A stretch of 64,000 nucleotides of DNA from assembly GCF_011058255.1 (NCBI RefSeq), contig NZ_JAALFH010000050.1:1-64000 (forward strand), given 5' to 3'. Source of the stretch: Thioalkalivibrio sp. XN8. Lineage in GTDB: Bacteria > Pseudomonadota > Gammaproteobacteria > Steroidobacterales > XN24. Made by a program: the position numbers and the translations under genes. Below the pieces are notes generated by a model, which saw nothing but the letters and a program-made list of their open reading frames with translations, made no database searches and had not been told where the DNA came from. Of the stretch, positions 1-64,000 are shown in pieces (the first letter of the stretch is position 1; each line of letters begins with the position of its first letter).

Positions 1-1
1 C

Positions 2-1018
2 GCTCCGGCCGCTCCGCCCCGGGTCCCCGAACCCGCGCCGCCGGCCGAGCGCCCGGCGCCGCCGCGGGTGGAGTGGGCGCAGGATCCCGCCCTGTCCGCG
101 ATGCGCGAGGAACTCAAGTCCCTGCGGGCCATCCTGCAGGACCAGATGGCCCGCCTGGCCACCTCGGACTACGACCGCCGCGAGCCGGTCCGGGCGGAGA
201 TCGTCCGGCGCCTGGCGCGGGCCGGCTTCGACGAGGCCGTGGCGCGCGGCATTGCCGCGGGCACCACGGACCTCGCCACCCTCGGCGAGGCCTGGCAGGA
301 AGCCCTGTTCGGCCTGGCCCGGCGCCTGCCGGTGGTCGCGACCGACCCGCTCGAGCAGGCCCGGGCGATCGCCCTGGTCGGCGCCACGGGTGTCGGCAAG
401 ACCACCACCGCGGCCAAGCTGGCCGCGCGGGCCTGCCTCCGCTACGGCAGCAAGTCCGTGGCCCTCATCAGCACCGACGACTACCGGGTCGGCGCGCAGC
501 GGCAGCTGGCCTCCTTCGGCCTGCTGCTCGGCGTGCCGGTGCGCCAGGCGCGCTCCAGCAGCGAGCTGGCCGATCACCTGGCCGAGTTCGGCAGCCGCCG
601 CCTGGTGATCGTCGATACCGCCGGCCTGGGCCAGCACGACCTGCGCCTGCTCGAGGAGAGCCGCAGGCTCAGCGAGCTGGCCGACCTCGAGAGTTATCTC
701 GTGATGTCCGCCAATGTGCAGCGGGAGGTGATGGAAGAAGTCGTCGATGCCTTCGGCCGCGAGCGGCTGGCCGGCTGCATCCTGACCAAGCTCGACGAGG
801 CGGCTCGCCTCGGTCCCGCGCTGTCGACCCTGCTGGCGCGCCAACTCCCCGTGGCGTTCGTCAGCGAGGGCCAGCGCGTGCCGGAAGACCTCCGGCCGGC
901 ACGCGCCCGGGACCTGGTGAGCCAGGCGCTGGCGCCGCCGGCGCGCGGGGCCGGCCCGGCCAGGGCCAGGCAAGCGGCAGCCGGACCGGCCCTGGAGGTG
1001 CGCCATGCGTCAGCCTGA
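2..1018 (+). CDS. flhF: Flagellar biosynthesis GTPase FlhF, 3' part
   Basis: SRP-type GTPase that helps place and number polar flagella. The reading frame is open from base 2, so the gene begins upstream of the window. What is present is a Pro/Ala-rich linker followed by the complete NG GTPase domain. The P-loop GATGVGKTTTAAKL starts near base 382, STDDYRVGAQRQL follows near 470, DTAGL near 615 and TKLDEA near 786. The last 14 bp overlap fleN, which suggests translational coupling in the flagellar operon. The Pro/Ala linker before the NG domain matches FlhF rather than Ffh or FtsY. Confidence 0.95.
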   Translation, partial: APAAPPRVPEPAPPAERPAPPRVEWAQDPALSAMREELKSLRAILQDQMARLATSDYDRREPVRAEIVRRLARAGFDEAVARGIAAGTTDLATLGEAWQEALFGLARRLPVVATDPLEQARAIALVGATGVGKTTTAAKLAARACLRYGSKSVALISTDDYRVGAQRQLASFGLLLGVPVRQARSSSELADHLAEFGSRRLVIVDTAGLGQHDLRLLEESRRLSELADLESYLVMSANVQREVMEEVVDAFGRERLAGCILTKLDEAARLGPALSTLLARQLPVAFVSEGQRVPEDLRPARARDLVSQALAPPARGAGPARARQAAAGPALEVRHASA

Positions 1019-1895
1019 ACTGGCCGGCCAGGCCCAGGGCCTGGCCCGTTTCCGTCGTCCCCGTCCGGTCCGCGTGCTGGCGGTCGCCAGCGGCAAGGGC
1101 GGGGTCGGCAAGACCAACGTCTCGGTAAACCTCGGCGTCGCCTTCGCCGCCATGCAGCGGCGCACCATGCTGCTGGACGCCGACCTCGGGCTGGCCAACG
1201 TGGACGTCCTGCTCGGCCTCGAGGTCCCGTACAACCTCTCGCACCTGCTCAGCGGCGAGCGCGAGCTGGAGGAGATCGTGGTTCCCGGGCCCGGCGGCCT
1301 GAGAATCGTGCCTGCCTCCTCCGGCGTGGCGCGCCTGGCCGATCTCACCCTTGCCGAGCACGCCGGCGTGATCGCGGCCTTCAGCAGCCTGGCGGAGCCG
1401 GTCGACATCCTGATCGTGGACGTGGCGGCCGGCATCAGCCCGTCCGTGCTGCAGTTCTGCGCCGCGGCCCAGGACGTGATGGTCGTGGTCTGTGACGAGC
1501 CTTCGTCCCTGACCGACGCCTATGCCCTGGTGAAGGTGCTGGCGCGGGACCACGGCGTGCGCCGCTTTCACACCATCACCAACCGGGTAGACTCCGCCGC
1601 CCACGGCCGGCGGCTCCACGGCAAGCTGCAGGCGGTCTGCGACCGCTTCCTGGACATCCCGCTCCAGCACCTCGGAGCAGTGCCCGAGGACCCCCTGCTG
1701 CGGCGGGCCGTGCAGATGCAGACGCCGGTCGTGTCGGCCTACCCGACCAGCCCGGCGGCGCGGGCATTCAAGGATCTGGCGCGCCTGGCCGATAACCTCC
1801 CCGAGCCCCGCGGCATGAGCGGCAGCATCGAGTTCTTTCTCGACCGGCTGGCCGATCCGGGCCAGCGGGAAGAAGCGTTCGAGGCGGCGGTCTGA
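1005..1895 (+). CDS. fleN: MinD/ParA-like ATPase FleN (FlhG)
   Basis: Antagonist of FlhF that limits flagellar number and can restrain the master regulator in polar flagellates. The 296-aa protein has the deviant Walker A KGGVGKT at residues 31-37, a DADLGLANVD switch region near residue 58 and the DVAAGIS Walker B-like segment. It starts inside the end of flhF and ends 2 bp before fliA, which is the conserved flhF-fleN-fliA order. The short N-terminal extension before the Walker motif is usual for FleN. Nothing appears truncated. Confidence 0.95.
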   Translation: MRQPELAGQAQGLARFRRPRPVRVLAVASGKGGVGKTNVSVNLGVAFAAMQRRTMLLDADLGLANVDVLLGLEVPYNLSHLLSGERELEEIVVPGPGGLRIVPASSGVARLADLTLAEHAGVIAAFSSLAEPVDILIVDVAAGISPSVLQFCAAAQDVMVVVCDEPSSLTDAYALVKVLARDHGVRRFHTITNRVDSAAHGRRLHGKLQAVCDRFLDIPLQHLGAVPEDPLLRRAVQMQTPVVSAYPTSPAARAFKDLARLADNLPEPRGMSGSIEFFLDRLADPGQREEAFEAAV

Positions 1896-1897
1896 CC

Positions 1898-2623
1898 ATG
1901 TACGGCGCCGCGCGACAACTGGATAGCGAGAGGCTGGTCGAGGAGCATCTCGGCCTGGTGAAGCGGATCGCCTGCCACCTGCTTGGCCGGCTGCCCGCGA
2001 ACGTGCAACTGGAGGACCTGGTCCAGGCTGGAACGATCGGATTACTGGAAGCGGCGCGGCACTTCGATGCCGGCCAGGGCGCGAGTTTCGAGACCTATGC
2101 CGGGATCCGGATTCGCGGGGCGATGCTGGACGAAGTGCGACGCAACGACTGGACGCCCCGCTCGGTCCATCGCAACGGGCGCCGCGTTTCGGCGGCGATC
2201 AAGGCGGTAGAGAACGCGACCGGCCGGGAGGCGCAGCCCCGCGAGATCGCTGCCGCGCTGGAGGTGGATATCGATGAGTATCACGCGATGGCGCGGGACA
2301 CGGTGGCGGCGCGGCTTTTCAGCCTCAGCGAGCTGGCCGAGGACGGGGGCGGCTTCGAGGAGCGCCTGCCGGGCGACGAGGTCGGACCGGCCGGGGCCTT
2401 CGATCGCGAGTCCTTCGGGCGCGACCTGGCCGTGGCCATCGACAGCCTGCCCGAACGCGAGCAGCTGGTGATGTCGCTGTATTACGAACAGGACCTGAAC
2501 CTGCGGGAGATCGGCGCCGTGCTCGGCGTCACCGAGTCGCGAGTATGCCAGCTGCACGGCCAGGCCCTGGCCCGGGTGCGGGCGCGGCTGGCGAGCTGGG
2601 TCGAAGACGGGGGCCTGGGCTGA
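1898..2623 (+). CDS. fliA: RNA polymerase sigma factor FliA (sigma-28)
   Basis: Sigma factor for late flagellar and motility genes. The 241-aa length is typical. Region 2 is visible as LVKRIACHLLGRLP followed by LVQAGTIGLLEAARHF and the region 2.4 segment RGAMLDEVRRNDW. Region 4 carries the helix-turn-helix LNLREIGAVLGVTESRVCQL. The gene follows fleN after 2 bp and is probably co-transcribed with it. The cheY-cheZ-cheA-cheB set that follows fliA in Pseudomonas is missing, and motC comes next. Confidence 0.95.
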   Translation: MYGAARQLDSERLVEEHLGLVKRIACHLLGRLPANVQLEDLVQAGTIGLLEAARHFDAGQGASFETYAGIRIRGAMLDEVRRNDWTPRSVHRNGRRVSAAIKAVENATGREAQPREIAAALEVDIDEYHAMARDTVAARLFSLSELAEDGGGFEERLPGDEVGPAGAFDRESFGRDLAVAIDSLPEREQLVMSLYYEQDLNLREIGAVLGVTESRVCQLHGQALARVRARLASWVEDGGLG

Positions 2624-2658
2624 GCAGGCCGGGCCCCTAGGAACATGGCGAGGAGCGA

Positions 2659-3486
2659 GTGAGCGCAACCGGTCAATCTGTCGGTCAGGACGTGGAAGCA
2701 CAGGGTGGCGAGGACGCGGCCCCGTCCGGTCGCGGCCGCCTCGATGTTCTCAGCGTCGCCGGGCTGGCGCTCGGCCTGGTCGCGATCCTCGGCGGCAGCA
2801 TCCTCAAGGGCAGCGGGCTGGCCGCGCTGTGGAACGGCGCGGCCTTCGTCATCGTGATCGTCGGCACGTTCGCGGCCACCCTGCTGCACGTGCGCCTGGA
2901 GACCTTCAAGCACGCGATGAAGATGCTGGCCTGGATCTTCCAGCCGCCGCCGCACGATCCCGCCGAGGCGATCACCAAGATCGTCAACTGGAGCCAGGTG
3001 GCCCGCAAGGAGGGCCTGCTGGGACTCGAGAGCATGGCGGAAGAGGAAACCGACGCCTTCATGCAGAAAGGCCTGCAGCTGCTGGTCGACGGCAGCGAGC
3101 CGGAGACCCTGCGCAGCATCCTGGAAGTGGACATCGGCAGCCGCGAGGATTACGACACCCGCGGCGCCAAGGTGTTCGAAAGCATGGGCATCTACGCCCC
3201 GACGCTGGGCATCATCGGCGCCGTGCTCGGCCTGATGGCGGTGATGCAGAACCTCGCCGACCCGAGCAAGCTCGGCGCCGGCATCGCCGCGGCCTTCACC
3301 GCGACCATCTACGGCATCGCCAGCGCCAACCTGTTCTTCCTGCCGGTCGCCGCCAAGCTCAAGACGGCCGTGGCGGAGGGCACCACCTACCGCGAGATGC
3401 TGGTAGAGGGCATGGTCTCCATCGCGCAGGGCGAAAACCCGCGCAACATCGAGACCAAGCTCAAGGGCTACACGAGCGCTGGTTGA
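2659..3486 (+). CDS. motC: Flagellar stator protein MotC (MotA family)
   Basis: Inner-membrane half of the ion-driven stator complex. The 275-aa protein has four hydrophobic segments (about residues 30-50, 55-75, 178-200 and 210-235) and the MotA hallmark APTLGIIGAVLGLM before segment three. The cytoplasmic loop between segments two and three is rich in charged residues, as needed for rotor contact. The start is GTG at 2659 with AGGAG at 2651-2655. It sits 4 bp before motD, its obligate partner. The motCD type is the second stator pair of Pseudomonas; whether another pair exists cannot be seen. Confidence 0.92.
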   Translation: MSATGQSVGQDVEAQGGEDAAPSGRGRLDVLSVAGLALGLVAILGGSILKGSGLAALWNGAAFVIVIVGTFAATLLHVRLETFKHAMKMLAWIFQPPPHDPAEAITKIVNWSQVARKEGLLGLESMAEEETDAFMQKGLQLLVDGSEPETLRSILEVDIGSREDYDTRGAKVFESMGIYAPTLGIIGAVLGLMAVMQNLADPSKLGAGIAAAFTATIYGIASANLFFLPVAAKLKTAVAEGTTYREMLVEGMVSIAQGENPRNIETKLKGYTSAG

Positions 3487-3490
3487 TCCG

Positions 3491-4387
3491 GTGGCGCGCA
3501 AGAAGCACAAAGAGGAGCACGCCAACCACGAAGCCTGGGCCATTCCCTACGGCGACCTGGTCACGCTGCTGCTGGCCTTCTTCGTCGTGATGTACGCGGT
3601 CTCCTCGGTGAACGAGGGCAAGTACCGCGCGCTCTCCGATTCCCTCGTCGCCGCCTTCCGCGGCGCGCCGCGCACCATGGAGCCGGTCCAGGTGGGCGCT
3701 TTCCAGGTCCGCGCCGACCAGGAGCTCGAGACGGGCCTGCCGCGCACGCTGGTGCCGTTCGAGGTCGACGCGCCGACCAACATGGTCGGGACGGACATGG
3801 AAACCACCCGCTACGGCGAGACCGGCGTGGGCCCGGGCGACGGCACTGGCGCCGACGATGCGGCCTGGATCCTCATCGAGCGTCTCGAGGACGAGGTGCT
3901 GGCGGCGATGGCGCCGCTGATCGACGCCGACATGATCAAGGTCCGCCGGGTGTCGTACTGGCTCGAGGTCGAGATCAACACCAGTTTCCTCTTCGCCAGC
4001 GGCAGCGCCACGGTGGCGCCGGACGCCGTGCCGGCGATCCAGCGCCTGGCGGTCCTGCTCAAGGACGCCGGGGTGCGGCTGCAGGTGGAGGGCCACACCG
4101 ACTCCGTGCCGATCAGCACGGCCCAGTTCCCGTCCAACTGGGAGCTGTCCGCCGGCCGCGCCGCCAGCGTCGTGCACCTGCTGGCGGGGTACGGGATCGA
4201 CCCGTCGAGCATGGCGGCCGTGGGCTATGGCGAGTACCGGCCGGTCGCCAGCAACGAGACCCTCGAAGGCCGCCGCCAGAACCGGCGCGTGCTGATCATC
4301 GTGATGTCCGGCAAGAACGAGGACCGGGAGCTGGCGGGTGCCAGCGCGGGCGCCGACGCCGCGCCGTCCGCGGAGCCGGCCACGTGA
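3491..4387 (+). CDS. motD: Flagellar stator protein MotD (MotB family, OmpA-like C-terminus)
   Basis: Peptidoglycan-anchored half of the stator. Residues 18-40 form the single membrane helix; Asp22 in PYGDLVTLLLAFF is the expected ion-carrying acid. A linker of about 120 residues leads to an OmpA/MotB domain (about 165-280) with VEGHTDSVPIS and NWELSAGRAASVV, then NRRVLIIV. The start is GTG at 3491, 4 bp after motC. The last 4 bp overlap the next small gene as GTGA. Confidence 0.93.
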   Translation: MARKKHKEEHANHEAWAIPYGDLVTLLLAFFVVMYAVSSVNEGKYRALSDSLVAAFRGAPRTMEPVQVGAFQVRADQELETGLPRTLVPFEVDAPTNMVGTDMETTRYGETGVGPGDGTGADDAAWILIERLEDEVLAAMAPLIDADMIKVRRVSYWLEVEINTSFLFASGSATVAPDAVPAIQRLAVLLKDAGVRLQVEGHTDSVPISTAQFPSNWELSAGRAASVVHLLAGYGIDPSSMAAVGYGEYRPVASNETLEGRRQNRRVLIIVMSGKNEDRELAGASAGADAAPSAEPAT

Positions 4388-4590
4388 GCGCTTTCGGCCC
4401 CCTCAAGCCGATCGAGCCGGTGTGGCCGCGGCGGCCGCCCGGGGAGCGGCGCGAACGGGACCAGGGCAGGTCGCGGACGCCGGAACCGCCCGCGGAGCGG
4501 GACCCCGCTGGAGGGGAACCCTCGACTGATGGACAATCGGGCGACGGGAAGCCGCCGGCCCGGGGCGGTATCGTGGATGAATACGCATGA
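4384..4590 (+). CDS. Small proline-rich protein in the flagellar operon, function unknown
   Basis: A 68-aa frame starting GTG at 4384 inside the motD stop (GTGA) and ending in a TGA that overlaps the ATG of the next gene (ATGA). This double 4-bp coupling is the main evidence that it is translated. The product is hydrophilic, with no signal peptide or membrane helix. It opens with SAFGPLKPIEPVWPRRPP and is then rich in Pro, Arg, Glu and Gly, so it is probably disordered. I do not recognise a family. Position suggests a motility-related role, but that is inference. Confidence 0.6.
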   Translation: MSAFGPLKPIEPVWPRRPPGERRERDQGRSRTPEPPAERDPAGGEPSTDGQSGDGKPPARGGIVDEYA

Positions 4591-4997
4591 ACGATCACCA
4601 GGTATACGCCGCCGTGGCCGTGCTCGTGGTACTCGCCATGGCGCTGTGGCTGTCCTTGCGTGCGCTCCGCCGCATCGAGCAGGCCCACGCGCGCCAGGCG
4701 GATCTCGAGGCCGGCCTGGCCGCAGCCCGGGAGGCGCAGGCCGCCGCGGAGGCCGCCGCGCGCGAAGCGGCGGCGGAGTTCGCCCGGCGCCAGGCTGAGG
4801 CCGAGGCCCGGTTGGCGGGCATCGAGGAGCAGCTGGAACAGCTGCGGCTGATGGAGGAGGGCGACGGCGACTATGGCCGGGCCATCCGGATGGCGCGCCA
4901 GGGCGCGACTGCGGAGGACCTGGCCCGGGATTTCGGGCTCAACCGGGGCGAGGCGGAGCTGATCGTCTCCCTGCATGGCAGCCCCGGCGGGGCCTAG
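4587..4997 (+). CDS. DUF2802 membrane-anchored coiled-coil protein
   Basis: The 136-aa protein has one N-terminal membrane helix (about residues 7-26), an Ala/Glu/Arg-rich coiled coil (about 28-92) and a C-terminal DUF2802 segment, YGRAIRMARQGATAEDLARD followed by FGLNRGEAELIVSLHG, which resembles a small helix-turn-helix. DUF2802 proteins commonly end the motCD/cheW gene group in gammaproteobacteria, which fits the location. The start overlaps the previous stop. The function is unknown. Confidence 0.8.
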   Translation: MNDHQVYAAVAVLVVLAMALWLSLRALRRIEQAHARQADLEAGLAAAREAQAAAEAAAREAAAEFARRQAEAEARLAGIEEQLEQLRLMEEGDGDYGRAIRMARQGATAEDLARDFGLNRGEAELIVSLHGSPGGA

Positions 4998-5036
4998 CGG
5001 GTCGGCCGCGCGGCGCCCGGACCCGGATTCGCAGCC

Positions 5037-6914
5037 ATGATGAGCCTCCTGCAGAGCCGCTCGATCAAGAAGACCGGACGGCGGGTCGCCGTCGACCTGC
5101 AGAAGGCCGAGCGCGCCTTCAAGGACGGCCACCTCAGGGAAGCCGAGCAGCTCTGCGGCGAGATCCTGGAAGAAAGCCCGGGCAACTGCCAGGCGCGGCT
5201 GCTGCTGGCCGAGCTCTGTTACCGCGAGGAACGCTTCGAGGAGGCGGAGAGCTGGGTCAGCCGGGCCCGCGAGATCGAGCCGGACAACCCCCGCGGGCTG
5301 AACCTGCAGGGCCGGCTGCTGCTGCGCGCCGGCGACCTGCCGGGCGCCGCGACCGCGTTTCGCCAGGCGACCGAGGGCGCGCCCGACTATGCCGACGCGC
5401 GGGCGAACCTCGGCCATGTGCTGCGCGAGACAGGCCGGATCGAGGAGGCGGAGCAGTGCTTCCTGCAGGCTATCGAGCACGACCAGGAACACGGGCTGGC
5501 CAATCTCTCGCTCGGGCGGATGTATTACGAGCAGCGGCGCCCGGGCCATGCCGTGGGCTACCTCCAGGCCGGCATCCAGCGCGAACTGTCCCACCGCGAG
5601 GGCCAGCACACGCTTGCCGTGGCGCTGTGGGAGCTGGGTCGTTACGACGAGTCGATCACGGCCTTCCGCCGCCTGGTGGCTGCGGGGGACGAGGATCCTG
5701 ACGTCTACTGCGGGCTGGCCCGCGCGCTGGCGGCGATGGGCGAGCTGGACCAGGCGCTGGCTGCCTACGAAGCCGCGCTCGAGTTCGATCCGGGGCATGC
5801 CGCAGCGGCGGCCGGGCTGACCGACGTCCTGCTGGCGCTGGGGCAGGCCGCGGCGGCCCTGGCGTTCGTCCGGCCCCGGGGCGAGGACGGCGCCTCCGCG
5901 CCCTGCCTGCAGGTGGCCTGTGCCCGCGCCCTGCGCGCGACCGGGCGCCCGGCCGAAGCGCTGTTGCAGCTGGCGGCCCTGGTCAAGCGGTTCCCTCCCG
6001 GCGAGGCGCTGGCGCCGGCCCATCGGCTGCTGGGCGAACTGCTGGATGCGCGCGGGGAGTACGAACGGGCCTTCGCCCAGCTGCGCCAGGCCCACCGGCT
6101 CGGCCCGGCCCGCTTCGACGCGGCCGCCCACGAGGCCCTGGTGCAACGCCTGATCGACACTTTCGACCGCGACTTGCTGGACAGCCTGCCGCGGGGCTCC
6201 GCTTCAAGCGTGCCGGTGTTCGTCCTCGGCCTGCCGGGCGCCGGCACGGGACGGGTGGCGCGGCTGATCGCCGGCCATGAGCATGCCGCCAGCGCGGGCG
6301 CCCTGCCGCACATCGACCTTGGCGCGGGCCGGCTGGAACGCTACAACAGCGCCGGCCTGGCCTACCCCGAGTGCCTGCAGCTGATGAGCGAGCGGGAATT
6401 GCGCGAGCTGTCGGCCACCCAGCTCGCTCGCCTGTTCGTGGCAGGCGAGGGTGCGCGCCGGATCGTGGACTCGATGTGGCTGAATTTCCTGCACGTCGGC
6501 CTCATCGAGCTGATGTTCCCCCAAGCGCGCCTGATCCACTGTCGCCGCGATCCGGTCGATGTCGGCCTGGGCTGCTACTTCCGCGCCTTCGAGGGGGTGC
6601 CGGCGAGGTTCTCCGGGGAGCTGGAAGACTTCGGGGCTTACCACGCTTCCTACCTGCGCCTGATGGCGCACTGGCGCGACACCACGCGCCTCCCGCTGCT
6701 CGAAGTCGACTACGACACCTTGTGCCGCGACCCGGCCGCCGAGGGGCTGCGCATCATGGAGTTCCTCGGTCTCGACCCGGCCGGGCTCGGCGCCCCGGCG
6801 CCGGACCCCGGTGCGGCTGCCGAGGGCCGGCCGGGCTGGCATCGGGCCTACGCTGAGTGGCTGGAGCCGCTGCGCCGCAGCCTCGCGACCGCCGGCGGCA
6901 CGGACCCGGCCTGA
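5037..6914 (+). CDS. TPR-repeat protein with C-terminal sulfotransferase domain
   Basis: A 625-aa protein. Residues about 20-380 are tandem tetratricopeptide repeats, for example AERAFKDGHLREAEQLCGEI. Residues about 390-615 form a sulfotransferase-like domain. The 3'-phosphate-binding region is well kept (RLIHCRRDPVDVGLGCYFRAF). The 5'-phosphosulfate loop near residues 392-405 reads VFVLGLPGAGTGR instead of the usual PRSGTT, so PAPS binding is uncertain. It may modify a surface or secreted substrate; the link with flagella is only positional (39 bp after DUF2802). No clear ribosome-binding site precedes the double ATG at 5037. Confidence 0.82.
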   Translation: MMSLLQSRSIKKTGRRVAVDLQKAERAFKDGHLREAEQLCGEILEESPGNCQARLLLAELCYREERFEEAESWVSRAREIEPDNPRGLNLQGRLLLRAGDLPGAATAFRQATEGAPDYADARANLGHVLRETGRIEEAEQCFLQAIEHDQEHGLANLSLGRMYYEQRRPGHAVGYLQAGIQRELSHREGQHTLAVALWELGRYDESITAFRRLVAAGDEDPDVYCGLARALAAMGELDQALAAYEAALEFDPGHAAAAAGLTDVLLALGQAAAALAFVRPRGEDGASAPCLQVACARALRATGRPAEALLQLAALVKRFPPGEALAPAHRLLGELLDARGEYERAFAQLRQAHRLGPARFDAAAHEALVQRLIDTFDRDLLDSLPRGSASSVPVFVLGLPGAGTGRVARLIAGHEHAASAGALPHIDLGAGRLERYNSAGLAYPECLQLMSERELRELSATQLARLFVAGEGARRIVDSMWLNFLHVGLIELMFPQARLIHCRRDPVDVGLGCYFRAFEGVPARFSGELEDFGAYHASYLRLMAHWRDTTRLPLLEVDYDTLCRDPAAEGLRIMEFLGLDPAGLGAPAPDPGAAAEGRPGWHRAYAEWLEPLRRSLATAGGTDPA

Positions 6915-6928
6915 GCCTGGATGAAAGA

Positions 6929-6960
6929 AGGGGCGACGGCCCGCCAGGGTCGTCGCCCCT
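6929..6960 (-). terminator. Hairpin between converging genes, likely terminator
   Basis: A 10-bp perfect stem, AGGGGCGACG (6929-6938) against CGTCGCCCCT (6951-6960), with a 12-nt loop. On the minus strand it is followed by TCTTTCAT, which gives a weak T-rich tail for the histone-like gene ending at 6985. On the plus strand there is no T run. It probably serves mainly the minus-strand transcript. Confidence 0.65.
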
Positions 6961-6984
6961 CTCCGGTTCCCCCGTCAGGCCCGC

Positions 6985-7641
6985 TCAGCTGGTGGTGGTC
7001 TTCTTCTTGCTGACGGCCTTTTTCTTGCTCGCAGCTTTCTTCTTGCTGGCTGTTTTCTTTTTGGTCGCAGGCCGCTTCTTCGCGGTGGTCTTCTTCTTCG
7101 CCACCGGCTTCTTCTTGCTCGCGGCCTTCTTTTTCGCCGCCGGCTTCTTCTTGCTTGCAGCTTTCTTCTTCGCGGCGGCCTTTTTCTTGGTCGCCGGCTT
7201 GCGGGCCGCGGCCTTGCGCTTGCGCGCGGGCTTCTTCTTCGGCGCCGTGCCGGTGCGCTTCGACCATTCTTTCTCGACCGCGGCGACGGCCTTGTCGATG
7301 CCGCTGACCCGGCGGAAATAGTCATAGGCCTTGGTGGCCTCGGTGCGCAGCCACTTCTGGTCCTTGGTGACGGCGTCCAGCTCCTTGCGGGCGTCCGTCA
7401 GCATTCTTTCAAGCCGCTTGGCCTGGGTGGCGGCGGCCTTCGAGCCCTCGTCGACGGCCTTCTGGGCCTGCTCCTGCAGGCGCCGGGCCAGGTCGTTGAC
7501 CCGTTCCGCCGTCTTGTTGGCGCGTGCCGTCAGCTTGTCGAGCTCGCGCCGCAACCCATCATAGGTGCGCTGCGCGGCGTTGATCAGTTCCTGCCGTGCG
7601 TCCTGGAAGGTTTTCTCGATTTCGCTCAGCTGTCTGTCCAT
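6985..7641 (-). CDS. Histone H1-like / AlgP-type lysine-rich protein
   Basis: The 218-aa product starts at the ATG 7641-7639, preceded by GAAGGA at good spacing; the frame extends upstream without a plausible start. Residues 1-135 are a helical, coiled-coil-like domain (RQLSEIEKTFQDARQELINA and onward), reminiscent of phasin-like N-termini. The remaining C-terminal third is a low-complexity tail of AAKKK, ASKKK and AAKKR type repeats, typical of H1-like proteins such as AlgP that bind DNA without sequence specificity. The repeat tract may vary in length between strains. A good promoter lies just upstream. Confidence 0.85.
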   Translation of the reverse strand: MDRQLSEIEKTFQDARQELINAAQRTYDGLRRELDKLTARANKTAERVNDLARRLQEQAQKAVDEGSKAAATQAKRLERMLTDARKELDAVTKDQKWLRTEATKAYDYFRRVSGIDKAVAAVEKEWSKRTGTAPKKKPARKRKAAARKPATKKKAAAKKKAASKKKPAAKKKAASKKKPVAKKKTTAKKRPATKKKTASKKKAASKKKAVSKKKTTTS

Positions 7642-7693
7642 CAGTTTTTCCTTCACGTGCGTGCCCAGGCGCGCAGCGCGCCCTTCTCCGCGC

Positions 7694-7723
7694 ACTATAG
7701 TGCAGCGGGGGGAGCTGTTCCAA
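7694..7723 (-). promoter_or_regulatory. Sigma-70-type promoter for the histone-like gene
   Basis: Reading the minus strand, TTGGAA (7723-7718), an 18-bp spacer and TATAGT (7699-7694). A start near 7687 would leave a leader of about 45 nt before the ATG at 7641. Both hexamers are close to consensus in otherwise very GC-rich DNA. Confidence 0.65.
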
Positions 7724-7746
7724 AGAAAACGCGCTTCGGATTTCCG

Positions 7747-8316
7747 CTACTTGATGCGCTGGACCCGTACCGTCCGGTTGAGGCCTTCGGGCTGCAGCGA
7801 GAAACTGCCGAGAAAACCGCGGGTGATGATGACGGCCCGGTCCTGGCCGCTGTACTCGTAACGCCCCGTGCCGGTCTGCTGCCAGACCTGGCCGTTGTCG
7901 AGCTCGAAAACAGTGTCGCCGGTCCAGCCTTGGAAACCGCCGACGACGCCGGCCTTGATCGACGCGGTCTCTGCCGCGCGCTCCTGCTCCAGGCCGAATT
8001 CCTCTTCGGGGGTCGGCGCCGGGGCCGCCGGGGCCGCGGCTGCAGCGGCCGGCGCACCCCGCTCGCCCGCGGCCTCCGGCAGGGCCAGCCCGAACTCGAT
8101 GACCGCGACCGCCATCCGGTCGTAACAGGCCAGGCGTTCCGTGGGATCGCGCAGCTCCAGGCACTCGATGAACCCGCGCGTCGCGTCCCGGGCTTGTCCT
8201 GCCTCCTGGGCCGGCGCGACGGCGGGCAGGAGCAGCGCCGCCAGGCACCACCACGCGCGGCGCCCCGCAACACGAATCGGCAGGTGGACGGAAGACAGCG
8301 GGGACTCCATGGGCAT
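7747..8316 (-). CDS. Exported protein of unknown function
   Basis: The 189-aa protein has a signal peptide (hydrophobic about residues 20-34, cleavage after APAQ). Next comes a conserved RGFIECLELRDPTERLACYD motif, found at the start of many small periplasmic proteins, then an Ala/Pro linker. The C-terminal beta-type domain has NGQVWQQTGTGRYEYSGQD and GFLGSFSLQ, a Trp/Gly pattern often seen with the CYD motif. It is followed by the histone-like gene on the same strand after about 105 bp, but that gene has its own promoter. The role is unknown, presumably in the envelope. Confidence 0.7.
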   Translation of the reverse strand: MPMESPLSSVHLPIRVAGRRAWWCLAALLLPAVAPAQEAGQARDATRGFIECLELRDPTERLACYDRMAVAVIEFGLALPEAAGERGAPAAAAAAPAAPAPTPEEEFGLEQERAAETASIKAGVVGGFQGWTGDTVFELDNGQVWQQTGTGRYEYSGQDRAVIITRGFLGSFSLQPEGLNRTVRVQRIK

Positions 8317-8416
8317 GGGGCTTCTCCGTGGCGCCGTGGAACGGGCGCTGCGCTCGGGCTGGACAGTCGATTACCGGTTATTCTACTTGAGGGCCGGCAA
8401 GGTGCAGAGTAACAGC

Positions 8417-9448
8417 ATGGGGCAGCAATCCGCGGGCGGTACGCGCACGCGCCTGGATGCCGAGGAGTGGAGCCGGTTCTGGGAGCGCGGGACCGTCACG
8501 ACCTTCGAAGGCCACTTCCGGGGCAATTACGACGCCGAGATCCGCGACTTCTGGCGGGCCGCCTTTGCGCCGCTGCCCGCCGGGGCGGCCGTGGTGGACC
8601 TGGCGACCGGCAACGGCGCTGTGGCCCTGCTGGCCGCGGAATTCGCCCGTGCCGAGTCCCGGCCCCTGCAGGTCGTCGGTCTCGACAGCGCCGCGATCGA
8701 CGCGCAGCGGCTCGAGGCGGCGCGCCCCGAACTCGCCGCCGACCTGGCGGCCGTAACCCTGCAGGGCGGGGTGCGGCTCGAGGCCACCGGACTCGAACCG
8801 GCGAGCGTCGACCTGGTGACCAGCCAGTACGGTTTCGAATACGGCGACACTGCCGCCGGCAGCAGGGAGATCGCCCGCATCCTGCGGCCCGGCGGCCGCG
8901 TCGCCATGGTGATCCATCACGACGGCTCGGCCATCCTGTCGCAGGCGCGCGAGGGGCTGGCCCAGGTCCGCATGTGCCTCGAGGAGGAGCGCTTCCTCTA
9001 CCTGGGACGGCGGATGATCAAGCTGTTCCGGGGACTCAAGCCCGGCCCGCAGCGGGGCGGCGTGCAGTGGACGCCGGGGGCAATCCGGCTGCGCGAGGAA
9101 TTGATGGCGGCGGCGGCGCGGCTGCAGCAGCACGCCCGCCGACCGGAAGTCCGCCGCGCGGACGCCGGCTTCCTGGAGTTCATCGTGCCGGCAGTGCTCA
9201 AGCTGCTGGAGCAGAGCCGCGCGCTGTCGCCGGCCGCGCTGGAGCAGGCCTGGGGCGAGATCGAGGGCGAGGCCGAAGCCTACCGCCTGCGCATGGCGGA
9301 CCTGGTCTCGGCGGCCTGCAGCGAGCGGGACATGGCGCGCATCGGCACGGAATTCGCGGCGGCCGGGCTGGAGGACGCGGCCTGGGTGCCGCTGCTCTAC
9401 CGGGGTGAGTTGCTGCTCGGCTGGACGCTGGCGGCGCGCAAGCCCTGA
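8417..9448 (+). CDS. Class I SAM-dependent methyltransferase
   Basis: The 343-aa product carries the Rossmann motif I VVDLATGNGAVALLAAEFAR near residue 58, an acidic motif II (VVGLDSAAID), and the motif IV-VI region DLVTSQYGFEY with ILRPGGRVAMVIHHD, which places it among Methyltransf_11/25-type enzymes. The C-terminal 130 residues are helical and Arg/Glu-rich, without a recognised domain. I chose ATG 8417; an in-frame ATG at 8309 would overlap the divergent gene and adds an unconvincing sequence. The substrate is unknown, and the neighbours do not help. Confidence 0.8.
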   Translation: MGQQSAGGTRTRLDAEEWSRFWERGTVTTFEGHFRGNYDAEIRDFWRAAFAPLPAGAAVVDLATGNGAVALLAAEFARAESRPLQVVGLDSAAIDAQRLEAARPELAADLAAVTLQGGVRLEATGLEPASVDLVTSQYGFEYGDTAAGSREIARILRPGGRVAMVIHHDGSAILSQAREGLAQVRMCLEEERFLYLGRRMIKLFRGLKPGPQRGGVQWTPGAIRLREELMAAAARLQQHARRPEVRRADAGFLEFIVPAVLKLLEQSRALSPAALEQAWGEIEGEAEAYRLRMADLVSAACSERDMARIGTEFAAAGLEDAAWVPLLYRGELLLGWTLAARKP

Positions 9449-9456
9449 CCCCCTGC

Positions 9457-9474
9457 TGTTGCCTGGGCGCAACA
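9457..9474. promoter_or_regulatory. Palindrome TGTTGC-N6-GCAACA, candidate operator 1
   Basis: A perfect 6-bp inverted repeat around CTGGGC, 8 bp after the methyltransferase stop. A lone half-site TGTTGC follows at 9491-9496. The same arrangement recurs 216 bp downstream. A short terminator hairpin is the alternative, but no T run follows. Confidence 0.5.
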
Positions 9475-9672
9475 ACCTGGCGCCGCCGGCTGTTGCTAAA
9501 ACGACACAAAAATCGACCGGGGCGACGGCCGCCGGACCGGCTCGCAGGCGGCCGGCGCGGCCCCGCGCAAAGACAATGAATTTGGACAGAATCCAGATCC
9601 GCGCATCGAGCCGCCGGTCATTTCGCCTGGGTTTCGGAACCTGCGTTAAACCGAAATAAAATCGCCGGCGGG

Positions 9673-9704
9673 TGTTGGCATCGGGCAACAAATTGAGCTA
9701 GTCT
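9673..9704 (+). promoter_or_regulatory. Promoter with overlapping palindrome TGTTGG-N6-GCAACA, candidate operator 2
   Basis: The -35 candidate TTGGCA (9675-9680) and -10 candidate TAGTCT (9699-9704) are separated by 18 bp. The palindrome at 9673-9690 covers the -35 box, the position expected for a repressor site. A transcript would carry a leader of about 135 nt before the receptor start. Confidence 0.5.
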
Positions 9705-9845
9705 CCGGCGACGGGTGTTCAGGCCGAGTGGCTTTTTCGCACATTGCGGCCGCCAGACACTTGCTAAGGGGAGTCCGTCTCACGGGTCTGTGCTCGGTCG
9801 CAGCGCGCGAGCGGAAGCTTTGGAAACCTAGGAGGAAACCTTCCG

Positions 9846-12506
9846 ATGAGAAACAACCAGCTCAGGCTTGCGGTGCGCTACGCGCTCGCGGCCGGCGCCC
9901 TGGCCACTACCGCCACCGCGCCGACTGCGTTTGCGCAGGAAGAGGAAGCCGCCGATCTGGAACGCGTCCAGGTCACCGGCTCGCGCATTAAGCGCACAGA
10001 CATTGAGGGCGCCCTGCCCGTAACCGTCATCGATCGCGAGACGATCGAACTTTCCGGCGAGGCGTCCGTCGCGGACCTGCTTCGCAACCAGCCGATCAAC
10101 AGCGCCGGTTCCTTCCGGCCGCAGTCCGGCAGCTCGGCCCAGTCCTTCGGCGGCATCTCGCTGCGCGCCCTGGGCGAAGGCCGCACGCTGGTGCTGATCG
10201 ACGGCCGTCGGGCGCCGATCGCGCCGAACGTCGGCCAGGGCCAGGACCTGAACGCCATCCCGCTCGCCGCGGTTGAGCGCATCGAAATCCTGTCCGACGG
10301 CGCCTCGGCCATCTACGGTTCGGACGCCATCGGCGGCGTGGTGAACATCATCACCCGCAAGGACTTCACCGGCGCCCAGGTCACCGTCGGCGTGGGCAAC
10401 CCGACCCGCGAGGGCGGCGACACCGAGGACGCTTCCGCGATCTTCGGCGCCGCCAGCGCCAACGGCCAGGTCATGGCCGGCTTCAACTACTCGAAGCGCG
10501 ACATCGTCTTCCAGCGTGACCGCGAGTGGTCCGCCGGCGGCGCGTCGATTTTCTCGAACAACTTCCTGGGCTCGGATCCGTTCCGCTGGATCGGCCCGGA
10601 TGACGGCCCCAACCTCGCCGGCCCGGCCGTGCCCGGCGGTTGCGCCGACCCCGGGTACTTCGTGGACGGCGGCTTCTGTTTCTACGACTTCACGCTGCAG
10701 GCCGCCGACGAGGCCGAGGTCGAGAACCAGTCGATCTTCAGCCGCGCCCGCTACGACATCAACATGGACTGGAGTGTCATCGGCAACTTCAGCGTGAATC
10801 GCGTGAAGTCCTTCGGCCGTTACGCACCCGTCCCGTCCTCGCCGTGGCTGGTGGGCGGCTTCGGCAACATCCTGCTGCCAATCGGCTCCCCGAACCATCC
10901 GGCGACTGCGCCGGCCGACGGCGGCCTGAACCCCGACTGGGCGGACTACCAGGGCGTCGCCGACGAGCTGCTGCTGCTGCGGCACCGCTTCGCGGCCAAC
11001 GGCCCTCGCGATACCACCGTCGACGCTCCGACCTATACCTTCGAACTCGGGTTCGAAGGCCGGGTCGCCGACTGGGATCTCGAGGGTGGCATCCGCCGCG
11101 TCGATTCGCAGTACTTCGAACTGGGCCGGAACTACATCGTCTCGGCCCTGGCGCAGCCGCAGATCACCTCGGGTGCCTATAACATCTACGATCCGACCGG
11201 CAACTCGCAGGATGTGCTGCAGTCCTTCACGGCGACCATCAACCGGGACGCCCGGTTCGTGTCCCGCGAGGCCTACGCCCTGGCGTCGACCGACCTGTTC
11301 GAGATGGCGGCCGGCCCGGTGGGCTTCGCCTTCGGCGCCGAGTATCGCGACGAGGACTACAAGGACATCTACGACGACCTGCAGGCCAACGGCAACATCA
11401 CCGGTTCCGCCGGCAACTCGGCCTTCGGCTCCCGTGACCAGTGGGCGGCCTTCTTCGAGACCCTGGTGCCGATCACCGACGACCTCGAGGTCACGATCGC
11501 CGGTCGTCATGACGACTACAGCGATTTCGGCAGCGAGTTCTCGCCGAAGCTGGCCTTCCGCTGGCAGCCGTTGGACGAGGTCACGGTCCGTGGCTCCTGG
11601 GGCCAGGGCTTCCGCGCCCCGACCCTGGACGTCCTGTCCCAGCAGCCGTCCTTCTCGGCTGACGCCGTCCGTGATCCTCAGACCTGTATCGCCTTCGGCC
11701 AGGCGGCCGACTGCCAGACCCAGATCACCGGTTTCGTCATTGCGAACCCGAACATCGGTCCCGAGCAGTCCGACCAGTACAGCTTCGGCGTGGCTTTCGA
11801 GCCGCTCGACTGGCTGAACGGCTCCGTGGACTACTGGGTCATCGAAGTCGAGGACCGGGTAGCCGCCATCGGCGCGCAGACGATCATCAACTGCCTCGCC
11901 GGCACCACCCAGAACTGCCCGCCGGGGCTGAGCGACCTGTCGGCGCTCGGCACTTCGCCGCCGTACCCGGATGCGGGCCTCGGCATCGCGCGCAACCCCG
12001 ACGGTTCGATCCGCTTCCTGCAGCGCGGCTTCGCCTCGCTGGGTACGATCGACGTCTCCGGCCTGGACTTCAACCTGCAGACGAACTTCGACTTCGGTAC
12101 GTACGGTCGCCTGACCAACGAGCTGCTGGCGAACTACCTGCTGAACTACGAGGTTGACAGCGGCGCCGACATCACCGGCGACGTTGGCCTGCCCGAGTGG
12201 CGTGCCATCCTGCGGAACGTCTGGACCTGGGGCGACTTCAACGTCGCATACAACATCAACTACATCGGCGGCCAGGATACGGCCCTCTCGTCGTCTCCGG
12301 ACTTCGAGGACGGCCTGCCGTCCTGGACCACCCACGACATCCAGGTGAACTACTTCACCCCGTGGGACGGCCGAGTCACGGTTGGTGTGGACAACATCGG
12401 CGACCGGGATCCGGTCGTGGATCCGGGCGAGGGCCGGGGTTACAACAACTCGCTGTACGACGCCTACGGTCGTATCGTGTACTTCCGGTACATGCAGAAC
12501 TTCTAA
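9846..12506 (+). CDS. TonB-dependent outer-membrane receptor
   Basis: An 886-aa ligand-gated outer-membrane channel driven by TonB. The signal peptide ends near residue 30 (TAFAQ). The plug domain follows with VQVTGSRIKRTDIEGALPVT, the DLLRNQPIN segment and RTLVLIDGRR, VERIEILSDGASAIYGSDAI and GGVVNIIT. The rest is a beta-barrel ending in the C-terminal aromatic YFRYMQNF. No N-terminal signalling extension is present, so it is not a FecA-type transducer. The plug matches the large receptor family common in Xanthomonadales and Alteromonadales that imports sugars or other nutrients; the substrate cannot be inferred. It is monocistronic, with its own promoter and terminator. Confidence 0.93.
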   Translation: MRNNQLRLAVRYALAAGALATTATAPTAFAQEEEAADLERVQVTGSRIKRTDIEGALPVTVIDRETIELSGEASVADLLRNQPINSAGSFRPQSGSSAQSFGGISLRALGEGRTLVLIDGRRAPIAPNVGQGQDLNAIPLAAVERIEILSDGASAIYGSDAIGGVVNIITRKDFTGAQVTVGVGNPTREGGDTEDASAIFGAASANGQVMAGFNYSKRDIVFQRDREWSAGGASIFSNNFLGSDPFRWIGPDDGPNLAGPAVPGGCADPGYFVDGGFCFYDFTLQAADEAEVENQSIFSRARYDINMDWSVIGNFSVNRVKSFGRYAPVPSSPWLVGGFGNILLPIGSPNHPATAPADGGLNPDWADYQGVADELLLLRHRFAANGPRDTTVDAPTYTFELGFEGRVADWDLEGGIRRVDSQYFELGRNYIVSALAQPQITSGAYNIYDPTGNSQDVLQSFTATINRDARFVSREAYALASTDLFEMAAGPVGFAFGAEYRDEDYKDIYDDLQANGNITGSAGNSAFGSRDQWAAFFETLVPITDDLEVTIAGRHDDYSDFGSEFSPKLAFRWQPLDEVTVRGSWGQGFRAPTLDVLSQQPSFSADAVRDPQTCIAFGQAADCQTQITGFVIANPNIGPEQSDQYSFGVAFEPLDWLNGSVDYWVIEVEDRVAAIGAQTIINCLAGTTQNCPPGLSDLSALGTSPPYPDAGLGIARNPDGSIRFLQRGFASLGTIDVSGLDFNLQTNFDFGTYGRLTNELLANYLLNYEVDSGADITGDVGLPEWRAILRNVWTWGDFNVAYNINYIGGQDTALSSSPDFEDGLPSWTTHDIQVNYFTPWDGRVTVGVDNIGDRDPVVDPGEGRGYNNSLYDAYGRIVYFRYMQNF

Positions 12507-12533
12507 GTCCTGCCGGACCTGGAGTTCCAGCAG

Positions 12534-12564
12534 CCGGGGGCCCGCAAGGGCCCCCGGTTTTTTT
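12534..12564 (+). terminator. Strong rho-independent terminator after the TonB-dependent receptor
   Basis: Perfect 10-bp stem CCGGGGGCCC (12534-12543) and GGGCCCCCGG (12548-12557), a GCAA tetraloop and seven T (12558-12564). It starts 27 bp after the receptor stop. Confidence 0.95.
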
Positions 12565-12597
12565 GGCGCCGCGCCCGCGGACCGGTAGAATCGCGCC

Positions 12598-12981
12598 ATG
12601 AAGACCTTGCGCCTGTACTGCCTCCTGCGCCGTCTCGGCCTCGCCGTCGCGGTGCTGGTCCTCGGTGGCGGCTGTGCGGCGGTGGAGGACCGGACCGACT
12701 ATCATCGCCACTCCATGAGCGACCTGCGCGAGGACTGGCAGCGGCCCGGCATCTTTCTCTTCGAGACCACCACCTCCAGCCTCTATCCGGCCGACAGCGA
12801 CGAGGCGGAGGCGAAGCGAATGGAGTGGCTGGCCGGCTGGATGAAACGCCTCGGCTATTGCCCGGGAGGCTGGGAGGTGGCGGACCGCTACCCGGTGCCG
12901 CCGGCGGAGCAGCGCGGCGCGCGCCACGACCTGCGCTACGACGTGCGCTGCACGGCCGCCCCCGCGGGCGGGGCCAATTGA
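12598..12981 (+). CDS. Small predicted lipoprotein, function unknown
   Basis: The 127-aa product has a basic N-terminus, a hydrophobic stretch (residues 12-23) and a lipobox LGGGC with Cys26 as the probable lipidation site. The mature part contains MSDLREDWQRPGIFLFETTT and two later Cys residues (in YCPGGW and VRCTAA) that could form a disulfide. No family is recognised. It starts 34 bp after the terminator and lies 112 bp before hemN. Confidence 0.6.
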   Translation: MKTLRLYCLLRRLGLAVAVLVLGGGCAAVEDRTDYHRHSMSDLREDWQRPGIFLFETTTSSLYPADSDEAEAKRMEWLAGWMKRLGYCPGGWEVADRYPVPPAEQRGARHDLRYDVRCTAAPAGGAN

Positions 12982-13093
12982 GGCAAACCACGATTCCCCG
13001 CGCCGGCGCGATCAGGAATCATTCCCAGTCCATGGCGGCCGGAAGATGGCGGAACGCACCGCCGGCGCCCGATAACAGAACATGCGGTGACCC

Positions 13094-14491
13094 ATGACGA
13101 CCAAGACGGCAGAGTTCGATCTCGACCTGATCAAGCGCTATGACGGCCGCGGGCCGCGCTACACCTCTTATCCGACCGCCGTGCAGTTTCACGACGGCTT
13201 CGGCGAGGAGGATTACACGCGGCTCGCGCTGGCCAGCAACGCCGGCGACCCGGTGGCCCACCCGCTGTCGATCTACGTGCACGTGCCCTTCTGCCATTCG
13301 CTCTGCTACTACTGCGGGTGCCACAAGATCATCACCCGCCACCAGCACAGCGCCGATCCCTACGTCGAGCACCTGGTGGAGGAGATGCGCCTCCAGGGGC
13401 GGCTGTTCGACCCGCGCCGGCGCGTGGACCAGCTGCACTTCGGCGGCGGCACGCCGACCTTCCTGAACGACGCGCAGTTCACCAAGGTGATGGAAGGCCT
13501 GTTCAACAACTTCGGCCTCCACCACGGCGAGGAGCGCGAGTACTCGATCGAGATCGACCCGCGCAGCGTGGACGAGAGCACCATCCCGCGGCTGGCCGAG
13601 CTGGGCTTCAACCGGCTCTCGCTGGGCATCCAGGACTTCGACCCGGACGTCCAGCAGGCGGTCAACCGGCTGCAGGACGAGGACTGGACGCTGTTCCTGA
13701 TCCGCCAGGCGCGCGAGCACGGTTTCCGCGGCGTGTCGGTCGACCTGATCTACGGGCTGCCGAAGCAGACGGCCGACAGCTTCACCCACACGCTGGAGTC
13801 GGTGGTGCAGGCGAAGCCGGACCGGATCGCGGCCTACAGCTACGCCCACCTGCCGGAAATGTTCCGCGCCCAGCGCCTGATCCGCAACGAGGACATGCCC
13901 TCGGCTGCAGAGAAGCTGGCGCTGCTGACGCGCACCGTGGAGTTCCTCACGGAGCGCGGCTACGAGTACATCGGCATGGACCATTTCGCCCTGCCGGAGG
14001 ACGACCTGGTCAAGGCGCGTAACAACGGCACCCTGCACCGCAACTTCCAGGGCTACTCCACCCACTCCGAGCTCGATCTCATCGGGCTGGGCGTGAGCGC
14101 CATCGGCAAGGTCGGCCACAGCTACTCCCAGAGCATCAAGCTGCGCCACGACTACTACGACGCCATCGACGCGGGCCACATCCCGGTGCTGCGCGGCGTG
14201 GAGCTTACGCCGGACGACGTGCTGCGCCGCGAGGTCATCCACGCCCTGATGTGCGGCGGCGTGGCCGACATGCGGCAGATCGAGGCCCGCCACGGCATCG
14301 ACTTCCCCGCGTACTTCGCGCGCGAGGTGGGCGAGATGAGGAAGCTGGCTGAGGACGGGCTGGTCGAGGTGGACGCGGACACCATTCGCGTCACGCCGAA
14401 GGGCCGCTTCCTGCTGCGGCCGATCGCGATGCCCTTCGACGCCTACCTGGCGGCGCGGCTGGCGGAGCAGCGCTTCTCCAAGGTGATCTAG
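13094..14491 (+). CDS. hemN: Oxygen-independent coproporphyrinogen III oxidase
   Basis: Radical SAM enzyme that decarboxylates coproporphyrinogen III to protoporphyrinogen IX without oxygen, in heme biosynthesis. The 465-aa length matches HemN. The cluster motif is Cys67-HSL-Cys71-YY-Cys74-G-Cys76 inside YVHVPFCHSLCYYCGCHK. GGGTPTFLND, EIDPRSVDE and LGIQDFDPDVQ follow. The full C-terminal domain distinguishes it from HemW. I found no convincing FNR/Anr box in the 112-bp upstream gap. The TAG stop overlaps the stop of the converging DUF192 gene. Confidence 0.95.
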   Translation: MTTKTAEFDLDLIKRYDGRGPRYTSYPTAVQFHDGFGEEDYTRLALASNAGDPVAHPLSIYVHVPFCHSLCYYCGCHKIITRHQHSADPYVEHLVEEMRLQGRLFDPRRRVDQLHFGGGTPTFLNDAQFTKVMEGLFNNFGLHHGEEREYSIEIDPRSVDESTIPRLAELGFNRLSLGIQDFDPDVQQAVNRLQDEDWTLFLIRQAREHGFRGVSVDLIYGLPKQTADSFTHTLESVVQAKPDRIAAYSYAHLPEMFRAQRLIRNEDMPSAAEKLALLTRTVEFLTERGYEYIGMDHFALPEDDLVKARNNGTLHRNFQGYSTHSELDLIGLGVSAIGKVGHSYSQSIKLRHDYYDAIDAGHIPVLRGVELTPDDVLRREVIHALMCGGVADMRQIEARHGIDFPAYFAREVGEMRKLAEDGLVEVDADTIRVTPKGRFLLRPIAMPFDAYLAARLAEQRFSKVI

Positions 14492-14988
14492 GGGACTGTC
14501 CCGGGGACTGTCCCCAAAACCTCAAAAATGCGGTGCACCACCCGGTCGCCCGGCCGGATGCCGAGCGCCTCCGCGCGCCCGCCGCGGATCTCGAGCACGG
14601 CCCGCACCGGCTGTCCGGAGCGGATGAGGTCGGTGGAAAAGGGCCGGGTCTGCGCCGCGATGCGCACCACCTGCCCAGCCGGGTCGATGAACAGCATGTC
14701 GAGCGACAGCGGCGTGTTCTTCATCCACATCCCGACTTCGCGCGTCGTGCCGAAGTCGAACAGCATGCCGGCGTTCGGGTCCAGCGCAGTCACGTACATC
14801 AGGCCGCGCGCGCGCGTTGCCGCAGTGTCGGCCAGGTGCACCTCGAACATGTGCCGGGTGCCGTCGGCGACCTCGACCTCCACGCGTTCCAGCGGGAGGT
14901 CGTCGAGCGAAGCTGCGGCCAGGGTCATGGTATGCAGCGCCACGACCAGGGCGATCACGCACAGCGCGGGAAACAGGTAACGGCGCAC
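14488..14988 (-). CDS. DUF192 exported protein
   Basis: The 166-aa protein has an N-terminal hydrophobic signal (VRRYLFPALCVIALVVAL) and a DUF192 domain: MFEVHLADTAATRARGLMYV, GMLFDFGTTREVGMWMKNT, LSLDMLFID, and AVLEIRGGRAEALGIRPGD. The GTG start at 14988 lies 1 bp after the stop of the preceding gene, which suggests coupling. The last residues, GTVPGTVP, are encoded by a GGGGACTGTCCC repeat that also supplies the stop region. The function is unknown. Confidence 0.8.
   Translation of the reverse strand: MRRYLFPALCVIALVVALHTMTLAAASLDDLPLERVEVEVADGTRHMFEVHLADTAATRARGLMYVTALDPNAGMLFDFGTTREVGMWMKNTPLSLDMLFIDPAGQVVRIAAQTRPFSTDLIRSGQPVRAVLEIRGGRAEALGIRPGDRVVHRIFEVLGTVPGTVP
14491..14515. repeat. 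Tandem GGGGACTGTCCC palindromic repeat at converging gene ends
   Basis: Two adjacent near-palindromes, 14491-14502 and 14503-14515, sit exactly at the hemN and DUF192 stops. A third copy with A instead of T at the centre lies at 20463-20475. The unit resembles short palindromic repeats dispersed in many proteobacterial genomes. Confidence 0.7.
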
Positions 14989-14989
14989 G

Positions 14990-15532
14990 TCAGTCAGCCT
15001 CGTCTTCGAGCGGCCAGGCCGCGATACCGGTGAACTCGAAGGGACTGACGCGGATCTCGCCCTCGCGGGCCACGGCCTCGATCGGCGCCAGGCAGCGGCC
15101 GGCGCCACGGATGCGATACACGTCGGCCGACCCTGCGAGCACGGCGTTCTCTGCCACGTCCACCAGGCACGCATCGGCGCCCAGGGTGCCGAAGAACTCG
15201 GCCCGCCCCTCGCGCACGACGGTGAGGTTGGCCGGCAGTCCCTCGCCCGTGGCGCCGCGCTTCAGCCCGGTGATGCCGATGACGACGAGCAGCGACTCAT
15301 CGGGCCGGTTGAACATCAGCCGCAGCGCGTCGCCGCCGGGGCGCGGGCCACCCGCGCACGTGGTGCCTTCGTTGTCCCAGTCGACCGTGGCAGCGAAGTG
15401 CCCGCTGATCGTCATCTGCAGCCGGCCGTCGCCGTCCGGTATGCAGCCGGCCCCCTCGTCGGCCGGGGCCGGGAGGGCGAGCAGCAGGGCCGGGACGACC
15501 CAGGCGAGGCGAGTGGCGGAGCGCATGTTCAT
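14990..15532 (-). CDS. Exported protein of unknown function, co-transcribed with the DUF192 gene
   Basis: From the ATG at 15532 (or the in-frame ATG at 15526) the product is about 180 aa with a signal peptide ending near ALPAPADEG. The mature part is beta-rich, with four cysteines, two of them in GAGCIPDGDG and TTCAGGPRPGGD. No family is recognised. It is followed after 1 bp by the DUF192 gene and is served by a good promoter 32 bp upstream. The longer upstream frame has no plausible start. Confidence 0.6.
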   Translation of the reverse strand: MNMRSATRLAWVVPALLLALPAPADEGAGCIPDGDGRLQMTISGHFAATVDWDNEGTTCAGGPRPGGDALRLMFNRPDESLLVVIGITGLKRGATGEGLPANLTVVREGRAEFFGTLGADACLVDVAENAVLAGSADVYRIRGAGRCLAPIEAVAREGEIRVSPFEFTGIAAWPLEDEAD

Positions 15533-15563
15533 GGGCCGGCACAGAGCAACGGGGAGGGCCGCG

Positions 15564-15591
15564 AGAATAGAGCTTTGTTGCGGTGTGTCAA
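15564..15591 (-). promoter_or_regulatory. Sigma-70 promoter for the exported-protein/DUF192 pair
   Basis: On the minus strand TTGACA (15591-15586), a 16-bp spacer and TATTCT (15569-15564). Transcription would start near 15557, leaving a leader of about 25 nt. The -35 box is a perfect consensus. Confidence 0.75.
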
Positions 15592-15922
15592 GAGTGCATT
15601 TCGCCGATCCGGCCGCCTGGAAGCGCCGATTTTCCTTCCTGGTAGACGAACTAGAGTTCATAACCATATGTTTTTATTGATGTTGATTTCGAGCCGAAAC
15701 AGCGGCCTAGGCATCGCCGCAGGATTCGGGCTATGCTTCGTCTCCGCGCCGCCACCCCCGCTCGGGGAGGCCACCGGTTCCAGGCAGGTCGGCCGCGGGC
15801 GTCCCGGGTCAAGGGTTCGCACTCAAGGCGATAAGCGCCGCCAGACTACGCGCATCGCGTGGCTCCAAGGTTGCCTTGTCTCCGTGGACCCGGAATGCCC
15901 TGGCCGATCTGCCGACCTGTCC
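15592..15922. other. Intergenic region with no recognised gene
   Basis: About 330 bp between the promoter of the exported-protein operon and the 3' end of glgA. It holds an AT-rich patch (about 15645-15700), unusual for this GC content, and otherwise unremarkable sequence. The open frame running through it continues antisense into glgA and is not supported as a gene. I see no T-run terminator for glgA. Confidence 0.6.
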
Positions 15923-17404
15923 TCAGTCTCCGTTCCGGCGCTGCGCGAGCGCCTCGCGGTAGACCTCGGCATAGCCCGCCGCCGGCCGGCCCCAGCCGAA
16001 CTCGTGGCGCATCCCGTTGGCCTGCAGCCGCGCCCAGCCCGCCCGGTCGTCCCGGTACATGCTCACGGCGGCGTCGAGCGCCTGCGCCAGCGCCGGCCCG
16101 CTCGCATCGTCGAACAGGAAACCGGTGCCGCTGCCGTCCTGCACACTGGCGGCGGTGGCCTGGACGACGCTGTCGGCCAGCCCGCCGGTGCGGCGCACGA
16201 CCGGGACGGTGCCGTACAGCTGGCTGTACATCTGGGTCAGGCCCGAAGGCTCGAACCGGGACGGCATGGCGAATACGTCCGCGCCGGCGATGAGCACATG
16301 CGACAGCGCCTCGTCGTAACCGAGGCACAACCCGACGCTGCCGGGATGCGCCGCCGACAGCTGCGCCAGGCTCGCTTCGAGTTCGCGCTCGCCGCCGCCC
16401 AGGAGCGCCCACTGGACCTGACGGGGAGCGAGGGCCTCCACCGCCTCCGGCAGCAGGTCCCAGCCCTTCTGGGAGGTCACGCGGCCCACCATCCCGATCA
16501 GCGGCAGGTCCGGCCCGCGGACCAGCCCGAAGCGGTCCTGGAGCTCGAGCTTGCAGCGCGCCTTGCCCGCCATCTCCGCGCTGGAGTAGCGGGCCGGCAG
16601 CAGCTGGTCCGTGGCGGGGTTCCAGGCCAGCTCGTCGACCCCGTTGAGGATGCCGGTCAGGGCGCCTGACCGGGCTTGCAGCACCCCGGCCATGCCCTGG
16701 CCGTACGTCTCGGTCACAACCTGCCGGGCATAAGTGGGACTGACCGTGGTCAGCCAGTCCGAGTACCAGAGACCTGCCTTCATGAAGCTGAGCTGGCCGT
16801 AGAACTCCAGCCCGTCCGGCTGCATGGCCGCCGCGGGCAGGCCGACCACGCCGGCAGTGGCGGCAGGGAAATTGCCCTGGTAGGCGAGGTTGTGGATGGT
16901 GAACACCGTGGCTGCCGTCACGGCCGGGTCGAAGCGCGCGTAGGCAGGCAGCAGGCCCGCATGCCAGTCGTGGCCGTGCAGGACGTCGGCGCGCCAGCCG
17001 TCCAGCCCCCGGGCGGTGCCGAACATGGCGCCGACCTTGCCCAGCAGGGCGAAGCGCAGCGCATTGTCCTCCCAGTCCCGGCCGTCCTCGTCACTGTAGG
17101 GGCCGCCGGGGCGGTCGTAGAGCGGGGCGCAGTGCAGCAGCCAGGTCGGGATTTCGTAGCCGGGCAGTCGGCCGCGCAGCAGGCGGGCGTGCGGCAGATC
17201 CGGCAGCACCTCGAAGGCGCGCCCGGCCGGCTTGCCGGCGAAAGCCTCCTCCACTTCCCGGTAGCCCGGCAGCAGCAGGCGCACGTCGTGGCCCGCATCG
17301 ACCAGCGCGCGGGCCAGCGCGGGGACCACGTCGGCGAGGCCGCCGGTCTTGACCAGCGGCCACGTCTCGGCAACGACGAACAGGATCCTGAGTTGGGCAG
17401 GCAT
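15923..17404 (-). CDS. glgA: Glycogen synthase (ADP-glucose, GT5)
   Basis: Elongates alpha-1,4-glucan from ADP-glucose. From ATG 17404 the protein is 493 aa, close to the family norm. The N-terminal nucleotide-sugar loop is KTGGLADVV from Lys19. GHDWHAGLLPAY, FTIHNLAYQG and IGMVGRVTSQKGWDLL follow, as do the acceptor-end motifs PSRFEPSGLTQ and RRTGGLADSV. It is transcribed divergently from glgC, its substrate-supplying partner, across a 124-bp gap. No branching enzyme or phosphorylase lies in the window. Confidence 0.95.
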   Translation of the reverse strand: MPAQLRILFVVAETWPLVKTGGLADVVPALARALVDAGHDVRLLLPGYREVEEAFAGKPAGRAFEVLPDLPHARLLRGRLPGYEIPTWLLHCAPLYDRPGGPYSDEDGRDWEDNALRFALLGKVGAMFGTARGLDGWRADVLHGHDWHAGLLPAYARFDPAVTAATVFTIHNLAYQGNFPAATAGVVGLPAAAMQPDGLEFYGQLSFMKAGLWYSDWLTTVSPTYARQVVTETYGQGMAGVLQARSGALTGILNGVDELAWNPATDQLLPARYSSAEMAGKARCKLELQDRFGLVRGPDLPLIGMVGRVTSQKGWDLLPEAVEALAPRQVQWALLGGGERELEASLAQLSAAHPGSVGLCLGYDEALSHVLIAGADVFAMPSRFEPSGLTQMYSQLYGTVPVVRRTGGLADSVVQATAASVQDGSGTGFLFDDASGPALAQALDAAVSMYRDDRAGWARLQANGMRHEFGWGRPAAGYAEVYREALAQRRNGD

Positions 17405-17528
17405 GGGGGCGGGGCACGCGGGAAACTCGCGCGAATGTAACACAGCGGCGCCTCGACCCGGACGGTGGCGGGAGGCCCTTGTACTGCTATCGTATGGACA
17501 GGACTTCCCGGCAGATTGGGGCAGCGTC

Positions 17529-18785
17529 ATGAAGACACGAAGACCGGGCCGCTACGTCAGCAGCCTGACCCGCGACACCGTCGCGCTGATCCTCGCCGGC
17601 GGGCGCGGCACGCGGCTCAAGGCGCTGACGCTGAAACGCGCCAAGCCGGCGACGCCGTTCGGCGGCAAGTACCGCATTATCGACTTTCCGCTGTCGAACT
17701 GCGTCAATTCTGGCATCCGCCGCATCGCGGTGCTGACGCAGTACAAGGCGCACGACCTGATCGTCCACCTGCAGCGCGCCTGGGGTTACTTCCGCGGCGA
17801 ATTCGGCGAGTTCGTCGAGACGCTGCCGGCGCAGCAGCAGATCGACTCCTCCTGGTACAAGGGCACCGCCGACGCGGTGTACCAGAATCTCGAGTACCTC
17901 CGCCGCCAGGAGCCCGAGCTGGTGCTGGTCCTCGCCGGCGACCACATCTACAAGATGGACTACGGCCTGATGCTGGCCGAGCACGCCGAACGCGGCGCGG
18001 ACGTCACCGTCGGGACGGTCGAGGTCCCGGTGGAACGCGCGCGCGAGTTCGGCATCGTGACCATCGACGAGCAGAACCGGATCAACCGCTTCGTCGAAAA
18101 GCCCGAGCAGCCGGAGCCGATGCCGGGGCGCGAAGGCATCGCCCTGGCCTCCATGGGCATCTATGTGTTCAACGCCGACTTCCTGGAGCGCGTGCTGTGC
18201 GCCGACGCCGAGAACGGGGCGTCCGCCCACGACTTCGGGCGCAACATCGTGCCCGGCTGCATCGAAGCCGGGAACAACGTGCACGCCTACGTGTTCCAGG
18301 ACGCCGAGACCAAGGTGCAGCTCTACTGGCGCGACGTCGGTAACGTCGACGCTTTTTACGATGCGAACATCGAGCTCACTTATGTCTCGCCGGAACTGAA
18401 CCTGTACGACCGGGACTGGCCGATCTGGACCTACCAGGCCCAGCTGCCGCCGGCGAAGTTCATCCTGGACGACGACGAGCGGCGCGGCGAGGCAATCAAC
18501 TCGATGGTGTCGGGCGGTTGCATCGTCTCGGGCGCGGTGATCCGCGAGTCCGTCCTGTTCAGCAACGTCCGCGTGGCGGAACAGACGACGGTGGAGCGAT
18601 CCATTATCCTGCCCGACGTCGAGATCGGCCGGAAGTGCCGCATCGTCAAGACCATCATCGACGAGGATGCCGTCGTGCCCGACGGCACGATCATCGGCGT
18701 CGACCCGGACGAGGACCGGCGGCGCTTCTTCGTGACCAGGAACGGCGTCGTGCTGGTTACCGCTGACATGCTGGAGGTCCTGTGA
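17529..18785 (+). CDS. glgC: Glucose-1-phosphate adenylyltransferase
   Basis: Makes ADP-glucose, the committed step of bacterial glycogen synthesis. From ATG 17529 it has 418 aa. Motifs include [44 protein letters not shown] and [14 protein letters not shown], and the C-terminal left-handed beta-helix carries repeats such as [20 protein letters not shown]. The N-terminal [11 protein letters not shown] region contains the Lys that binds the allosteric activator in related enzymes. It ends in TGATG, overlapping the dienelactone hydrolase start. Confidence 0.95.
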
Positions 18786-19603
18786 TGCTGAAGACACTGC
18801 TGACCGCGTTCCTGCTGCTTGGCGCCGCGACCGCGCTCGCGGCCGAGGCCGAGGAGAGCTACACCGACGCCATGGCCCGCGAGCACGCGGGCGACCAGCC
18901 GGTGGCCGGCGCGGCGGGCGGCACTGCCGCCGAGGGCGTGGTGGGCGAGGCGGTCGACTACGGTCCCGGCCGCGGCTACCTGGCGCGGCCGGCCGGCGCG
19001 CCGCGGGCCGGGCTGATCGTCATCCACGAGTGGTGGGGCCTGAACGACAACATCCGGGAGATGAGCAACCGCCTAGCGGCGGCCGGCTACCTCGCCCTGG
19101 CGGTGGACCTGTACGAGGGGGAAGTCGCCGCCGAGCCGGGCGAGGCGCGGGCGCTGATGCAGGGCCTGATGGAGGACGAGGAACGGGTGGCGCTGCACCT
19201 CGGCGCCGCCTTCGGCTGGCTGGAACGCGAGGGCGGCGTCGAACAGGTGGGCAGCATCGGCTGGTGCCTCGGCGGCGCCATGTCGTTGCGCACGGCCCTG
19301 ATGCTGCCGGAGGAGCTGGACGCCGCCGTGATCTATTACGGCCGGCTGGTCACCGATCCCGCCGAGCTGGCGCCGCTCAGGATGCCCATCCTCGGCATCT
19401 TCGGCGGCCAGGACCGCGGCATCCCGGTGACGTCGGTGCGCGAGTTCGAGACCGTGCTCCAGGCACTGGGCAAGACCCACGAGATCGTGATCTACGAGGA
19501 CGCGGACCACGCCTTCGCCAACCCCTCCGGCACGCGCTACCAGCCCGAGGCCGCGGCGGACGCCTGGGAACGGACCCTGGCGTTCCTGGCGGAGCACCTC
19601 TAG
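18785..19603 (+). CDS. Exported dienelactone hydrolase family protein
   Basis: The 272-aa alpha/beta hydrolase has a signal peptide (cleavage near ALAAEAEE). The catalytic set is visible: Cys161 in GWCLGGAMS as nucleophile, as in true dienelactone hydrolases, Asp210 in FGGQDRG and His242 in DADHAFAN; VIHEWWGLND carries the conserved Glu. It starts on the overlapping TGATG with glgC (GTG at 18782 is an alternative start). Periplasmic members of this family have unclear substrates, and the operon with glgC may not be functional. Confidence 0.85.
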   Translation: MLKTLLTAFLLLGAATALAAEAEESYTDAMAREHAGDQPVAGAAGGTAAEGVVGEAVDYGPGRGYLARPAGAPRAGLIVIHEWWGLNDNIREMSNRLAAAGYLALAVDLYEGEVAAEPGEARALMQGLMEDEERVALHLGAAFGWLEREGGVEQVGSIGWCLGGAMSLRTALMLPEELDAAVIYYGRLVTDPAELAPLRMPILGIFGGQDRGIPVTSVREFETVLQALGKTHEIVIYEDADHAFANPSGTRYQPEAAADAWERTLAFLAEHL

Positions 19604-19606
19604 GCC

Positions 19607-20038
19607 ATGAGCGCGACCGCGATGTTCTGGCCCATGCTCGGCATGGCGACGCTGACCGCCGTCGCCTGGGCGGTGATGGGGCGGCGCCGGCAGGCGGCCC
19701 TGCAAGGCAAGGAGATGCGGTTGGACGACTTCTCCGGCCGCGGCGAAGTGCCCATGACCGCGCCGGTGTCGGTCTCGACGCGGCATTTCGCCAACCATTT
19801 CGAGGTCCCTCTGCTGTTCCACGTCATCGGCGCGGTCCACCTGGCGCTCGGGGTGGCCAGCGTGTTCGCCGTGGCGGTGGGCTGGGGCTTCGTGCTGCTG
19901 CGCGCGCTGCACATGCGCGAGCATCTCGGCCGCAACCGGATCATGACCCGCTTCAACCTGTACGTGGCCAGCACCGCGCTGATGTGGCTGCTGTGGCTGC
20001 ACCTGGCGGCCCAGCTGCTGCTCGGCGGCCGGGCCTAG
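19607..20038 (+). CDS. MAPEG family membrane protein
   Basis: The 143-aa protein has four hydrophobic helices (about residues 5-24, 70-88, 89-106 and 118-138) and the family-like NHFEVPLLFHV motif. MAPEG proteins include microsomal glutathione S-transferases and related membrane proteins; bacterial members are mostly uncharacterised. It starts 3 bp after the dienelactone hydrolase stop and converges on the amidohydrolase gene. Confidence 0.8.
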   Translation: MSATAMFWPMLGMATLTAVAWAVMGRRRQAALQGKEMRLDDFSGRGEVPMTAPVSVSTRHFANHFEVPLLFHVIGAVHLALGVASVFAVAVGWGFVLLRALHMREHLGRNRIMTRFNLYVASTALMWLLWLHLAAQLLLGGRA

Positions 20039-20047
20039 GCTCCCGGC

Positions 20048-20743
20048 TCAGCGCGCCGGGAACGTCTGCACCAGGTCGCGCAGCAGGGCCTCGCGCCGGG
20101 CGGGGAACAGCGCCTGGTTGAGCTCCAGCTCGACGCCCGCGTAGCCCGGGCCGAAGCGGCGGCGCAGCGCGGTGGTGTGGCCGTCGGCGATGCCGCGATA
20201 GGGATAGTTGCGCCGCACCCGCCAGCCGCGCTGCCGCAGGCCCTGCAGCCAGTCGCGGCAGAAATCCACCTCGGCCTGCCGGCGCGGGTCGTACAGCAGC
20301 CCGATGTCGGCGTTGCGGACCTCGACCCCCAGCACCGGGGTGAAGCTGTGCACGGAGACGTGCCGCACTTCGGCGCCGGCCGCCAGCCAGCGCTCGATGG
20401 TGGCGACCACCGACTCGCGCCATGGCTGCCACCAGCGCGCGGCGATGTCGGCGCGCTCGCCTGGGGACAGTCCCCGGCTGCGGGCGGAGAAGGCCTGCGG
20501 GTGATGCAACGAGCGATTGAGGTCGACCAGCAGCCGGCTCGTCGTGGCAGCGAAGGCCGCGTCGCCGTGCGCCGCGGCCAGCGCATCGAAGGCCTCCAGT
20601 GCCCCCGGGTCCCAGCCGCGGTGGGAAGCGAGTTCCGCCGCGGCATCCTCGAAGACCGCCGCGAACTCCGCCGGAATTTCGCGCCCGCCGTGCTCGCAGG
20701 TGAACAGCCGGCGCAGCGGCGCCCCGCTCCGCGTCCTGGTCAC
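20048..20743 (-). CDS. N-formylglutamate amidohydrolase family protein
   Basis: The 231-aa zinc-hydrolase-like protein has the opening FTCEHGGREIPAEF, then LLVDLNRSLHHPQAFS, VRHVSVHSFTPVL and GLLYDPRRQAEVDF, the normal family layout with metal-binding Glu/His and Arg residues. It is the last gene of a four-gene coupled operon; its GTG start (20743) overlaps the stop of the GCS2 gene as GTGA. Family enzymes cleave N-formyl-Glu and related acyl amino acids. Here it may release or recycle a product of the two upstream ligases (inference). It contains a GGGGACAGTCCCC palindrome at 20463-20475. Confidence 0.85.
   Translation of the reverse strand: MTRTRSGAPLRRLFTCEHGGREIPAEFAAVFEDAAAELASHRGWDPGALEAFDALAAAHGDAAFAATTSRLLVDLNRSLHHPQAFSARSRGLSPGERADIAARWWQPWRESVVATIERWLAAGAEVRHVSVHSFTPVLGVEVRNADIGLLYDPRRQAEVDFCRDWLQGLRQRGWRVRRNYPYRGIADGHTTALRRRFGPGYAGVELELNQALFPARREALLRDLVQTFPAR
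20463..20475. repeat. GGGGACAGTCCCC palindrome inside the amidohydrolase gene
   Basis: A 13-bp palindrome with a single central base, matching the units at the hemN/DUF192 junction except for the central base. It lies in frame within coding sequence, so it could be chance or an old repeat insertion. Confidence 0.5.
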
Positions 20744-21972
20744 AGCAGCCGGTTATCGGCCAGGCAGCCCGCCAGCTCCCGGTAGGCCGCGTGGAGCTGC
20801 GCCCGGTCCGGCGTCATGCCGACGGCGGCTAGCAGCCGTCGCGCCAGGGGCCCCCGCGCCAGAATCCGGCCCAGGGCGGACCTCGTAGCGAGATCGAAGT
20901 CGTCCCGGGCCTGTTCGCACACCCGGCGCCAGGCCTCGCCGGCCGTCATGCCGCGCTCCTTCAGGCCCAGCATGCGCAGGTAGTCCGGGTCGGCGATGCG
21001 CGCCTGGTCGCCGTCGCGGGCCACGGCCAGCAGGAGGTCCGCCAGCAGGTCCTCCGGCCATTCCTGCTGCACGGCGAGCGGTGCAGTGGTCTCGGCGGCC
21101 AGCCGCCGCAGCAGCGCCACGATCGCGGCCGCCACCGCCACGTCCGCGGCGGGACACTCCTGGATGTCCACCACGCGGATCTCGATGGCATTGCGGTCGA
21201 AGCGCGCGATGGCGCCGCGCGAGTTGAGGAACAGCGGATTCAGCACGCCGTCGGGGTCGTGGGGCCGGATGTCGGCGGCGATGCGCTCGAACAGCCCGCG
21301 GTAGGCCGCCTCGGTGAACAGGCGCTCCGGGATCACCCGGCCCGTGATCGAGGGGATGCGCCGCTGGTTGTGGCGGTAAGTCTCGAGACGGGCGTCCAGG
21401 TAGCCGGTGAAGCGCCCGTCGAGGAAGGGCGAGCTGGCCGCCAGCGCCGGGACCAGCGGCAGCACCAGCCGGACGGCGGCGTGCAGCCGGCCGAACTCCT
21501 CGTCGCCGGCGAAAGGCAGGTTGAGGTGCGTGCTCTGCAGGTTGGACCAGCCGTGGCCCTGGCAGCCGAAGATGCGGTCGTAAGTGTCGTAGATCTCGGC
21601 GCCGCCATGGGGCCAGATCCGGGTCTCCGTGGCCGGGTCCATCCAGGGATGCGCCCCGGTGCCGAGCAGCATGGCGTCGTGCCCGGCCAGCAGCGCGTTG
21701 GCGGCCTGCACGTCGGCATGGAAGGCCCGGTCCAGGCCCGCGAGCGTCGCGGCCGGCCCGTTGGTCTTGAGCTCGACGAGGTGCGAGACGATCTCGTTGG
21801 ACCAGCCGATCGCACCCCGCTCGATGTCCTCGACCCAGTCGTCCGCGCCGGCCGCGGCGCGCAGCAGGACATCGGCGAGCGGGCGCACGGCCAGGGTGCC
21901 GCGATCGACGATCATGTACTCCAGCTCGAGGCCGAACACCTCGAACAGGCCCCAGCGGCGGCCGGCGCTCAT
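20740..21972 (-). CDS. GCS2-type carboxylate-amine ligase
   Basis: The 410-aa protein belongs to the glutamate-cysteine ligase type 2 group (glutamine-synthetase-like fold), which couples ATP hydrolysis to amide formation. Seen in order: FGLELEYMIVD with metal-ligand Glu residues, NEIVSHLVELKTNGP, LGTGAHPWMDP, STHLNLPF, LNSRGAIARFDRNAIEIRVV and DIQECP. The ATG at 21972 overlaps the stop of the ATP-grasp gene (ATGA). It is closer to YbdK-like ligases than to proteobacterial GshA, so glutathione synthesis is unlikely. The substrate is unknown. Confidence 0.85.
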   Translation of the reverse strand: MSAGRRWGLFEVFGLELEYMIVDRGTLAVRPLADVLLRAAAGADDWVEDIERGAIGWSNEIVSHLVELKTNGPAATLAGLDRAFHADVQAANALLAGHDAMLLGTGAHPWMDPATETRIWPHGGAEIYDTYDRIFGCQGHGWSNLQSTHLNLPFAGDEEFGRLHAAVRLVLPLVPALAASSPFLDGRFTGYLDARLETYRHNQRRIPSITGRVIPERLFTEAAYRGLFERIAADIRPHDPDGVLNPLFLNSRGAIARFDRNAIEIRVVDIQECPAADVAVAAAIVALLRRLAAETTAPLAVQQEWPEDLLADLLLAVARDGDQARIADPDYLRMLGLKERGMTAGEAWRRVCEQARDDFDLATRSALGRILARGPLARRLLAAVGMTPDRAQLHAAYRELAGCLADNRLL

Positions 21973-23441
21973 CGCGCCTCGCCCTCGCGCCGCGCCTCTA
22001 CGCGCCGCCGCAGGGAGGCGATCACGGCGTCGTACAGGCCGGGGCCCAGCACCTTGTCTTCCACGTCCGACTCGACGCTGGGATTGTCGTTGATCTCGAT
22101 CACCACGGGCTTCCCATCGAGTTCCTTCAGGTCGACGCCGTAGAAACCGTCGCCCATCAGTCGTGCCGCCTTTACTGCCATCTGCACCACGGCTTGCGGC
22201 GCGTCCGCCACGGCGAGAGTCTCGTACTGGCCCGAGACGTCGCGACGGCGGCGACTGGCCCAGTTGTAGATCTGCCAGTGGCCCCGCGCCATGAAGTACT
22301 TGCACACGAAGAGCGGCTCGCCTTCGAGCACGCCGACGCGCCAGTCGAACTCCGTCGGCACGAATTCCTGGCCGATGACCAGGTCCGAGGCCTCCAGCAT
22401 GCGGTCGGTCAGCTCGAGGTACTCGGCCTCGGTCGTGGCCTTGGCGACGCCCTGGGAAAAGGAGGAATCGGGCACTTTCAGCACGCAGGGCAGCCCGAGG
22501 CGGGCGAGCGCCGGGCGGCGCTGGCCGCGCTGGATGATCTCGGTGCGCGGCGTGGGAATGCCGGCGCCCTTCAGCACTTCGGCCAGGTAGACCTTGTTGG
22601 CGCAGCGCAGGATCGAGTCGGGGTCGTCGATGACCGCCAGGCCCTCCGCCTGGGCGCGGCGCGCGAAACGCCAGGTGTGGTGGTTGACGGCGGTGGTCTC
22701 GCGGATGAACAGGGCGTCGAACTCCGCCAGCCGCGGATAGTCGTCGCGGCCGATCAGTTCGACCCCGAAGCCCTGGCGCCGGGCCGCCTTGACGAAACGC
22801 TGCAGCGCCTGGCGGTCGGAGGGCGCTTCGCGCTCCGCCGGGTTCACGAGGATGGCGAGGTCGTAGCGCGAGCGGTCGCTGCGCTCCGGGGCATAGCGCT
22901 TGCGGCTGAAGTAGCGCTGCGCCGCCTGGTGCATGAAATCCAGGTGCTGGGGCGGGATCTCGTCCAGCGACAGCGCCCGCACGCCGCGCAGGTTCCACTT
23001 CTGGCCCCGCCCGAACTTGGCCCGCAGGAACGGCGCCGGGAACAGGCGGAACAGGGCGCGGGCGAGGGCCTGGTGCTGGGCCGCCAGGTTCTCGCCGAAG
23101 TAGATCGACAGCACGAAGTCGTCCGACTTGAGACGGCCCAGGCTCTTCTGCACCAGTTCCTCGACGTCGGTCGGAATGAAGCGGACGAAGCCGGGCGCGT
23201 TGAGGTCCTGGATGGTGCGCACGTCCGGGATCACCCGGTGCCCGCGCGCTTCCGCCAGCAGCGAGACATAGTAGCCGCGCGTCTGGTAGCCGTAGGAGCG
23301 CGCGAGGTTGAACACGCGCACGCCGCGGCCGGGCCAGGGCTCCGCCGGCGCCAGGTACTGGGAGACCGGGATGACCTCGCCGTCTTCGGCGCGAGACAGG
23401 GGCCAGTCGGCCGGGTTGTCGACCACGATGAGGCGTTTCAT
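21969..23441 (-). CDS. RimK-type ATP-grasp ligase with RLAN-like N-terminal domain
   Basis: The 490-aa protein has an N-terminal domain of about 170 residues (VFNLARSYGYQTRGYYVSLL, then HRVIPDVRTIQDL) that matches the RLAN type found before RimK-like ATP-grasp modules. The C-terminal ATP-grasp domain shows NKVYLAEVLKGAGIPTP, LPCVLKVPDSSFSQGVAK, IGQEFVPTEFDWRVGVL, GFYGVDLKELDG and metal-binding VIEINDNPSVES. RimK relatives add amino acids, often Glu, to peptides, proteins or metabolites. It overlaps both neighbours by 4 bp (ATGA), so the operon is translationally coupled. Confidence 0.88.
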   Translation of the reverse strand: MKRLIVVDNPADWPLSRAEDGEVIPVSQYLAPAEPWPGRGVRVFNLARSYGYQTRGYYVSLLAEARGHRVIPDVRTIQDLNAPGFVRFIPTDVEELVQKSLGRLKSDDFVLSIYFGENLAAQHQALARALFRLFPAPFLRAKFGRGQKWNLRGVRALSLDEIPPQHLDFMHQAAQRYFSRKRYAPERSDRSRYDLAILVNPAEREAPSDRQALQRFVKAARRQGFGVELIGRDDYPRLAEFDALFIRETTAVNHHTWRFARRAQAEGLAVIDDPDSILRCANKVYLAEVLKGAGIPTPRTEIIQRGQRRPALARLGLPCVLKVPDSSFSQGVAKATTEAEYLELTDRMLEASDLVIGQEFVPTEFDWRVGVLEGEPLFVCKYFMARGHWQIYNWASRRRRDVSGQYETLAVADAPQAVVQMAVKAARLMGDGFYGVDLKELDGKPVVIEINDNPSVESDVEDKVLGPGLYDAVIASLRRRVEARREGEAR

Positions 23442-24160
23442 GGCAGCGGGGCTTCCCCGATCACGAGCAGGTTGGCGTCGTACGTCATGACGCCGAGCAG
23501 GATGGCGCGAATCAGCCGGTCCACGCCGACGTCGTAGTAATGGCTCTCCTCCGCCAGCGGATTGCCGATGAAGGGATCTGCCACGCGGACTTTGCGGCCT
23601 TCGCGGCCGCACAGCACCACGAAGTGGCCGGTGGGCTCGCCCCGCAGGTCATCGTAGACCGAGCGATCGTGCCGGTTGGTGTATTCGCGGCAGCTGTCAT
23701 AGAGATAGGTGGCGCTCAGGCCGGTCAGGACCGGCAGGCCGGCGTCGAAAGCGTGGTCGAGGAGCCGGGGCCGCAGGTCGTCGAAAGCGATCTCGCCGCC
23801 CAGCTCGAGAAACCGGATATAAGCGCGGCTCGCCGCCCCGAATTTCTTGCCGTGCTTGTGCTGCAGCTGGGCCTCCAGCTTCGCTACCAGCCCGGCCGAG
23901 TCCAGGTCGCGCCAGGTCGGGTCGAAGATCTTGAGGTGATAGCTGTACAGGCGGGCCCGGTACCCGAGCCGCAGGGCATGGTTACCCAGCGAGACCGCCA
24001 GCGTGCCGCCCTCGGGCAGCCCGGGCACCTCGCGGATCAGCTGGGGCAACTCCATCCGCCGCCCGAGATGGCGGTACACCGCCTGCAGGCAAGTCGGGCC
24101 GCAACTGATGTCGTCGGGCTGCGGCTGCATGCGGATGTCGAGGTAGGGATGCGGGCTCAC
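23438..24160 (-). CDS. C39/papain-like cysteine peptidase of the RimK-GCS2 operon
   Basis: The 240-aa protein has no signal peptide or membrane helix, so it is cytosolic. The catalytic region is QPDDISCGPTCLQAVYRHL, with Gln14 and Cys20 in the Q-x5-CGPTC arrangement. TGHFVVLCG supplies the His and VRVADPF the Asp. It is not fused to an ABC transporter as bacteriocin C39 peptidases are. It is the first gene of the operon, starting GTG 24160, and its stop overlaps the ligase ATG. It may trim or transfer peptides made or modified by the ligases (inference). Confidence 0.82.
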   Translation of the reverse strand: MSPHPYLDIRMQPQPDDISCGPTCLQAVYRHLGRRMELPQLIREVPGLPEGGTLAVSLGNHALRLGYRARLYSYHLKIFDPTWRDLDSAGLVAKLEAQLQHKHGKKFGAASRAYIRFLELGGEIAFDDLRPRLLDHAFDAGLPVLTGLSATYLYDSCREYTNRHDRSVYDDLRGEPTGHFVVLCGREGRKVRVADPFIGNPLAEESHYYDVGVDRLIRAILLGVMTYDANLLVIGEAPLP

Positions 24161-24183
24161 GGTGGCGCCAGGGCTCGGGAAAC

Positions 24184-24206
24184 GGCGCTATCTCGCGCCT
24201 TTTTTT
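24184..24206 (+). terminator. Terminator-like hairpin between divergent genes
   Basis: GGCGC (24184-24188), loop TATCTC, GCGCC (24195-24199) and seven T (24200-24206), oriented plus. No plus-strand gene ends here: upstream is the 5' end of the minus-strand peptidase gene. It could stop antisense transcription into the VanZ-like gene or act as a leader attenuator for it. Confidence 0.55.
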
Positions 24207-24248
24207 GTTGCCGGTCAAGCCGGGCCGGGTGCTGGCGGACGCCCGGCA

Positions 24249-25313
24249 ATGGCAGGCAGAATGCCGCCCATGGAAAGGCCCGACGACAGCCCCGGCGCCG
24301 CGGCGCCCCCGGACTGGCGCCGCCTGGCGCCGCCGGCACTGGGCATCCTGGCGCTGGTGCTGTTCCTGGCGCTGGCGCGGCCGCCGGGGGACGCCTATGG
24401 CTGGCGCACGCTGTTCGAGCTCGGGCACATCCCGCTGTTCGGCTGCGCCGCCCTGCTGATGCTGCGCCTCGTCCAGGTACTGCGCGGCAGTACGGCGCCC
24501 GCGGCGGTCGATCTCCTCATCGCCCTGCTGGCCACGACGGTGCTCAGCCTCGCCACCGAGGCGCTGCAGGTGTTCCAGCCGGGCCGGGACGCCAACGTGA
24601 CGGACGCCGCCAAGAACCTGGTGGGCGTCGTCTCTTTCCTGGCCATCGTCGCGGCCCTGCGACCCGCCCTCTGGCAGGGCCTGGGGAAGGACGGCCTGGT
24701 GGCGGCCAGGCTGGTGCTGGCCGGCGCGGTTCTCACCCTGTCGCTGGCGCTGGCGCCGCTTGCCGGGGTCGCCTGGCACTACGCGCAGCGGGCGGCGGCG
24801 CTCCCGGTGGTGGCGGACTTCACGCAGTCCTGGCAGCAGCCGTTCCTGAGCCTCGGCCGGTCGGAGCTCGAGCGTACGCTCGCCCCGGACGGCTGGCGCG
24901 AGATGGAGGGCAGGCAGGTCAGCCGTCTCACCTTTCTCGACGCGCCCTGGCCCGGGGTCACGGTGCGCGAGCCGTATCCGGACTGGTCCGGCTACCGGGC
25001 GCTGCAGTTCCAGGTCTGGTCGGCACTCGAGCAGCCGGTCGAGCTGGTGCTGCGGGTCGATGATACGCATCGCCGGCGGGCCCACGCGGACCGCTTCAAC
25101 GGCAGCTTCATCGTGCTGCCGGGACTGAACGATTTCTCCGTGCCGCTGGACACCATCGCGAGCGGCCCGCGCGAGCGCGAGCTGGACCTGCAGAACATCA
25201 GCCAGTTCATCATTTTCAGCCGCCGTCCCGGCGAGCCCTTCTCGCTCTACCTCGGCCCGTTCCGTCTGACGGGCGAGGGCGAGAGGATTGCCGGGGCCGG
25301 CGCTGCGGATTAG
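24249..25313 (+). CDS. VanZ-like membrane protein with C-terminal beta domain, copy 1
   Basis: About 354 aa. Residues 25-170 contain four to five membrane helices with a VanZ-like pattern (DAYGWRTLFELGHIPLFGCA, then TEALQVFQPGRDANVTDAAK and N). The extracytoplasmic C-terminus is beta-rich with GVTVREPYPDWSGYRALQFQ, VVLRVDD-type strands and LPGLNDFSVPLDTI, resembling a carbohydrate-binding-like module. The next gene repeats the same architecture, so they are tandem paralogues. Starts at 24249, 24261 or 24270 are possible. The function is unknown; VanZ proteins are linked to glycopeptide tolerance only in some firmicutes. Confidence 0.7.
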   Translation: MAGRMPPMERPDDSPGAAAPPDWRRLAPPALGILALVLFLALARPPGDAYGWRTLFELGHIPLFGCAALLMLRLVQVLRGSTAPAAVDLLIALLATTVLSLATEALQVFQPGRDANVTDAAKNLVGVVSFLAIVAALRPALWQGLGKDGLVAARLVLAGAVLTLSLALAPLAGVAWHYAQRAAALPVVADFTQSWQQPFLSLGRSELERTLAPDGWREMEGRQVSRLTFLDAPWPGVTVREPYPDWSGYRALQFQVWSALEQPVELVLRVDDTHRRRAHADRFNGSFIVLPGLNDFSVPLDTIASGPRERELDLQNISQFIIFSRRPGEPFSLYLGPFRLTGEGERIAGAGAAD

Positions 25314-25354
25314 GGTAGGCGCGAGCCGTTGGCCGCCCCTGCCGGAGCATTGCG

Positions 25355-26377
25355 TTGAATCCAGCCGAACCGACCCAGGTCCCCGATCGCGAGCCCGTGC
25401 GCGGGAGTCGCCGGGGACCCGGTGCGCGCCTCATGGTCCTCTACGGCGCCATCGTGCTTTCGCTGCTGACGGTGTTCGGCCTGACCAAGCCGCGCGGCCT
25501 GCTGGAAGAGACGCTGCAGGACCTGCGGGAGATCTTCTTCTTCGGCTTCGCCGCCCTCATCATCCTCGAGATGACGGCGCTGATCGGCCGGCGCTGGATC
25601 CGCAAGCGCTCCCTCTACTATGCCGTGGCGGTGGTCGCCGTGGCCGGGCTGCTGGCGGGCTACCAGCTCATCCTCGGCGGCGACCCCGAGTCCACCGTCA
25701 CGCCGCTGCAGACGTTCGTCGGCGCCTTCGGCTTCCTCGCGCTCAGCGCCGCGCTCGACCGGGGCCTGAAACGCGAGCATGCCTGGTTGCGCGGCTGGCC
25801 GCGCCGCTCCATCGGCATCCTCGGGGCCCTGCTGGTCGCCGCCGTGCTCAGCCCGCTCGGCCCGGTGCTGGCGTCCTATGCCGGGCGTGCCGGCGCGTTC
25901 CCCGAGGTGGTGGACCTCGCCGCCATCTGGCAGGAGCCCTTCGTCGAGCTCCACGATGCCGAGCTCTTCGTGGGCAAGGGGCCCGAGAAGTGGCCGCTGC
26001 GCACCGGCAAGCGGGTCGCGCTGCTGCTGCTGGACGGCGCTCCGGGCGCGGGCGTCATGGTGCAGGAGCCGTTCAAGGACTGGACCGGCTTCGACGTGCT
26101 CAAGCTCAACCTGTTCTCCACCGCCGCCGAGCCGATCACCGTCAACCTCCGGCTCGAGGACAGCTCGCGGATACTGCCGCCGGAAGAGCGGATCACCTAT
26201 CCGTTGCGGGTGATGCCCGGCGCGAACGATTTCTTCGTGCCGCTGGAAGCGTTCCGCACGGCCCCCTCCGGGCGCGAGATCGACCTGTCGACGGTGCGCC
26301 GGATGGGCTTGTTCCTGGCCGAGCCGAGCGAGCCGCTGCGCCTTTACGTGCACCGGATTCGTCTCGCCGAGCGATGA
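25355..26377 (+). CDS. Membrane protein with C-terminal beta domain, copy 2 (paralogue)
   Basis: The 340-aa protein starts TTG 25355 with GGAG at 25344-25347. Four to five membrane helices (residues about 26-175) are followed by a C-terminal domain that aligns with copy 1: GVMVQEPFKDWTGFDVLKLN, VNLRLEDSS, MPGANDFFVPLEAF, then LRLYVHRIRL. The helical part has diverged and keeps little of the VanZ motif. It lies 41 bp after copy 1, and its stop overlaps the rlmJ ATG, so all three are probably one transcript. The function is unknown. Confidence 0.65.
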   Translation: MNPAEPTQVPDREPVRGSRRGPGARLMVLYGAIVLSLLTVFGLTKPRGLLEETLQDLREIFFFGFAALIILEMTALIGRRWIRKRSLYYAVAVVAVAGLLAGYQLILGGDPESTVTPLQTFVGAFGFLALSAALDRGLKREHAWLRGWPRRSIGILGALLVAAVLSPLGPVLASYAGRAGAFPEVVDLAAIWQEPFVELHDAELFVGKGPEKWPLRTGKRVALLLLDGAPGAGVMVQEPFKDWTGFDVLKLNLFSTAAEPITVNLRLEDSSRILPPEERITYPLRVMPGANDFFVPLEAFRTAPSGREIDLSTVRRMGLFLAEPSEPLRLYVHRIRLAER

Positions 26378-27225
26378 ACTACCGGCATGCGTTCCACGCC
26401 GGCAACTTCGCAGACGTACTGAAGCATGCCGTGCTGGCGGCGCTGCTGCGGCACCTGCAGCGCCGGCCCAAGCCGCTGTGTTATCTCGAGACTCATGCCG
26501 GGGCCGGCCTGTTCCGGCTCGATGCTGCGGAGGCGCGCCGCTCCGGGGAGGCAGCGGGCGGTATCCGGCGCCTGCAGGGACTGGCGCCCGCGTCGCCGGC
26601 GCTGGCGGCCTACCTGGGCGTGGTGCGCAGGCTGCCGGGCAACGAGGACGGGATTCGCTGCTACCCGGGCTCGCCGCTGGTGGCGGCGAGCCTGCTGGGT
26701 GCCGCCGACCGGCTGGTGCTCACGGAACTGGTGCCGGCCGCGGCGGAGGCGCTCCGGCGACTGTTCCGGGGGGATGCCCGGGTGGCGGTCCATTGCCGGG
26801 ACGGCTGGGAGGCCCTCGGCGCCCTGCTGCCGCCCGCGCCGCGCCGCGGCCTGCTGCTCATCGATCCGCCCTACGAGGCGGCCGACGATTTCGACCGCGT
26901 GGCGGGCGGGCTCGAGCAGGCCCATCGGCGTTGGCCGGTCGGGGTGCTGGCCGCCTGGTATCCGGTCAAGGACCGGCGCGCCCTGCGGGCTTTCATGCGC
27001 CAGGTGGCGGCCGCGCCGCTCGGCACCGGCGGGGTGCTCGCCGCCGAACTGTCGGTCCGGCCGGATGACAACCCGGCGGGCCTCAACGGCAGCGGCATGC
27101 TCCTCGTGGGGCCGCCCTGGGGCTTCGAGGAAGAGCTGCGACCGCTGCTGGACGAGGCCTGGGCGGCCATGCGCGAACCCGCGGCGCCACGGCCCCGCCT
27201 GGAGTGGCTGCGCCGGCCCGCCTGA
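26374..27225 (+). CDS. rlmJ: 23S rRNA (adenine-2030-N6)-methyltransferase
   Basis: Modifies A2030 of 23S rRNA using SAM. From ATG 26374 the protein is 283 aa. It begins with the family signature NYRHAFHAGNFADVLKHAVL, then ETHAGAGLFRLD, and has the catalytic GLLLIDPPYE motif (DPPY) for N6-adenine methylation, followed by WYPVKDR and LNGSGMLLVGPPWGF. ATGA overlaps the upstream membrane-protein stop. The longer upstream frame is antisense-like noise. Confidence 0.95.
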   Translation: MNYRHAFHAGNFADVLKHAVLAALLRHLQRRPKPLCYLETHAGAGLFRLDAAEARRSGEAAGGIRRLQGLAPASPALAAYLGVVRRLPGNEDGIRCYPGSPLVAASLLGAADRLVLTELVPAAAEALRRLFRGDARVAVHCRDGWEALGALLPPAPRRGLLLIDPPYEAADDFDRVAGGLEQAHRRWPVGVLAAWYPVKDRRALRAFMRQVAAAPLGTGGVLAAELSVRPDDNPAGLNGSGMLLVGPPWGFEEELRPLLDEAWAAMREPAAPRPRLEWLRRPA

Positions 27226-27305
27226 GCCCGCCGTCGATACGAGAACTGCGTCACGTCCCGGCAACCTGGCGGTTGTTACGCTGCGAACGTCGGGAGGACC
27301 GCGTG

Positions 27306-27869
27306 ATGAGTAACGTACAGCCGATCAACGAGAGCTACTGGGTCGAGCCCGGCCTGCTGCTGGCTGGCGAGCACCCGGGCCACTGGGAGGATGCGGTGAT
27401 GCGCCGGCGCATGTCGCGCCTGCTCGATGCCGGCATCCGCCTGTTCGTCGACCTGACCGACCGGAGCGACCTCGGGCGCCCCTATCGCCCGATGCTGGAC
27501 CGCATCTGCAGCGACCGCGGCATCATCGCGGAGTACGTGAACCTTCCGCTGCCCGTCGATACCGTGCCCGAGCGCGCCGATGCCATGGCGGACGTACTGA
27601 CCGCCATCCGTGACGGCCTGGGCCGTGGCGCACGCGTGTACGTGCATTGCAGCGACGGCGTGCAGCGCACCGGCATGGTGATGGGCTGCTGGCTGGTCGA
27701 GCGCGGGCTGGAGCCGAAGGACGCCCTCGAGGAGCTCGGCCGTCGCTTCATGTCGATGGGCAAGTCGCAGATGTTCCGCAGCACGCCGACCGATGCCCCG
27801 CTGGTGGAGTGGGTGGAGAACTGGCAGCCGCAGCTGGACATGAAACAGCTGCGGACCTGGGCATCCTGA
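27306..27869 (+). CDS. Dual-specificity/tyrosine phosphatase family protein
   Basis: The 187-aa protein has the P-loop VHCSDGVQRTGM with catalytic Cys115 and Arg121, matching HCxxGxxR. An upstream LFVDLTDRSDLGRPY segment carries a likely WPD-type region, and no signal peptide is present, so it is cytosolic. The start ATG 27306 (GTG 27303 also in frame) follows a GGGAGGA ribosome-binding site. Such small bacterial phosphatases can act on phosphotyrosine, phosphoinositides or nucleotides; no partner kinase is adjacent. It ends 8 bp from the converging antiporter gene. Confidence 0.82.
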   Translation: MSNVQPINESYWVEPGLLLAGEHPGHWEDAVMRRRMSRLLDAGIRLFVDLTDRSDLGRPYRPMLDRICSDRGIIAEYVNLPLPVDTVPERADAMADVLTAIRDGLGRGARVYVHCSDGVQRTGMVMGCWLVERGLEPKDALEELGRRFMSMGKSQMFRSTPTDAPLVEWVENWQPQLDMKQLRTWAS

Positions 27870-27876
27870 GCATTCT

Positions 27877-29379
27877 TCAGGCGCGGGCCGCGCTGTCGAT
27901 TTCCGGCATCTCCTCGCCCTCCGGCGCCCGCTCGATGGTGATGCCGCGGAACGCCAGCAGCGCTGCGACGAAGGGATTCACCAGGTTGAGAAAGGCCCAG
28001 GGCAGGTAGGCCAGCGTAGCCACGCCCAGAGTCGTCGCCATGTAGGCGCCGCAGGTATTCCAGGGAATCAGTGCCGACGTCAGCGTCCCGCCGTCCTCGA
28101 TGGTGCGGGAGAGGTTGCGCGCCTTGAGGCGGCGGCGCCGGAACTCCGCGCGGAACATGCGGCCGGGGACCACCAGCGCCATGTACTGGTCGCCGGTCAC
28201 GATATTCGTGCCGAGGGCGGTGAGCAGCACCGAGGTGATCAGGGCGCCGGTGCTCTTCGCCGCGCGGATCACGCCCTGGATGATCCGCTGCAGCATGCCG
28301 GCGTGCTCCAGCACCGCACCGAAGGTCAGTGCCGAAATGATCAGCCAGACCGTGGTCAGCACGCTGCTCATGCCGCCGCGCGAGAGCAGGCTGTCCACCA
28401 CTTCGTTCCCGGTGTCGGCCGCATAGCCGTCGATCAGCGCCATCCACGCGCCCTTCACCAGGGCCAGGCCGAAGCCGAGCTCGCCCGCGCCGCCGTAGGC
28501 CGCCACCAGGTCCGCCTGGAACAGCACTGCGAAGATCGCGCCCAGCAGGGCGCCGCACAGGATCACCGGCAGTGCGTGGAAGCGCGCGATGGCGAGCCCC
28601 AGCACGACGAACAGCGGGATCAGCGTCCACCAGCCGAGCCGGAAATTAGACTGCAGCACGCCGGCGACCTCGGCCAGGTCCGCTTCCTGGTCCGTGCCCG
28701 TGCCCAGCAGCGCCACCACGGTGAACCCGCCGAGGGCGATGAGAAAGGACGGCCCGGTCGTGTAGACCATGTGGCGGATGTGGGTGAAGAGCTCGGTGCC
28801 GGCGACGGCCGGCGCCAAATTGGTGGTGTCGGACAGCGGCGACATCTTGTCGCCGAAATAGGCGCCGGAGATGACCGCGCCGGCGGTGATCTCCGGCGAC
28901 AGCCCGAGTCCCTGGGATACGCCCATCAGCCCGATGCCGATGGTGCCGGCCGTGGTCCAGCTGGAGCCGATGGATACCGACACCAGGGCGCAGATCAGGC
29001 AGGCCGTCGGGTAGAAGATCGTCGGCGACAGCAGCATGCTGCCGTAGTAGATCATCGCCGGCACCGTGCCGGACATGCTCCAGGTGCCGATCATGGCGCC
29101 GATGGCGAACAGGATCAGCAGGGCGCCCATGGCGGTGGAGATGCCCCGTACGATCGCCTCCAGGATCTCGCTCCAGCGCTCGCCATTGTAGATGGCGATC
29201 ACGGCGGCGACGGCAGCGGCGATGGTCAGCGCGACCTGGTTGGCGCCTTGCGAGGAATCCGCGCCGAACAGCACGATCGACAGGGTCAGCAGCCCCGCCA
29301 TCACCACGATCGGCGTCAGCGACTGCAGCAGGCTGGGCACGCGCACGGCCTTGCCGGCGGGGCGGGCGTCTGCGGTCAA
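27877..29379 (-). CDS. NhaC-type Na+/H+ antiporter
   Basis: The protein is about 500 aa, with some 11 membrane helices. Family motifs include SSWTTAGTIGIGLMGVSQGL, GAVISGAYFGDKMSPLSDTT and NLAPAVAGTELFTHIRHM near the middle and LGTNIVTGDQYMALVVPGRM later, all typical of NhaC. I chose TTG 29379, which has GAGGA 8 bp upstream. The longer frame adds 26 residues without a start signal. It exchanges sodium for protons at the inner membrane and suits a saline or alkaline habitat. Confidence 0.88.
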   Translation of the reverse strand: MTADARPAGKAVRVPSLLQSLTPIVVMAGLLTLSIVLFGADSSQGANQVALTIAAAVAAVIAIYNGERWSEILEAIVRGISTAMGALLILFAIGAMIGTWSMSGTVPAMIYYGSMLLSPTIFYPTACLICALVSVSIGSSWTTAGTIGIGLMGVSQGLGLSPEITAGAVISGAYFGDKMSPLSDTTNLAPAVAGTELFTHIRHMVYTTGPSFLIALGGFTVVALLGTGTDQEADLAEVAGVLQSNFRLGWWTLIPLFVVLGLAIARFHALPVILCGALLGAIFAVLFQADLVAAYGGAGELGFGLALVKGAWMALIDGYAADTGNEVVDSLLSRGGMSSVLTTVWLIISALTFGAVLEHAGMLQRIIQGVIRAAKSTGALITSVLLTALGTNIVTGDQYMALVVPGRMFRAEFRRRRLKARNLSRTIEDGGTLTSALIPWNTCGAYMATTLGVATLAYLPWAFLNLVNPFVAALLAFRGITIERAPEGEEMPEIDSAARA

Positions 29380-29411
29380 ACCGGGTGTCCTCGGTTGCTG
29401 GGCCAGCGCGC

Positions 29412-29417
29412 AGTATA
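29412..29417 (-). promoter_or_regulatory. Candidate -10 box for the NhaC-type gene
   Basis: TATACT on the minus strand, about 30 bp before the TTG start. No good -35 hexamer is found at 16-18 bp, so only the -10 is supported. Confidence 0.35.
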
Positions 29418-29606
29418 GACGAGGGTGCGGTTTGACATGCCGGGAGGGGTGCGGCAAGGTGATGAGGCTTCGAGGCCCGTGTTGTTACCGGTCGCGCTTG
29501 CATCGCGAGCGCTTGACCCGACGGGCTGTCCGGATCCCTGATCCATGGCGCCCGGGCGTTGTTCGCCCACTGTGTCCGCGCCCCAAAATACAGCAGCTGA
29601 CGCCTT

Positions 29607-31001
29607 ATGTTCGACAACGAGACCATTGGCCGGGACGCCGCTGCGCGTCCCGAATCGGTATTCACGCCCCGCCCGGCGCCGAAGCCCCGTCGCTATCGCG
29701 CCGTGACGGCCGCACAGCTGGACCAGCCCCTGCTGCGGAACCGGCTGGACGAAGCCGCGCGCTTCGAAATGCGCGTGGTGGCGAGCGTGCTCCCGTTCCG
29801 CGTCAACGAATACGTGATCCGCGATCTCATCGACTGGTCCCGGGTGCCGGACGACCCGGTCTTCCGCCTCACTTTCCCGCATCGAGACATGCTCGAGCCG
29901 GAGGCTTTCGAGCGCCTCGCCGAGTTGCACCGCCGTGATGCCCCGAAGGCGGAGCTCGCCGGGCTGGTGCAGGAGATCCGCGCCGACCTGAATCCGCATC
30001 CGGCCCTGCAGATGGAGCTCAACCTGCCGCGGACCGACGCGGGCGAGCGCATCAACGGCCTGCAGCACAAGTACCGCGAGACCGTGCTGTTCTTCCCCAA
30101 GAACGGCCAGGTGTGCCACGCCTACTGCACCTTCTGTTTCCGCTGGGCCCAGTTCGTGGGCGACAAGGACCTGCGCATCGCGGCCTCGGATGCGCGCCTG
30201 CTGCTGGACTACCTGCGCGGCCACCGTGAGGTCACCGACCTGCTCATGACGGGCGGCGACCCGATGATCATGCGCACCGCCAACCTGGCGAACTATCTCG
30301 AGCCCCTGCTGGCGCCCGAGTACGACCACGTCCAGCATGTGCGGATCGGCACCAAGGCGCTGACCTTCTGGCCCTACCGCTTCGTCACCGATCCGGACGC
30401 CGACGAGTTGTTGCGGCTGATCGAGTCTCTCGTCGAAGCCGGCAAGCACGTCGCCCTGATGGCGCATTTCAACCATGGCCAGGAGATGCGCACGCCGATC
30501 GCCCGCGAGGCCGTCCGGCGGCTGCGCGACGCCGGCGCCGAGATCCGGACCCAGAGCCCGCTTCTGCGGCACATCAACGACTCCGCCGGGGCGTGGGCAG
30601 ACATGTGGCGCGAGCAGGTGCGCCTCGGCATGATCCCGTACTACATGTTCGTCGAGCGCGATACCGGCGCCCGCCGCTATTTCGAGGTGCCGCTCGCGCG
30701 CGCCTGGTCGATCTACCGCGAGGCCATGCGCGGCCTCTCCGGCCTCGCCCGCACCGCCCGCGGCCCGTCGATGAGCGCCGGGCCGGGCAAGGTAGAGGTG
30801 CAGGGCGTGGCCGAGATCGCCGGCGAAAAGGTCTTCGTGCTGCGCTTCATCCAGGGCCGCAACCCCGACTGGGTGCAGCGTCCCTTCTTCGCGCGCTACG
30901 ACGAGCAGGCGACCTGGCTGAACCACCTCGAGCCGTGGGGCGAGAGCGAGTTCTTCTTCGAGCCGGAGTACCGGCGCATGTGCGCCGCCGCCGGCGCCTG
31001 A
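29607..31001 (+). CDS. KamA-family radical SAM protein (lysine 2,3-aminomutase-like)
   Basis: The 464-aa protein binds a 4Fe-4S cluster through Cys170-HAY-Cys174-TF-Cys177 in NGQVCHAYCTFCFRW. It keeps LLMTGGDPMIM and a probable PLP-lysine region, MSAGPGKVEVQG. The substrate-side motif reads VRIGTKALTFWPYRF rather than the RIGTR-PVV-P-RI of true lysine aminomutases. An N-terminal domain of about 150 residues precedes the core, so it is longer than EpmB. The substrate is unknown, and beta-lysine synthesis should not be assumed. No EpmA or EF-P gene is adjacent. Confidence 0.85.
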   Translation: MFDNETIGRDAAARPESVFTPRPAPKPRRYRAVTAAQLDQPLLRNRLDEAARFEMRVVASVLPFRVNEYVIRDLIDWSRVPDDPVFRLTFPHRDMLEPEAFERLAELHRRDAPKAELAGLVQEIRADLNPHPALQMELNLPRTDAGERINGLQHKYRETVLFFPKNGQVCHAYCTFCFRWAQFVGDKDLRIAASDARLLLDYLRGHREVTDLLMTGGDPMIMRTANLANYLEPLLAPEYDHVQHVRIGTKALTFWPYRFVTDPDADELLRLIESLVEAGKHVALMAHFNHGQEMRTPIAREAVRRLRDAGAEIRTQSPLLRHINDSAGAWADMWREQVRLGMIPYYMFVERDTGARRYFEVPLARAWSIYREAMRGLSGLARTARGPSMSAGPGKVEVQGVAEIAGEKVFVLRFIQGRNPDWVQRPFFARYDEQATWLNHLEPWGESEFFFEPEYRRMCAAAGA

Positions 31002-31011
31002 AGCGCGCGCC

Positions 31012-32349
31012 TCAGATCTTCTCGAGCAGGTAGTCGCGCATCGCGATGCGCGCCCGGAGGCGCTGGCACAGCAGGAAGCTGCCGCCCAGCTTGCGGTGCA
31101 GGACCGCGGTCTCGGCCGGAGGATTACGGTACTCGCGCGAGCGGAACACGATGTCCAGCCCTGCCGCGGCCGCGCGCTTGGGCAGCGTGGAGGCGCCGAA
31201 GTCGTAGGCGCCGCCCTCGATCAGCGGCTCGCAGACCATCATGATCAGGTCCACCACCAGTTCCTTGTGGCGCGCGGAGTCGCTCGCCCGCAGGTAGCCG
31301 ATCTCGATCGCATGACGCTCCACGCCCGCGCGGTCCTCGTCGAGAATCGCACGGGTGATACGCCGGTAGCGGTCGACGAAAGGCTGCGGGAATTCCACCG
31401 CGGCGCCCAGGTCCAGCAGCGCGATCCGGCCGTCCTCGTGGCGGTACAGGTAGTTGGCGAAGTTCGGGTCCGTCTGCATGAAGCGAAAGACGTAGAGTTC
31501 CTTGAAGGTCAGGTCCTGGATCGCCTCCGCAATGCCGTTGCGGGTCTCCTGCGGCACTACTTCGTGCACCAGCTGGTCCAGCGACTCGCCCTCGACCCAG
31601 TCCATGGCGAGGATGCGCCGGGTGCTGAAATCCCGGTGCACCCGCGGGACGACGAAGCGGTCATCGTCGGCGAGCAGCTTGCGGTAGCGCTCGAGGTTGG
31701 CCGCTTCGGTCTCGTAATCGGCTTCCTGGCGCAGCTGCTTCTTCGCCTCCTCGATGATGTCCGAGACGTCCAGCTCGCGCGGCAGCAGCCGCGCCATGTT
31801 GAGGAACATGGCCAGATTGTCCACGTCGCTGTCGATGCTCTTCGCCACGCCCGGGTACTGGATCTTGAGTGCGATGTCCTCGCCCTTGCGCGTGCGGGCG
31901 CGGTGCACCTGCCCGATCGAGGCCGACGCCGCGGGCTCGAAGTCGAGGTCCTCGAAGCGCGCCTCCCAGCCCTTGCCGTACTCGCGCCCGAGCAGGCGCT
32001 TGACCTGCGTCCGGGGCATCACGTCGGCCGACGCCCGCAGGACGGACAGCGCCTCCGCGAACTCCGGCGGCAGCACGTGGCTGCTCTCCATCGAGAGCAG
32101 CTGGCCGAGCTTCATCGCCGCTCCGCGCATGTGCGCCAGGCGCTTGGCGAGACGGGTGGCGTTGGCGCCCGACAGCAGTACCGAGGCCGCCTTGTCCGAG
32201 GCGCCTCCGGTCGCGCGGCGCAGGCCCTCGGTGAGGCCGCCGACGGCCATGGTCCCGGCCGTCAGGCCCATGCGAAACAGGCGCCCCGCGCGGGTGACGG
32301 GGACGCGGGATTCGCGGCGGCGGGGCGGGGTCTTGGGCTTGTCGCTCAC
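31012..32349 (-). CDS. ABC1/UbiB-family atypical kinase (AarF domain)
   Basis: From GTG 32349 the protein is 445 aa. It shows the family-specific AMKLGQLLSME (KxGQ) motif, PAASASIGQVHRARTRKGED with the Ala-rich loop, IALKIQYPGV with the catalytic-frame Lys, MDWVEGESLDQL, and DPNFANYLY with LLDLGAAVEF as the metal-binding region. UbiB members support ubiquinone synthesis as ATPases or regulators. There is no C-terminal membrane anchor here, which is more like the AarF/ADCK proteins that accompany rather than replace UbiB. The start is inferred, since the upstream frame runs into a repeat. Confidence 0.85.
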   Translation of the reverse strand: MSDKPKTPPRRRESRVPVTRAGRLFRMGLTAGTMAVGGLTEGLRRATGGASDKAASVLLSGANATRLAKRLAHMRGAAMKLGQLLSMESSHVLPPEFAEALSVLRASADVMPRTQVKRLLGREYGKGWEARFEDLDFEPAASASIGQVHRARTRKGEDIALKIQYPGVAKSIDSDVDNLAMFLNMARLLPRELDVSDIIEEAKKQLRQEADYETEAANLERYRKLLADDDRFVVPRVHRDFSTRRILAMDWVEGESLDQLVHEVVPQETRNGIAEAIQDLTFKELYVFRFMQTDPNFANYLYRHEDGRIALLDLGAAVEFPQPFVDRYRRITRAILDEDRAGVERHAIEIGYLRASDSARHKELVVDLIMMVCEPLIEGGAYDFGASTLPKRAAAAGLDIVFRSREYRNPPAETAVLHRKLGGSFLLCQRLRARIAMRDYLLEKI

Positions 32350-32418
32350 GTCCGGCAGATTACCACGCGGCCGGCCCGGACTACCGAGGACCTGGCCGCG
32401 GGGTCGGCCTCTGCGCCC

Positions 32419-32513
32419 GTCAAGACCTGACCGCGGGACCGCGCCATGCATGGCACCCTTCGCTTGGAATTCTTATGCCGCTCAGGGCGCCATGCATGTC
32501 ACGACCCCGCTGC
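32419..32513 (+). repeat. Left arm of the twin hairpin inverted repeat
   Basis: About 95 bp that match, in inverted orientation, the arm at 32700-32796. It folds as a hairpin: CATGCATGGC (32445-32454) pairs with GCCATGCATG (32489-32498), then an A-C mismatch and CCCT/AGGG (32456-32459 with 32484-32487). The 24-nt loop (32460-32483) contains CGCTTGGAA and ATGCCGCTC, shared with the right arm. The outer stem GCGGG can pair with CCCGC. Confidence 0.8.
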
Positions 32514-32699
32514 CATCTCGAAGGCGCCAGGGACCGAGGCACACGGCCCGGACAGCAGCAGGCCCGTCTCACCCGGTATCAGCTCGGTCGGACGTCGCCC
32601 GAGCTCGGCGGCCGCTTCCGGCTACCGAGCTGAGCTGGCGAGTGCCAGAGCCAAGCGCGGAGTCCTGGTGCGCTGTCGGCGTCGGGTCCCTGAAGCATT
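32514..32699. other. Spacer between the two hairpin arms, no gene recognised
   Basis: About 186 bp with no supported reading frame. It has scattered short repeats, including CTACCGAG-type words also present at 32381 before the left arm. With the arms it fills the 456-bp gap between the kinase start and the GTPase stop. Confidence 0.6.
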
Positions 32700-32796
32700 G
32701 CAGCGGGGTCGGGTCCTGTAGGGTCCCCTGAGCGGCATCAGATTTCCAAGCGAAGGGGGCCCTACAGGGGCCGGCCCCGCGGTCAGGTCTTCCGAC
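32700..32796 (-). repeat. Right arm of the twin hairpin inverted repeat
   Basis: Inverted copy of the left arm. It forms an almost continuous stem: GCGGGGTCGG (32703-32712) with CCGGCCCCGC (32771-32780) and CCTGTAGGGTCCCC (32715-32728) with GGGGGCCCTACAGG (32755-32768). The loop (32729-32754) is conserved with the left arm. The inner stem sequence differs completely from the left arm yet remains complementary. Confidence 0.8.
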
Positions 32797-32805
32797 GCCA
32801 GGGGC

Positions 32806-33840
32806 TCAGCGCGCGTGCAGCTCGACGACGTCCCCGTCGGCCACCGGCTGGTCGGCGCCGACCTGCTGGCCGTCGAACACGTTCCGGCCCCACATCCGCG
32901 CGAAGCGGAAGCCCTCGGCGATGTCCTTGTGGACCAGGCGGGCGACGTCGAGCACGGTCTCGCCCGCGCGCACGGTGAACGGGCGATCGCGCTCCACGTC
33001 CTTGCCGGGCGCCTTGCTGTAGACCCGCACGATGCCGAGCGCCCGGAACAGCCAGGGCGCCAGCTCGCCGAGGCCCTGGCCGGTCTCGGCCGAGACCCGC
33101 AGGGACGGGAAGTGCAGGCCGAGGAGCTCCTCCAGGATGGCGATCTCTTCCGGGTCCCCGGCGAGGTCGCTCTTGTTGGCCACCAGCAGCGCGGGCAGCT
33201 CGATGCGGAAGGGGTCGCGCAGCTCTTCCTCGCCGGCCTGGCCCGGCGGCGTTGCGGCGGCGAGTCCGGGCCAGTCGGCGACCAGGCCGACTTTCTTGCG
33301 CTCCAGGGTGCGCAGGATGAAATCGACCTGCTCGACGCAGGCAGGGTCGGCAAGATCTACCACCAGCAGCACGGCGTCGCAGCTCTGCAGGCTGGAGCCG
33401 ATCCACGGCGGGCTGTGCTCCGGCGACATGGAGGGCAGGTCCAGGAGCTGGAAGGCGATGTCTTCGCAGGGCAGCATCCCCGGCTCGGGAAACTGGGTGA
33501 TGAAGGGCCCCGGTCCCGGCTGGGCGCGTGAGCCGGTGAGCCGCTGGTGCAGCGCCGACTTGCCGCTGTTGGGCGGGCCTACCAGGGCGACCTGGGCTGC
33601 GCCTTCTGGCCGGACGACCAGTGCGGGGCCGCTGCGCGCGCCCCCCTTCTTCGGGCCGGCGAGTTCCTCGGTGAGCTCCTTGATGCGGCTCTTGATATCG
33701 GCTTGCAGGTGCTCGGTGCCCTTGTGCTTCGGGATGGTCGAGAGCATCTGCTTCAGGCAGTCGAGCCGCTCCTTCGGCTCACGGGCGGCGCGATACGCTT
33801 CCTCCGCCTTCTTGTACTCGGGCGAGACGTTGGTGGGCAT
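32806..33840 (-). CDS. DRG/OBG-like GTPase with C-terminal TGS domain
   Basis: The 344-aa protein has a helical N-terminus of about 75 residues, then a G domain with P-loop ALVGPPNSGKSALHQRL near residue 85, a G3 position reading LLDLPSMSPEHSP, and G4 LVANKSD. The TGS domain (about 275-344) has FTVRAGETVLDVARLVHKDI and ends ADGDVVELHAR. The layout resembles DRG proteins of archaea and eukaryotes. The DxxG glycine of G3 is replaced by Ser. DRG-type proteins are ribosome-linked; a bacterial role is not established. The next gene on this strand starts 168 bp beyond its stop-proximal neighbour DUF2189. Confidence 0.8.
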   Translation of the reverse strand: MPTNVSPEYKKAEEAYRAAREPKERLDCLKQMLSTIPKHKGTEHLQADIKSRIKELTEELAGPKKGGARSGPALVVRPEGAAQVALVGPPNSGKSALHQRLTGSRAQPGPGPFITQFPEPGMLPCEDIAFQLLDLPSMSPEHSPPWIGSSLQSCDAVLLVVDLADPACVEQVDFILRTLERKKVGLVADWPGLAAATPPGQAGEEELRDPFRIELPALLVANKSDLAGDPEEIAILEELLGLHFPSLRVSAETGQGLGELAPWLFRALGIVRVYSKAPGKDVERDRPFTVRAGETVLDVARLVHKDIAEGFRFARMWGRNVFDGQQVGADQPVADGDVVELHAR

Positions 33841-33849
33841 GCGCGGTGC

Positions 33850-34638
33850 TCAGGGCTCGTGGCGCGGCCAGGCCGAGCCGTCGATGGTTTCGCGGTAGGC
33901 ATGCCAGGTGGCGTGGCCCAGCAGCGGGAACAGCACGGCGAGGCCGACGAAGGCGGTGGCGAAGCCGACGCCGGTCAGCACCACGATCAGCGCCAGCCAG
34001 ACGGCCATCGCCGGCTTGTTGCGCAGGGCCGCATTGGCACTGCTGAGCACGGCGGTGATGGTGTCGACCTGGCGATCGACCAGCATCGGCAGCGAGAAGG
34101 CGCTGGCCGCGAAGGCGATGGCCGCGAAAATGGAGCCGACCGCCGAGCCGATGGCCAGGAAGCGGACCAGCTGCACCAGTTCGGGGCGCGACTCGATGGG
34201 GAAGAACACGTGCACCATGGAGCCGGCGCGCGCCCAGACCAGGAAGATGATGAGCAGCACCAGCGCGAACACCATGCTGTCGGCGAGGCGGCGGCGGGCG
34301 GTGCGGATGCTGATGTCGAAGGTCGGCACCCGGCCGAGCTCCAGCTGCCAGCTGATGGCGTAGAGGGCGATCGCGAGCAGCGGCCCGATGAACACGAAGC
34401 CCGAGAGCAGGGACAGCATCATGACCCAGCTGCCGAGCTGCAGCGCCAGCAGGCTCACGCCCCAGGACAGGCCGAGCACGACCAGGCCCCAGGCCAGGCT
34501 CTGGCCGGGGGCCGCCCGCAGGTCGCGCCAGCCGGCCGCCAGCCAGCGCAGCGGCGCGCCGGCCCCGATGCGGCGGCACGGCGCAACGAAGGGATAGGCC
34601 GGCTCTTCGCCGGCGCCCGGCGGTTGCTCGAGGGACAT
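33850..34638 (-). CDS. DUF2189 integral membrane protein
   Basis: From ATG 34638 the protein is 262 aa with about six membrane helices. Its cytoplasmic start has the family-like segment APLRWLAAGWRDLRAAPGQS; later come SWQLELGRVPTFD, SAFSLPMLVDRQVDTITAVL and the helix-rich C-terminus. DUF2189 proteins are inner-membrane proteins of unknown function. The GTPase gene follows after 9 bp on the same strand, so they are probably co-transcribed. TATAGA at 34674-34669 on the minus strand could be its -10 box. Confidence 0.8.
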   Translation of the reverse strand: MSLEQPPGAGEEPAYPFVAPCRRIGAGAPLRWLAAGWRDLRAAPGQSLAWGLVVLGLSWGVSLLALQLGSWVMMLSLLSGFVFIGPLLAIALYAISWQLELGRVPTFDISIRTARRRLADSMVFALVLLIIFLVWARAGSMVHVFFPIESRPELVQLVRFLAIGSAVGSIFAAIAFAASAFSLPMLVDRQVDTITAVLSSANAALRNKPAMAVWLALIVVLTGVGFATAFVGLAVLFPLLGHATWHAYRETIDGSAWPRHEP

Positions 34639-34785
34639 CGTGAAACCATTCTCCCGGTTGCCGCATCCTCTATACCATAAGCCGCGGAGAGCGTTCACGG
34701 CCGCGTTGGCGTTTCGGCCGGGTGGGCTGTACGCTTGGCCGCGAAACCGAACGGGATGTGGATCCGCCGGATCCGGGAACAGTGC

Positions 34786-36966
34786 ATGGGTTCGTTTTTC
34801 GCCGAGCTGAAGCGCCGCAACGTCATCCGGATCGCCATGTTCTACGGCGCCGGGGCCTGGGTGATCCTGCAGGTGGCCGACGTCCTGCTCGGCATCGTCG
34901 AGGCGCCGGACGGCTCGTTGCGGCTGCTGGCCATCGTGCTCGGGCTCGGCTTTCCCTTCGCCCTCGTACTGGCATGGGCCTTCGAGATCACCCCGGAGGG
35001 CATCAAGCGCGACCGCGACGTTCGGGCGGAGGGCGGCGCGTCCGCCGAGGCCGGCCGCAAGCTCAATATCGCCACTATCGTCCTGCTGCTGCTGGCGATC
35101 GCGCTGCTGTCCTGGAACATCTTTGCCGGGCGGGACCCCGCTGAGATGGCCCGGGCCCCGGCCGCCGGCGACGCCGCCCGCCCGCAGGATTTGTCCATCG
35201 CCGTCCTGCCGTTCGTCAACATGTCGCAGGATCCGGCCAACGAATACTTCTCGGAAGGGCTCTCCGAGGAGCTGCTGAACGTGCTCGCCCGCATCGACGA
35301 TTTCCGGGTCGCGGGCCGCACCTCGTCCTTCGCCTTCAAGGGCCAGGAGGAGGACCTGCGCACCATCGGCGAACGGCTCGGCGTGGCCAACATCCTCGAG
35401 GGCAGCGTGCGGCGCCAGGGCACACGGGTGCGCGTGACCGCCCAGCTGATCGACGCGAGCACCGGCTATCACCTCTGGTCCGACACCTACGATCGCCAGC
35501 TCGACGATATCTTCGCCATCCAGGACGACATTGCCACCGAGGTGGTGCGCGCCTTGCGCCAGACCCTGCTGCCGGGCGACGAGGCGGTGATTCGCCAGAC
35601 GGCCAAGGGCGACGTGGAGGCCTACAACCATTACCTGCGCGGCCAGTTCCATGCCCGCCTGCGCACGCCCGAAGGACTGCGCCGGGCGCTGGAGGAGTTC
35701 CAGCAGGCGGTGCTGATCGATCCAGCTTACGCGCCGCCCTACGCAGGCATGGCGATGGTCTATGCACTGCTCGACAACTACAACTATCGCAGCCTGGAGG
35801 AGACCGGCCCGCTGGCCCATCGCGCGCTGGAGCGGGCACTGGAGATCGACCCGGCCAGCGACGAGGCCTGGGCCGTGCGCGGCCTGCTCCTCGGCCAGGG
35901 GGCGAACGCGGAGGCGCGCAGGGAGGAGGCACGCGCCGCGCTGGAGCGCGCCGTGCAGATCAACCCCAACAACGCGCTGGCGCACCTGTGGCTGAGCGGC
36001 ACGCTGCTGCCCGACCTGGCCGCTGCCCAGGCTTCGCTGCGGCAGGCCTACGCAGTGGATCCGCTGTCACCGGTGATCGTGTACCGCCAGGTCATGTGGG
36101 CACTGCAGGGCGGGGACCAGGCGGTGATCGACCGCTACCTCGATGAATTGCGGGAGGTCGCCCCGGACTGGTTCATGACCTGGCTGGCGGTCGGCACGAC
36201 GGCGGCCCAGACCGGCCGGATCGCGGACAGCGCGGTGGCCTTTGCCAGGGTGCGGGAGCTGAATCCGGACTATCTCGGCGCCCTGGGGCAGGAGGTCCTC
36301 GCCCTGGAGATGCTCGGGCAGGGCGAGCGGGCCGGCGAACTCCTGGCGGCTGCCGTGGATCGCCAGGGCGGCGAGTCGCTGCAGATCGCCCTCGCGGGTC
36401 ATCGCGCGCGGCAGGCCATCCAGGCACAGGGGCTGGCGGCGGGCCTGGCCGTGTACCGGGCGGAGCTCGAGCGGATCGGGACGACCAACCCTGACGCCGT
36501 CGGGGACCTGGCGCTGCTGGAAGTGGCCGCGGGCGAACCGGTCGCCGCCGAGGAGCGGCTGCAGCCGCTGCTTCGCTACGCGCCCGGGGACCTGCCGGCC
36601 TGTGACCAGCAGACGCAGCTGACGGGCTGCATCGCGCTGGTCATGGCGCTGCACGAACAGGGGCGCGCGAGAGACACCCGCGTGGTCGCAGAACGCACCG
36701 AGGGGCTGATCATGTCGCTGCGCAGCCAGGGGTTCGAGAGCCCGGTCATGCTGCTGATCGAGAACTACCTCAGGCATCTCGACGGGGACGCGGGCAGCCT
36801 GGAGACGACGGTCGCGACGGCCATCGAGCACGGCTGGCGCGTGCCTCCGCCCGTGATCCGCTGGCTCTTCAGCCAGCATGTGGACGAGGAGGTCGTCGAG
36901 CGGCTGGTCGGGATGATGGAGGCGGCGCTGGCCGAACAGCGGGCGCGCTACGAAGAAATCAGCTGA
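34786..36966 (+). CDS. Membrane protein with FlgO-like and TPR domains, copy 1
   Basis: From ATG 34786 (MGSFFAELKRRNVIRIAMFY) the protein is 726 aa. Three hydrophobic segments lie in the first 120 residues, with the linker FEITPEGIKRD. A FlgO/TolB-N-like domain follows (SIAVLPFVNMSQDPANEYFS, RVAGRTSSFAFKG, NILEGSVRRQGTRVRVTAQL, YHLWSDTYDRQLDDIFAIQD). The rest, from about residue 280, consists of tetratricopeptide repeats. Relatives often have an N-terminal DNA-binding or cyclase domain instead of the helices. A paralogue lies at 49385-51262. The function is unknown, possibly in envelope sensing or scaffolding. Confidence 0.8.
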   Translation: MGSFFAELKRRNVIRIAMFYGAGAWVILQVADVLLGIVEAPDGSLRLLAIVLGLGFPFALVLAWAFEITPEGIKRDRDVRAEGGASAEAGRKLNIATIVLLLLAIALLSWNIFAGRDPAEMARAPAAGDAARPQDLSIAVLPFVNMSQDPANEYFSEGLSEELLNVLARIDDFRVAGRTSSFAFKGQEEDLRTIGERLGVANILEGSVRRQGTRVRVTAQLIDASTGYHLWSDTYDRQLDDIFAIQDDIATEVVRALRQTLLPGDEAVIRQTAKGDVEAYNHYLRGQFHARLRTPEGLRRALEEFQQAVLIDPAYAPPYAGMAMVYALLDNYNYRSLEETGPLAHRALERALEIDPASDEAWAVRGLLLGQGANAEARREEARAALERAVQINPNNALAHLWLSGTLLPDLAAAQASLRQAYAVDPLSPVIVYRQVMWALQGGDQAVIDRYLDELREVAPDWFMTWLAVGTTAAQTGRIADSAVAFARVRELNPDYLGALGQEVLALEMLGQGERAGELLAAAVDRQGGESLQIALAGHRARQAIQAQGLAAGLAVYRAELERIGTTNPDAVGDLALLEVAAGEPVAAEERLQPLLRYAPGDLPACDQQTQLTGCIALVMALHEQGRARDTRVVAERTEGLIMSLRSQGFESPVMLLIENYLRHLDGDAGSLETTVATAIEHGWRVPPPVIRWLFSQHVDEEVVERLVGMMEAALAEQRARYEEIS

Positions 36967-36973
36967 CGCGTTC

Positions 36974-38485
36974 TCAGCAGTCGGTCTTGGCGTGCGCGCA
37001 GACGCGATTGCGACCGGCGTTCTTGGCTTCGTAGAGGGCCTTGTCGGCGAGCCGCACCAGGTCCATGGCGCTCGCGGCCTGGTGTCCGGCGTCGTTGTGC
37101 GTGGCGACCCCGATCGAGACGGTGACCTGGAACTGCTCGTCGCCCGGGGCGTCGTGCGTATCGTTCGCCACGGCCTCGCGGAGGCGCTCGAACACGGCCC
37201 GCGCGGCGCCGGTCCCGGTTCCCGGCAGCAGCGCGACAAACTCCTCGCCGCCGTAGCGCATGATGAAGTCGTTCTGGCGCAGGTGGCGCGCCAGGGTCTT
37301 GGCAACGCGGGCCAGCACGCTGTCGCCCACCTGGTGGCCCCGCGTGTCGTTGATCCGCTTGAAATGATCCAGGTCGATGAAGCCGATGGAAAGGGGCCAG
37401 CCCTTGTCCGTCGCCAGCTCGAACTCGCCTTCCAGTACGTCGTCGAAGAAGCGCCGGTTGTGCAGCCCGGTCAGGGCATCGCGGGAGGCGGTCTCGCGCA
37501 GGTGTTGCGTGGTCCGTTCCATCTCGCGCAACTTGGTCTGCTCCGCGGCCACCTGCTGGATCAGGTGAAGATTGCGCTCGGCGAGCAGGTCGCGAGCCTG
37601 GTCGAGCACGCCGGCCGCCTTGCGGGGCGAGATCAGCTCGGTGTCGTACAGGGTGCCCACCTCGGGCAGCATCTGCGCAACTTCCTGCAGCACGCTCTCT
37701 ACCGCGTCGTGTTCCATGCCTAGGAGCTGGCGGGCGTTGTCCGCGATCCGCTTGATGCCGGCCTCGCCCTCTTCGCCAATGAAGAGGTCGGCGATCTGCC
37801 CGCCCAGCAGCACGCAGTTGAGGAAGGTCCGCATTTCCGGCGGCACGGTCACGGCGCCCGGGTCGTGCACCGCCCGGGCCGAGATCGCGAGCCGCTCGGG
37901 CAGGCCCCAGTGGGCCATCAGCCAGGAGCCGGCCTCGCCATGGTCGCAGCCCAGCGCTTCGCGCTCGAGCCGCACCAGGTCCTCGTGATTCTGCGCCGAA
38001 CTGATGACGGGCTCGTAGAGCTCGGGCAGCGCTGCGTCCAGCGCCAGGATGCCGAGATCCTGCAGCAGCGCGGCCAGGAACAGTTCTTCCAGGTCGGCCT
38101 GCCGCTGCCGCTGCCCGAGCGACTGCGCGGCCGAGGCGGAGATCAGGGCGCGGCGCCAGACGAAGCGCATGATCTGCTGGGCGTTCGAGTGGCCGGACAG
38201 CGTTTCCGCGAGCGAGAAGCTGAGCGCCAGCGTCATGGTGGCGTTGAGCCCGATGACGACCAGCGCCTGGCGCAGGTTCGTGCTGCGGCGGCGCTGGGCG
38301 TAGAGAGCAGAGTTGCTCGCCCGCAGGACCCGGCTGGCGAGTGCCGGGTCACGCGACAGCAGGCGGAGCAGGGCGGTGATGTCGACGTCGGGATCACGCC
38401 CCAGCTCGACGATCCGCATGGCAATCCCCGGCGGCGAGGGAAGGTTGGGACAGCACTGCAGGGCGTCGCGGATCTCGGGGTTCAT
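36974..38485 (-). CDS. HDOD-GGDEF diguanylate cyclase
   Basis: The 503-aa protein (start ATG 38485) has an N-terminal HDOD domain (about residues 1-230), with LPSPPGIAMRIVELGRDPDV, then a helical linker and a GGDEF domain (about 340-500). The active site is RYGGEEFVALLPG. An inhibitory RxxD site, RQND, lies exactly five residues before GGEEF, so product inhibition by c-di-GMP is expected. DALTGLHNRRFFDD opens the domain. It converges on the FlgO/TPR gene with 7 bp between. HDOD domains bind partners or nucleic-acid signals and may set the cyclase activity. Confidence 0.9.
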   Translation of the reverse strand: MNPEIRDALQCCPNLPSPPGIAMRIVELGRDPDVDITALLRLLSRDPALASRVLRASNSALYAQRRRSTNLRQALVVIGLNATMTLALSFSLAETLSGHSNAQQIMRFVWRRALISASAAQSLGQRQRQADLEELFLAALLQDLGILALDAALPELYEPVISSAQNHEDLVRLEREALGCDHGEAGSWLMAHWGLPERLAISARAVHDPGAVTVPPEMRTFLNCVLLGGQIADLFIGEEGEAGIKRIADNARQLLGMEHDAVESVLQEVAQMLPEVGTLYDTELISPRKAAGVLDQARDLLAERNLHLIQQVAAEQTKLREMERTTQHLRETASRDALTGLHNRRFFDDVLEGEFELATDKGWPLSIGFIDLDHFKRINDTRGHQVGDSVLARVAKTLARHLRQNDFIMRYGGEEFVALLPGTGTGAARAVFERLREAVANDTHDAPGDEQFQVTVSIGVATHNDAGHQAASAMDLVRLADKALYEAKNAGRNRVCAHAKTDC

Positions 38486-38573
38486 GGCGCATGATTCTTC
38501 AAATAATCGCCTAATATCCAGTATCACCCGCCGCTTGGCAACGGCTCGAGCCTGCTCCATCCTCTCCCCGGGC

Positions 38574-38607
38574 GTTCAGCTTCAGTTCAGCCGCTGCGTC
38601 CTAGCCT
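38574..38607 (+). promoter_or_regulatory. Direct-repeat site and -10 box, probable OmpR-family regulator binding site
   Basis: GTTCAGC occurs at 38574-38580 and again at 38585-38591, an 11-bp period (one helical turn), with another TTCAG between them at 38581-38585. TAGCCT at 38602-38607 is placed as a -10, so the repeats cover the -35 position. This is the usual layout for activation by an OmpR/PhoP-type regulator, and such a regulator is encoded 1.1 kb downstream. Confidence 0.6.
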
Positions 38608-38664
38608 GCAATCGAGGCTCCCGGCAGTCCGGCGCCGGGATCGTGAACGAGCAGGAGAGCAGTG

Positions 38665-39249
38665 ATGAACGAAAGGCTGAAACTCAAGTTGGCGGTGGCG
38701 GGCCTGCTGGCCTGCGTGGCAGGCACGGCCGTGGCCGACCCGCGGCCGCGCTCCGGCGTGGAATACGCGCGGGTGGTGGACGTGACCCCGATCGTGCGCC
38801 AGGTCCGGGTCGAGACGCCCGCCCGCGAATGCTGGCAGGAGACCGAGTACCGCACGGTGCGGCACGAGGCGCGTTACTACGACGGCCGGCGGGCCGGCAG
38901 TGCGGTGCCGACCATCGCGGGCGGGATCCTGGGCGGCGTGATCGGCAGCCAGTTCGGCAGCGGCAGCGGCCGCGATGCCATGACGGCGGTAGGTGTCCTG
39001 GTCGGCGCCTCGGTCGCCTCCGAGGCAGCGCGGAACGAGGCCTACGGCGACCGCCAGGTCAGCTACGAGCGGCGCCCGGTGACGGTGGAGCGCTGCCAGA
39101 CGACGGTCTCCTACCAGACCGAGGAGCGGATCGAGGGCTATCGCGTCACCTACGTCTATGCGGGACGGGAGTACCACACGACCATGGCGTCCCCGCCAGG
39201 GAATCGCATCCCGGTGCGGGTCACGGTGGTGCCCACGCGCCACCGCTGA
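38665..39249 (+). CDS. Exported glycine-zipper (2TM) protein
   Basis: The 194-aa protein starts at ATG 38665 with AGGAG upstream (GTG 38662 is in frame). The signal peptide ends at GTAVADP. The core is a glycine-zipper segment, AGGILGGVIGSQFGSGSGRD followed by AVGVLVGASVAS, flanked by Arg/Tyr/Thr-rich repeats. Such proteins sit in the outer envelope, and homologues respond to envelope stress. It heads the PepSY-regulator-kinase group and has the direct-repeat site in its promoter. Confidence 0.8.
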   Translation: MNERLKLKLAVAGLLACVAGTAVADPRPRSGVEYARVVDVTPIVRQVRVETPARECWQETEYRTVRHEARYYDGRRAGSAVPTIAGGILGGVIGSQFGSGSGRDAMTAVGVLVGASVASEAARNEAYGDRQVSYERRPVTVERCQTTVSYQTEERIEGYRVTYVYAGREYHTTMASPPGNRIPVRVTVVPTRHR

Positions 39250-39318
39250 GCCGGTCCTTGCATTCGCGCGGCGAGGCTTTCAACCTTGTGCGCAGCAACG
39301 CCAGCGAGTGACCTGCAG

Positions 39319-39642
39319 ATGGACCAGTCCAGCACCCTTCGCCGCCGCCCCGGCCGCGCCTGCCTCGGCCTGGCGGCGGCGCTCTTGTGCGCCCTCGCGC
39401 CGGGGCTCGTCCCGGCCCAGGCCAGGCCGCCGGCCGATCCCGGCCTGCGGCTCGCCCAGGCGGACGAGCGGGTCAGTCTCGCCGCGGCCACGCGCATGGT
39501 GCAGCAGCGCTTCGGCGGGCAGGTGCTGCGGGCCGAGACCCGGCGGGACGACGGGCGCGTCGTGCACCGGATCCGGGTGCTGACCGAGGACGGGCGGGTC
39601 CGGACGGTGCAGGTCGACGCGGCGACCGGCCGGATGTACTGA
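39319..39642 (+). CDS. Exported PepSY-like domain protein
   Basis: From ATG 39319 the product is 107 aa. A signal peptide (about residues 12-34, ALAPGLVPAQA) is followed by a single PepSY-like unit: VSLAAATRMVQQRFGGQVLR, HRIRVLTEDGRVRTVQVD and ATGRMY. Small PepSY proteins are frequent beside PhoP/PhoQ-like pairs and are thought to act as periplasmic modulators. An alternative TTG start at 39286 lacks a ribosome-binding site. It ends 45 bp before the response regulator. Confidence 0.75.
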   Translation: MDQSSTLRRRPGRACLGLAAALLCALAPGLVPAQARPPADPGLRLAQADERVSLAAATRMVQQRFGGQVLRAETRRDDGRVVHRIRVLTEDGRVRTVQVDAATGRMY

Positions 39643-39687
39643 CGCCGCCGCGGCCCGCGGCCGGGGCGGCACTCGCGGAGGTGAACG

Positions 39688-40374
39688 ATGCGCGCACTGC
39701 TGGTGGAGGATGACGAGACCCTGCGCCACGGCCTGGCGGCCGCGCTGCGCGCCGCCGGCTGGCAGGTGGACGAGGCTGCCGATGGCCGCGAGGGCCTGTA
39801 CCTGGCGGAAGAGATGGCGCCCGACGTTGCGGTGGTCGATCTCGGCCTGCCCGGGCTGTCGGGCATGGAGCTGATCGGGGCGCTGCGCGGCCACGGCCGC
39901 GACCTGCCGGTGCTGATCCTGACCGCGCGCGACCGCTGGCAGGACAAGGTCGCCGGGCTGAAGGCCGGCGCCGACGACTACATGGTCAAGCCGTTCCATA
40001 CCGAGGAGTTGCTGGCGCGCCTGGAAGCCCTGGTGCGACGCGCCGCCGGCTGGTCGCAGCCGGTGCTCGATTTCGGGGTCATCCGCTTCGAACCGGGCGC
40101 CCAGCGCGTGGAGCGCGACGGTGAGCCGGTCGAGCTGACCAGCTTCGAATACCGCCTGCTCGAGTGCCTCGTGCTGCGCGCCGGGCAGGTCGTCTCGCGC
40201 GCCGAACTCATCGACCGGCTGTACGAGCAGGATTACGACCGCGACAGCAATACCATCGAGGTGTTCGTCGGCCGGTTGCGCCGCAAGCTCGACCCCGACG
40301 GGACGCTGAAGCCGATCGAAACGCTGCGGGGCCGGGGCTATCGCTTCGCCCTCAAGCCCGCCGCCGCGGACTGA
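39688..40374 (+). CDS. OmpR/PhoP-family response regulator
   Basis: The 228-aa protein has a receiver domain (1-115) with acidic pocket VEDDE, phospho-acceptor Asp51 in AVVDLGLPG, Thr in ILTAR and Lys in DDYMVKPF. The winged-helix domain has ELTSFEYRLLECLVLRAGQV, VEVFVGRLRRKL-type recognition helix and LRGRGYRF. An excellent GGAGGTGA precedes ATG 39688. It is followed after 11 bp by its kinase. It probably binds the GTTCAGC repeats at 38574. Confidence 0.93.
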   Translation: MRALLVEDDETLRHGLAAALRAAGWQVDEAADGREGLYLAEEMAPDVAVVDLGLPGLSGMELIGALRGHGRDLPVLILTARDRWQDKVAGLKAGADDYMVKPFHTEELLARLEALVRRAAGWSQPVLDFGVIRFEPGAQRVERDGEPVELTSFEYRLLECLVLRAGQVVSRAELIDRLYEQDYDRDSNTIEVFVGRLRRKLDPDGTLKPIETLRGRGYRFALKPAAAD

Positions 40375-40385
40375 GCCCGAGGGTG

Positions 40386-41741
40386 ATGCCGAACTCCCTG
40401 CGGTCGCGGGTCCTCCTGAGCCTTGCGGTGGCGCTGCTCGTATTCTTCGGGGCGACGGTCGCCGTGCTGGAGTGGAGCCTGGGCAACAGCCTGGCCCGGG
40501 CCCGCGACCAGGTCCTCGAGGCGCAGCTGCTGGCCATGATCGCGGTGGCGGAGCCCGGCGAGGCGGGCGCCGGGCTCGAGCTGCCGGAGCCGCCGGACGG
40601 GCGGATGCTCAGCCCCGGGTCCGGACTGTACGCCGAGATTCGCGACGCCGCGGGCCGGCCGGCGTGGCGCTCGCCGTCGGCGCTCGAGTTGGCGCTGGAG
40701 CTGCCGCCGCCGGGCGCGCCGGGTGTGCGCGACAGCTGGATCCAGCCGCAGCGCGGCGGTCCTGGCCTGGCGCTGAGCAGCATGGTGATCGACTGGGAGT
40801 TCGACGACGGGCGCGTCGAGTCCTATCGTTTCGTCGTGGCCCAGGGGCTGGAAACCTGGGCCGCGCAGCGCCGCGCCTTTCGTCTCGGGCTGGTCGGCTG
40901 GTTCGGCGCGCTGGCGGCGGCGACGCTGGCCCTGCTCGCCTTCGTGCTGCGGCGGGTGATGCGCCCCCTCGGCCGCATCGAGCAGGAGATCCGCGAGATG
41001 GAGGGCGCCGAGCGGGACCAGTTGTCCGCCGGCTGGCCGGAGGAACTGCGCGGCGTCGCGGATAATCTCAACGCGCTGCTGCGCCGCGAGCGCGACCGCC
41101 AGCGGCGCTACCAGGAAAGCCTGGGCAACCTGGCGCACAGCCTGAAGACGCCCCTGGCGGCCATCCGCACCGTGTTGCCGGAGGCGGGCGCCGCCGCCGC
41201 CCCGCAGGTGGCCACGGTGAGGAGCGAACTCGGGCGCATGGACCGGATCATCGGCTGGCAGCTGCGCCGCGCGGCTGCCGTCGGCGCGGCGGGCGTGGGG
41301 CTGGCGCCGGTACCGGTGGTTCCGGTGGTCCGGGACCTGGCTGCCATCCTCGACAAGGTCTACCGTGAGCGGGACGTGCGCTGCGACCTCGAGCTGCCGG
41401 AGAACCTGCGCTTTCGCGGCGACGAGGGCGACCTGCAGGAGATGCTGGGCAATGTCCTGGACAACGCCTGGAAATACGGCCGTCGGCGGGTCAGGATCAG
41501 CGGCGCGCGGCACGGCGTCGACGCCATTACGCTGCGGGTGGAAGACGACGGGCCGGGCCTGGCGCCGGCGCGGGCGGACGAAGTGATGGCGCGCGGCGCG
41601 CGCCTGGACGAGAGTCACCCCGGCCAGGGCATCGGGCTCGCGGTGGTGCGGGAGCTGGTGACCGCCTACGGCGGGCGGCTCACGGTCGCGGCGTCGGCGC
41701 TGGGCGGCGCCGCGGTGGAGCTGGAGTTGCCGGGGGGCTGA
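40386..41741 (+). CDS. PhoQ-like sensor histidine kinase
   Basis: From ATG 40386 the protein is 451 aa. Two membrane helices (about 10-28 and 167-188) flank a periplasmic sensor of about 135 residues that lacks the acidic patch typical of PhoQ. HAMP follows, then the phospho-acceptor His251 in GNLAHSLKTPLAAI. The ATPase domain has the N box NVLDNAWKYG, G1 VEDDGPGLAP and G2 GQGIGLAVV. It pairs with the regulator immediately upstream. The signal is unknown. Confidence 0.92.
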   Translation: MPNSLRSRVLLSLAVALLVFFGATVAVLEWSLGNSLARARDQVLEAQLLAMIAVAEPGEAGAGLELPEPPDGRMLSPGSGLYAEIRDAAGRPAWRSPSALELALELPPPGAPGVRDSWIQPQRGGPGLALSSMVIDWEFDDGRVESYRFVVAQGLETWAAQRRAFRLGLVGWFGALAAATLALLAFVLRRVMRPLGRIEQEIREMEGAERDQLSAGWPEELRGVADNLNALLRRERDRQRRYQESLGNLAHSLKTPLAAIRTVLPEAGAAAAPQVATVRSELGRMDRIIGWQLRRAAAVGAAGVGLAPVPVVPVVRDLAAILDKVYRERDVRCDLELPENLRFRGDEGDLQEMLGNVLDNAWKYGRRRVRISGARHGVDAITLRVEDDGPGLAPARADEVMARGARLDESHPGQGIGLAVVRELVTAYGGRLTVAASALGGAAVELELPGG

Positions 41742-41763
41742 CCGGGCGCGTCCGGGTCTTCGC

Positions 41764-42009
41764 TCAGGCCCTGGGCTTGCGGCTGGCGGCGCGCTTCGCC
41801 GGGGCTTTCCGGCCGCCGCGACCGGCCTCGTGCTCCTCGATCAGCTCGATGAGCTGGCGCCAGGAATAGCGGCGCGAGGGCTCGCGCGCGTTCTTGCGGA
41901 AGTAGTACAGGCTGCCGGCCGAGATCAGGAAGCGGCCGCGCAGGTTGTCCTCGCTGTCGGTCACCTTGACCACGATGTCCAGGCCGGCCTTGCGTGGGGT
42001 CTTAGCCAT
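41764..42009 (-). CDS. Small basic protein, function unknown
   Basis: The 81-aa protein starts ATG 42009 with a strong AAGGAG seven bases before it. The first 55 residues (DIVVKVTDSEDNLRGRFLIS, then AGSLYYFRKNA and SWRQLIELIEEHE) look like a small folded domain; the tail RKAPAKRAASRKPRA is Lys/Arg/Ala-rich like a nucleic-acid-binding extension. I recognise no family. It lies 52 bp downstream of the glycosyltransferase operon on the same strand, but its ribosome-binding site suggests independent strong translation. Confidence 0.7.
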   Translation of the reverse strand: MAKTPRKAGLDIVVKVTDSEDNLRGRFLISAGSLYYFRKNAREPSRRYSWRQLIELIEEHEAGRGGRKAPAKRAASRKPRA

Positions 42010-42061
42010 CCCTTGCTCCTTGTTGTTCTGGGCGACTGCGCCGACGATTCAACCAAATACT

Positions 42062-42724
42062 TTAACCGATGTGGCGCAGGCAGGCATCGGCAAGCGCCCG
42101 CTGTTCCGGGAGTGGCCGGTCCAGGGCTGCCAGTTCCGCGAGCATCGGCGCGAGGTCGCCGGCCGCGTCGACATCGGTCAGCGACGGCAGTTCCAGCCAG
42201 GCGCCGCTGCCGCTCATGGCCGCCCGGAAGCCGGCGGCGGTATCGGGCCGGCCGCAAGGCGCGGCCGTCCAGGCGGCCGGCGGCAGGACCCGGTTAGCGC
42301 CCAGCAGCCAGAAACCGCCGTCCCGCGCCGGTCCCAGCACCAGCCGGGGCGCCGGACCTGCCAGCCATTCCACGGCCCGGGCGAGCACGTCCGGATCCAG
42401 CTGCGGGGCGTCGGCCCCCAGCAGGAAGGCGCTGCCGTGACGCTCGGCCAGGGTCGTGTGCACGCGCCCCATGCGTTCGCCGAGCGTACCGGGTCCTTGC
42501 GGGACCCGGGGCAGGCCGGGCCAGGCCGCGGCCGCTTCGACGCCCGGCTCGGCGACCGCCCAGTAGCCGGCCAGGCCGGGCAGCTGTGCCAGGACCGCGG
42601 CGGTGGCGCGCGCCGCCAGCCGGTACCAGTCGGTCGCCGCCGGGACGCCGATGCCTGCCGCCAGCCGCGTCTTGAGCGGCGACAGCCCCGGCGTCTTCAC
42701 GAAGATGGCCGCGGCGCAGCTCAC
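42062..42724 (-). CDS. TIGR04282-type glycosyltransferase/nucleotidyltransferase-like protein
   Basis: The 220-aa protein (GTG 42724, overlapping the preceding stop as GTGA) resembles the CofC-like family TIGR04282. It has IFVKTPGLSPLKTRLAAGIG at the N-terminus, QGPGTLGERM, LLGADAPQLDPDVLARAV and LGPARDGGFWLLG. The family is named for its association with radical SAM/selenodomain enzymes and acts as a sugar or nucleotide transferase by fold. It is the last gene of the four-gene operon. Confidence 0.85.
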   Translation of the reverse strand: MSCAAAIFVKTPGLSPLKTRLAAGIGVPAATDWYRLAARATAAVLAQLPGLAGYWAVAEPGVEAAAAWPGLPRVPQGPGTLGERMGRVHTTLAERHGSAFLLGADAPQLDPDVLARAVEWLAGPAPRLVLGPARDGGFWLLGANRVLPPAAWTAAPCGRPDTAAGFRAAMSGSGAWLELPSLTDVDAAGDLAPMLAELAALDRPLPEQRALADACLRHIG

Positions 42725-43422
42725 CGCTCCGCCGTCCTGCGGCGCGCCAGCGCACGGAAGCGCCGGGCCTGCGAGATCGTCAGCCGGGCATGCCGGACGG
42801 TGGTCCGCAGCCAGCCCTGCTCGCCGTAGCGCCGGGCGCTGCTGTGGATGGGCGCGGCCAGGTCCACCAGCGGCACGCCACCCGCGCGCGCCATCCAGAC
42901 CAGCGCATGGTCCTCGCCGCCGGCCAGCCCCTCGTCGAAGCCGCCCAGCGCCTCGAAAGTGGCTCGCCGCAGCAGGAAACCCTGGTCCCCGAAGGGCAGG
43001 CCGAGGAGGCGGCTGCGGAGACCGGCCCCGCAGGCATTTAGGCGGGCCGGCCAGGGCCCGTCGGCCAGGTAACGGAGCCGGAAGTAGCCCAGTCCGGCGC
43101 GGCCCGCGAAGTCCAGCGCTGCAGCCACGGTCCGCGGCGGCAGCCGCGAGTCGGCATGCAGGAACCACAGTGCCGGTCCCCGGGCGGCGCGGGCGCCGGC
43201 ATTCTGCTGCCGCGCCCGGCCCGCCGGCGCCTCCAGCCAGCGGGCCGGCGCCCGCAGGCCGTGGGCCCGGGCCGAGAAGTCCGCGGGCGCTTCCCCGGTC
43301 GCGGCCACCAGGATGATCTCGGCCGTCTCGTCCAGGCCGCCCAGGTCCTGCAGCAGGCCCGGCCAGGCCCGGTCCCCGGGGCCCACCGGCACGATCACTG
43401 ACAGTGTCAGTGCCGGCGCCAT
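42721..43422 (-). CDS. TIGR04283-type family 2 glycosyltransferase
   Basis: From ATG 43422 the protein is 233 aa. It carries LSVIVPVGPGD, LEAPAGRARQQNAGARAARG, ALWFLHADSRLPP (the DxD-like site is HAD), FGDQGFLLRRATFEALGGFD and EDHALVWMAR, which match the MftF-like family TIGR04283. Its start lies 16 bp inside the end of the oxidoreductase gene, and its stop overlaps the next start, so translation is coupled. The acceptor is unknown. Confidence 0.85.
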   Translation of the reverse strand: MAPALTLSVIVPVGPGDRAWPGLLQDLGGLDETAEIILVAATGEAPADFSARAHGLRAPARWLEAPAGRARQQNAGARAARGPALWFLHADSRLPPRTVAAALDFAGRAGLGYFRLRYLADGPWPARLNACGAGLRSRLLGLPFGDQGFLLRRATFEALGGFDEGLAGGEDHALVWMARAGGVPLVDLAAPIHSSARRYGEQGWLRTTVRHARLTISQARRFRALARRRTAER

Positions 43423-45557
43423 TTGAAGAAGCGCTCCGCCAGCCGCAAGGCCGTCGCCGGCGCATGGGCGCGCTTCCATGCGCCGGCCGCGTACTTGTTG
43501 GCTTCCATCAGGGTCGGGTAGACGTGAATGGTGCCCAGCAACTTGTTCAGGCCGAGGCCGTGCTTCATGGCCAGCACGAACTCGGCGACGAGGTTCCCAG
43601 CCTCCGGCCCGACGATGGTGGCACCGAGAATCCGGTCCTTGCCCGGCGGCGTCAGCACCTTGACGAAGCCCCGTGCGCTGCCGTCGGCGATCGCCCGGTC
43701 CAGCTCCCCGAGGTCGTACCGCGTGACTTCGTAATCGATGTGCCGGTCCCGGGCTTCGGCCTCCGACAGGCCGACCCGGGCCACCTCGGGGTCAGTGAAG
43801 ATGGCCCAGGGGATCACACGGTAGTCAGCGCGGAACGACCAGAACGGCGCCAGCAGCGAGTTCACCGCCGCATACCAGGCCTGGTGGGAGGCGACATGGG
43901 TGAACTGGTAGGGCCCGGCGACGTCGCCGCAGGCATAGATGTTCGGGAAATTGCTGCGCATCACCGCGTCCACCGCCACCTGGCCGCGCTCGTCCAGGGC
44001 CACGCCGAGCTCCCCGAGGCCGAAACCGCTGGTGTTCGGCCGGCGGCCGAGGGCCACGAGCAGCCGGTCGAAGGGCAGGGCCGTCTCGGCGCCCTCGTGC
44101 TCGCACACCAGCCGCGGCCCGCCGTCCCCGTGCTCGACCCGCACCGCGCGGTGGGAAGCGGCCACCCGCAGCCCCTCGGCGCGCAGGCAGGACTCCAGCA
44201 GCCCGGCGGCATCCTCGTCCTCGCGCGGCAACAGGCGCGGCGCCATCTCCACCACCGTGACTTCGCTGCCGAAGCGGGCGAAACACTGCGCCAGCTCGAC
44301 GCCGATCGGCCCGCCGCCGAGCACCACCAGGCGGCGCGGCAGCTCGCGCAGCTCCCAGAGGGTGTCGCTGGTCAGGTATCCGACCTGGCCCAGGCCGGGC
44401 AGCTCGGGCACCAGCGGCCGCGCGCCGGTGGCGATCACGATGTTGCGCGCCGTGATGCGGCGCCCGTCCACCTCGACCTCCCACGGCGAGGCCAGCCGGC
44501 CGGCGCCCTGCAGCACGTCGACGCCGAGCCCGGTGTAGCGTTCGACCGAGTCGTGCGGCTCAATCCGGCGGACCACGTCCTGCACTCGCTCCATCACCCG
44601 GGCGAAGTCGACCTCGACGTCCGGCGGCTCCAGGCCGTAGCGCTCTGCGGTGTGTATCTCGGCTACCAGCCGGGCCGAACGGATCAGCGCCTTGGAGGGC
44701 ACGCAGCCCGTGTTCAGGCAGTCTCCGCCCATGCGGTCCCGCTCGATCAGCGCCACCCTGGCCTTCACTGCCGACCCGATGTAGGCCGTGACGAGTCCCG
44801 CCGAGCCGGCGCCCAGCACGGCGAGGTTGTAGTCGAAGCGCCGCGGACGGCGCCAGCCACGGTACACCCGCCGGCCCTGCAGCCAGCGGGCCAGCCAGCG
44901 GCTGACCAGCGGCAGCACGCCGATCAGCGCGAACGCGGCCAGCAGCCCGGGGGAGAACACGTCGCCGGGGGACTCGATCCGGGCCAGCTGCGTGCCGGCG
45001 TACACGTAGACTGCCGTGCCCGGCAGCATGCCCACCTGGCTGACCCAGAAATACGTACGGGTGCGCAGCGCCGTCAGCCCGGCCAGCAGGTTGATCACGA
45101 AAAACGGGAACAGCGGCACGAGGCGCAACATGAACAGGTAGAACGCGCCGTCGCGATGGATGCCCTCGTCGATGGCCTCGAGCCGCTTGCGGTAGCGGCG
45201 CCGCAGCGGCTCGCGCAGCAGGTAGCGCGCGACCAGGAAAGCGAGCGTCGCGCCGATGGTGCTGGCGAAGGAGGCGAGCACCACGCCGTGGATAAAGCCG
45301 AAGATGGCGCCGGCGGCGATCGTCATCACGGCCGCGCCCGGGATCGACAGGGCGACGACGCCGACGTAGAGCAGGCCGAACAGCAGCGAGGCCTGCAGCG
45401 GCCGCGCCGTGGTCCACGCCTGCAAGGCCGCCTGTTGCGCCTTCAGGCGTTCGAGAGTCAGCGCATCGGCAGCGTCCGTGAGCCACAGGACGGCCACTAC
45501 GGCCACCACCAGGCCGGCCGCGATCCAGCGGCCGTAGCTCCTGCCATTGGTTTTCAT
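43407..45557 (-). CDS. DedA/TVP38-type membrane domain fused to FAD-dependent disulfide oxidoreductase
   Basis: The 716-aa fusion has a TVP38/SNARE-associated membrane domain in residues 1-235 (SIPGAAVMTIAAGAIFGFIH, RLVPLFPFFVINLLAGLT). Residues about 243-715 are a complete class I disulfide oxidoreductase with FAD motif NLAVLGAGSAGLV, redox Cys280-x4-Cys285 in GGDCLNTGCVPSKAL, NAD-binding VVLGGGPIGVELAQ, NIYACGDVAG and the C-terminal HVYPTLMEANK. It lacks mercuric reductase's C-terminal Cys pair. It may move electrons between membrane and cytosolic partners. It follows the HDOD gene by 57 bp. Confidence 0.9.
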   Translation of the reverse strand: MKTNGRSYGRWIAAGLVVAVVAVLWLTDAADALTLERLKAQQAALQAWTTARPLQASLLFGLLYVGVVALSIPGAAVMTIAAGAIFGFIHGVVLASFASTIGATLAFLVARYLLREPLRRRYRKRLEAIDEGIHRDGAFYLFMLRLVPLFPFFVINLLAGLTALRTRTYFWVSQVGMLPGTAVYVYAGTQLARIESPGDVFSPGLLAAFALIGVLPLVSRWLARWLQGRRVYRGWRRPRRFDYNLAVLGAGSAGLVTAYIGSAVKARVALIERDRMGGDCLNTGCVPSKALIRSARLVAEIHTAERYGLEPPDVEVDFARVMERVQDVVRRIEPHDSVERYTGLGVDVLQGAGRLASPWEVEVDGRRITARNIVIATGARPLVPELPGLGQVGYLTSDTLWELRELPRRLVVLGGGPIGVELAQCFARFGSEVTVVEMAPRLLPREDEDAAGLLESCLRAEGLRVAASHRAVRVEHGDGGPRLVCEHEGAETALPFDRLLVALGRRPNTSGFGLGELGVALDERGQVAVDAVMRSNFPNIYACGDVAGPYQFTHVASHQAWYAAVNSLLAPFWSFRADYRVIPWAIFTDPEVARVGLSEAEARDRHIDYEVTRYDLGELDRAIADGSARGFVKVLTPPGKDRILGATIVGPEAGNLVAEFVLAMKHGLGLNKLLGTIHVYPTLMEANKYAAGAWKRAHAPATALRLAERFFKWRRH

Positions 45558-45614
45558 CGCTTCTCCGGCGCAGCGGGCGGTCCAGTGAGATCAGACCGCG
45601 CCAAGGGGAGAAGG

Positions 45615-46736
45615 TTACACTGCGAGAGCTGCGGTCGCCGCTCCGGCGCCGGCGCAGAGGCGCTCGACACCCCTCTGCACGCCCGGCACGCGCAGCACCT
45701 GGTGCAGGCCGCTGCTGCCCACCTGCTGCAGCTGCAGCTGCACGGCGTGCAACTCGGGCGCCGTTTCGACCCATGCCGCGAGCTCTTCCGCGTTCGCCAC
45801 CTCACCGAGCACGATCGGCTCCGCGAGCCGGCAGCTCGCATAACTCAGCGCCATCCGGCGCGCGCGCGCGGTCGCCGGTTCCTCCTGCGGCGCCACGAGC
45901 AGGTGGTTGACGTTGCCGATTTCCTCCGCCACCTCGGGCGGCAGGCGCCACATCTCCAGCATCACCTGCCCGATGACGCCGGCGTTGGTGCCCGTCTGCA
46001 TCTGCTCGTTGCAGGTGCGCTCCAGCACCCCGAGCGGCCAGTGCTCGATGACCGATTTCTGCGACATCAGCCGCGGCATGGCGAAGTCGCCGAGGAAACC
46101 GAGCACGGCGTGGGTCGACGCCACCGCGACCTCGCCGACCGCGAGCGGCCGCGCCAGCAGGGTGACGAGCTCGGTCGCCACGATGCCCGCGTCGAGCAGG
46201 CGCGCCTGGTAGGCGCGGAGTTCCTCGTCATCGCTCGGGAACGCCTGCTCCATGGTGAACTGCAGGGCGAGGTTGCGCACCGAGTTCGTGCCCAGGTATG
46301 CCAGCGCGTGCGCCAGGCTCTGGATCGGCCGGGAGGTCATATAGAAGGCCGAATTGGCGCGCCCGATGATCCTGGCGGTCAGCATCGGCTCCGGCATCAG
46401 CAGGTCGGTCAGCTGGCGGGCCGAGGCGCTGGCCATGAAGGTGCTGGACATCAGCTTGTGGAGCGCGCGGGGCGGGAGCGGCATGCTGGACAGCGTGCGG
46501 ATGATCGAGTGCCGCTCCGGCGGCGAGAGGTCCCGGAGGGTGGCGAGGTTGAGGTCGTACAGCAGCGTCGGGGACGCGAACTCCCCGGCCACGCTGGCTT
46601 CGTCCTGGGCGGTGTTCAGGGGCACGACCGGGGCCCGGGGGCGGGCACGCCGGGTCGGCGCCGGGCGCGGCGCGCGAAGCACATACCACAGGCATGCACC
46701 GAGACCTGCGAGCACGACGAGGAGCAGGATTTCCAT
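45615..46736 (-). CDS. Membrane-anchored HDOD domain protein
   Basis: From ATG 46736 the protein is 373 aa. A single N-terminal membrane helix (MEILLLVVLAGLGACLWYVL) is followed by a Pro/Arg linker. The HDOD domain covers about 75-330, with MPLPPRALHKLMSS, RIIGRANSAFYMTSRPIQSL and THAVLGFLGDFAMPRLMSQ. There are no catalytic HD residues. It is divergent from the WYL regulator and first in the operon with the DedA-oxidoreductase fusion. The role is unknown. Confidence 0.8.
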   Translation of the reverse strand: MEILLLVVLAGLGACLWYVLRAPRPAPTRRARPRAPVVPLNTAQDEASVAGEFASPTLLYDLNLATLRDLSPPERHSIIRTLSSMPLPPRALHKLMSSTFMASASARQLTDLLMPEPMLTARIIGRANSAFYMTSRPIQSLAHALAYLGTNSVRNLALQFTMEQAFPSDDEELRAYQARLLDAGIVATELVTLLARPLAVGEVAVASTHAVLGFLGDFAMPRLMSQKSVIEHWPLGVLERTCNEQMQTGTNAGVIGQVMLEMWRLPPEVAEEIGNVNHLLVAPQEEPATARARRMALSYASCRLAEPIVLGEVANAEELAAWVETAPELHAVQLQLQQVGSSGLHQVLRVPGVQRGVERLCAGAGAATAALAV

Positions 46737-46802
46737 TGCTGGGTTATCGGCCGGGGCCGGCCGAAGCTTGAGCCGGGCATGTTGCGCTGCAATACATCGC
46801 GG

Positions 46803-46822
46803 GCCCGCCGGCGGGCTATGAT
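46803..46822 (+). promoter_or_regulatory. 14-bp palindrome abutting a -10 box upstream of the WYL regulator
   Basis: GCCCGCCGGCGGGC (46803-46816) is a perfect palindrome directly followed by TATGAT (46817-46822), a near-consensus -10. The palindrome fills the promoter spacer, the expected site for autoregulation. No good -35 is seen. GC-rich palindromes are common here by chance. Confidence 0.4.
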
Positions 46823-46848
46823 GCAGCGGAGCACGCCGAGCGAGGTCG

Positions 46849-47835
46849 ATGGATCGTTCCGAGCGTTTCCACAAGATCATCCGCCTGCTGAAACAGCGGC
46901 GGGTCGTGTCGCGGGATGCCTTTCTCGAGGCGTTGCAGGTCTCGCGCGCCACTTTCAAGCGCGACCTCGAATACTTGCGGGACCGCATGGACGCGCCCAT
47001 CGCCTGGGACGCCGAGGCCGGCGGCTATCGCCTGCGCAGCGACGACGGGGCCCACCAGAACTACGAACTGCCGGGGCTCTGGCTCAACGCCGGCGAGATC
47101 TACGCGCTGCTCGCCATGGAGCAGCTGCTGGAGGGATTGCAGCCCGGGCTGCTGGGTCCGCACGTGCGGCCGCTGCGCGACCGGATCCGGCGACTCATCG
47201 AGGTCGGCGAGCATTCCGCGGAGGAAGTCGGCGCCCGCATCCGGGTGCTGGAGGTGGGCAACCGCCCGGTCGAGCCGGAGTGTTTCCAGGTGCTCGCTTC
47301 CGCCGTGCTGTCGCGCAAGCGGCTGCGCATCCGCCACTACAGCCGGGTCCGCGACCAGACCACCGAGCGCACGGTTTCGCCGCAACGGCTGGTGCACTAT
47401 CGCGACAACTGGTACCTGGACGCCTGGTGCCACGAGCGCCAGGCCCTGCGCACCTTCTCGGCCGACGCCGTGGTGGACGCGGAGATGCTCGAGCGCAGCG
47501 CCCGCGAGATCTCGGCAGCCCGGCTCGATCGCCACCTTGGCTCCGGCTTCGGCATTTTTTCGGGCACGCGCACGGAGACTGCCGTGCTGCAGTTCTCCCC
47601 GGACCGGGCGCGCTGGGTGGCGCGGGAGACCTGGCATCCGGAGCAGGACGGCCAGTTCCAGCTGGACGGCTCCTACCTGCTGAAGGTGCCCTACAGCGAT
47701 CCGCGCGAGCTGGTAATGGATATCCTCAAGTACGGCCCGGACGTCGAGGTGCTGGCGCCCGAGCCGCTGGCCCGCATGGTGTCGGAGCGCCTCGCCGAGG
47801 CGCGCGCCCGCTATGATGCGCGCGGCGGGAGCTGA
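46849..47835 (+). CDS. HTH-WYL transcriptional regulator (YafY type)
   Basis: The 328-aa protein has an N-terminal winged helix-turn-helix ([40 protein letters not shown]) and a WYL domain (about 145-225) with [33 protein letters not shown] and LRTFSADAV. The C-terminal WCX-like extension begins at [13 protein letters not shown] domains sense nucleic acids or small ligands and often control DNA-damage or defence genes. It lies 68 bp upstream of msrA and divergent from the HDOD operon. The target is unknown. Confidence 0.88.
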
Positions 47836-47902
47836 ATCCCGCTGCAACGCCCGGCCGAAAAACTTGTCCATTCACTGTAGCTTCCCGCAGGAGATCCCAG
47901 AA

Positions 47903-48544
47903 GTGCTTGCCGCCCTGCTCGCCAAAAAGACCCGCATGATCAGTCCCGAGGACGCGCTGCCGGGCCGCACCGAGCCCATGGCGGTCCCGGACGCTCATTT
48001 CGTCAACGGGCGTCCGCTCGCACCGCCTTACCCCGCGGGCCTGGAGGTGGCGGAGTTCGGCCTGGGCTGCTTCTGGGGCGCGGAGCGGAAGTTCTGGCAC
48101 ACGCCGGGCGTCTGGGTCACGGCCGTCGGCTACGCCGGCGGCTATACGCCGAACCCGACCTACCAGGAGGTCTGCTCCGGCGGCACCGGCCATGCCGAGG
48201 TGGTGCGCGTGGTGTTCGATCCGCGGGAGACCAGTTACCGCGACCTGCTGAAGATCTTCTGGGAAATTCACGACCCGACCCAGGGCATGCGCCAGGGCGG
48301 GGACGTCGGCACCCAGTACCGCTCTGTCATTCACACTTTCAGCGACGAGCAGCAGCGGCTCGCCGAGGCAACCCGCGCCGTTTACCAGCAGGCCCTGCGC
48401 GAGACAGGACGGGGACCCATCACCACCGAGATCGGCCCGGCGCCCGAGTTCTATTACGCCGAGGACTACCACCAGCAGTACCTGGCGAAGAACCCCGGCG
48501 GCTACTGCGGGCTGGGTGGCACCGGGGTGTCCTGCCCCGGTTGA
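47903..48544 (+). CDS. msrA: Peptide-methionine (S)-S-oxide reductase
   Basis: Repairs oxidised methionine. From GTG 47903 (AGGAG at 47889-47893) it has 213 aa. Catalytic Cys56 lies in [64 protein letters not shown] and the resolving Cys near the C-terminus ([10 protein letters not shown]) match the family. There is no export signal, so it is cytosolic. A longer upstream frame overlaps the WYL gene and has no start signal. Confidence 0.93.
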
Positions 48545-48556
48545 TGCGGCCGCGGC

Positions 48557-49270
48557 CTAGCGGACCAGGCCGTCCTTGCGCAGGCGGTCAGCAATCGCTC
48601 CGGAAACCTCCGCCATTCCGCCCGCGCGCGATTCCAGGTCGTGTGCGGTCGTGGTCAGCTTGTAGACCATCGTGGCGCCTTCGGTCTCGAATAACCCGCT
48701 GTCCACTTCGACCGAGCCCTGCACGGTGGTGAGCGGTGGCGCGGTGCGGAACTCGCCGTACACCACCGGCACGCCGTAGACGCCGTAATTGCGGTAGGCG
48801 CCATACCTGCCGTAATAGCCGGGTGCGTAATCGAAGCCCGTGGCCTTGTAGTAGCCGTCGCCGCGCGTCTCGCTGCTGCCGCCTTCCTGGGCTCCGATCT
48901 CCGCAGCAACCAGGATGGTCGCAAGCACTGCATCCGCATTGTGTTCGACGATCGCGCGTTCGACGTTTTCACGCGTCAGCGGCTCCTTGCTCGACAGCAC
49001 GCGGCAGCTGGTCAACGCGGTCGTCGACTCGCTGCGCATCTGGTTGGCGACGAAGCCCTCGAAGGCACAGCGCTGGTTGTAATCCGGGCTGACGCCCACC
49101 ACCAGCACCCGCTTGTAGTGTTGGTCCCGCTGCGCGCCCTCCTGCCATTCGCCCTGCACCTTGACCGGTGCCTGGGCGCAGGCTGAGAGTGCGGTGGCGG
49201 CCGCGAGCAACAGCAGCGCCGCTGGGGTGGCGCGCCGGGTCATCCTTCCAGTCAGCAATATGGCTCGCAT
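48557..49270 (-). CDS. Predicted lipoprotein, DUF4136-like
   Basis: The 237-aa protein has a hydrophobic signal and lipobox LSAC near residue 31. VLVVGVSPDYNQRCAFEGFV, TENVERAIVEHNADAVLAT and a Gly/Tyr-rich insert (GYYGRYGAYRNYGVYGVPVV) precede a C-terminal beta segment with TTTAHDLESRAGGMAEVSGA. The pattern resembles DUF4136-type envelope lipoproteins. GGGAG precedes the ATG at 49270; an in-frame ATG at 49243 is the alternative. It converges on msrA with 12 bp between. The function is unknown. Confidence 0.7.
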   Translation of the reverse strand: MRAILLTGRMTRRATPAALLLLAAATALSACAQAPVKVQGEWQEGAQRDQHYKRVLVVGVSPDYNQRCAFEGFVANQMRSESTTALTSCRVLSSKEPLTRENVERAIVEHNADAVLATILVAAEIGAQEGGSSETRGDGYYKATGFDYAPGYYGRYGAYRNYGVYGVPVVYGEFRTAPPLTTVQGSVEVDSGLFETEGATMVYKLTTTAHDLESRAGGMAEVSGAIADRLRKDGLVR

Positions 49271-49384
49271 GGCGCGCTCCCCCGAAACCAGCGATTAGAC
49301 CTGACTATTTTCCCGGCGTCACGTCTTTCACCGGCTCGGTGGGCAGGTCTTCGGCACTGAGCGCCTCGGGCGGTGCCCCCGGCT

Positions 49385-51262
49385 TCAATCCAGGGGCGGC
49401 GCCACCGGGAGGATCTTGGCAGGCGGCCAGGTGACGCCGGCTTCTTCCAGCCGCTGGCGAAACTGCGGTGTGGCCTCCAGGTCGAACGGTGCTCCGCACA
49501 TGCATTCCAGGGTTACGGACGCCAGCATGAGGGCGCCCGAGGGCATGGCATCGATCCGGGCCGCGGCCGCGTTGGCGGCGGTGCGGTTTCCGACCATTGC
49601 CTGGGCCGTCACCTCGAGCATGAACTTCAGGCCGGGCGTAGCGGCTTCAAGCAGGCTGTCGACGCGCCGACGCGCGCCCTCGGCGTCACCTGAGGCCACT
49701 GCGAGGTTGATATGTGCGATGTCGCGATACCAGCCGCGCAACGCCGGTACACGGGCCCGCGCGTCGTCGAGTCGGCCCTGGGCAATGAGGGCGTTCACGC
49801 CAGTCAGGGCCAGGGTCGGCTCTTCGGGTACGCGCTCCAGCCCGGCCTCGGTCCAGTGCAGCGCCGCATCGTGGCGGCCGGCCCACAGCGCGGCTCGCGC
49901 AGCGTCGTAGTAGCTGAGGGTATTCAGCGGATCGCAGGCGATCATCCGTTCGGCCCGGGCGAGCTGTTGCTCGGCGAAGCCGAAGACGGGCGAGACCTCG
50001 AGCCACATCTGCGAGGCGCAGCCGGTATCTTCCAGGGCAGTGGCCATACGCGCGCGCACCGCATCCCACTGCGGCGCGACCAGCTCCCGGTCCACCTCGA
50101 TCAGGGCTCGCTGGGCCGGGGTGCGGGCATGCTCGCTCGCCAGGCGCAGGTCACGCTGGTAATCGGCGAACGCGGCCTCGCGCTCCGCCGCGCTTGGTTC
50201 CTCCAGCGTCATGCGGTGGGCGTAGTAGTCGCTGCGCAGGAAATAGGCATGGGCGAAACCGGGCTCTAGCTCGACCGCGCGCGTGAAGTCGGCTGTGGCC
50301 TCGGCCAGCAGCTCCATGTCGATCGCCTGAGTATGCGATTCCACGAACGCCTGGAGGCCCTTCTGGTAAGCAATGAAGGCCTCGACGTTGCGCAGCCCGG
50401 CGTCGATCATGGCCTGGCGCTGCGCTTCGTCCATCACGACGCCCAGCGCGCGGGTGACGTTATCGGCAATCTCGGTCTGGACTTCGAACACGTCGTCGAG
50501 CTGCCGGTCGTAGGTCTCGGACCACAGGTGATAACCGTCGCTCGCCCGGATGAGCTGTGCGGTGATGCGGGCGCGATCACCGGCCCGCCGCACGCTGCCT
50601 TCGAGCACGTTGGCCACGTGCAGCGACTCGCCGATGGTGCGCACGTCCTGGTTCTGGCCCTTGAACTGGAACGACGAGGTCCGGGCCGTCACGCGCAGGT
50701 CGGGAACGCCGGCCAGGAAGTTCAGGATCTCTTCCGACAGGCCGTCGGCGAAATACTCGTTATCCTCGTCGCCGCTCATGTTGACGAACGGGAGCACCGC
50801 GATCGAGCGTGCGGGCGGTCCGGCCGCCGGAGCCGGTTCTGCCGCAGCCGGCGGTGTTTCGGGGGGCGGCGCCGGTGTCGGTTGCGCGGCCACGGCGGCG
50901 GTTTCGGGGTCCGGTGCCGGCAGGATCAGGCGGTCCGCGACGACCGTGGCGATGGCCGCCACCAGCAGCACGACGATCAGGACGTTCATCTTGTGGCCCG
51001 TATGGGCGCGGATGGGTTGGGTCCGGTCGATATCTTTCTCGCGCTTCAGCCCCTCGGGTGTCATCTCGTAGAGCCAGGCGAAGGCCAGGGCGGGGAGGAA
51101 AAACAGCGCAATCAGGCCGAGCAGGACCGGGAACGCCCATTCCGGGGCGCCGAGGTTGTCGAACAGCACGTCCGCGACTTGCAGCAGCAGCCACGCGGCC
51201 ACTACGTAGAGCACGGCGACTCTTACGACGTTGCGCTGCTTGAGTTCCTCGAAGAAGGACAT
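49385..51262 (-). CDS. Membrane protein with FlgO-like and TPR domains, copy 2
   Basis: From ATG 51262 (MSFFEELKQRNVVRVAVLYV), preceded by GGGAGGGAC, the protein is 625 aa. Its order matches copy 1 at 34786: helices, EMTPEGLKRE linker, third helix, a Pro/Ala linker, then a FlgO/TolB-N-like domain (SIAVLPFVNMSGDEDNEYFA, TSSFQFKGQNQDVRTIG, YHLWSETYDRQLDD), then TPR-type repeats. The C-terminal repeat half has diverged far more than the first 250 residues. The function is unknown. It shows no close partner; the next gene on the strand is the lipoprotein after 114 bp. Confidence 0.8.
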   Translation of the reverse strand: MSFFEELKQRNVVRVAVLYVVAAWLLLQVADVLFDNLGAPEWAFPVLLGLIALFFLPALAFAWLYEMTPEGLKREKDIDRTQPIRAHTGHKMNVLIVVLLVAAIATVVADRLILPAPDPETAAVAAQPTPAPPPETPPAAAEPAPAAGPPARSIAVLPFVNMSGDEDNEYFADGLSEEILNFLAGVPDLRVTARTSSFQFKGQNQDVRTIGESLHVANVLEGSVRRAGDRARITAQLIRASDGYHLWSETYDRQLDDVFEVQTEIADNVTRALGVVMDEAQRQAMIDAGLRNVEAFIAYQKGLQAFVESHTQAIDMELLAEATADFTRAVELEPGFAHAYFLRSDYYAHRMTLEEPSAAEREAAFADYQRDLRLASEHARTPAQRALIEVDRELVAPQWDAVRARMATALEDTGCASQMWLEVSPVFGFAEQQLARAERMIACDPLNTLSYYDAARAALWAGRHDAALHWTEAGLERVPEEPTLALTGVNALIAQGRLDDARARVPALRGWYRDIAHINLAVASGDAEGARRRVDSLLEAATPGLKFMLEVTAQAMVGNRTAANAAAARIDAMPSGALMLASVTLECMCGAPFDLEATPQFRQRLEEAGVTWPPAKILPVAPPLD

Positions 51263-51323
51263 TGTCCCTCCCTGTGACGGCACGGCCCCGCCGCATCATG
51301 GGCGAAGGGGCGCGGGTTGTCGA

Positions 51324-52700
51324 TCAGGTCAGGCTGGTGACCAGCACCCAGCCGACGCCCAGCGGCGCGATATAGCGCAGGGTGAAGCGCCAGGCCCGGA
51401 ACCACCAGCCGTCGTCCACGCCGACCTCCGCGCGCGCGGTGTCGGACGAGAGAACCCAGCCGACGAACACCGCGATCAGCACGCCGCCCAGCGGCAGCAG
51501 CAGGTTCGAGGTGAAGTAGTCGATCAGGTCGAACACGGTCGATTCGCGGAAGCGCTCGAAGCGGCCAAGCGGGAACCAGCCGGCCCAGAGATTGAAAGAG
51601 AACACCGTGGCCAGGCCTACGAGCCAGGCCAGCGCGCCGGCGATCATGGCGGCCGGGCCGCGCTTCAGCCAGGCATGCTCCTCCGCCCAGGAGACCATGG
51701 GCTCGAGGATGGCGATCGACGAGGTCAGGGCCGAGACCAGCACCAGCACGAAGAACAGTGCGCCGAACAGTGCGCCGGCCGGCATCTGGCCGAAAGCGAT
51801 CGGCAGGGTGACGAAGATCAGGCCCGGTCCCTCGGCCGGGTCCAGTGCGTTGGCGAACACCAGCGGGAAGATCGCCAGCCCCGAGAGCAGGGCCACGAAG
51901 GTGTCGGCGCCCGCGATGTAGACGGCGGACGAGCCCAGCCGGGTGTCGGGCCCGAGGTAGGCGCCGTAGGTGATCAGCAGGCCCATCGCCACGCTGACCG
52001 AGAAGAAGGCCTGGCCGATGGCCTGCAGGACCACGTCCGCGTTGATCTTGGAGAAGTCCGCCTGGAACAGGAAGGTGAGCGTGCGCGCGAGGTCGCCCTC
52101 GATGGCCGCGTACAGCACCAGCGCGATGAGCATCAGCAGCAGGCTCGGCATCAGGAAGCGCACCGCCCGCTCGATGCCGCGCTTCAGGCCGACGGCCACG
52201 ATGCTCACCGTCAGCGCCATGAACAACGCATGCAGCAGCGCCAGGGTGCCGGGCGAGCCGAGCAGGGCGGCGAACTCGGCCGCGACCTGGTCCGGCGCCG
52301 CCTGGTGGAAATGGCCCAGCGCCAGCTTGGGCACGTAGGCCAGGGCCCAGCCGGCGATCACGCTGTAGAAGGAGAGAATCAGGAACACCGCCAGCAGGTT
52401 CATCCAGCCGACGAAGCGCCAGGCCGGGTTCGCGCCGGCTTCGCGCGCCAGGGCGAGGAAGCTGTTGGGCGGGCTCATCCGGCCGCGCCGGCCGATCATG
52501 AGCTCGGCGATGACTACCGGGACTGCGACCGCGGCCACCGCGGCGAGGTAGACGAGCACGAAAGCCGCGCCGCCGTTCACGCCGGCGGTGTAAGGGAACT
52601 TCCACAGGTTGCCGAGGCCGACCGCGGCGCCGACCGCGGCCATGATGAATACGAGTCGGGAGGACCAGTTCTCGTGCGGCCCGCCGGAGCCCTGTTGCAT
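51324..52700 (-). CDS. Neurotransmitter:sodium symporter family transporter
   Basis: The 458-aa protein has about 12 membrane helices and the LeuT-family start WSSRLVFIMAAVGAAVGLGN and LWKFPYTAGVNGGAAF, including the Na+ site region of helix 1. PVVIAELMIGRRGR follows, then helix 6 FFSVSVAMGLLITYGAY. It imports an amino acid or amine using the sodium gradient. The substrate is unknown. It ends 61 bp upstream of the FlgO/TPR start on the same strand. Confidence 0.92.
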   Translation of the reverse strand: MQQGSGGPHENWSSRLVFIMAAVGAAVGLGNLWKFPYTAGVNGGAAFVLVYLAAVAAVAVPVVIAELMIGRRGRMSPPNSFLALAREAGANPAWRFVGWMNLLAVFLILSFYSVIAGWALAYVPKLALGHFHQAAPDQVAAEFAALLGSPGTLALLHALFMALTVSIVAVGLKRGIERAVRFLMPSLLLMLIALVLYAAIEGDLARTLTFLFQADFSKINADVVLQAIGQAFFSVSVAMGLLITYGAYLGPDTRLGSSAVYIAGADTFVALLSGLAIFPLVFANALDPAEGPGLIFVTLPIAFGQMPAGALFGALFFVLVLVSALTSSIAILEPMVSWAEEHAWLKRGPAAMIAGALAWLVGLATVFSFNLWAGWFPLGRFERFRESTVFDLIDYFTSNLLLPLGGVLIAVFVGWVLSSDTARAEVGVDDGWWFRAWRFTLRYIAPLGVGWVLVTSLT

Positions 52701-52846
52701 CGATGTCTCCCCCCTGAAAGCGTGACGCGTGCCCGGTCTGCGCCGGCTCCGAAGCCCGGATAATAGCGAAGACGGGGCTGCATCGTCGTCCGCGACCCTT
52801 TACCCTATGGCCCCGCCAGTCTTCCCCGGCCCGTGAGCGAACTCCC

Positions 52847-53467
52847 TTGCCGACCCTGTTGCACATCGATTCCAGCCCGCGGCTGGAGGAAAGCGTCACC
52901 CGGAACCTGAGCGCCTATTTCGTGCGGCGCTGGTGCGAGCGCGTGCCCGACGGCCTGGTGATCCGGCGCGACGTCGGCGTCGCCCCGCCGCCGCATCCGG
53001 ACGCCCTGACGCTGGCGGCCGCGACCATGACCGAAGCCAGCCGCGATCCGCGGCAGCAGGCCGCGGCGGCGCTCTCGGACCGCATGCTGGAGGAGCTCGA
53101 GGCCGCCGACGTCATCCTGGTCGGGGCGCCGATGTACAACTTCTCGGTGACTTCGGGGCTGAAAGCCTGGTTCGACCTGGTCAGCCGGCCGGGCCGGACC
53201 TTCCGCTACGGCCCGAAAGGGCAGGAGGGACTGCTTCGGGGGAAGCAGGTGGTCGTGATCACCGCCCGCGGGGGCTTCTACCGGCCGGGGGCACCGGATG
53301 CCGCCGCGGAAGACCTGCAGGAAAAGCAGATCGAGAGTTTCTTTCGCTTCGTCGGGCTGGACGATATCCACTTCGTCCACGCCGAGGGCCAGGCCATCGA
53401 CGCGTTGACCGCCGAAGGCGAGCGGGCGCGGGCCCGGACCGAGATCGACTGCCTGCTGGCGAGCTGA
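52847..53467 (+). CDS. azoR: FMN-dependent NADH-azoreductase/quinone reductase
   Basis: The 206-aa flavodoxin-like reductase is typical in size. It begins TLLHIDSSPRLEESVTRNLS (phosphate-binding loop), with GAPMYNFSVTSGLKAWFD and LVSRPGRTFRYGPKGQEGLL at the FMN and substrate site, and ITARGGFY. The TTG start at 52847 gives the standard family N-terminus; no ATG is available nearby. It reduces quinones or azo dyes with NADH. It converges on the DUF882 gene with 6 bp between. Confidence 0.88.
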   Translation: MPTLLHIDSSPRLEESVTRNLSAYFVRRWCERVPDGLVIRRDVGVAPPPHPDALTLAAATMTEASRDPRQQAAAALSDRMLEELEAADVILVGAPMYNFSVTSGLKAWFDLVSRPGRTFRYGPKGQEGLLRGKQVVVITARGGFYRPGAPDAAAEDLQEKQIESFFRFVGLDDIHFVHAEGQAIDALTAEGERARARTEIDCLLAS

Positions 53468-53473
53468 GGCCCG

Positions 53474-54034
53474 CTACCAGAAGCGGACGCGGCCGGAGTC
53501 CACGTGGATGAAATCCGAGTCGCGGTAGTAGCCGACGCCGCCGGCCTTGAGCTCCAGTGCCGCCTGGCGGAGCTGCCAGGTGTCCACGCCGCGGAGGCGC
53601 ACGTCGATCGCCTTGCCTTCCATGTGCAGGCTGCGCTGCGCAACGCCGCCGGAATTGTTCCGCAGCATCTGGTTGGTCTTGGGTGAGCGGTAGGCGGAGA
53701 TCACCTCGAACGGCCCGCGGCCGCCGGTCGCCTGTTTCAGCTGGTGCAGGATGTCGAGCGTCTTCGGGTCGATGGGGTGGCTCTCGCCGGTGCGGAAATC
53801 ACGCAGGAAATGGCTCACCTCGGCCAGCGCGTCGGGCAGGTGCACGTTCCCCTCAGCATAGGTGACGCGTAGCTTTTCCCCGGTATGCGTATGATAGAAA
53901 TCGAGGTCTCGCGGCCGGGCCGCAAAAGCCGCGACCGGCGTCATGAGCAGCGCACCGGCGCTGGCGCCGGCGAACACCAGGCGCCGGCGTGCCTGGCCGT
54001 GAGTGTCTAAGGTCTCGTCACACAGTTCGCACAT
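53474..54034 (-). CDS. DUF882/YcbK-like exported peptidase
   Basis: The 186-aa protein starts ATG 54034 with a GGAGAGGA site seven bases before it. A twin-Arg-like ARRRLVFAGASAGALLMTPV segment suggests Tat export. The M15-like core has DFYHTHTGEKLRVTYAEGN, HFLRDFRTGESHPIDPKTLD, SAYRSPKTNQMLR, SLHMEGKAIDVRL and DFIHVDSGRVR, which carry the His/Asp metal ligands of DD-carboxypeptidase-like enzymes. Its start codon overlaps the L,D-transpeptidase start on the other strand. Confidence 0.85.
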   Translation of the reverse strand: MCELCDETLDTHGQARRRLVFAGASAGALLMTPVAAFAARPRDLDFYHTHTGEKLRVTYAEGNVHLPDALAEVSHFLRDFRTGESHPIDPKTLDILHQLKQATGGRGPFEVISAYRSPKTNQMLRNNSGGVAQRSLHMEGKAIDVRLRGVDTWQLRQAALELKAGGVGYYRDSDFIHVDSGRVRFW

Positions 54035-55721
54035 GCATTCCTCTCCGTCACCGACTCCGCTGGTACTGGCCGGCAAAATATGTCTTCGCGCCACTGGTCT
54101 GGCACTGGCGGCGCTACTCTACCTTGTGCCCGGGGTGCCGATGCAAGCGGCGGCGGCCGATTCTGTGACGAAGGCCCTGCCCGGCGCCGTGCACCATATT
54201 GGTGCAACGCGGCAGGTGGCCGGCCAGCCGATCGCGGATCCCGGGCTGCTCGAAGCGCTCTATGCCCGGCGGGACTATCGGCCCGCCTGGGACCAGGCAG
54301 GCCGGCTCGAGGCGCTCCTCGGCAGCATTCGGGACAGCGCCCTGCACGGGCTCCATCCCGGCGATTACCATCTCGGGAGGCTCGAGGCGCTGAGCGCAGC
54401 CCGCAGCGAACTCTCCGACCGGATCGCGCTGGAGATCCTGGCCACCGACGCGGCGGCGCGCCTGGCCGGGCACCTTGCTTTCGGCAAGGTCGACCCCCAG
54501 AAGTTCCATCCCAGCTGGAACTTCGATCATCGCCTGGATGACGTGCAGCGGCTGGCGCTGCTCGCGGAACTGCTCGATGCGCCCGACGTTCGGCGCGCCC
54601 TCGCGGCGCTGGCGCCGGACAGCGACTATTACCGTGCCCTGCAGGCACACCTCGCGGACTACCGCGAGCTGGCGGCGCGGGGCGGCTGGCCGCAGGTGCC
54701 CCCGGGGCCCTCGCTGCACCCGGGCGACACTTCGCCGCGGGTGCCGCTGCTGCGCGCGCGCCTCGCGGCCGGCGGTGACCCGGGGGCCGTCCGGGTGCCC
54801 GCGGAGCCGATGTCGTTCGACGAGGAACTCGAGGCGGCGGTCCGGCGCTTCCAGGCGCGGCACGAACTCGAGGTGGACGGCATCGTCGGGCGGCGCACCC
54901 TGGCGGCGCTCAATGTGCCGGCAGACGCGCGCGTCGACCAGCTGCGGGTCAACCTGGAGCGCGTGCGCTGGGTATTCCGTGACCTGGAATCCCGTTTCCT
55001 CCTGGTCAACATCGCGCGCTTCCGGGTCCTGCTGCTGGAGGACCGCGAGATCCGCTGGAGTACCCGGGCGGTGGTCGGCCGCCCCTATCGGCAGACCCCG
55101 GTGTTCCGCGCCACCATGACGCATCTCGAACTCAACCCCGCCTGGACCGTGCCGCCGACCATTTTCGCCCAGGACCTGCTGCCTGATATCAGGCGCGACC
55201 CGGGCGTGCTGGCGCGCCGGCAGATGACGGTGTTCGACTGGGACGGCCGGCCCATCGATCCCTGGGCCGTGGACTGGCGGCAGGTCGACGGCCGGCATCC
55301 GCCCTATTTCGTCCGCCAGGCGCCGGGGCCGACGAACCCGCTGGGTCGGATCAAGTTTCTTTACCCGAATCCCCACCAGGTCTACATGCACGATACGCCA
55401 CAGGGCGAGCTGTTCCGGCGCGCGCAACGCAGTTTCAGCTCGGGCTGCATCCGCCTCGAGCGCCCCTTCGAGCTCGCACAGCTGCTGCTGGAAGGGAACG
55501 AGGCCGAGCTCGCGCGGATGGCGGCGGCCGTGCGCAGCGGCGACACCACCACGATCGTGCTGCCGCGGCCGATCCCGGTGCTGACGCTCTACGGCACGGC
55601 CGTGCCGGACGCGGACGGGATTCATTTCACCGGCGACGTCTACGGGCGGGATCCGCCGGTCCTGCGAGCGCTGGACGCGCCATTCGCCGGCGCGGCGGCG
55701 GGTGCCGACAAATATCCGTAA
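54033..55721 (+). CDS. L,D-transpeptidase (YcbB type) with peptidoglycan-binding domain
   Basis: The 562-aa protein (if it starts at ATG 54033) makes 3-3 peptidoglycan cross-links. A signal-like stretch ends near QAAAADS. The scaffold domain follows, then a peptidoglycan-binding module (VRRFQARHELEVDGIVGRRT), and the YkuD catalytic domain with YMHDTPQGELF and SFSSGCIRLERP containing the active-site His and Cys. No ribosome-binding site precedes 54033; GTG 54003 is in frame, and so is ATG 54141. The divergent neighbour DUF882 is also a cell-wall enzyme, which supports a shared role. Confidence 0.85.
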   Translation: MHSSPSPTPLVLAGKICLRATGLALAALLYLVPGVPMQAAAADSVTKALPGAVHHIGATRQVAGQPIADPGLLEALYARRDYRPAWDQAGRLEALLGSIRDSALHGLHPGDYHLGRLEALSAARSELSDRIALEILATDAAARLAGHLAFGKVDPQKFHPSWNFDHRLDDVQRLALLAELLDAPDVRRALAALAPDSDYYRALQAHLADYRELAARGGWPQVPPGPSLHPGDTSPRVPLLRARLAAGGDPGAVRVPAEPMSFDEELEAAVRRFQARHELEVDGIVGRRTLAALNVPADARVDQLRVNLERVRWVFRDLESRFLLVNIARFRVLLLEDREIRWSTRAVVGRPYRQTPVFRATMTHLELNPAWTVPPTIFAQDLLPDIRRDPGVLARRQMTVFDWDGRPIDPWAVDWRQVDGRHPPYFVRQAPGPTNPLGRIKFLYPNPHQVYMHDTPQGELFRRAQRSFSSGCIRLERPFELAQLLLEGNEAELARMAAAVRSGDTTTIVLPRPIPVLTLYGTAVPDADGIHFTGDVYGRDPPVLRALDAPFAGAAAGADKYP

Positions 55722-55824
55722 CCGGCGCGACCGGAAACTTAAAGACCGACGCCATCATTCCTTCACGGGCGGAGCCTAGCCTTCCGGGCCACCCATTCCC
55801 GGTGAACCGCAAAGGTACCCGTAG

Positions 55825-57576
55825 ATGATGACGACCAACAGGCCGCTCTCGCGGCTCGCCGCCGCCAGTGCCCTGGCCCTCCTGCTCGGGGGTTGCCTGG
55901 GCAACGACAACGACGACTACACGCTCACGCTCCTGCATACCAATGACATGAGCGCGCGCTGGGAGCCGTTCGGCAGCGAGGGATCGCTGGGCGGCCTGGC
56001 CCGCCTGAAGACCGTCGTGGACGAGGTTCGCGCGGAGCGCGGTACGGAGAATATCCTGCTGGTCGACGCGGGCGATTACTTCCAGGGCACGTTGTTCTTC
56101 AATGCCTGGCGCGGCTCCGACGCGGTGATGGCCCTAAACACCATCGGCTACGACGTGGCCACCCTCGGTAATCACGAATTCGATCTCGGCCCGGAGGGAC
56201 TGGCCGCGGCGATGCGCGGCGATGCCGTGGAGATCGCCGGGGTCGGTTACGCGACCGAGTCCATCGGCCTCCCCATCGTGGCCACCAACCTGGATTACGC
56301 CGCCGAGCCGGAGCTGGCCGGCGCCAGCTGGCTGCAGGACAGCGTCGTGTTCGAGCGCGGCGGCCGCCGCTTCGGCGTGCTCGGCATCATCACCGACACC
56401 ACCAGCAACATCGCGAGTCCTGGCCCCAACATCCAGTTCCTCGACTACGTGTCCACTGTCCAGGCCGAGGTGGACCGACTGGAGGCCGAGGGCGTCAACC
56501 ACATCATCCTGCTGTCGCACATCGGCCACGCCAACGACATCGACCTGGCCACCGCCCTGCAGGGCGTGGATGTCATCGTCTCGGGCCACGACCACCGCCT
56601 GGTAGGCGACGCGGCCGCCATCGCCGCGGACCCGCTGACGGCGGATTTCGCCGACGACGTGGCCGGCCCGTACCCGTCGCGGGTGGCCGGGGCCGACAAC
56701 TCCCCGGTCCTCGTGGTCTCGGCCTGGGAGTGGACCCGCGTGCTGGGCCGGCTGGACGTGACTTTCGACGACCAGGGCCGGGTCAAGGGCTGGTCCGGTG
56801 CGCCGATCTTCATCAACGAGAGCATCGCCGAGGACGCCGACGTGGCCGCCAAGGTGGCCGAGTACCGGGCGCCGGTAGACGACCTGGCGGACGTCGAAAT
56901 CGGCACCGCGGCCGTGCTGTTCGACGGCGGTCGTATCCCGGGGGTGCGTACCCAGGAAACGCCCCTCGGCAACCTGGTGACCGACATCCTGCTGGACTAC
57001 GCCGGTCCCGCGCTCGGCGCCGACGTGGCGCTGACCAACGGCGGCGGCATCCGCGCCACCATCGAGGCGGGGACCGTGACCTTCGGTGACGCCCTGTCCG
57101 TGCTGCCCTTCGGCAACACCATTGCGGTAGTGGAAATCACCGGCGCCGAGCTGGTGGCCGCGCTGGACAACGGCCTGAGCTGGGCCTACGACGCCGCCGC
57201 CAACGCGACCCGCTCCAGCGGGTCCTTCCCGCAGGTGGCGGGCATGACCGTGACCTACTGCGGCCAGACGGTGAGCGATATCCAGGCCGGCACCCTGCCG
57301 CCGACGCCCTGCGCCGGCGCCCTGCTCACCGGCGGCATCGTCACCTCGGTCGCGATCGACGGCACGGCGATCGACCTGCAGGCGAACTACCGGGTGGCCA
57401 GCAATAATTTCCTGGTCAACGGCGGCGATTTCTACGCCATGTTCGCCGAGGCCTGCGCGCGCCCGAACGGGTTCTGCCAGGACAGCTTCGTGCTCATGCT
57501 CGACCAGCTGGTGCAGGAGTTCGAGCAGAACTCGCCAGTGAGCCGCACCGTCGAGGGCCGGCTGACGGCACAGTAA
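55825..57576 (+). CDS. UshA/5'-nucleotidase-like lipoprotein
   Basis: The 583-aa protein has lipobox LLGGC (Cys24). The metallophosphatase domain shows TLLHTNDMSARW at residues 35-46, DAGDYFQGTLFF, TLGNHEFDLG, ILLSHIGHANDID and VSGHDHRLV; the nucleotidase C-terminal domain has GNLVTDILLDYAG, TNGGGIRATIEAG and LPFGNTIAVVEITG. The residue two after Asp41, normally a metal-ligand His, is Ser43. It probably hydrolyses phosphate monoesters at the periplasm or outer surface if still active. It follows the transpeptidase by 103 bp. Confidence 0.87.
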   Translation: MMTTNRPLSRLAAASALALLLGGCLGNDNDDYTLTLLHTNDMSARWEPFGSEGSLGGLARLKTVVDEVRAERGTENILLVDAGDYFQGTLFFNAWRGSDAVMALNTIGYDVATLGNHEFDLGPEGLAAAMRGDAVEIAGVGYATESIGLPIVATNLDYAAEPELAGASWLQDSVVFERGGRRFGVLGIITDTTSNIASPGPNIQFLDYVSTVQAEVDRLEAEGVNHIILLSHIGHANDIDLATALQGVDVIVSGHDHRLVGDAAAIAADPLTADFADDVAGPYPSRVAGADNSPVLVVSAWEWTRVLGRLDVTFDDQGRVKGWSGAPIFINESIAEDADVAAKVAEYRAPVDDLADVEIGTAAVLFDGGRIPGVRTQETPLGNLVTDILLDYAGPALGADVALTNGGGIRATIEAGTVTFGDALSVLPFGNTIAVVEITGAELVAALDNGLSWAYDAAANATRSSGSFPQVAGMTVTYCGQTVSDIQAGTLPPTPCAGALLTGGIVTSVAIDGTAIDLQANYRVASNNFLVNGGDFYAMFAEACARPNGFCQDSFVLMLDQLVQEFEQNSPVSRTVEGRLTAQ

Positions 57577-57609
57577 TCGACGGTCAGCCGGGGCCAGGGA
57601 CGGCCTCGG

Positions 57610-57795
57610 CTAGCCGTTTTCGGGCTCCGCCTCGACGCTGGGCCGGCCGTCGGGCCCGACGTTGACGTGGAGCAGGATGGGCCGGCAGCACACGGCGCAA
57701 TCCTCGACGTAGTCCTGCGCGTCCACGGAGCAGTCCACCAGGACCTCGATCGGCTCCCAGCAGTAAGGGCACTGGACGGTGCAGGTTTCGAGCAA
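57610..57795 (-). CDS. CPXCG-motif cysteine-rich protein
   Basis: The 61-aa protein has two Cys pairs, VQCPYCWEPIEVLVDCS and EDCAVCCRPI, giving a zinc-ribbon-like pattern. This family of small bacterial proteins has no known function. It lies 8 bp after the GNAT-nitrilase fusion on the same strand and is probably translated from the same message. Confidence 0.85.
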   Translation of the reverse strand: MLETCTVQCPYCWEPIEVLVDCSVDAQDYVEDCAVCCRPILLHVNVGPDGRPSVEAEPENG

Positions 57796-57803
57796 GGGCG
57801 GCC

Positions 57804-59474
<1,671 letters not shown>

Positions 59475-59549
59475 GCGATAGGTTCTCTTTTCGCCAGGTT
59501 GCCTACAAGGGTAGTGCCGGCGGCAACGGGCCGCCAGTAGGGGCGCTGG

Positions 59550-59960
59550 TCAGACCAGGTGATCGGCGACATAGCGGGCCATGGCCTCTTCGGCGAACAG
59601 CACTTCGACCTTGCCGAGCTTGCGCAGGATCTTGGCGTGCAGGGCGTCGATGCCCTTCACCAAGACCCGCTTCGCGCCCAGCTCCAGCACGAACATGGTC
59701 GCCACGATGCTGCGGTTGGCATGGTCGCCCAGCGAGATGAACACCGCATCCGCGTTCGGCAGGTCGAGGGCCTTCAGCACCTCCTCGTCCGCGCCGTCGG
59801 CTACCAGAGCGTCGGCCAGGCAGTCCTCGATCGCCTGCACGGCTTCCTCGTCCACGTCGACCCCCGTCACCCGATGGCCGTTCGAGGCCAGTCGCCTCGC
59901 CAGCGCCGAGCCGAAGCGGCCGAGGCCGATGACTACGAACCTGGAATGTTTTTCAGCCAA
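59550..59960 (-). CDS. KtrA-like RCK-N potassium uptake regulator, short form
   Basis: The 136-aa protein consists of one RCK N-terminal (Rossmann) domain: FVVIGLGRFGSALARRLASN with GxGxxG, then VTGVDVDEEAVQAIEDCLAD. Typical KtrA proteins are about 220 aa with an RCK-C domain, which is absent. The ATG lies 8 bp inside the end of the TrkH-like gene, so they are coupled and form a Ktr-type transporter. Nucleotide binding at the Rossmann fold should still gate the channel. Confidence 0.83.
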   Translation of the reverse strand: MAEKHSRFVVIGLGRFGSALARRLASNGHRVTGVDVDEEAVQAIEDCLADALVADGADEEVLKALDLPNADAVFISLGDHANRSIVATMFVLELGAKRVLVKGIDALHAKILRKLGKVEVLFAEEAMARYVADHLV

Positions 59961-61335
59961 CGATCACCTCGCTTTGCGGATACCGGATTTTCGGCCCCTC
60001 CGGCCGGCGGAGCAACAAGGAGGCCAGCGCCAGCGGGCCGACCCGGCCGACCAGCATCAACACGACCAGGACGAGCCGCGAGCCTGTGCCCAGGTCGCCG
60101 GTGATACCCGTCGACAGACCCACCGTGCCCAGCGCCGAGGTCGCCTCGAAGGCCAGGTCCATGAACAGCCCGGTGTCCGCTGCGTGCGCCTGGTTGCGGG
60201 ACTCGAAGACCAGCAGCAGCAACAGGCCGCCGACCAGCGCCAGGGTATAGACCGACAGCACGGCGGTCGCCGTGCTCAGCACGCGCTCCGGCACCCGGCG
60301 GCCGAAAGCGGCGGCCTGCCACTTGTGCCGGGCCAGGGCCAGGCCCTGCAGCGTCAGCACGCCGAAGGTAGTGACCTTGATCCCGCCCGCCGTCGAGCAG
60401 GGGCCGCCCCCGACGAACATCAGCAGCAGCAGCACGAACAGCGACGGGTAGGCCAGCTCGCTCATCGGCAAGGTCGAGAAGCCCGCCGTGCGGGCGGTGA
60501 CGCTTTGGAACAGGGCGGCCAGGGCCGTCTCGCCCCAGCCCATGCCGGCGAAGGCACCGTTGCGCTCGACCAGCCACAGGAACAGCATGCCGCCGACGAT
60601 GAGCACGGCCGAGACCAGCAGCACCAGCCGGGTATGGAAGCGGAGGCTCCGCCGGTCCCGCGCTGCGCGGCGCAGGTGGAACAGGTCCAGCAGGACCGGG
60701 AAACCCAGCCCGCCGGCCACGACCAGCGCGGTCATGGTGAGGATCACGGCCGGGTCCCCGGCCCAGGGCGCCAGGCTCGCGTCCTGCAGGGAGATGCCGG
60801 AGTTGCAGAAGCCGGAGACGGAGTGGAAAACCGCCCACCACAAAACCTCGAGCATTGGCCCGTCGCCGAGGCGCGCCAGGAACAGGGCCAGCGCCCCCAG
60901 CGCTTCCAGCGCCAGCGTCAGCCCGATGACCAGCATGATGAGCCGGCTGATGTCGGCGCCGAGCGGCGCGCCGAGCGTCTCCTGGGTCAGCACGTGATAG
61001 CGCACCGGCTGGCGGCCGGTGAGGCTGACGAACAGCAGCGTGCCGATGGACATGATGCCCAGGCCGCCCAGCTGAATCAGCAGGAGCACCACGGCCTGGC
61101 CGGCGAAGCTCAGCTGGGTCTCGGCGGAGATCACCATCAGGCCGGTGACCGTGCCGGCGCTGGTGGCAGTGAACAGCGCCTCGGACCAGGTGAACGAATC
61201 GACGCCGGCGGCGCGGCAGGCCGGCAGCATCAGCAGCAGCGTGCCGACCGCCACCAGCACTGCGTACCAGGCGAACAGGGTGCGCGCCGGGTAGGCGGCC
61301 AGCGTGCCGGCGAACTTCACGAAATGGCGCTGCAT
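59953..61335 (-). CDS. TrkH/KtrB-family potassium uptake channel subunit
   Basis: The 460-aa protein has about eight membrane helices. Four P-loop-like filters carry the conserved Gly: FTATSAGTVTGL, FHSVSGFCNSGISL, VTARTAGFSTLPM and FEATSALGTVGLSTGIT. The gene for its KtrA-like regulator overlaps its end. The pair imports K+ driven by Na+ or membrane potential. A non-coding gap of 43 bp separates it from the lipoprotein gene upstream. Confidence 0.92.
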   Translation of the reverse strand: MQRHFVKFAGTLAAYPARTLFAWYAVLVAVGTLLLMLPACRAAGVDSFTWSEALFTATSAGTVTGLMVISAETQLSFAGQAVVLLLIQLGGLGIMSIGTLLFVSLTGRQPVRYHVLTQETLGAPLGADISRLIMLVIGLTLALEALGALALFLARLGDGPMLEVLWWAVFHSVSGFCNSGISLQDASLAPWAGDPAVILTMTALVVAGGLGFPVLLDLFHLRRAARDRRSLRFHTRLVLLVSAVLIVGGMLFLWLVERNGAFAGMGWGETALAALFQSVTARTAGFSTLPMSELAYPSLFVLLLLMFVGGGPCSTAGGIKVTTFGVLTLQGLALARHKWQAAAFGRRVPERVLSTATAVLSVYTLALVGGLLLLLVFESRNQAHAADTGLFMDLAFEATSALGTVGLSTGITGDLGTGSRLVLVVLMLVGRVGPLALASLLLRRPEGPKIRYPQSEVIVG

Positions 61336-61378
61336 GGCGCCCTAAGTGTAGTCCCTGCTGCGGTTCACCGGGCGGCGC

Positions 61379-62071
61379 TTAAGGCGTGATGACCTCTGCG
61401 ACGCGGTACAGGTCGACCGGCACGCACCGGTCGCCTTCGGGCCGCGCGTAATCGACGCCGCGCGCGAAGGCGGGCGTGACCAGTTCCAGCCGCAACCGCA
61501 GCGTGCCGAGCACTTCGTCGACATGCTTGGGCAGGGCGGCTTCGAGTTCCCCGCGGAAATCGGCCGGCAGCGCCAGGCGGCTGGTGCGGAGGGTCATCTC
61601 CAGGGCCTGGTCGGCCAGGCGAACCGTCGAGGCCTCCAGGATGATCGGCGCAAAAGGATCTGGCGTGCTGGTCATAGCCAGGATCTCCTGTTCCGGGAGA
61701 CCGAGCAGCGTGTCGGGTTCCTCGACCGCCAGCCGCGCCCCCTCGGCGCCGGGGAAACGGCAAAGGTTGGCCCAGCGGTAGCGCATGTCGTCGGCCCGCG
61801 CCCCGCAAGCCGGATCGCCGCCCAGTGCTTGTCGATAGCGGTTGTCCAGGGTGGCAGCCCAGAAGACCAGTCCGGGCTGTTCTGCGGCGAGGCCGCTGAG
61901 GAGGGCCCGGAATTCGGGGTTGGCCGCGAGGTCGATGGTGAAGTAAATCGGATCGACGGTCGCCGGCGGGTGTTGCAGGTCTGCCGCATCCGGCGCCCGC
62001 GGTGAAGATGGGGCGCCAGGCCCGGCGCACCCGGCGCACAGCAGCACGGTGAGGAGCCAGGCCGGCCTCAT
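61379..62071 (-). CDS. Predicted lipoprotein, function unknown
   Basis: The 230-aa protein has a lipobox LLCAGC (Cys15) after a short hydrophobic signal. The mature part has LAANPEFRALLSGLAAEQPG and DDMRYRWANLCRFPG; no family is recognised. Its ATG overlaps the stop of the Trm112-like gene (ATGA). Confidence 0.65.
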   Translation of the reverse strand: MRPAWLLTVLLCAGCAGPGAPSSPRAPDAADLQHPPATVDPIYFTIDLAANPEFRALLSGLAAEQPGLVFWAATLDNRYRQALGGDPACGARADDMRYRWANLCRFPGAEGARLAVEEPDTLLGLPEQEILAMTSTPDPFAPIILEASTVRLADQALEMTLRTSRLALPADFRGELEAALPKHVDEVLGTLRLRLELVTPAFARGVDYARPEGDRCVPVDLYRVAEVITP

Positions 62072-62322
62072 TCGGCAGCCGGAGTGATCGCCTCGTCGGC
62101 CAGCATGATGGGGATGCCGTCGTGCACCGGGTAGATGCGGGCGCCATCCTCGGTCTCGAGCGCCTCGCTGAGCGGCGCCTCGACCTTGCGGCCGTCGGCG
62201 TGCTTGAGTTCGCCGGCCTCGATGGCGGCGTTCAGTTCCCGCAGCCGGTCGCGGCTGGCCACGTGCACCGCTTCCCGGCTCACGGGGCAGCGCAGGATTT
62301 CAACGAGCTTGCGATCGATCAT
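62068..62322 (-). CDS. Trm112/UPF0434-like protein
   Basis: The 84-aa protein has the family frame IDRKLVEILRCPVSREAVHV with a YPVHDGIPIMLADEAI ending. The usual CPxC pairs are reduced to CPVS, so a zinc site is unlikely. Members include UPF0434 proteins and tRNA-methyltransferase partners. It is coupled to the lipoprotein gene. Confidence 0.8.
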   Translation of the reverse strand: MIDRKLVEILRCPVSREAVHVASRDRLRELNAAIEAGELKHADGRKVEAPLSEALETEDGARIYPVHDGIPIMLADEAITPAAE

Positions 62323-62341
62323 GCTTGGTCTCCGCTTGGGT

Positions 62342-63157
62342 TCAGCGTGCGCCGCGCCGGAAGAACGCGGCCGCGAGATAGCTCAGCCCGGCGAGCAGGA
62401 TGATAACCGGTCCGGAAGGCAGGTCCGGGGCGTAGGACAGCGCCAGCCCGCCAGCAGTGAAGGCCATGCCCAGCAGCACGGCGATGCCCATCATGGCGGC
62501 GAGGGAATTGATGAAGCGCCCGGCGATGGCGGCCGGCAGGGTCATCAGCGCGATGACCAGGATCAGGCCGACCACCTGGATCAGCATCACCACCGTCAGC
62601 GCCACCAGCACCAGCAGCAGCAGGTAATAGCGCTCGACGTGCAGCCCGCGCACGCGCGCGAACTCGGGGTCGAAGCACACGGCGAGGAACTGGCGGTAGA
62701 ACAGCCCGACCAGGGCGATGATCACCAGGTCCAGGGCGAGGATCAGCCTGATGTCGCTGCTCGACATCATCAGCAGGTTGCCGAACAGGTAGCCCATCAG
62801 GTCCACGCTGTAGCCCGGTGTGCGGGCGATGAACAGGATGCCGATCGCCATGCCCAGCGCCCAGATGGCGGAAATGGCGGTGTCCTCGCGTTCGGCGAAG
62901 CGCAGCTTCACCCAGCCGATGATCAGCGCCGCGATCACGGCGGCCACCAGTGCGCCGATGATCGGCTCGGCGCCGAAATACCAGGCGATGCCCATGCCGC
63001 CCAGCACGGCATGCGCGATGGCGCCGGCCAGCAGGCTGATCCGCTGCACCACCACGTAGCTGCCGACGATGCCGCAGCCGATCACGGCCAGCAGCCCGCC
63101 CGCCAGCGCGCGCTGCAGGAAGTCGTGCTCGACCAGGGCGGCGAAGAACTCCATCAC
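62342..63157 (-). CDS. znuB: Zinc/manganese-type ABC transporter permease
   Basis: The 271-aa protein has eight to nine membrane helices, with FLQRALAGGLLAVIGCGIVG, the AIAHAVLGGMGIAWYFGA loop and DLMGYLFGNLL as in ZnuB. It is the permease of a metal uptake ABC system, and its ATG overlaps the stop of the ATPase gene by 4 bp. Zinc is inferred from family resemblance; manganese or iron is possible. Confidence 0.85.
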   Translation of the reverse strand: MMEFFAALVEHDFLQRALAGGLLAVIGCGIVGSYVVVQRISLLAGAIAHAVLGGMGIAWYFGAEPIIGALVAAVIAALIIGWVKLRFAEREDTAISAIWALGMAIGILFIARTPGYSVDLMGYLFGNLLMMSSSDIRLILALDLVIIALVGLFYRQFLAVCFDPEFARVRGLHVERYYLLLLVLVALTVVMLIQVVGLILVIALMTLPAAIAGRFINSLAAMMGIAVLLGMAFTAGGLALSYAPDLPSGPVIILLAGLSYLAAAFFRRGAR

Positions 63158-63921
63158 TTCACGTCCCGGCGCGAGTGGCCGTGCCCGTGTTCGTGCGCAT
63201 GCTCGTGCTGCACGGCTCGGACGGGGTGGCCGTAGAGCTCGTTCATCACCTCGCCGCTCAGCTCGGCGGTGCCGTGGCAGATCAGGGTGCGGTTGATGCA
63301 GGCGACGCGATGGACGAAATCGGTGACGAAGCCGACGTCGTGCGACACCAGCACCACTGCCATCCGGTCGCTGAGCCGGCCGAGCAGGGTGAACATGTCC
63401 TCCTCGGCGCGCTGGTCGAGGTTCGAGGTCGGCTCGTCGAGCAGCAGCAGGCGCGGCTCGGCGGCCAGCGCGCGCGCGATCAGCACCCGCTGCAGCTCGC
63501 CGCCTGACAGGGCCCGGATCGGGCGCTCCGCCAGCCCGTCGAGCTCGGTTTCCTCGATGGCGCGCGCGGCGGCCGCCCGGTCGGCGGCATTCCAGCGCAG
63601 GCGTGAGCCGCTGCCGATCCGGCCGAGCAGCACCGCCTGGGCGACGGTGATGGGAAAGTCGCGGGAGAAATGGGCGAACTGGGGGACATAGCCGATCTCG
63701 TCGCGGGCCTCGTGCGGCGGGCGGCCGAATACCCGGACCTGGCCCCGGCCAGGCTTAAGCAGGCCGGCGGCGAGCTTGAGCAGGGTGCTCTTGCCACCGC
63801 CGTTCGGGCCGATCAGGCCGATGACTTCGTGTTCGCCGATCTCGAGATCGACATCCTGCACCACGTCGGGCCCATCGCCGAAAGCGAAACTGACGCCCTT
63901 GAAGGACAGCGCGGTCGTCAC
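63154..63921 (-). CDS. znuC: Zinc/manganese-type ABC transporter ATP-binding protein
   Basis: The 255-aa ATPase has Walker A GPNGGGKSTLLK, signature ALSGGELQRVLIARAL, Walker B LLLLDEPTSNLD and the H-loop VSHDVGF. The tail is rich in His (HEHAHEHGHGHSRRD), a common metal-binding ending in ZnuC-type proteins, which favours zinc. The GTG start (63921) overlaps the stop of the upstream gene as GTGA. It couples to the permease gene. Confidence 0.92.
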   Translation of the reverse strand: MTTALSFKGVSFAFGDGPDVVQDVDLEIGEHEVIGLIGPNGGGKSTLLKLAAGLLKPGRGQVRVFGRPPHEARDEIGYVPQFAHFSRDFPITVAQAVLLGRIGSGSRLRWNAADRAAAARAIEETELDGLAERPIRALSGGELQRVLIARALAAEPRLLLLDEPTSNLDQRAEEDMFTLLGRLSDRMAVVLVSHDVGFVTDFVHRVACINRTLICHGTAELSGEVMNELYGHPVRAVQHEHAHEHGHGHSRRDVK

Positions 63922-64000
63922 GGCGCTGCCTCCGGGGCCAGCGCCTCGGCCACGCGGATCGAGACTTCCCGGAGGTTCTCGATGTAGTCCAGCGCCAGCG
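63918..64000 (-). CDS. Probable metal ABC transporter substrate-binding protein, 3' end
   Basis: Only the last 26 codons lie in the window: they encode ALDYIENLREVSIRVAEALA followed by PEAAP and a stop that overlaps the ATPase start. The Tyr/Leu-rich helix matches the C-terminal helix of ZnuA-type binding proteins, and the position before znuC fits. The call rests mainly on context; the gene continues beyond base 64000. Confidence 0.55.
   Translation of the reverse strand, partial: LALDYIENLREVSIRVAEALAPEAAP

Follow-up and report, generated by a model that had tools for sequence, protein, structure and literature searches.

A conserved C39–RLAN–GCS2–FGA operon in Thioalkalivibrio sp. XN8 and its possible role in the metabolism of a glutamyl-type amide

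Operon layout and protein families

The window analysed here, a 64,000-nucleotide stretch of contig NZ_JAALFH010000050.1 of Thioalkalivibrio sp. XN8, carries four consecutive minus-strand genes at 20048-24160, in the order papain-like cysteine hydrolase (C39), RLAN protein, GCS2 ligase and N-formylglutamate amidohydrolase-like zinc hydrolase (FGA). An earlier, sequence-only reading had described four genes joined by three 4-bp overlaps, and this arrangement was read directly from the sequence (Table 1). Mechanical ORF lists gave longer frames for the RLAN and GCS2 genes (547 and 752 aa). The shorter starts were adopted because they fit the 4-bp overlaps and the start points in relatives. A promoter search gave no match, and a terminator-like site at 24184-24199 (+) was discarded, its score being at chance level.

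Table 1. Genes, domains and gene overlaps of the operon (window coordinates)
Feature	Position	Strand	Details
C39/papain-like cysteine hydrolase	23438..24160	-	240 aa, GTG start; Pfam Peptidase_C39 3.2e-7
RLAN + RimK-type ATP-grasp amide ligase	21969..23441	-	490 aa, ATG start; Pfam RLAN 1.7e-44, RimK 2.7e-6
RLAN N-terminal domain	22926..23363	-	RLAN family match 2.4e-45
Pre-ATP-grasp + ATP-grasp catalytic part (residues 212-458)	22068..22808	-	NCBIfam rimK_fam 212-457, 6e-18, below cut-off; fold match
GCS2 (YbdK/GCL-like) carboxylate-amine ligase	20740..21972	-	410 aa, ATG start; Pfam GCS2 4.4e-33
N-formylglutamate amidohydrolase-like zinc hydrolase (FGA)	20048..20743	-	231 aa, GTG start; Pfam FGase 2.3e-28
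ATGA overlap, C39 stop / RLAN start	23438..23441	-	sequence
ATGA overlap, RLAN stop / GCS2 start	21969..21972	-	sequence
GTGA overlap, GCS2 stop / FGA start	20740..20743	-	sequence

On the opposite strand, a gene for a MAPEG-family membrane protein (19607-20038, +) ends 9 bp from the 3′ end of the operon. The MAPEG family includes glutathione-linked enzymes; this neighbour does not recur beside the operons of relatives. The upstream side is flanked by a divergently starting gene for a weakly VanZ-like protein. It is the first of two consecutive genes at 24252-26377 (+) whose products look alike in layout and length; the second product has no Pfam match. A phosphatase of the DSP-PTPase type, belonging to the 'Swiss Army Knife' group, is encoded at 27204-27869 (+).

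Both ligases fall outside the named families, because their scores stay far under the curated cut-offs of all NCBIfam ligase models. Below these cut-offs, the RLAN protein is related to RimK, LysX and MptN and the GCS2 protein to YbdK and cyanobacterial GCS. The RLAN protein reached 65 bits against a cut-off of 143 for TIGR00768 and 24 against 331 for PRK10446, and is not a RimK in the strict sense. It does show the fusion of an RLAN domain to a RimK-type ATP-grasp part that marks members of the amidoligase operons. Sequence and fold searches matched its C-terminal part to RimK, LysX, ArgX and D-Ala-D-Ala ligase (Ddl); the ATP-grasp part is close to the amino-acid-adding RimK/LysX/ArgX clade in sequence as well as in fold, and its fold is just as close to Ddl. 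Among the fold matches are RimK in the RpsF complex and LysX and ArgX with LysW. For the RLAN domain itself no PDB relative was found by sequence, the PDB matches beginning only beyond profile position 235. All 90 relatives compared carry the predicted Mg/ATP residues K283, K322, D437, E449 and N451 without change. The ATP-grasp fold, the catalytic residues and the predicted addition of an amino acid to a carboxylate are common to this ligase, RimK/RimABK of Pseudomonas and LysX/ArgX-LysW, whereas identity is only about 20%, the RLAN domain is extra and the partner proteins are unrelated.

The GCS2 protein shares the fold motifs ExE, HP and IEIR with YbdK and with plant-type and cyanobacterial GCS2 ligases, and aligned to E. 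coli YbdK with an hhalign E-value of 1.8e-8; a PDB search at 1e-3 gave no match. It differs from the YbdK type in its identity of about 25% to YbdK and in the constant pairing of the subfamily examined with RLAN. Out of 18 residues inspected in 89 relatives, 17 were invariant, among them E16, E18, E60, H140, Q146, E264 and R266, and the remaining one was kept in 88 of 89. In the public record of Legionella adelaidensis the relatives are named only 'RimK family protein', 'glutamate-cysteine ligase family protein' and 'N-formylglutamate amidohydrolase'.

The operon is independent of glutathione synthesis. Canonical gshA (PF04262, 511 bits) and gshB (PF02955, 229 bits) lie on other contigs of the genome and the operon ligases score below the curated cut-offs for GshA and GshB, which agrees with the earlier proposal of a dedicated unit. 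Nor do the two ligases appear to rebuild a known glutathione, ergothioneine or polyglutamate pathway, which had been named beforehand as evidence against this proposal; they remain far under all NCBIfam cut-offs for these pathways. In its logic the operon resembles glutathione synthesis combined with phytochelatin synthase, where a GCS-type ligase, an ATP-grasp ligase and a papain-fold enzyme acting on the product come together; the two sets of proteins are, however, not homologous, and the host has a true gshA and gshB.

Neither hydrolase matched any NCBIfam model. The predicted active site of the C39 protein, a triad with oxyanion residues (Q14, C20, H179, D195), is conserved in 68-69 of 69 relatives. 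Its AF2 model (pLDDT 93) resembled the pseudomurein endoisopeptidase PeiR, the C39 leader peptidases of PCAT1 and ComA and the phytochelatin synthase Alr0975 in Foldseek searches. Because the TM-scores were modest (0.4-0.5), this similarity does not fix the reaction. The matches include acyl-enzyme users, such as phytochelatin synthase captured with glutathione, and the isopeptide cutter PeiR. For FGA, which Pfam places in the N-formylglutamate amidohydrolase fold family, the nearest solved structure was Atu2144 (2odf, 4e-37). The predicted metal-binding and general-base residues and N-R motif (E17, H18, D45, N76-R77, H128, H132, E205) are invariant in 72 relatives. Such N-R motifs serve to bind the carboxylate of the substrate in M14 enzymes and in aspartoacylase; by analogy, N76-R77 would suit the removal of a C-terminal acidic residue. 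A second FGase of the genome, on contig C27, scores better than the operon FGA against the Pfam model. Taken over all four proteins, the predicted catalytic residues, which the sequence-only reading had described as retained, proved essentially invariant in 69-90 relatives.

Distribution and conservation of the unit

Two samples were used. We surveyed 229 genomes of the same class as the host, with subfamily searches for GCS2, C39 and FGA, and inspected the best 80 of at least 575 GCS2 relatives in public genomes. The survey is the less biased test, because the 80 loci were selected as closest relatives. RLAN was present in 50 of the 229 genomes, always as one copy, and 40 of these 50 loci were examined for their gene neighbourhood; seven had C39-RLAN-GCS2-FGA in identical order. 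The GCS2 subfamily occurred in 13 genomes, all with RLAN and 12 of them with both the C39 and the FGA subfamilies. C39 was found in 12 genomes, all within the 13 with GCS2, and FGA (>270 bits) in 14, namely the 12 with C39 and GCS2 plus G140 and G196. The four subfamilies follow one common phylogenetic profile across the 229 genomes; Fisher p-values for their co-occurrence ranged from 4e-19 to 7e-10, a significance that is overstated since phylogeny is ignored in the test. Genome G115 keeps all four genes, split over two contigs (L066/L157) into C39+RLAN and GCS2+FGA, and GCS2+FGA there adjoin an arginase-family gene. Genome G216 retains only RLAN+GCS2.

Among the best 80 GCS2 relatives, RLAN lay just upstream in all 80, overlapping or at a distance of at most 30 bp in 72, while C39 preceded RLAN in about 60 and FGA followed GCS2 in about 60. 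According to the record titles, these loci span at least eight phyla and include Bacteroidota, Fibrobacter, Planctomycetes, Deltaproteobacteria/Desulfobacterota, Gemmatimonadota, Verrucomicrobia, Omnitrophota, Balneolaceae and Gammaproteobacteria. Plasmid searches gave few carriers only. Across 46 loci, correlations between the distance matrices of the four proteins were 0.76-0.88, in part owing to species relatedness.

A group made up mostly of marine flavobacteria, with a few others, keeps RLAN+GCS2, mostly together with FGA, and has no C39 of the operon subfamily anywhere in its genomes. Candidates for a replacement of C39 in this group were rejected, as they were weak matches to transporter-sized proteins. 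Since C39 and FGA can be lost while RLAN and GCS2 stay, the ligase pair is the core and the hydrolases are accessories, and turnover of the product would not be essential. The view of the four genes as one unit has to be modified accordingly: it holds without exception for the RLAN+GCS2 pair, whereas C39 is dispensable in this group and in G216, which has also lost FGA. Independent occurrence of the four families, named beforehand as evidence against a common pathway, is not seen at the subfamily level; the broad families are found apart from one another, FGases in 34 of 229 genomes and RLAN in 50 of 229.

In the neighbourhoods of these 80 operons, referred to below as type B, we found no recurring gene family beyond the four, no linked transporter for import or export, no NRPS and no conserved small peptide, precursor ORF or carrier within 700 bp of either operon end. 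BLAST clusters near the operon ends, considered as RiPP or carrier genes, turned out to be lineage-specific flanking genes. The lack of a linked transporter or NRPS, noted before at the single locus, therefore extends to the relatives, and together with the lack of an extra gene or small peptide it fits a small internal product.

RLAN clades and a link to the Anbu system

In a phylogenetic tree, the 121 RLAN proteins compared fell, with support 1.0 and no exception, into 31 without GCS2 (clade A) and 90 of the operon type (clade B). The RLAN protein of the window belongs to the GCS2-linked clade B. In clade A, RLAN adjoins a fusion of GNAT with a DUF3335/C39-like domain (by Pfam) in 29 of 31 loci, and a gene for an M14 zinc carboxypeptidase or an aspartoacylase-like DUF2817 protein stands beside this pair in seven (M14 in L034, L035, L043 and L051; DUF2817 in L032, L036 and L067). 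Nothing else was conserved in the wider neighbourhood of the 31 type-A loci. The C39 protein of the window matches PF03412 instead of DUF3335 (PF11814), and, with an identity of 20%, has the C, H and D positions in common with the DUF3335 proteins of clade A. The two clades are nearly mutually exclusive, which is not significant at about two double carriers expected.

M14, aspartoacylase-like and FGA enzymes have a common zinc hydrolase fold. Both clades therefore appear to realize one scheme from different parts, consisting of an ATP-grasp ligase, a second N-acylating enzyme, a thiol hydrolase and a zinc hydrolase. The RLAN + RimK ligase family, a C39/papain-like partner and, in some loci, zinc hydrolases are shared; clade A has a GNAT-fused C39 and lacks GCS2 and FGA, whereas clade B has a stand-alone C39 with GCS2 and FGA. 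RLAN was reportedly defined by Iyer and co-workers in 2009. RLAN systems were probably already predicted in that year, so that the operon would belong to a type of system that is known but uncharacterised. PMC10318531 attributes the DUF3335-GNAT fusions to Iyer et al. 2009 (doi 10.1039/b917682a).

The operon's FGA subfamily also occurs in another context. In G140 and G196, both without RLAN, it sits between Anbu and a transglutaminase-core protein in a three-gene unit (L155:6831-9209 and L156:2019-4667, respectively). The G140 Anbu protein matched Anbu in the PDB at 1.5e-88, and the genes for the circularly permuted ATP-grasp and alpha-E proteins of the Anbu system lie on another contig in these genomes. 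This supports a general role of the FGA subfamily in undoing the products of ATP-grasp ligases. An ATP-grasp ligase, a papain-fold enzyme and a hydrolase are common to both systems; the Anbu operon differs in its ATP-grasp architecture and in lacking GCS2, and no Anbu, alpha-E, circularly permuted ATP-grasp or transglutaminase gene is present in the operon or recurs in the neighbourhoods of its relatives. The proposed role of the Anbu operon is protein tagging (PMC6376114).

Proposed function and alternative explanations

We regard it as an even call that the operon is a self-contained intracellular module for the synthesis and subsequent trimming or recycling of one small (gamma-)glutamyl-type peptide-like amide. 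GCS2 would activate a carboxylate, for which the gamma-carboxyl group of glutamate is the likeliest candidate, and join it to a substrate amine. The RLAN/RimK ATP-grasp enzyme would then phosphorylate a carboxylate of the intermediate and couple it to an amino acid, probably an acidic one, through the amino group of the latter; substrate recognition would likely fall to the RLAN domain. The C39-like enzyme may attack an amide with Cys20 to form an acyl-enzyme, by which the N-side acyl group is taken off or passed on, and the FGA-like enzyme could remove a C-terminal acidic residue at an N-acyl-glutamate bond and so reverse the second step. Substrates, step order, the roles of both hydrolases and a small rather than protein-bound product are the parts of this scheme that we infer.

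The FGA-Anbu link keeps alive the main rival, a rather unlikely one, in which RLAN extends a host protein or carrier by amino acids, either C-terminally or on a side chain, GCS2 caps or branches the tag, and C39 and FGA erase it. RimK acts on ribosomal protein S6 and LysX/ArgX on LysW, and these ligases are among the nearest folds to the RLAN ligase, partly in complex with their targets; a papain-like hydrolase paired with an exo-type zinc hydrolase also resembles a set of erasers. A housekeeping protein target, by analogy with RimK and S6, would be compatible with the absence of a linked substrate gene. Against tagging, no carrier or conserved small peptide is linked, GCS2 enzymes of known activity use small amines, and at least eight phyla would need to share the tagged protein. 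The small internal product is preferred because of the lack of a linked protein substrate, the small amines of the known GCS2 enzymes and the autonomy of the module in very different bacteria. Salvage, where the ligases merely mark an amide that has been imported or damaged so that it is broken down, is improbable. The unit does contain two hydrolases, and FGA relatives work in histidine catabolism, but it is the ATP-using pair that is always kept and the hydrolases that get lost, and no uptake transporter is linked.

Two further explanations are very improbable. ATP-grasp and C39 families are both known from RiPP systems (PMC8939145), where the former could modify and the latter mature a ribosomal peptide, as in graspetides. 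The missing precursor largely refutes this reading: no conserved ORF of this kind lay within 700 bp of either end in the 80 loci, so that the operon does not qualify as a graspetide system. No exporter is linked, and RimK, LysX and Ddl are closer folds than the graspetide ligase PsnB. A diverged glutathione, ergothioneine or polyglutamate pathway has in its favour that GCS2 and ATP-grasp formally correspond to a gshA+gshB pair; it conflicts with the separate canonical gshA and gshB and with the low NCBIfam scores of both ligases, and Egt-type neighbours do not recur.

A wider picture is tentative, and we give it slightly less than even weight. The operon would represent a widespread new metabolite or conjugation pathway of glutathione-like GCS-fold and ATP-grasp logic with its own cysteine and zinc hydrolases, existing in two versions (GNAT-C39/RLAN and C39/RLAN/GCS2/FGA) and having a zinc hydrolase in common with the Anbu system. 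In that case the pathway would yield a bacterial gamma-glutamyl or glutamylated compound of a new class, or else a new reversible protein tag. The searchable literature yielded no function for RLAN and no product of the operon; we also found no statement there of the two-clade logic, the phylogenetic profile or the FGA-Anbu link, which may be new. A four-enzyme module whose order is kept in at least eight phyla, with essentially invariant catalytic residues and nothing attached, must make something useful. As the module is small and autonomous and also occurs in strains that can be cultured, its product should be accessible by ordinary expression and mass spectrometry.
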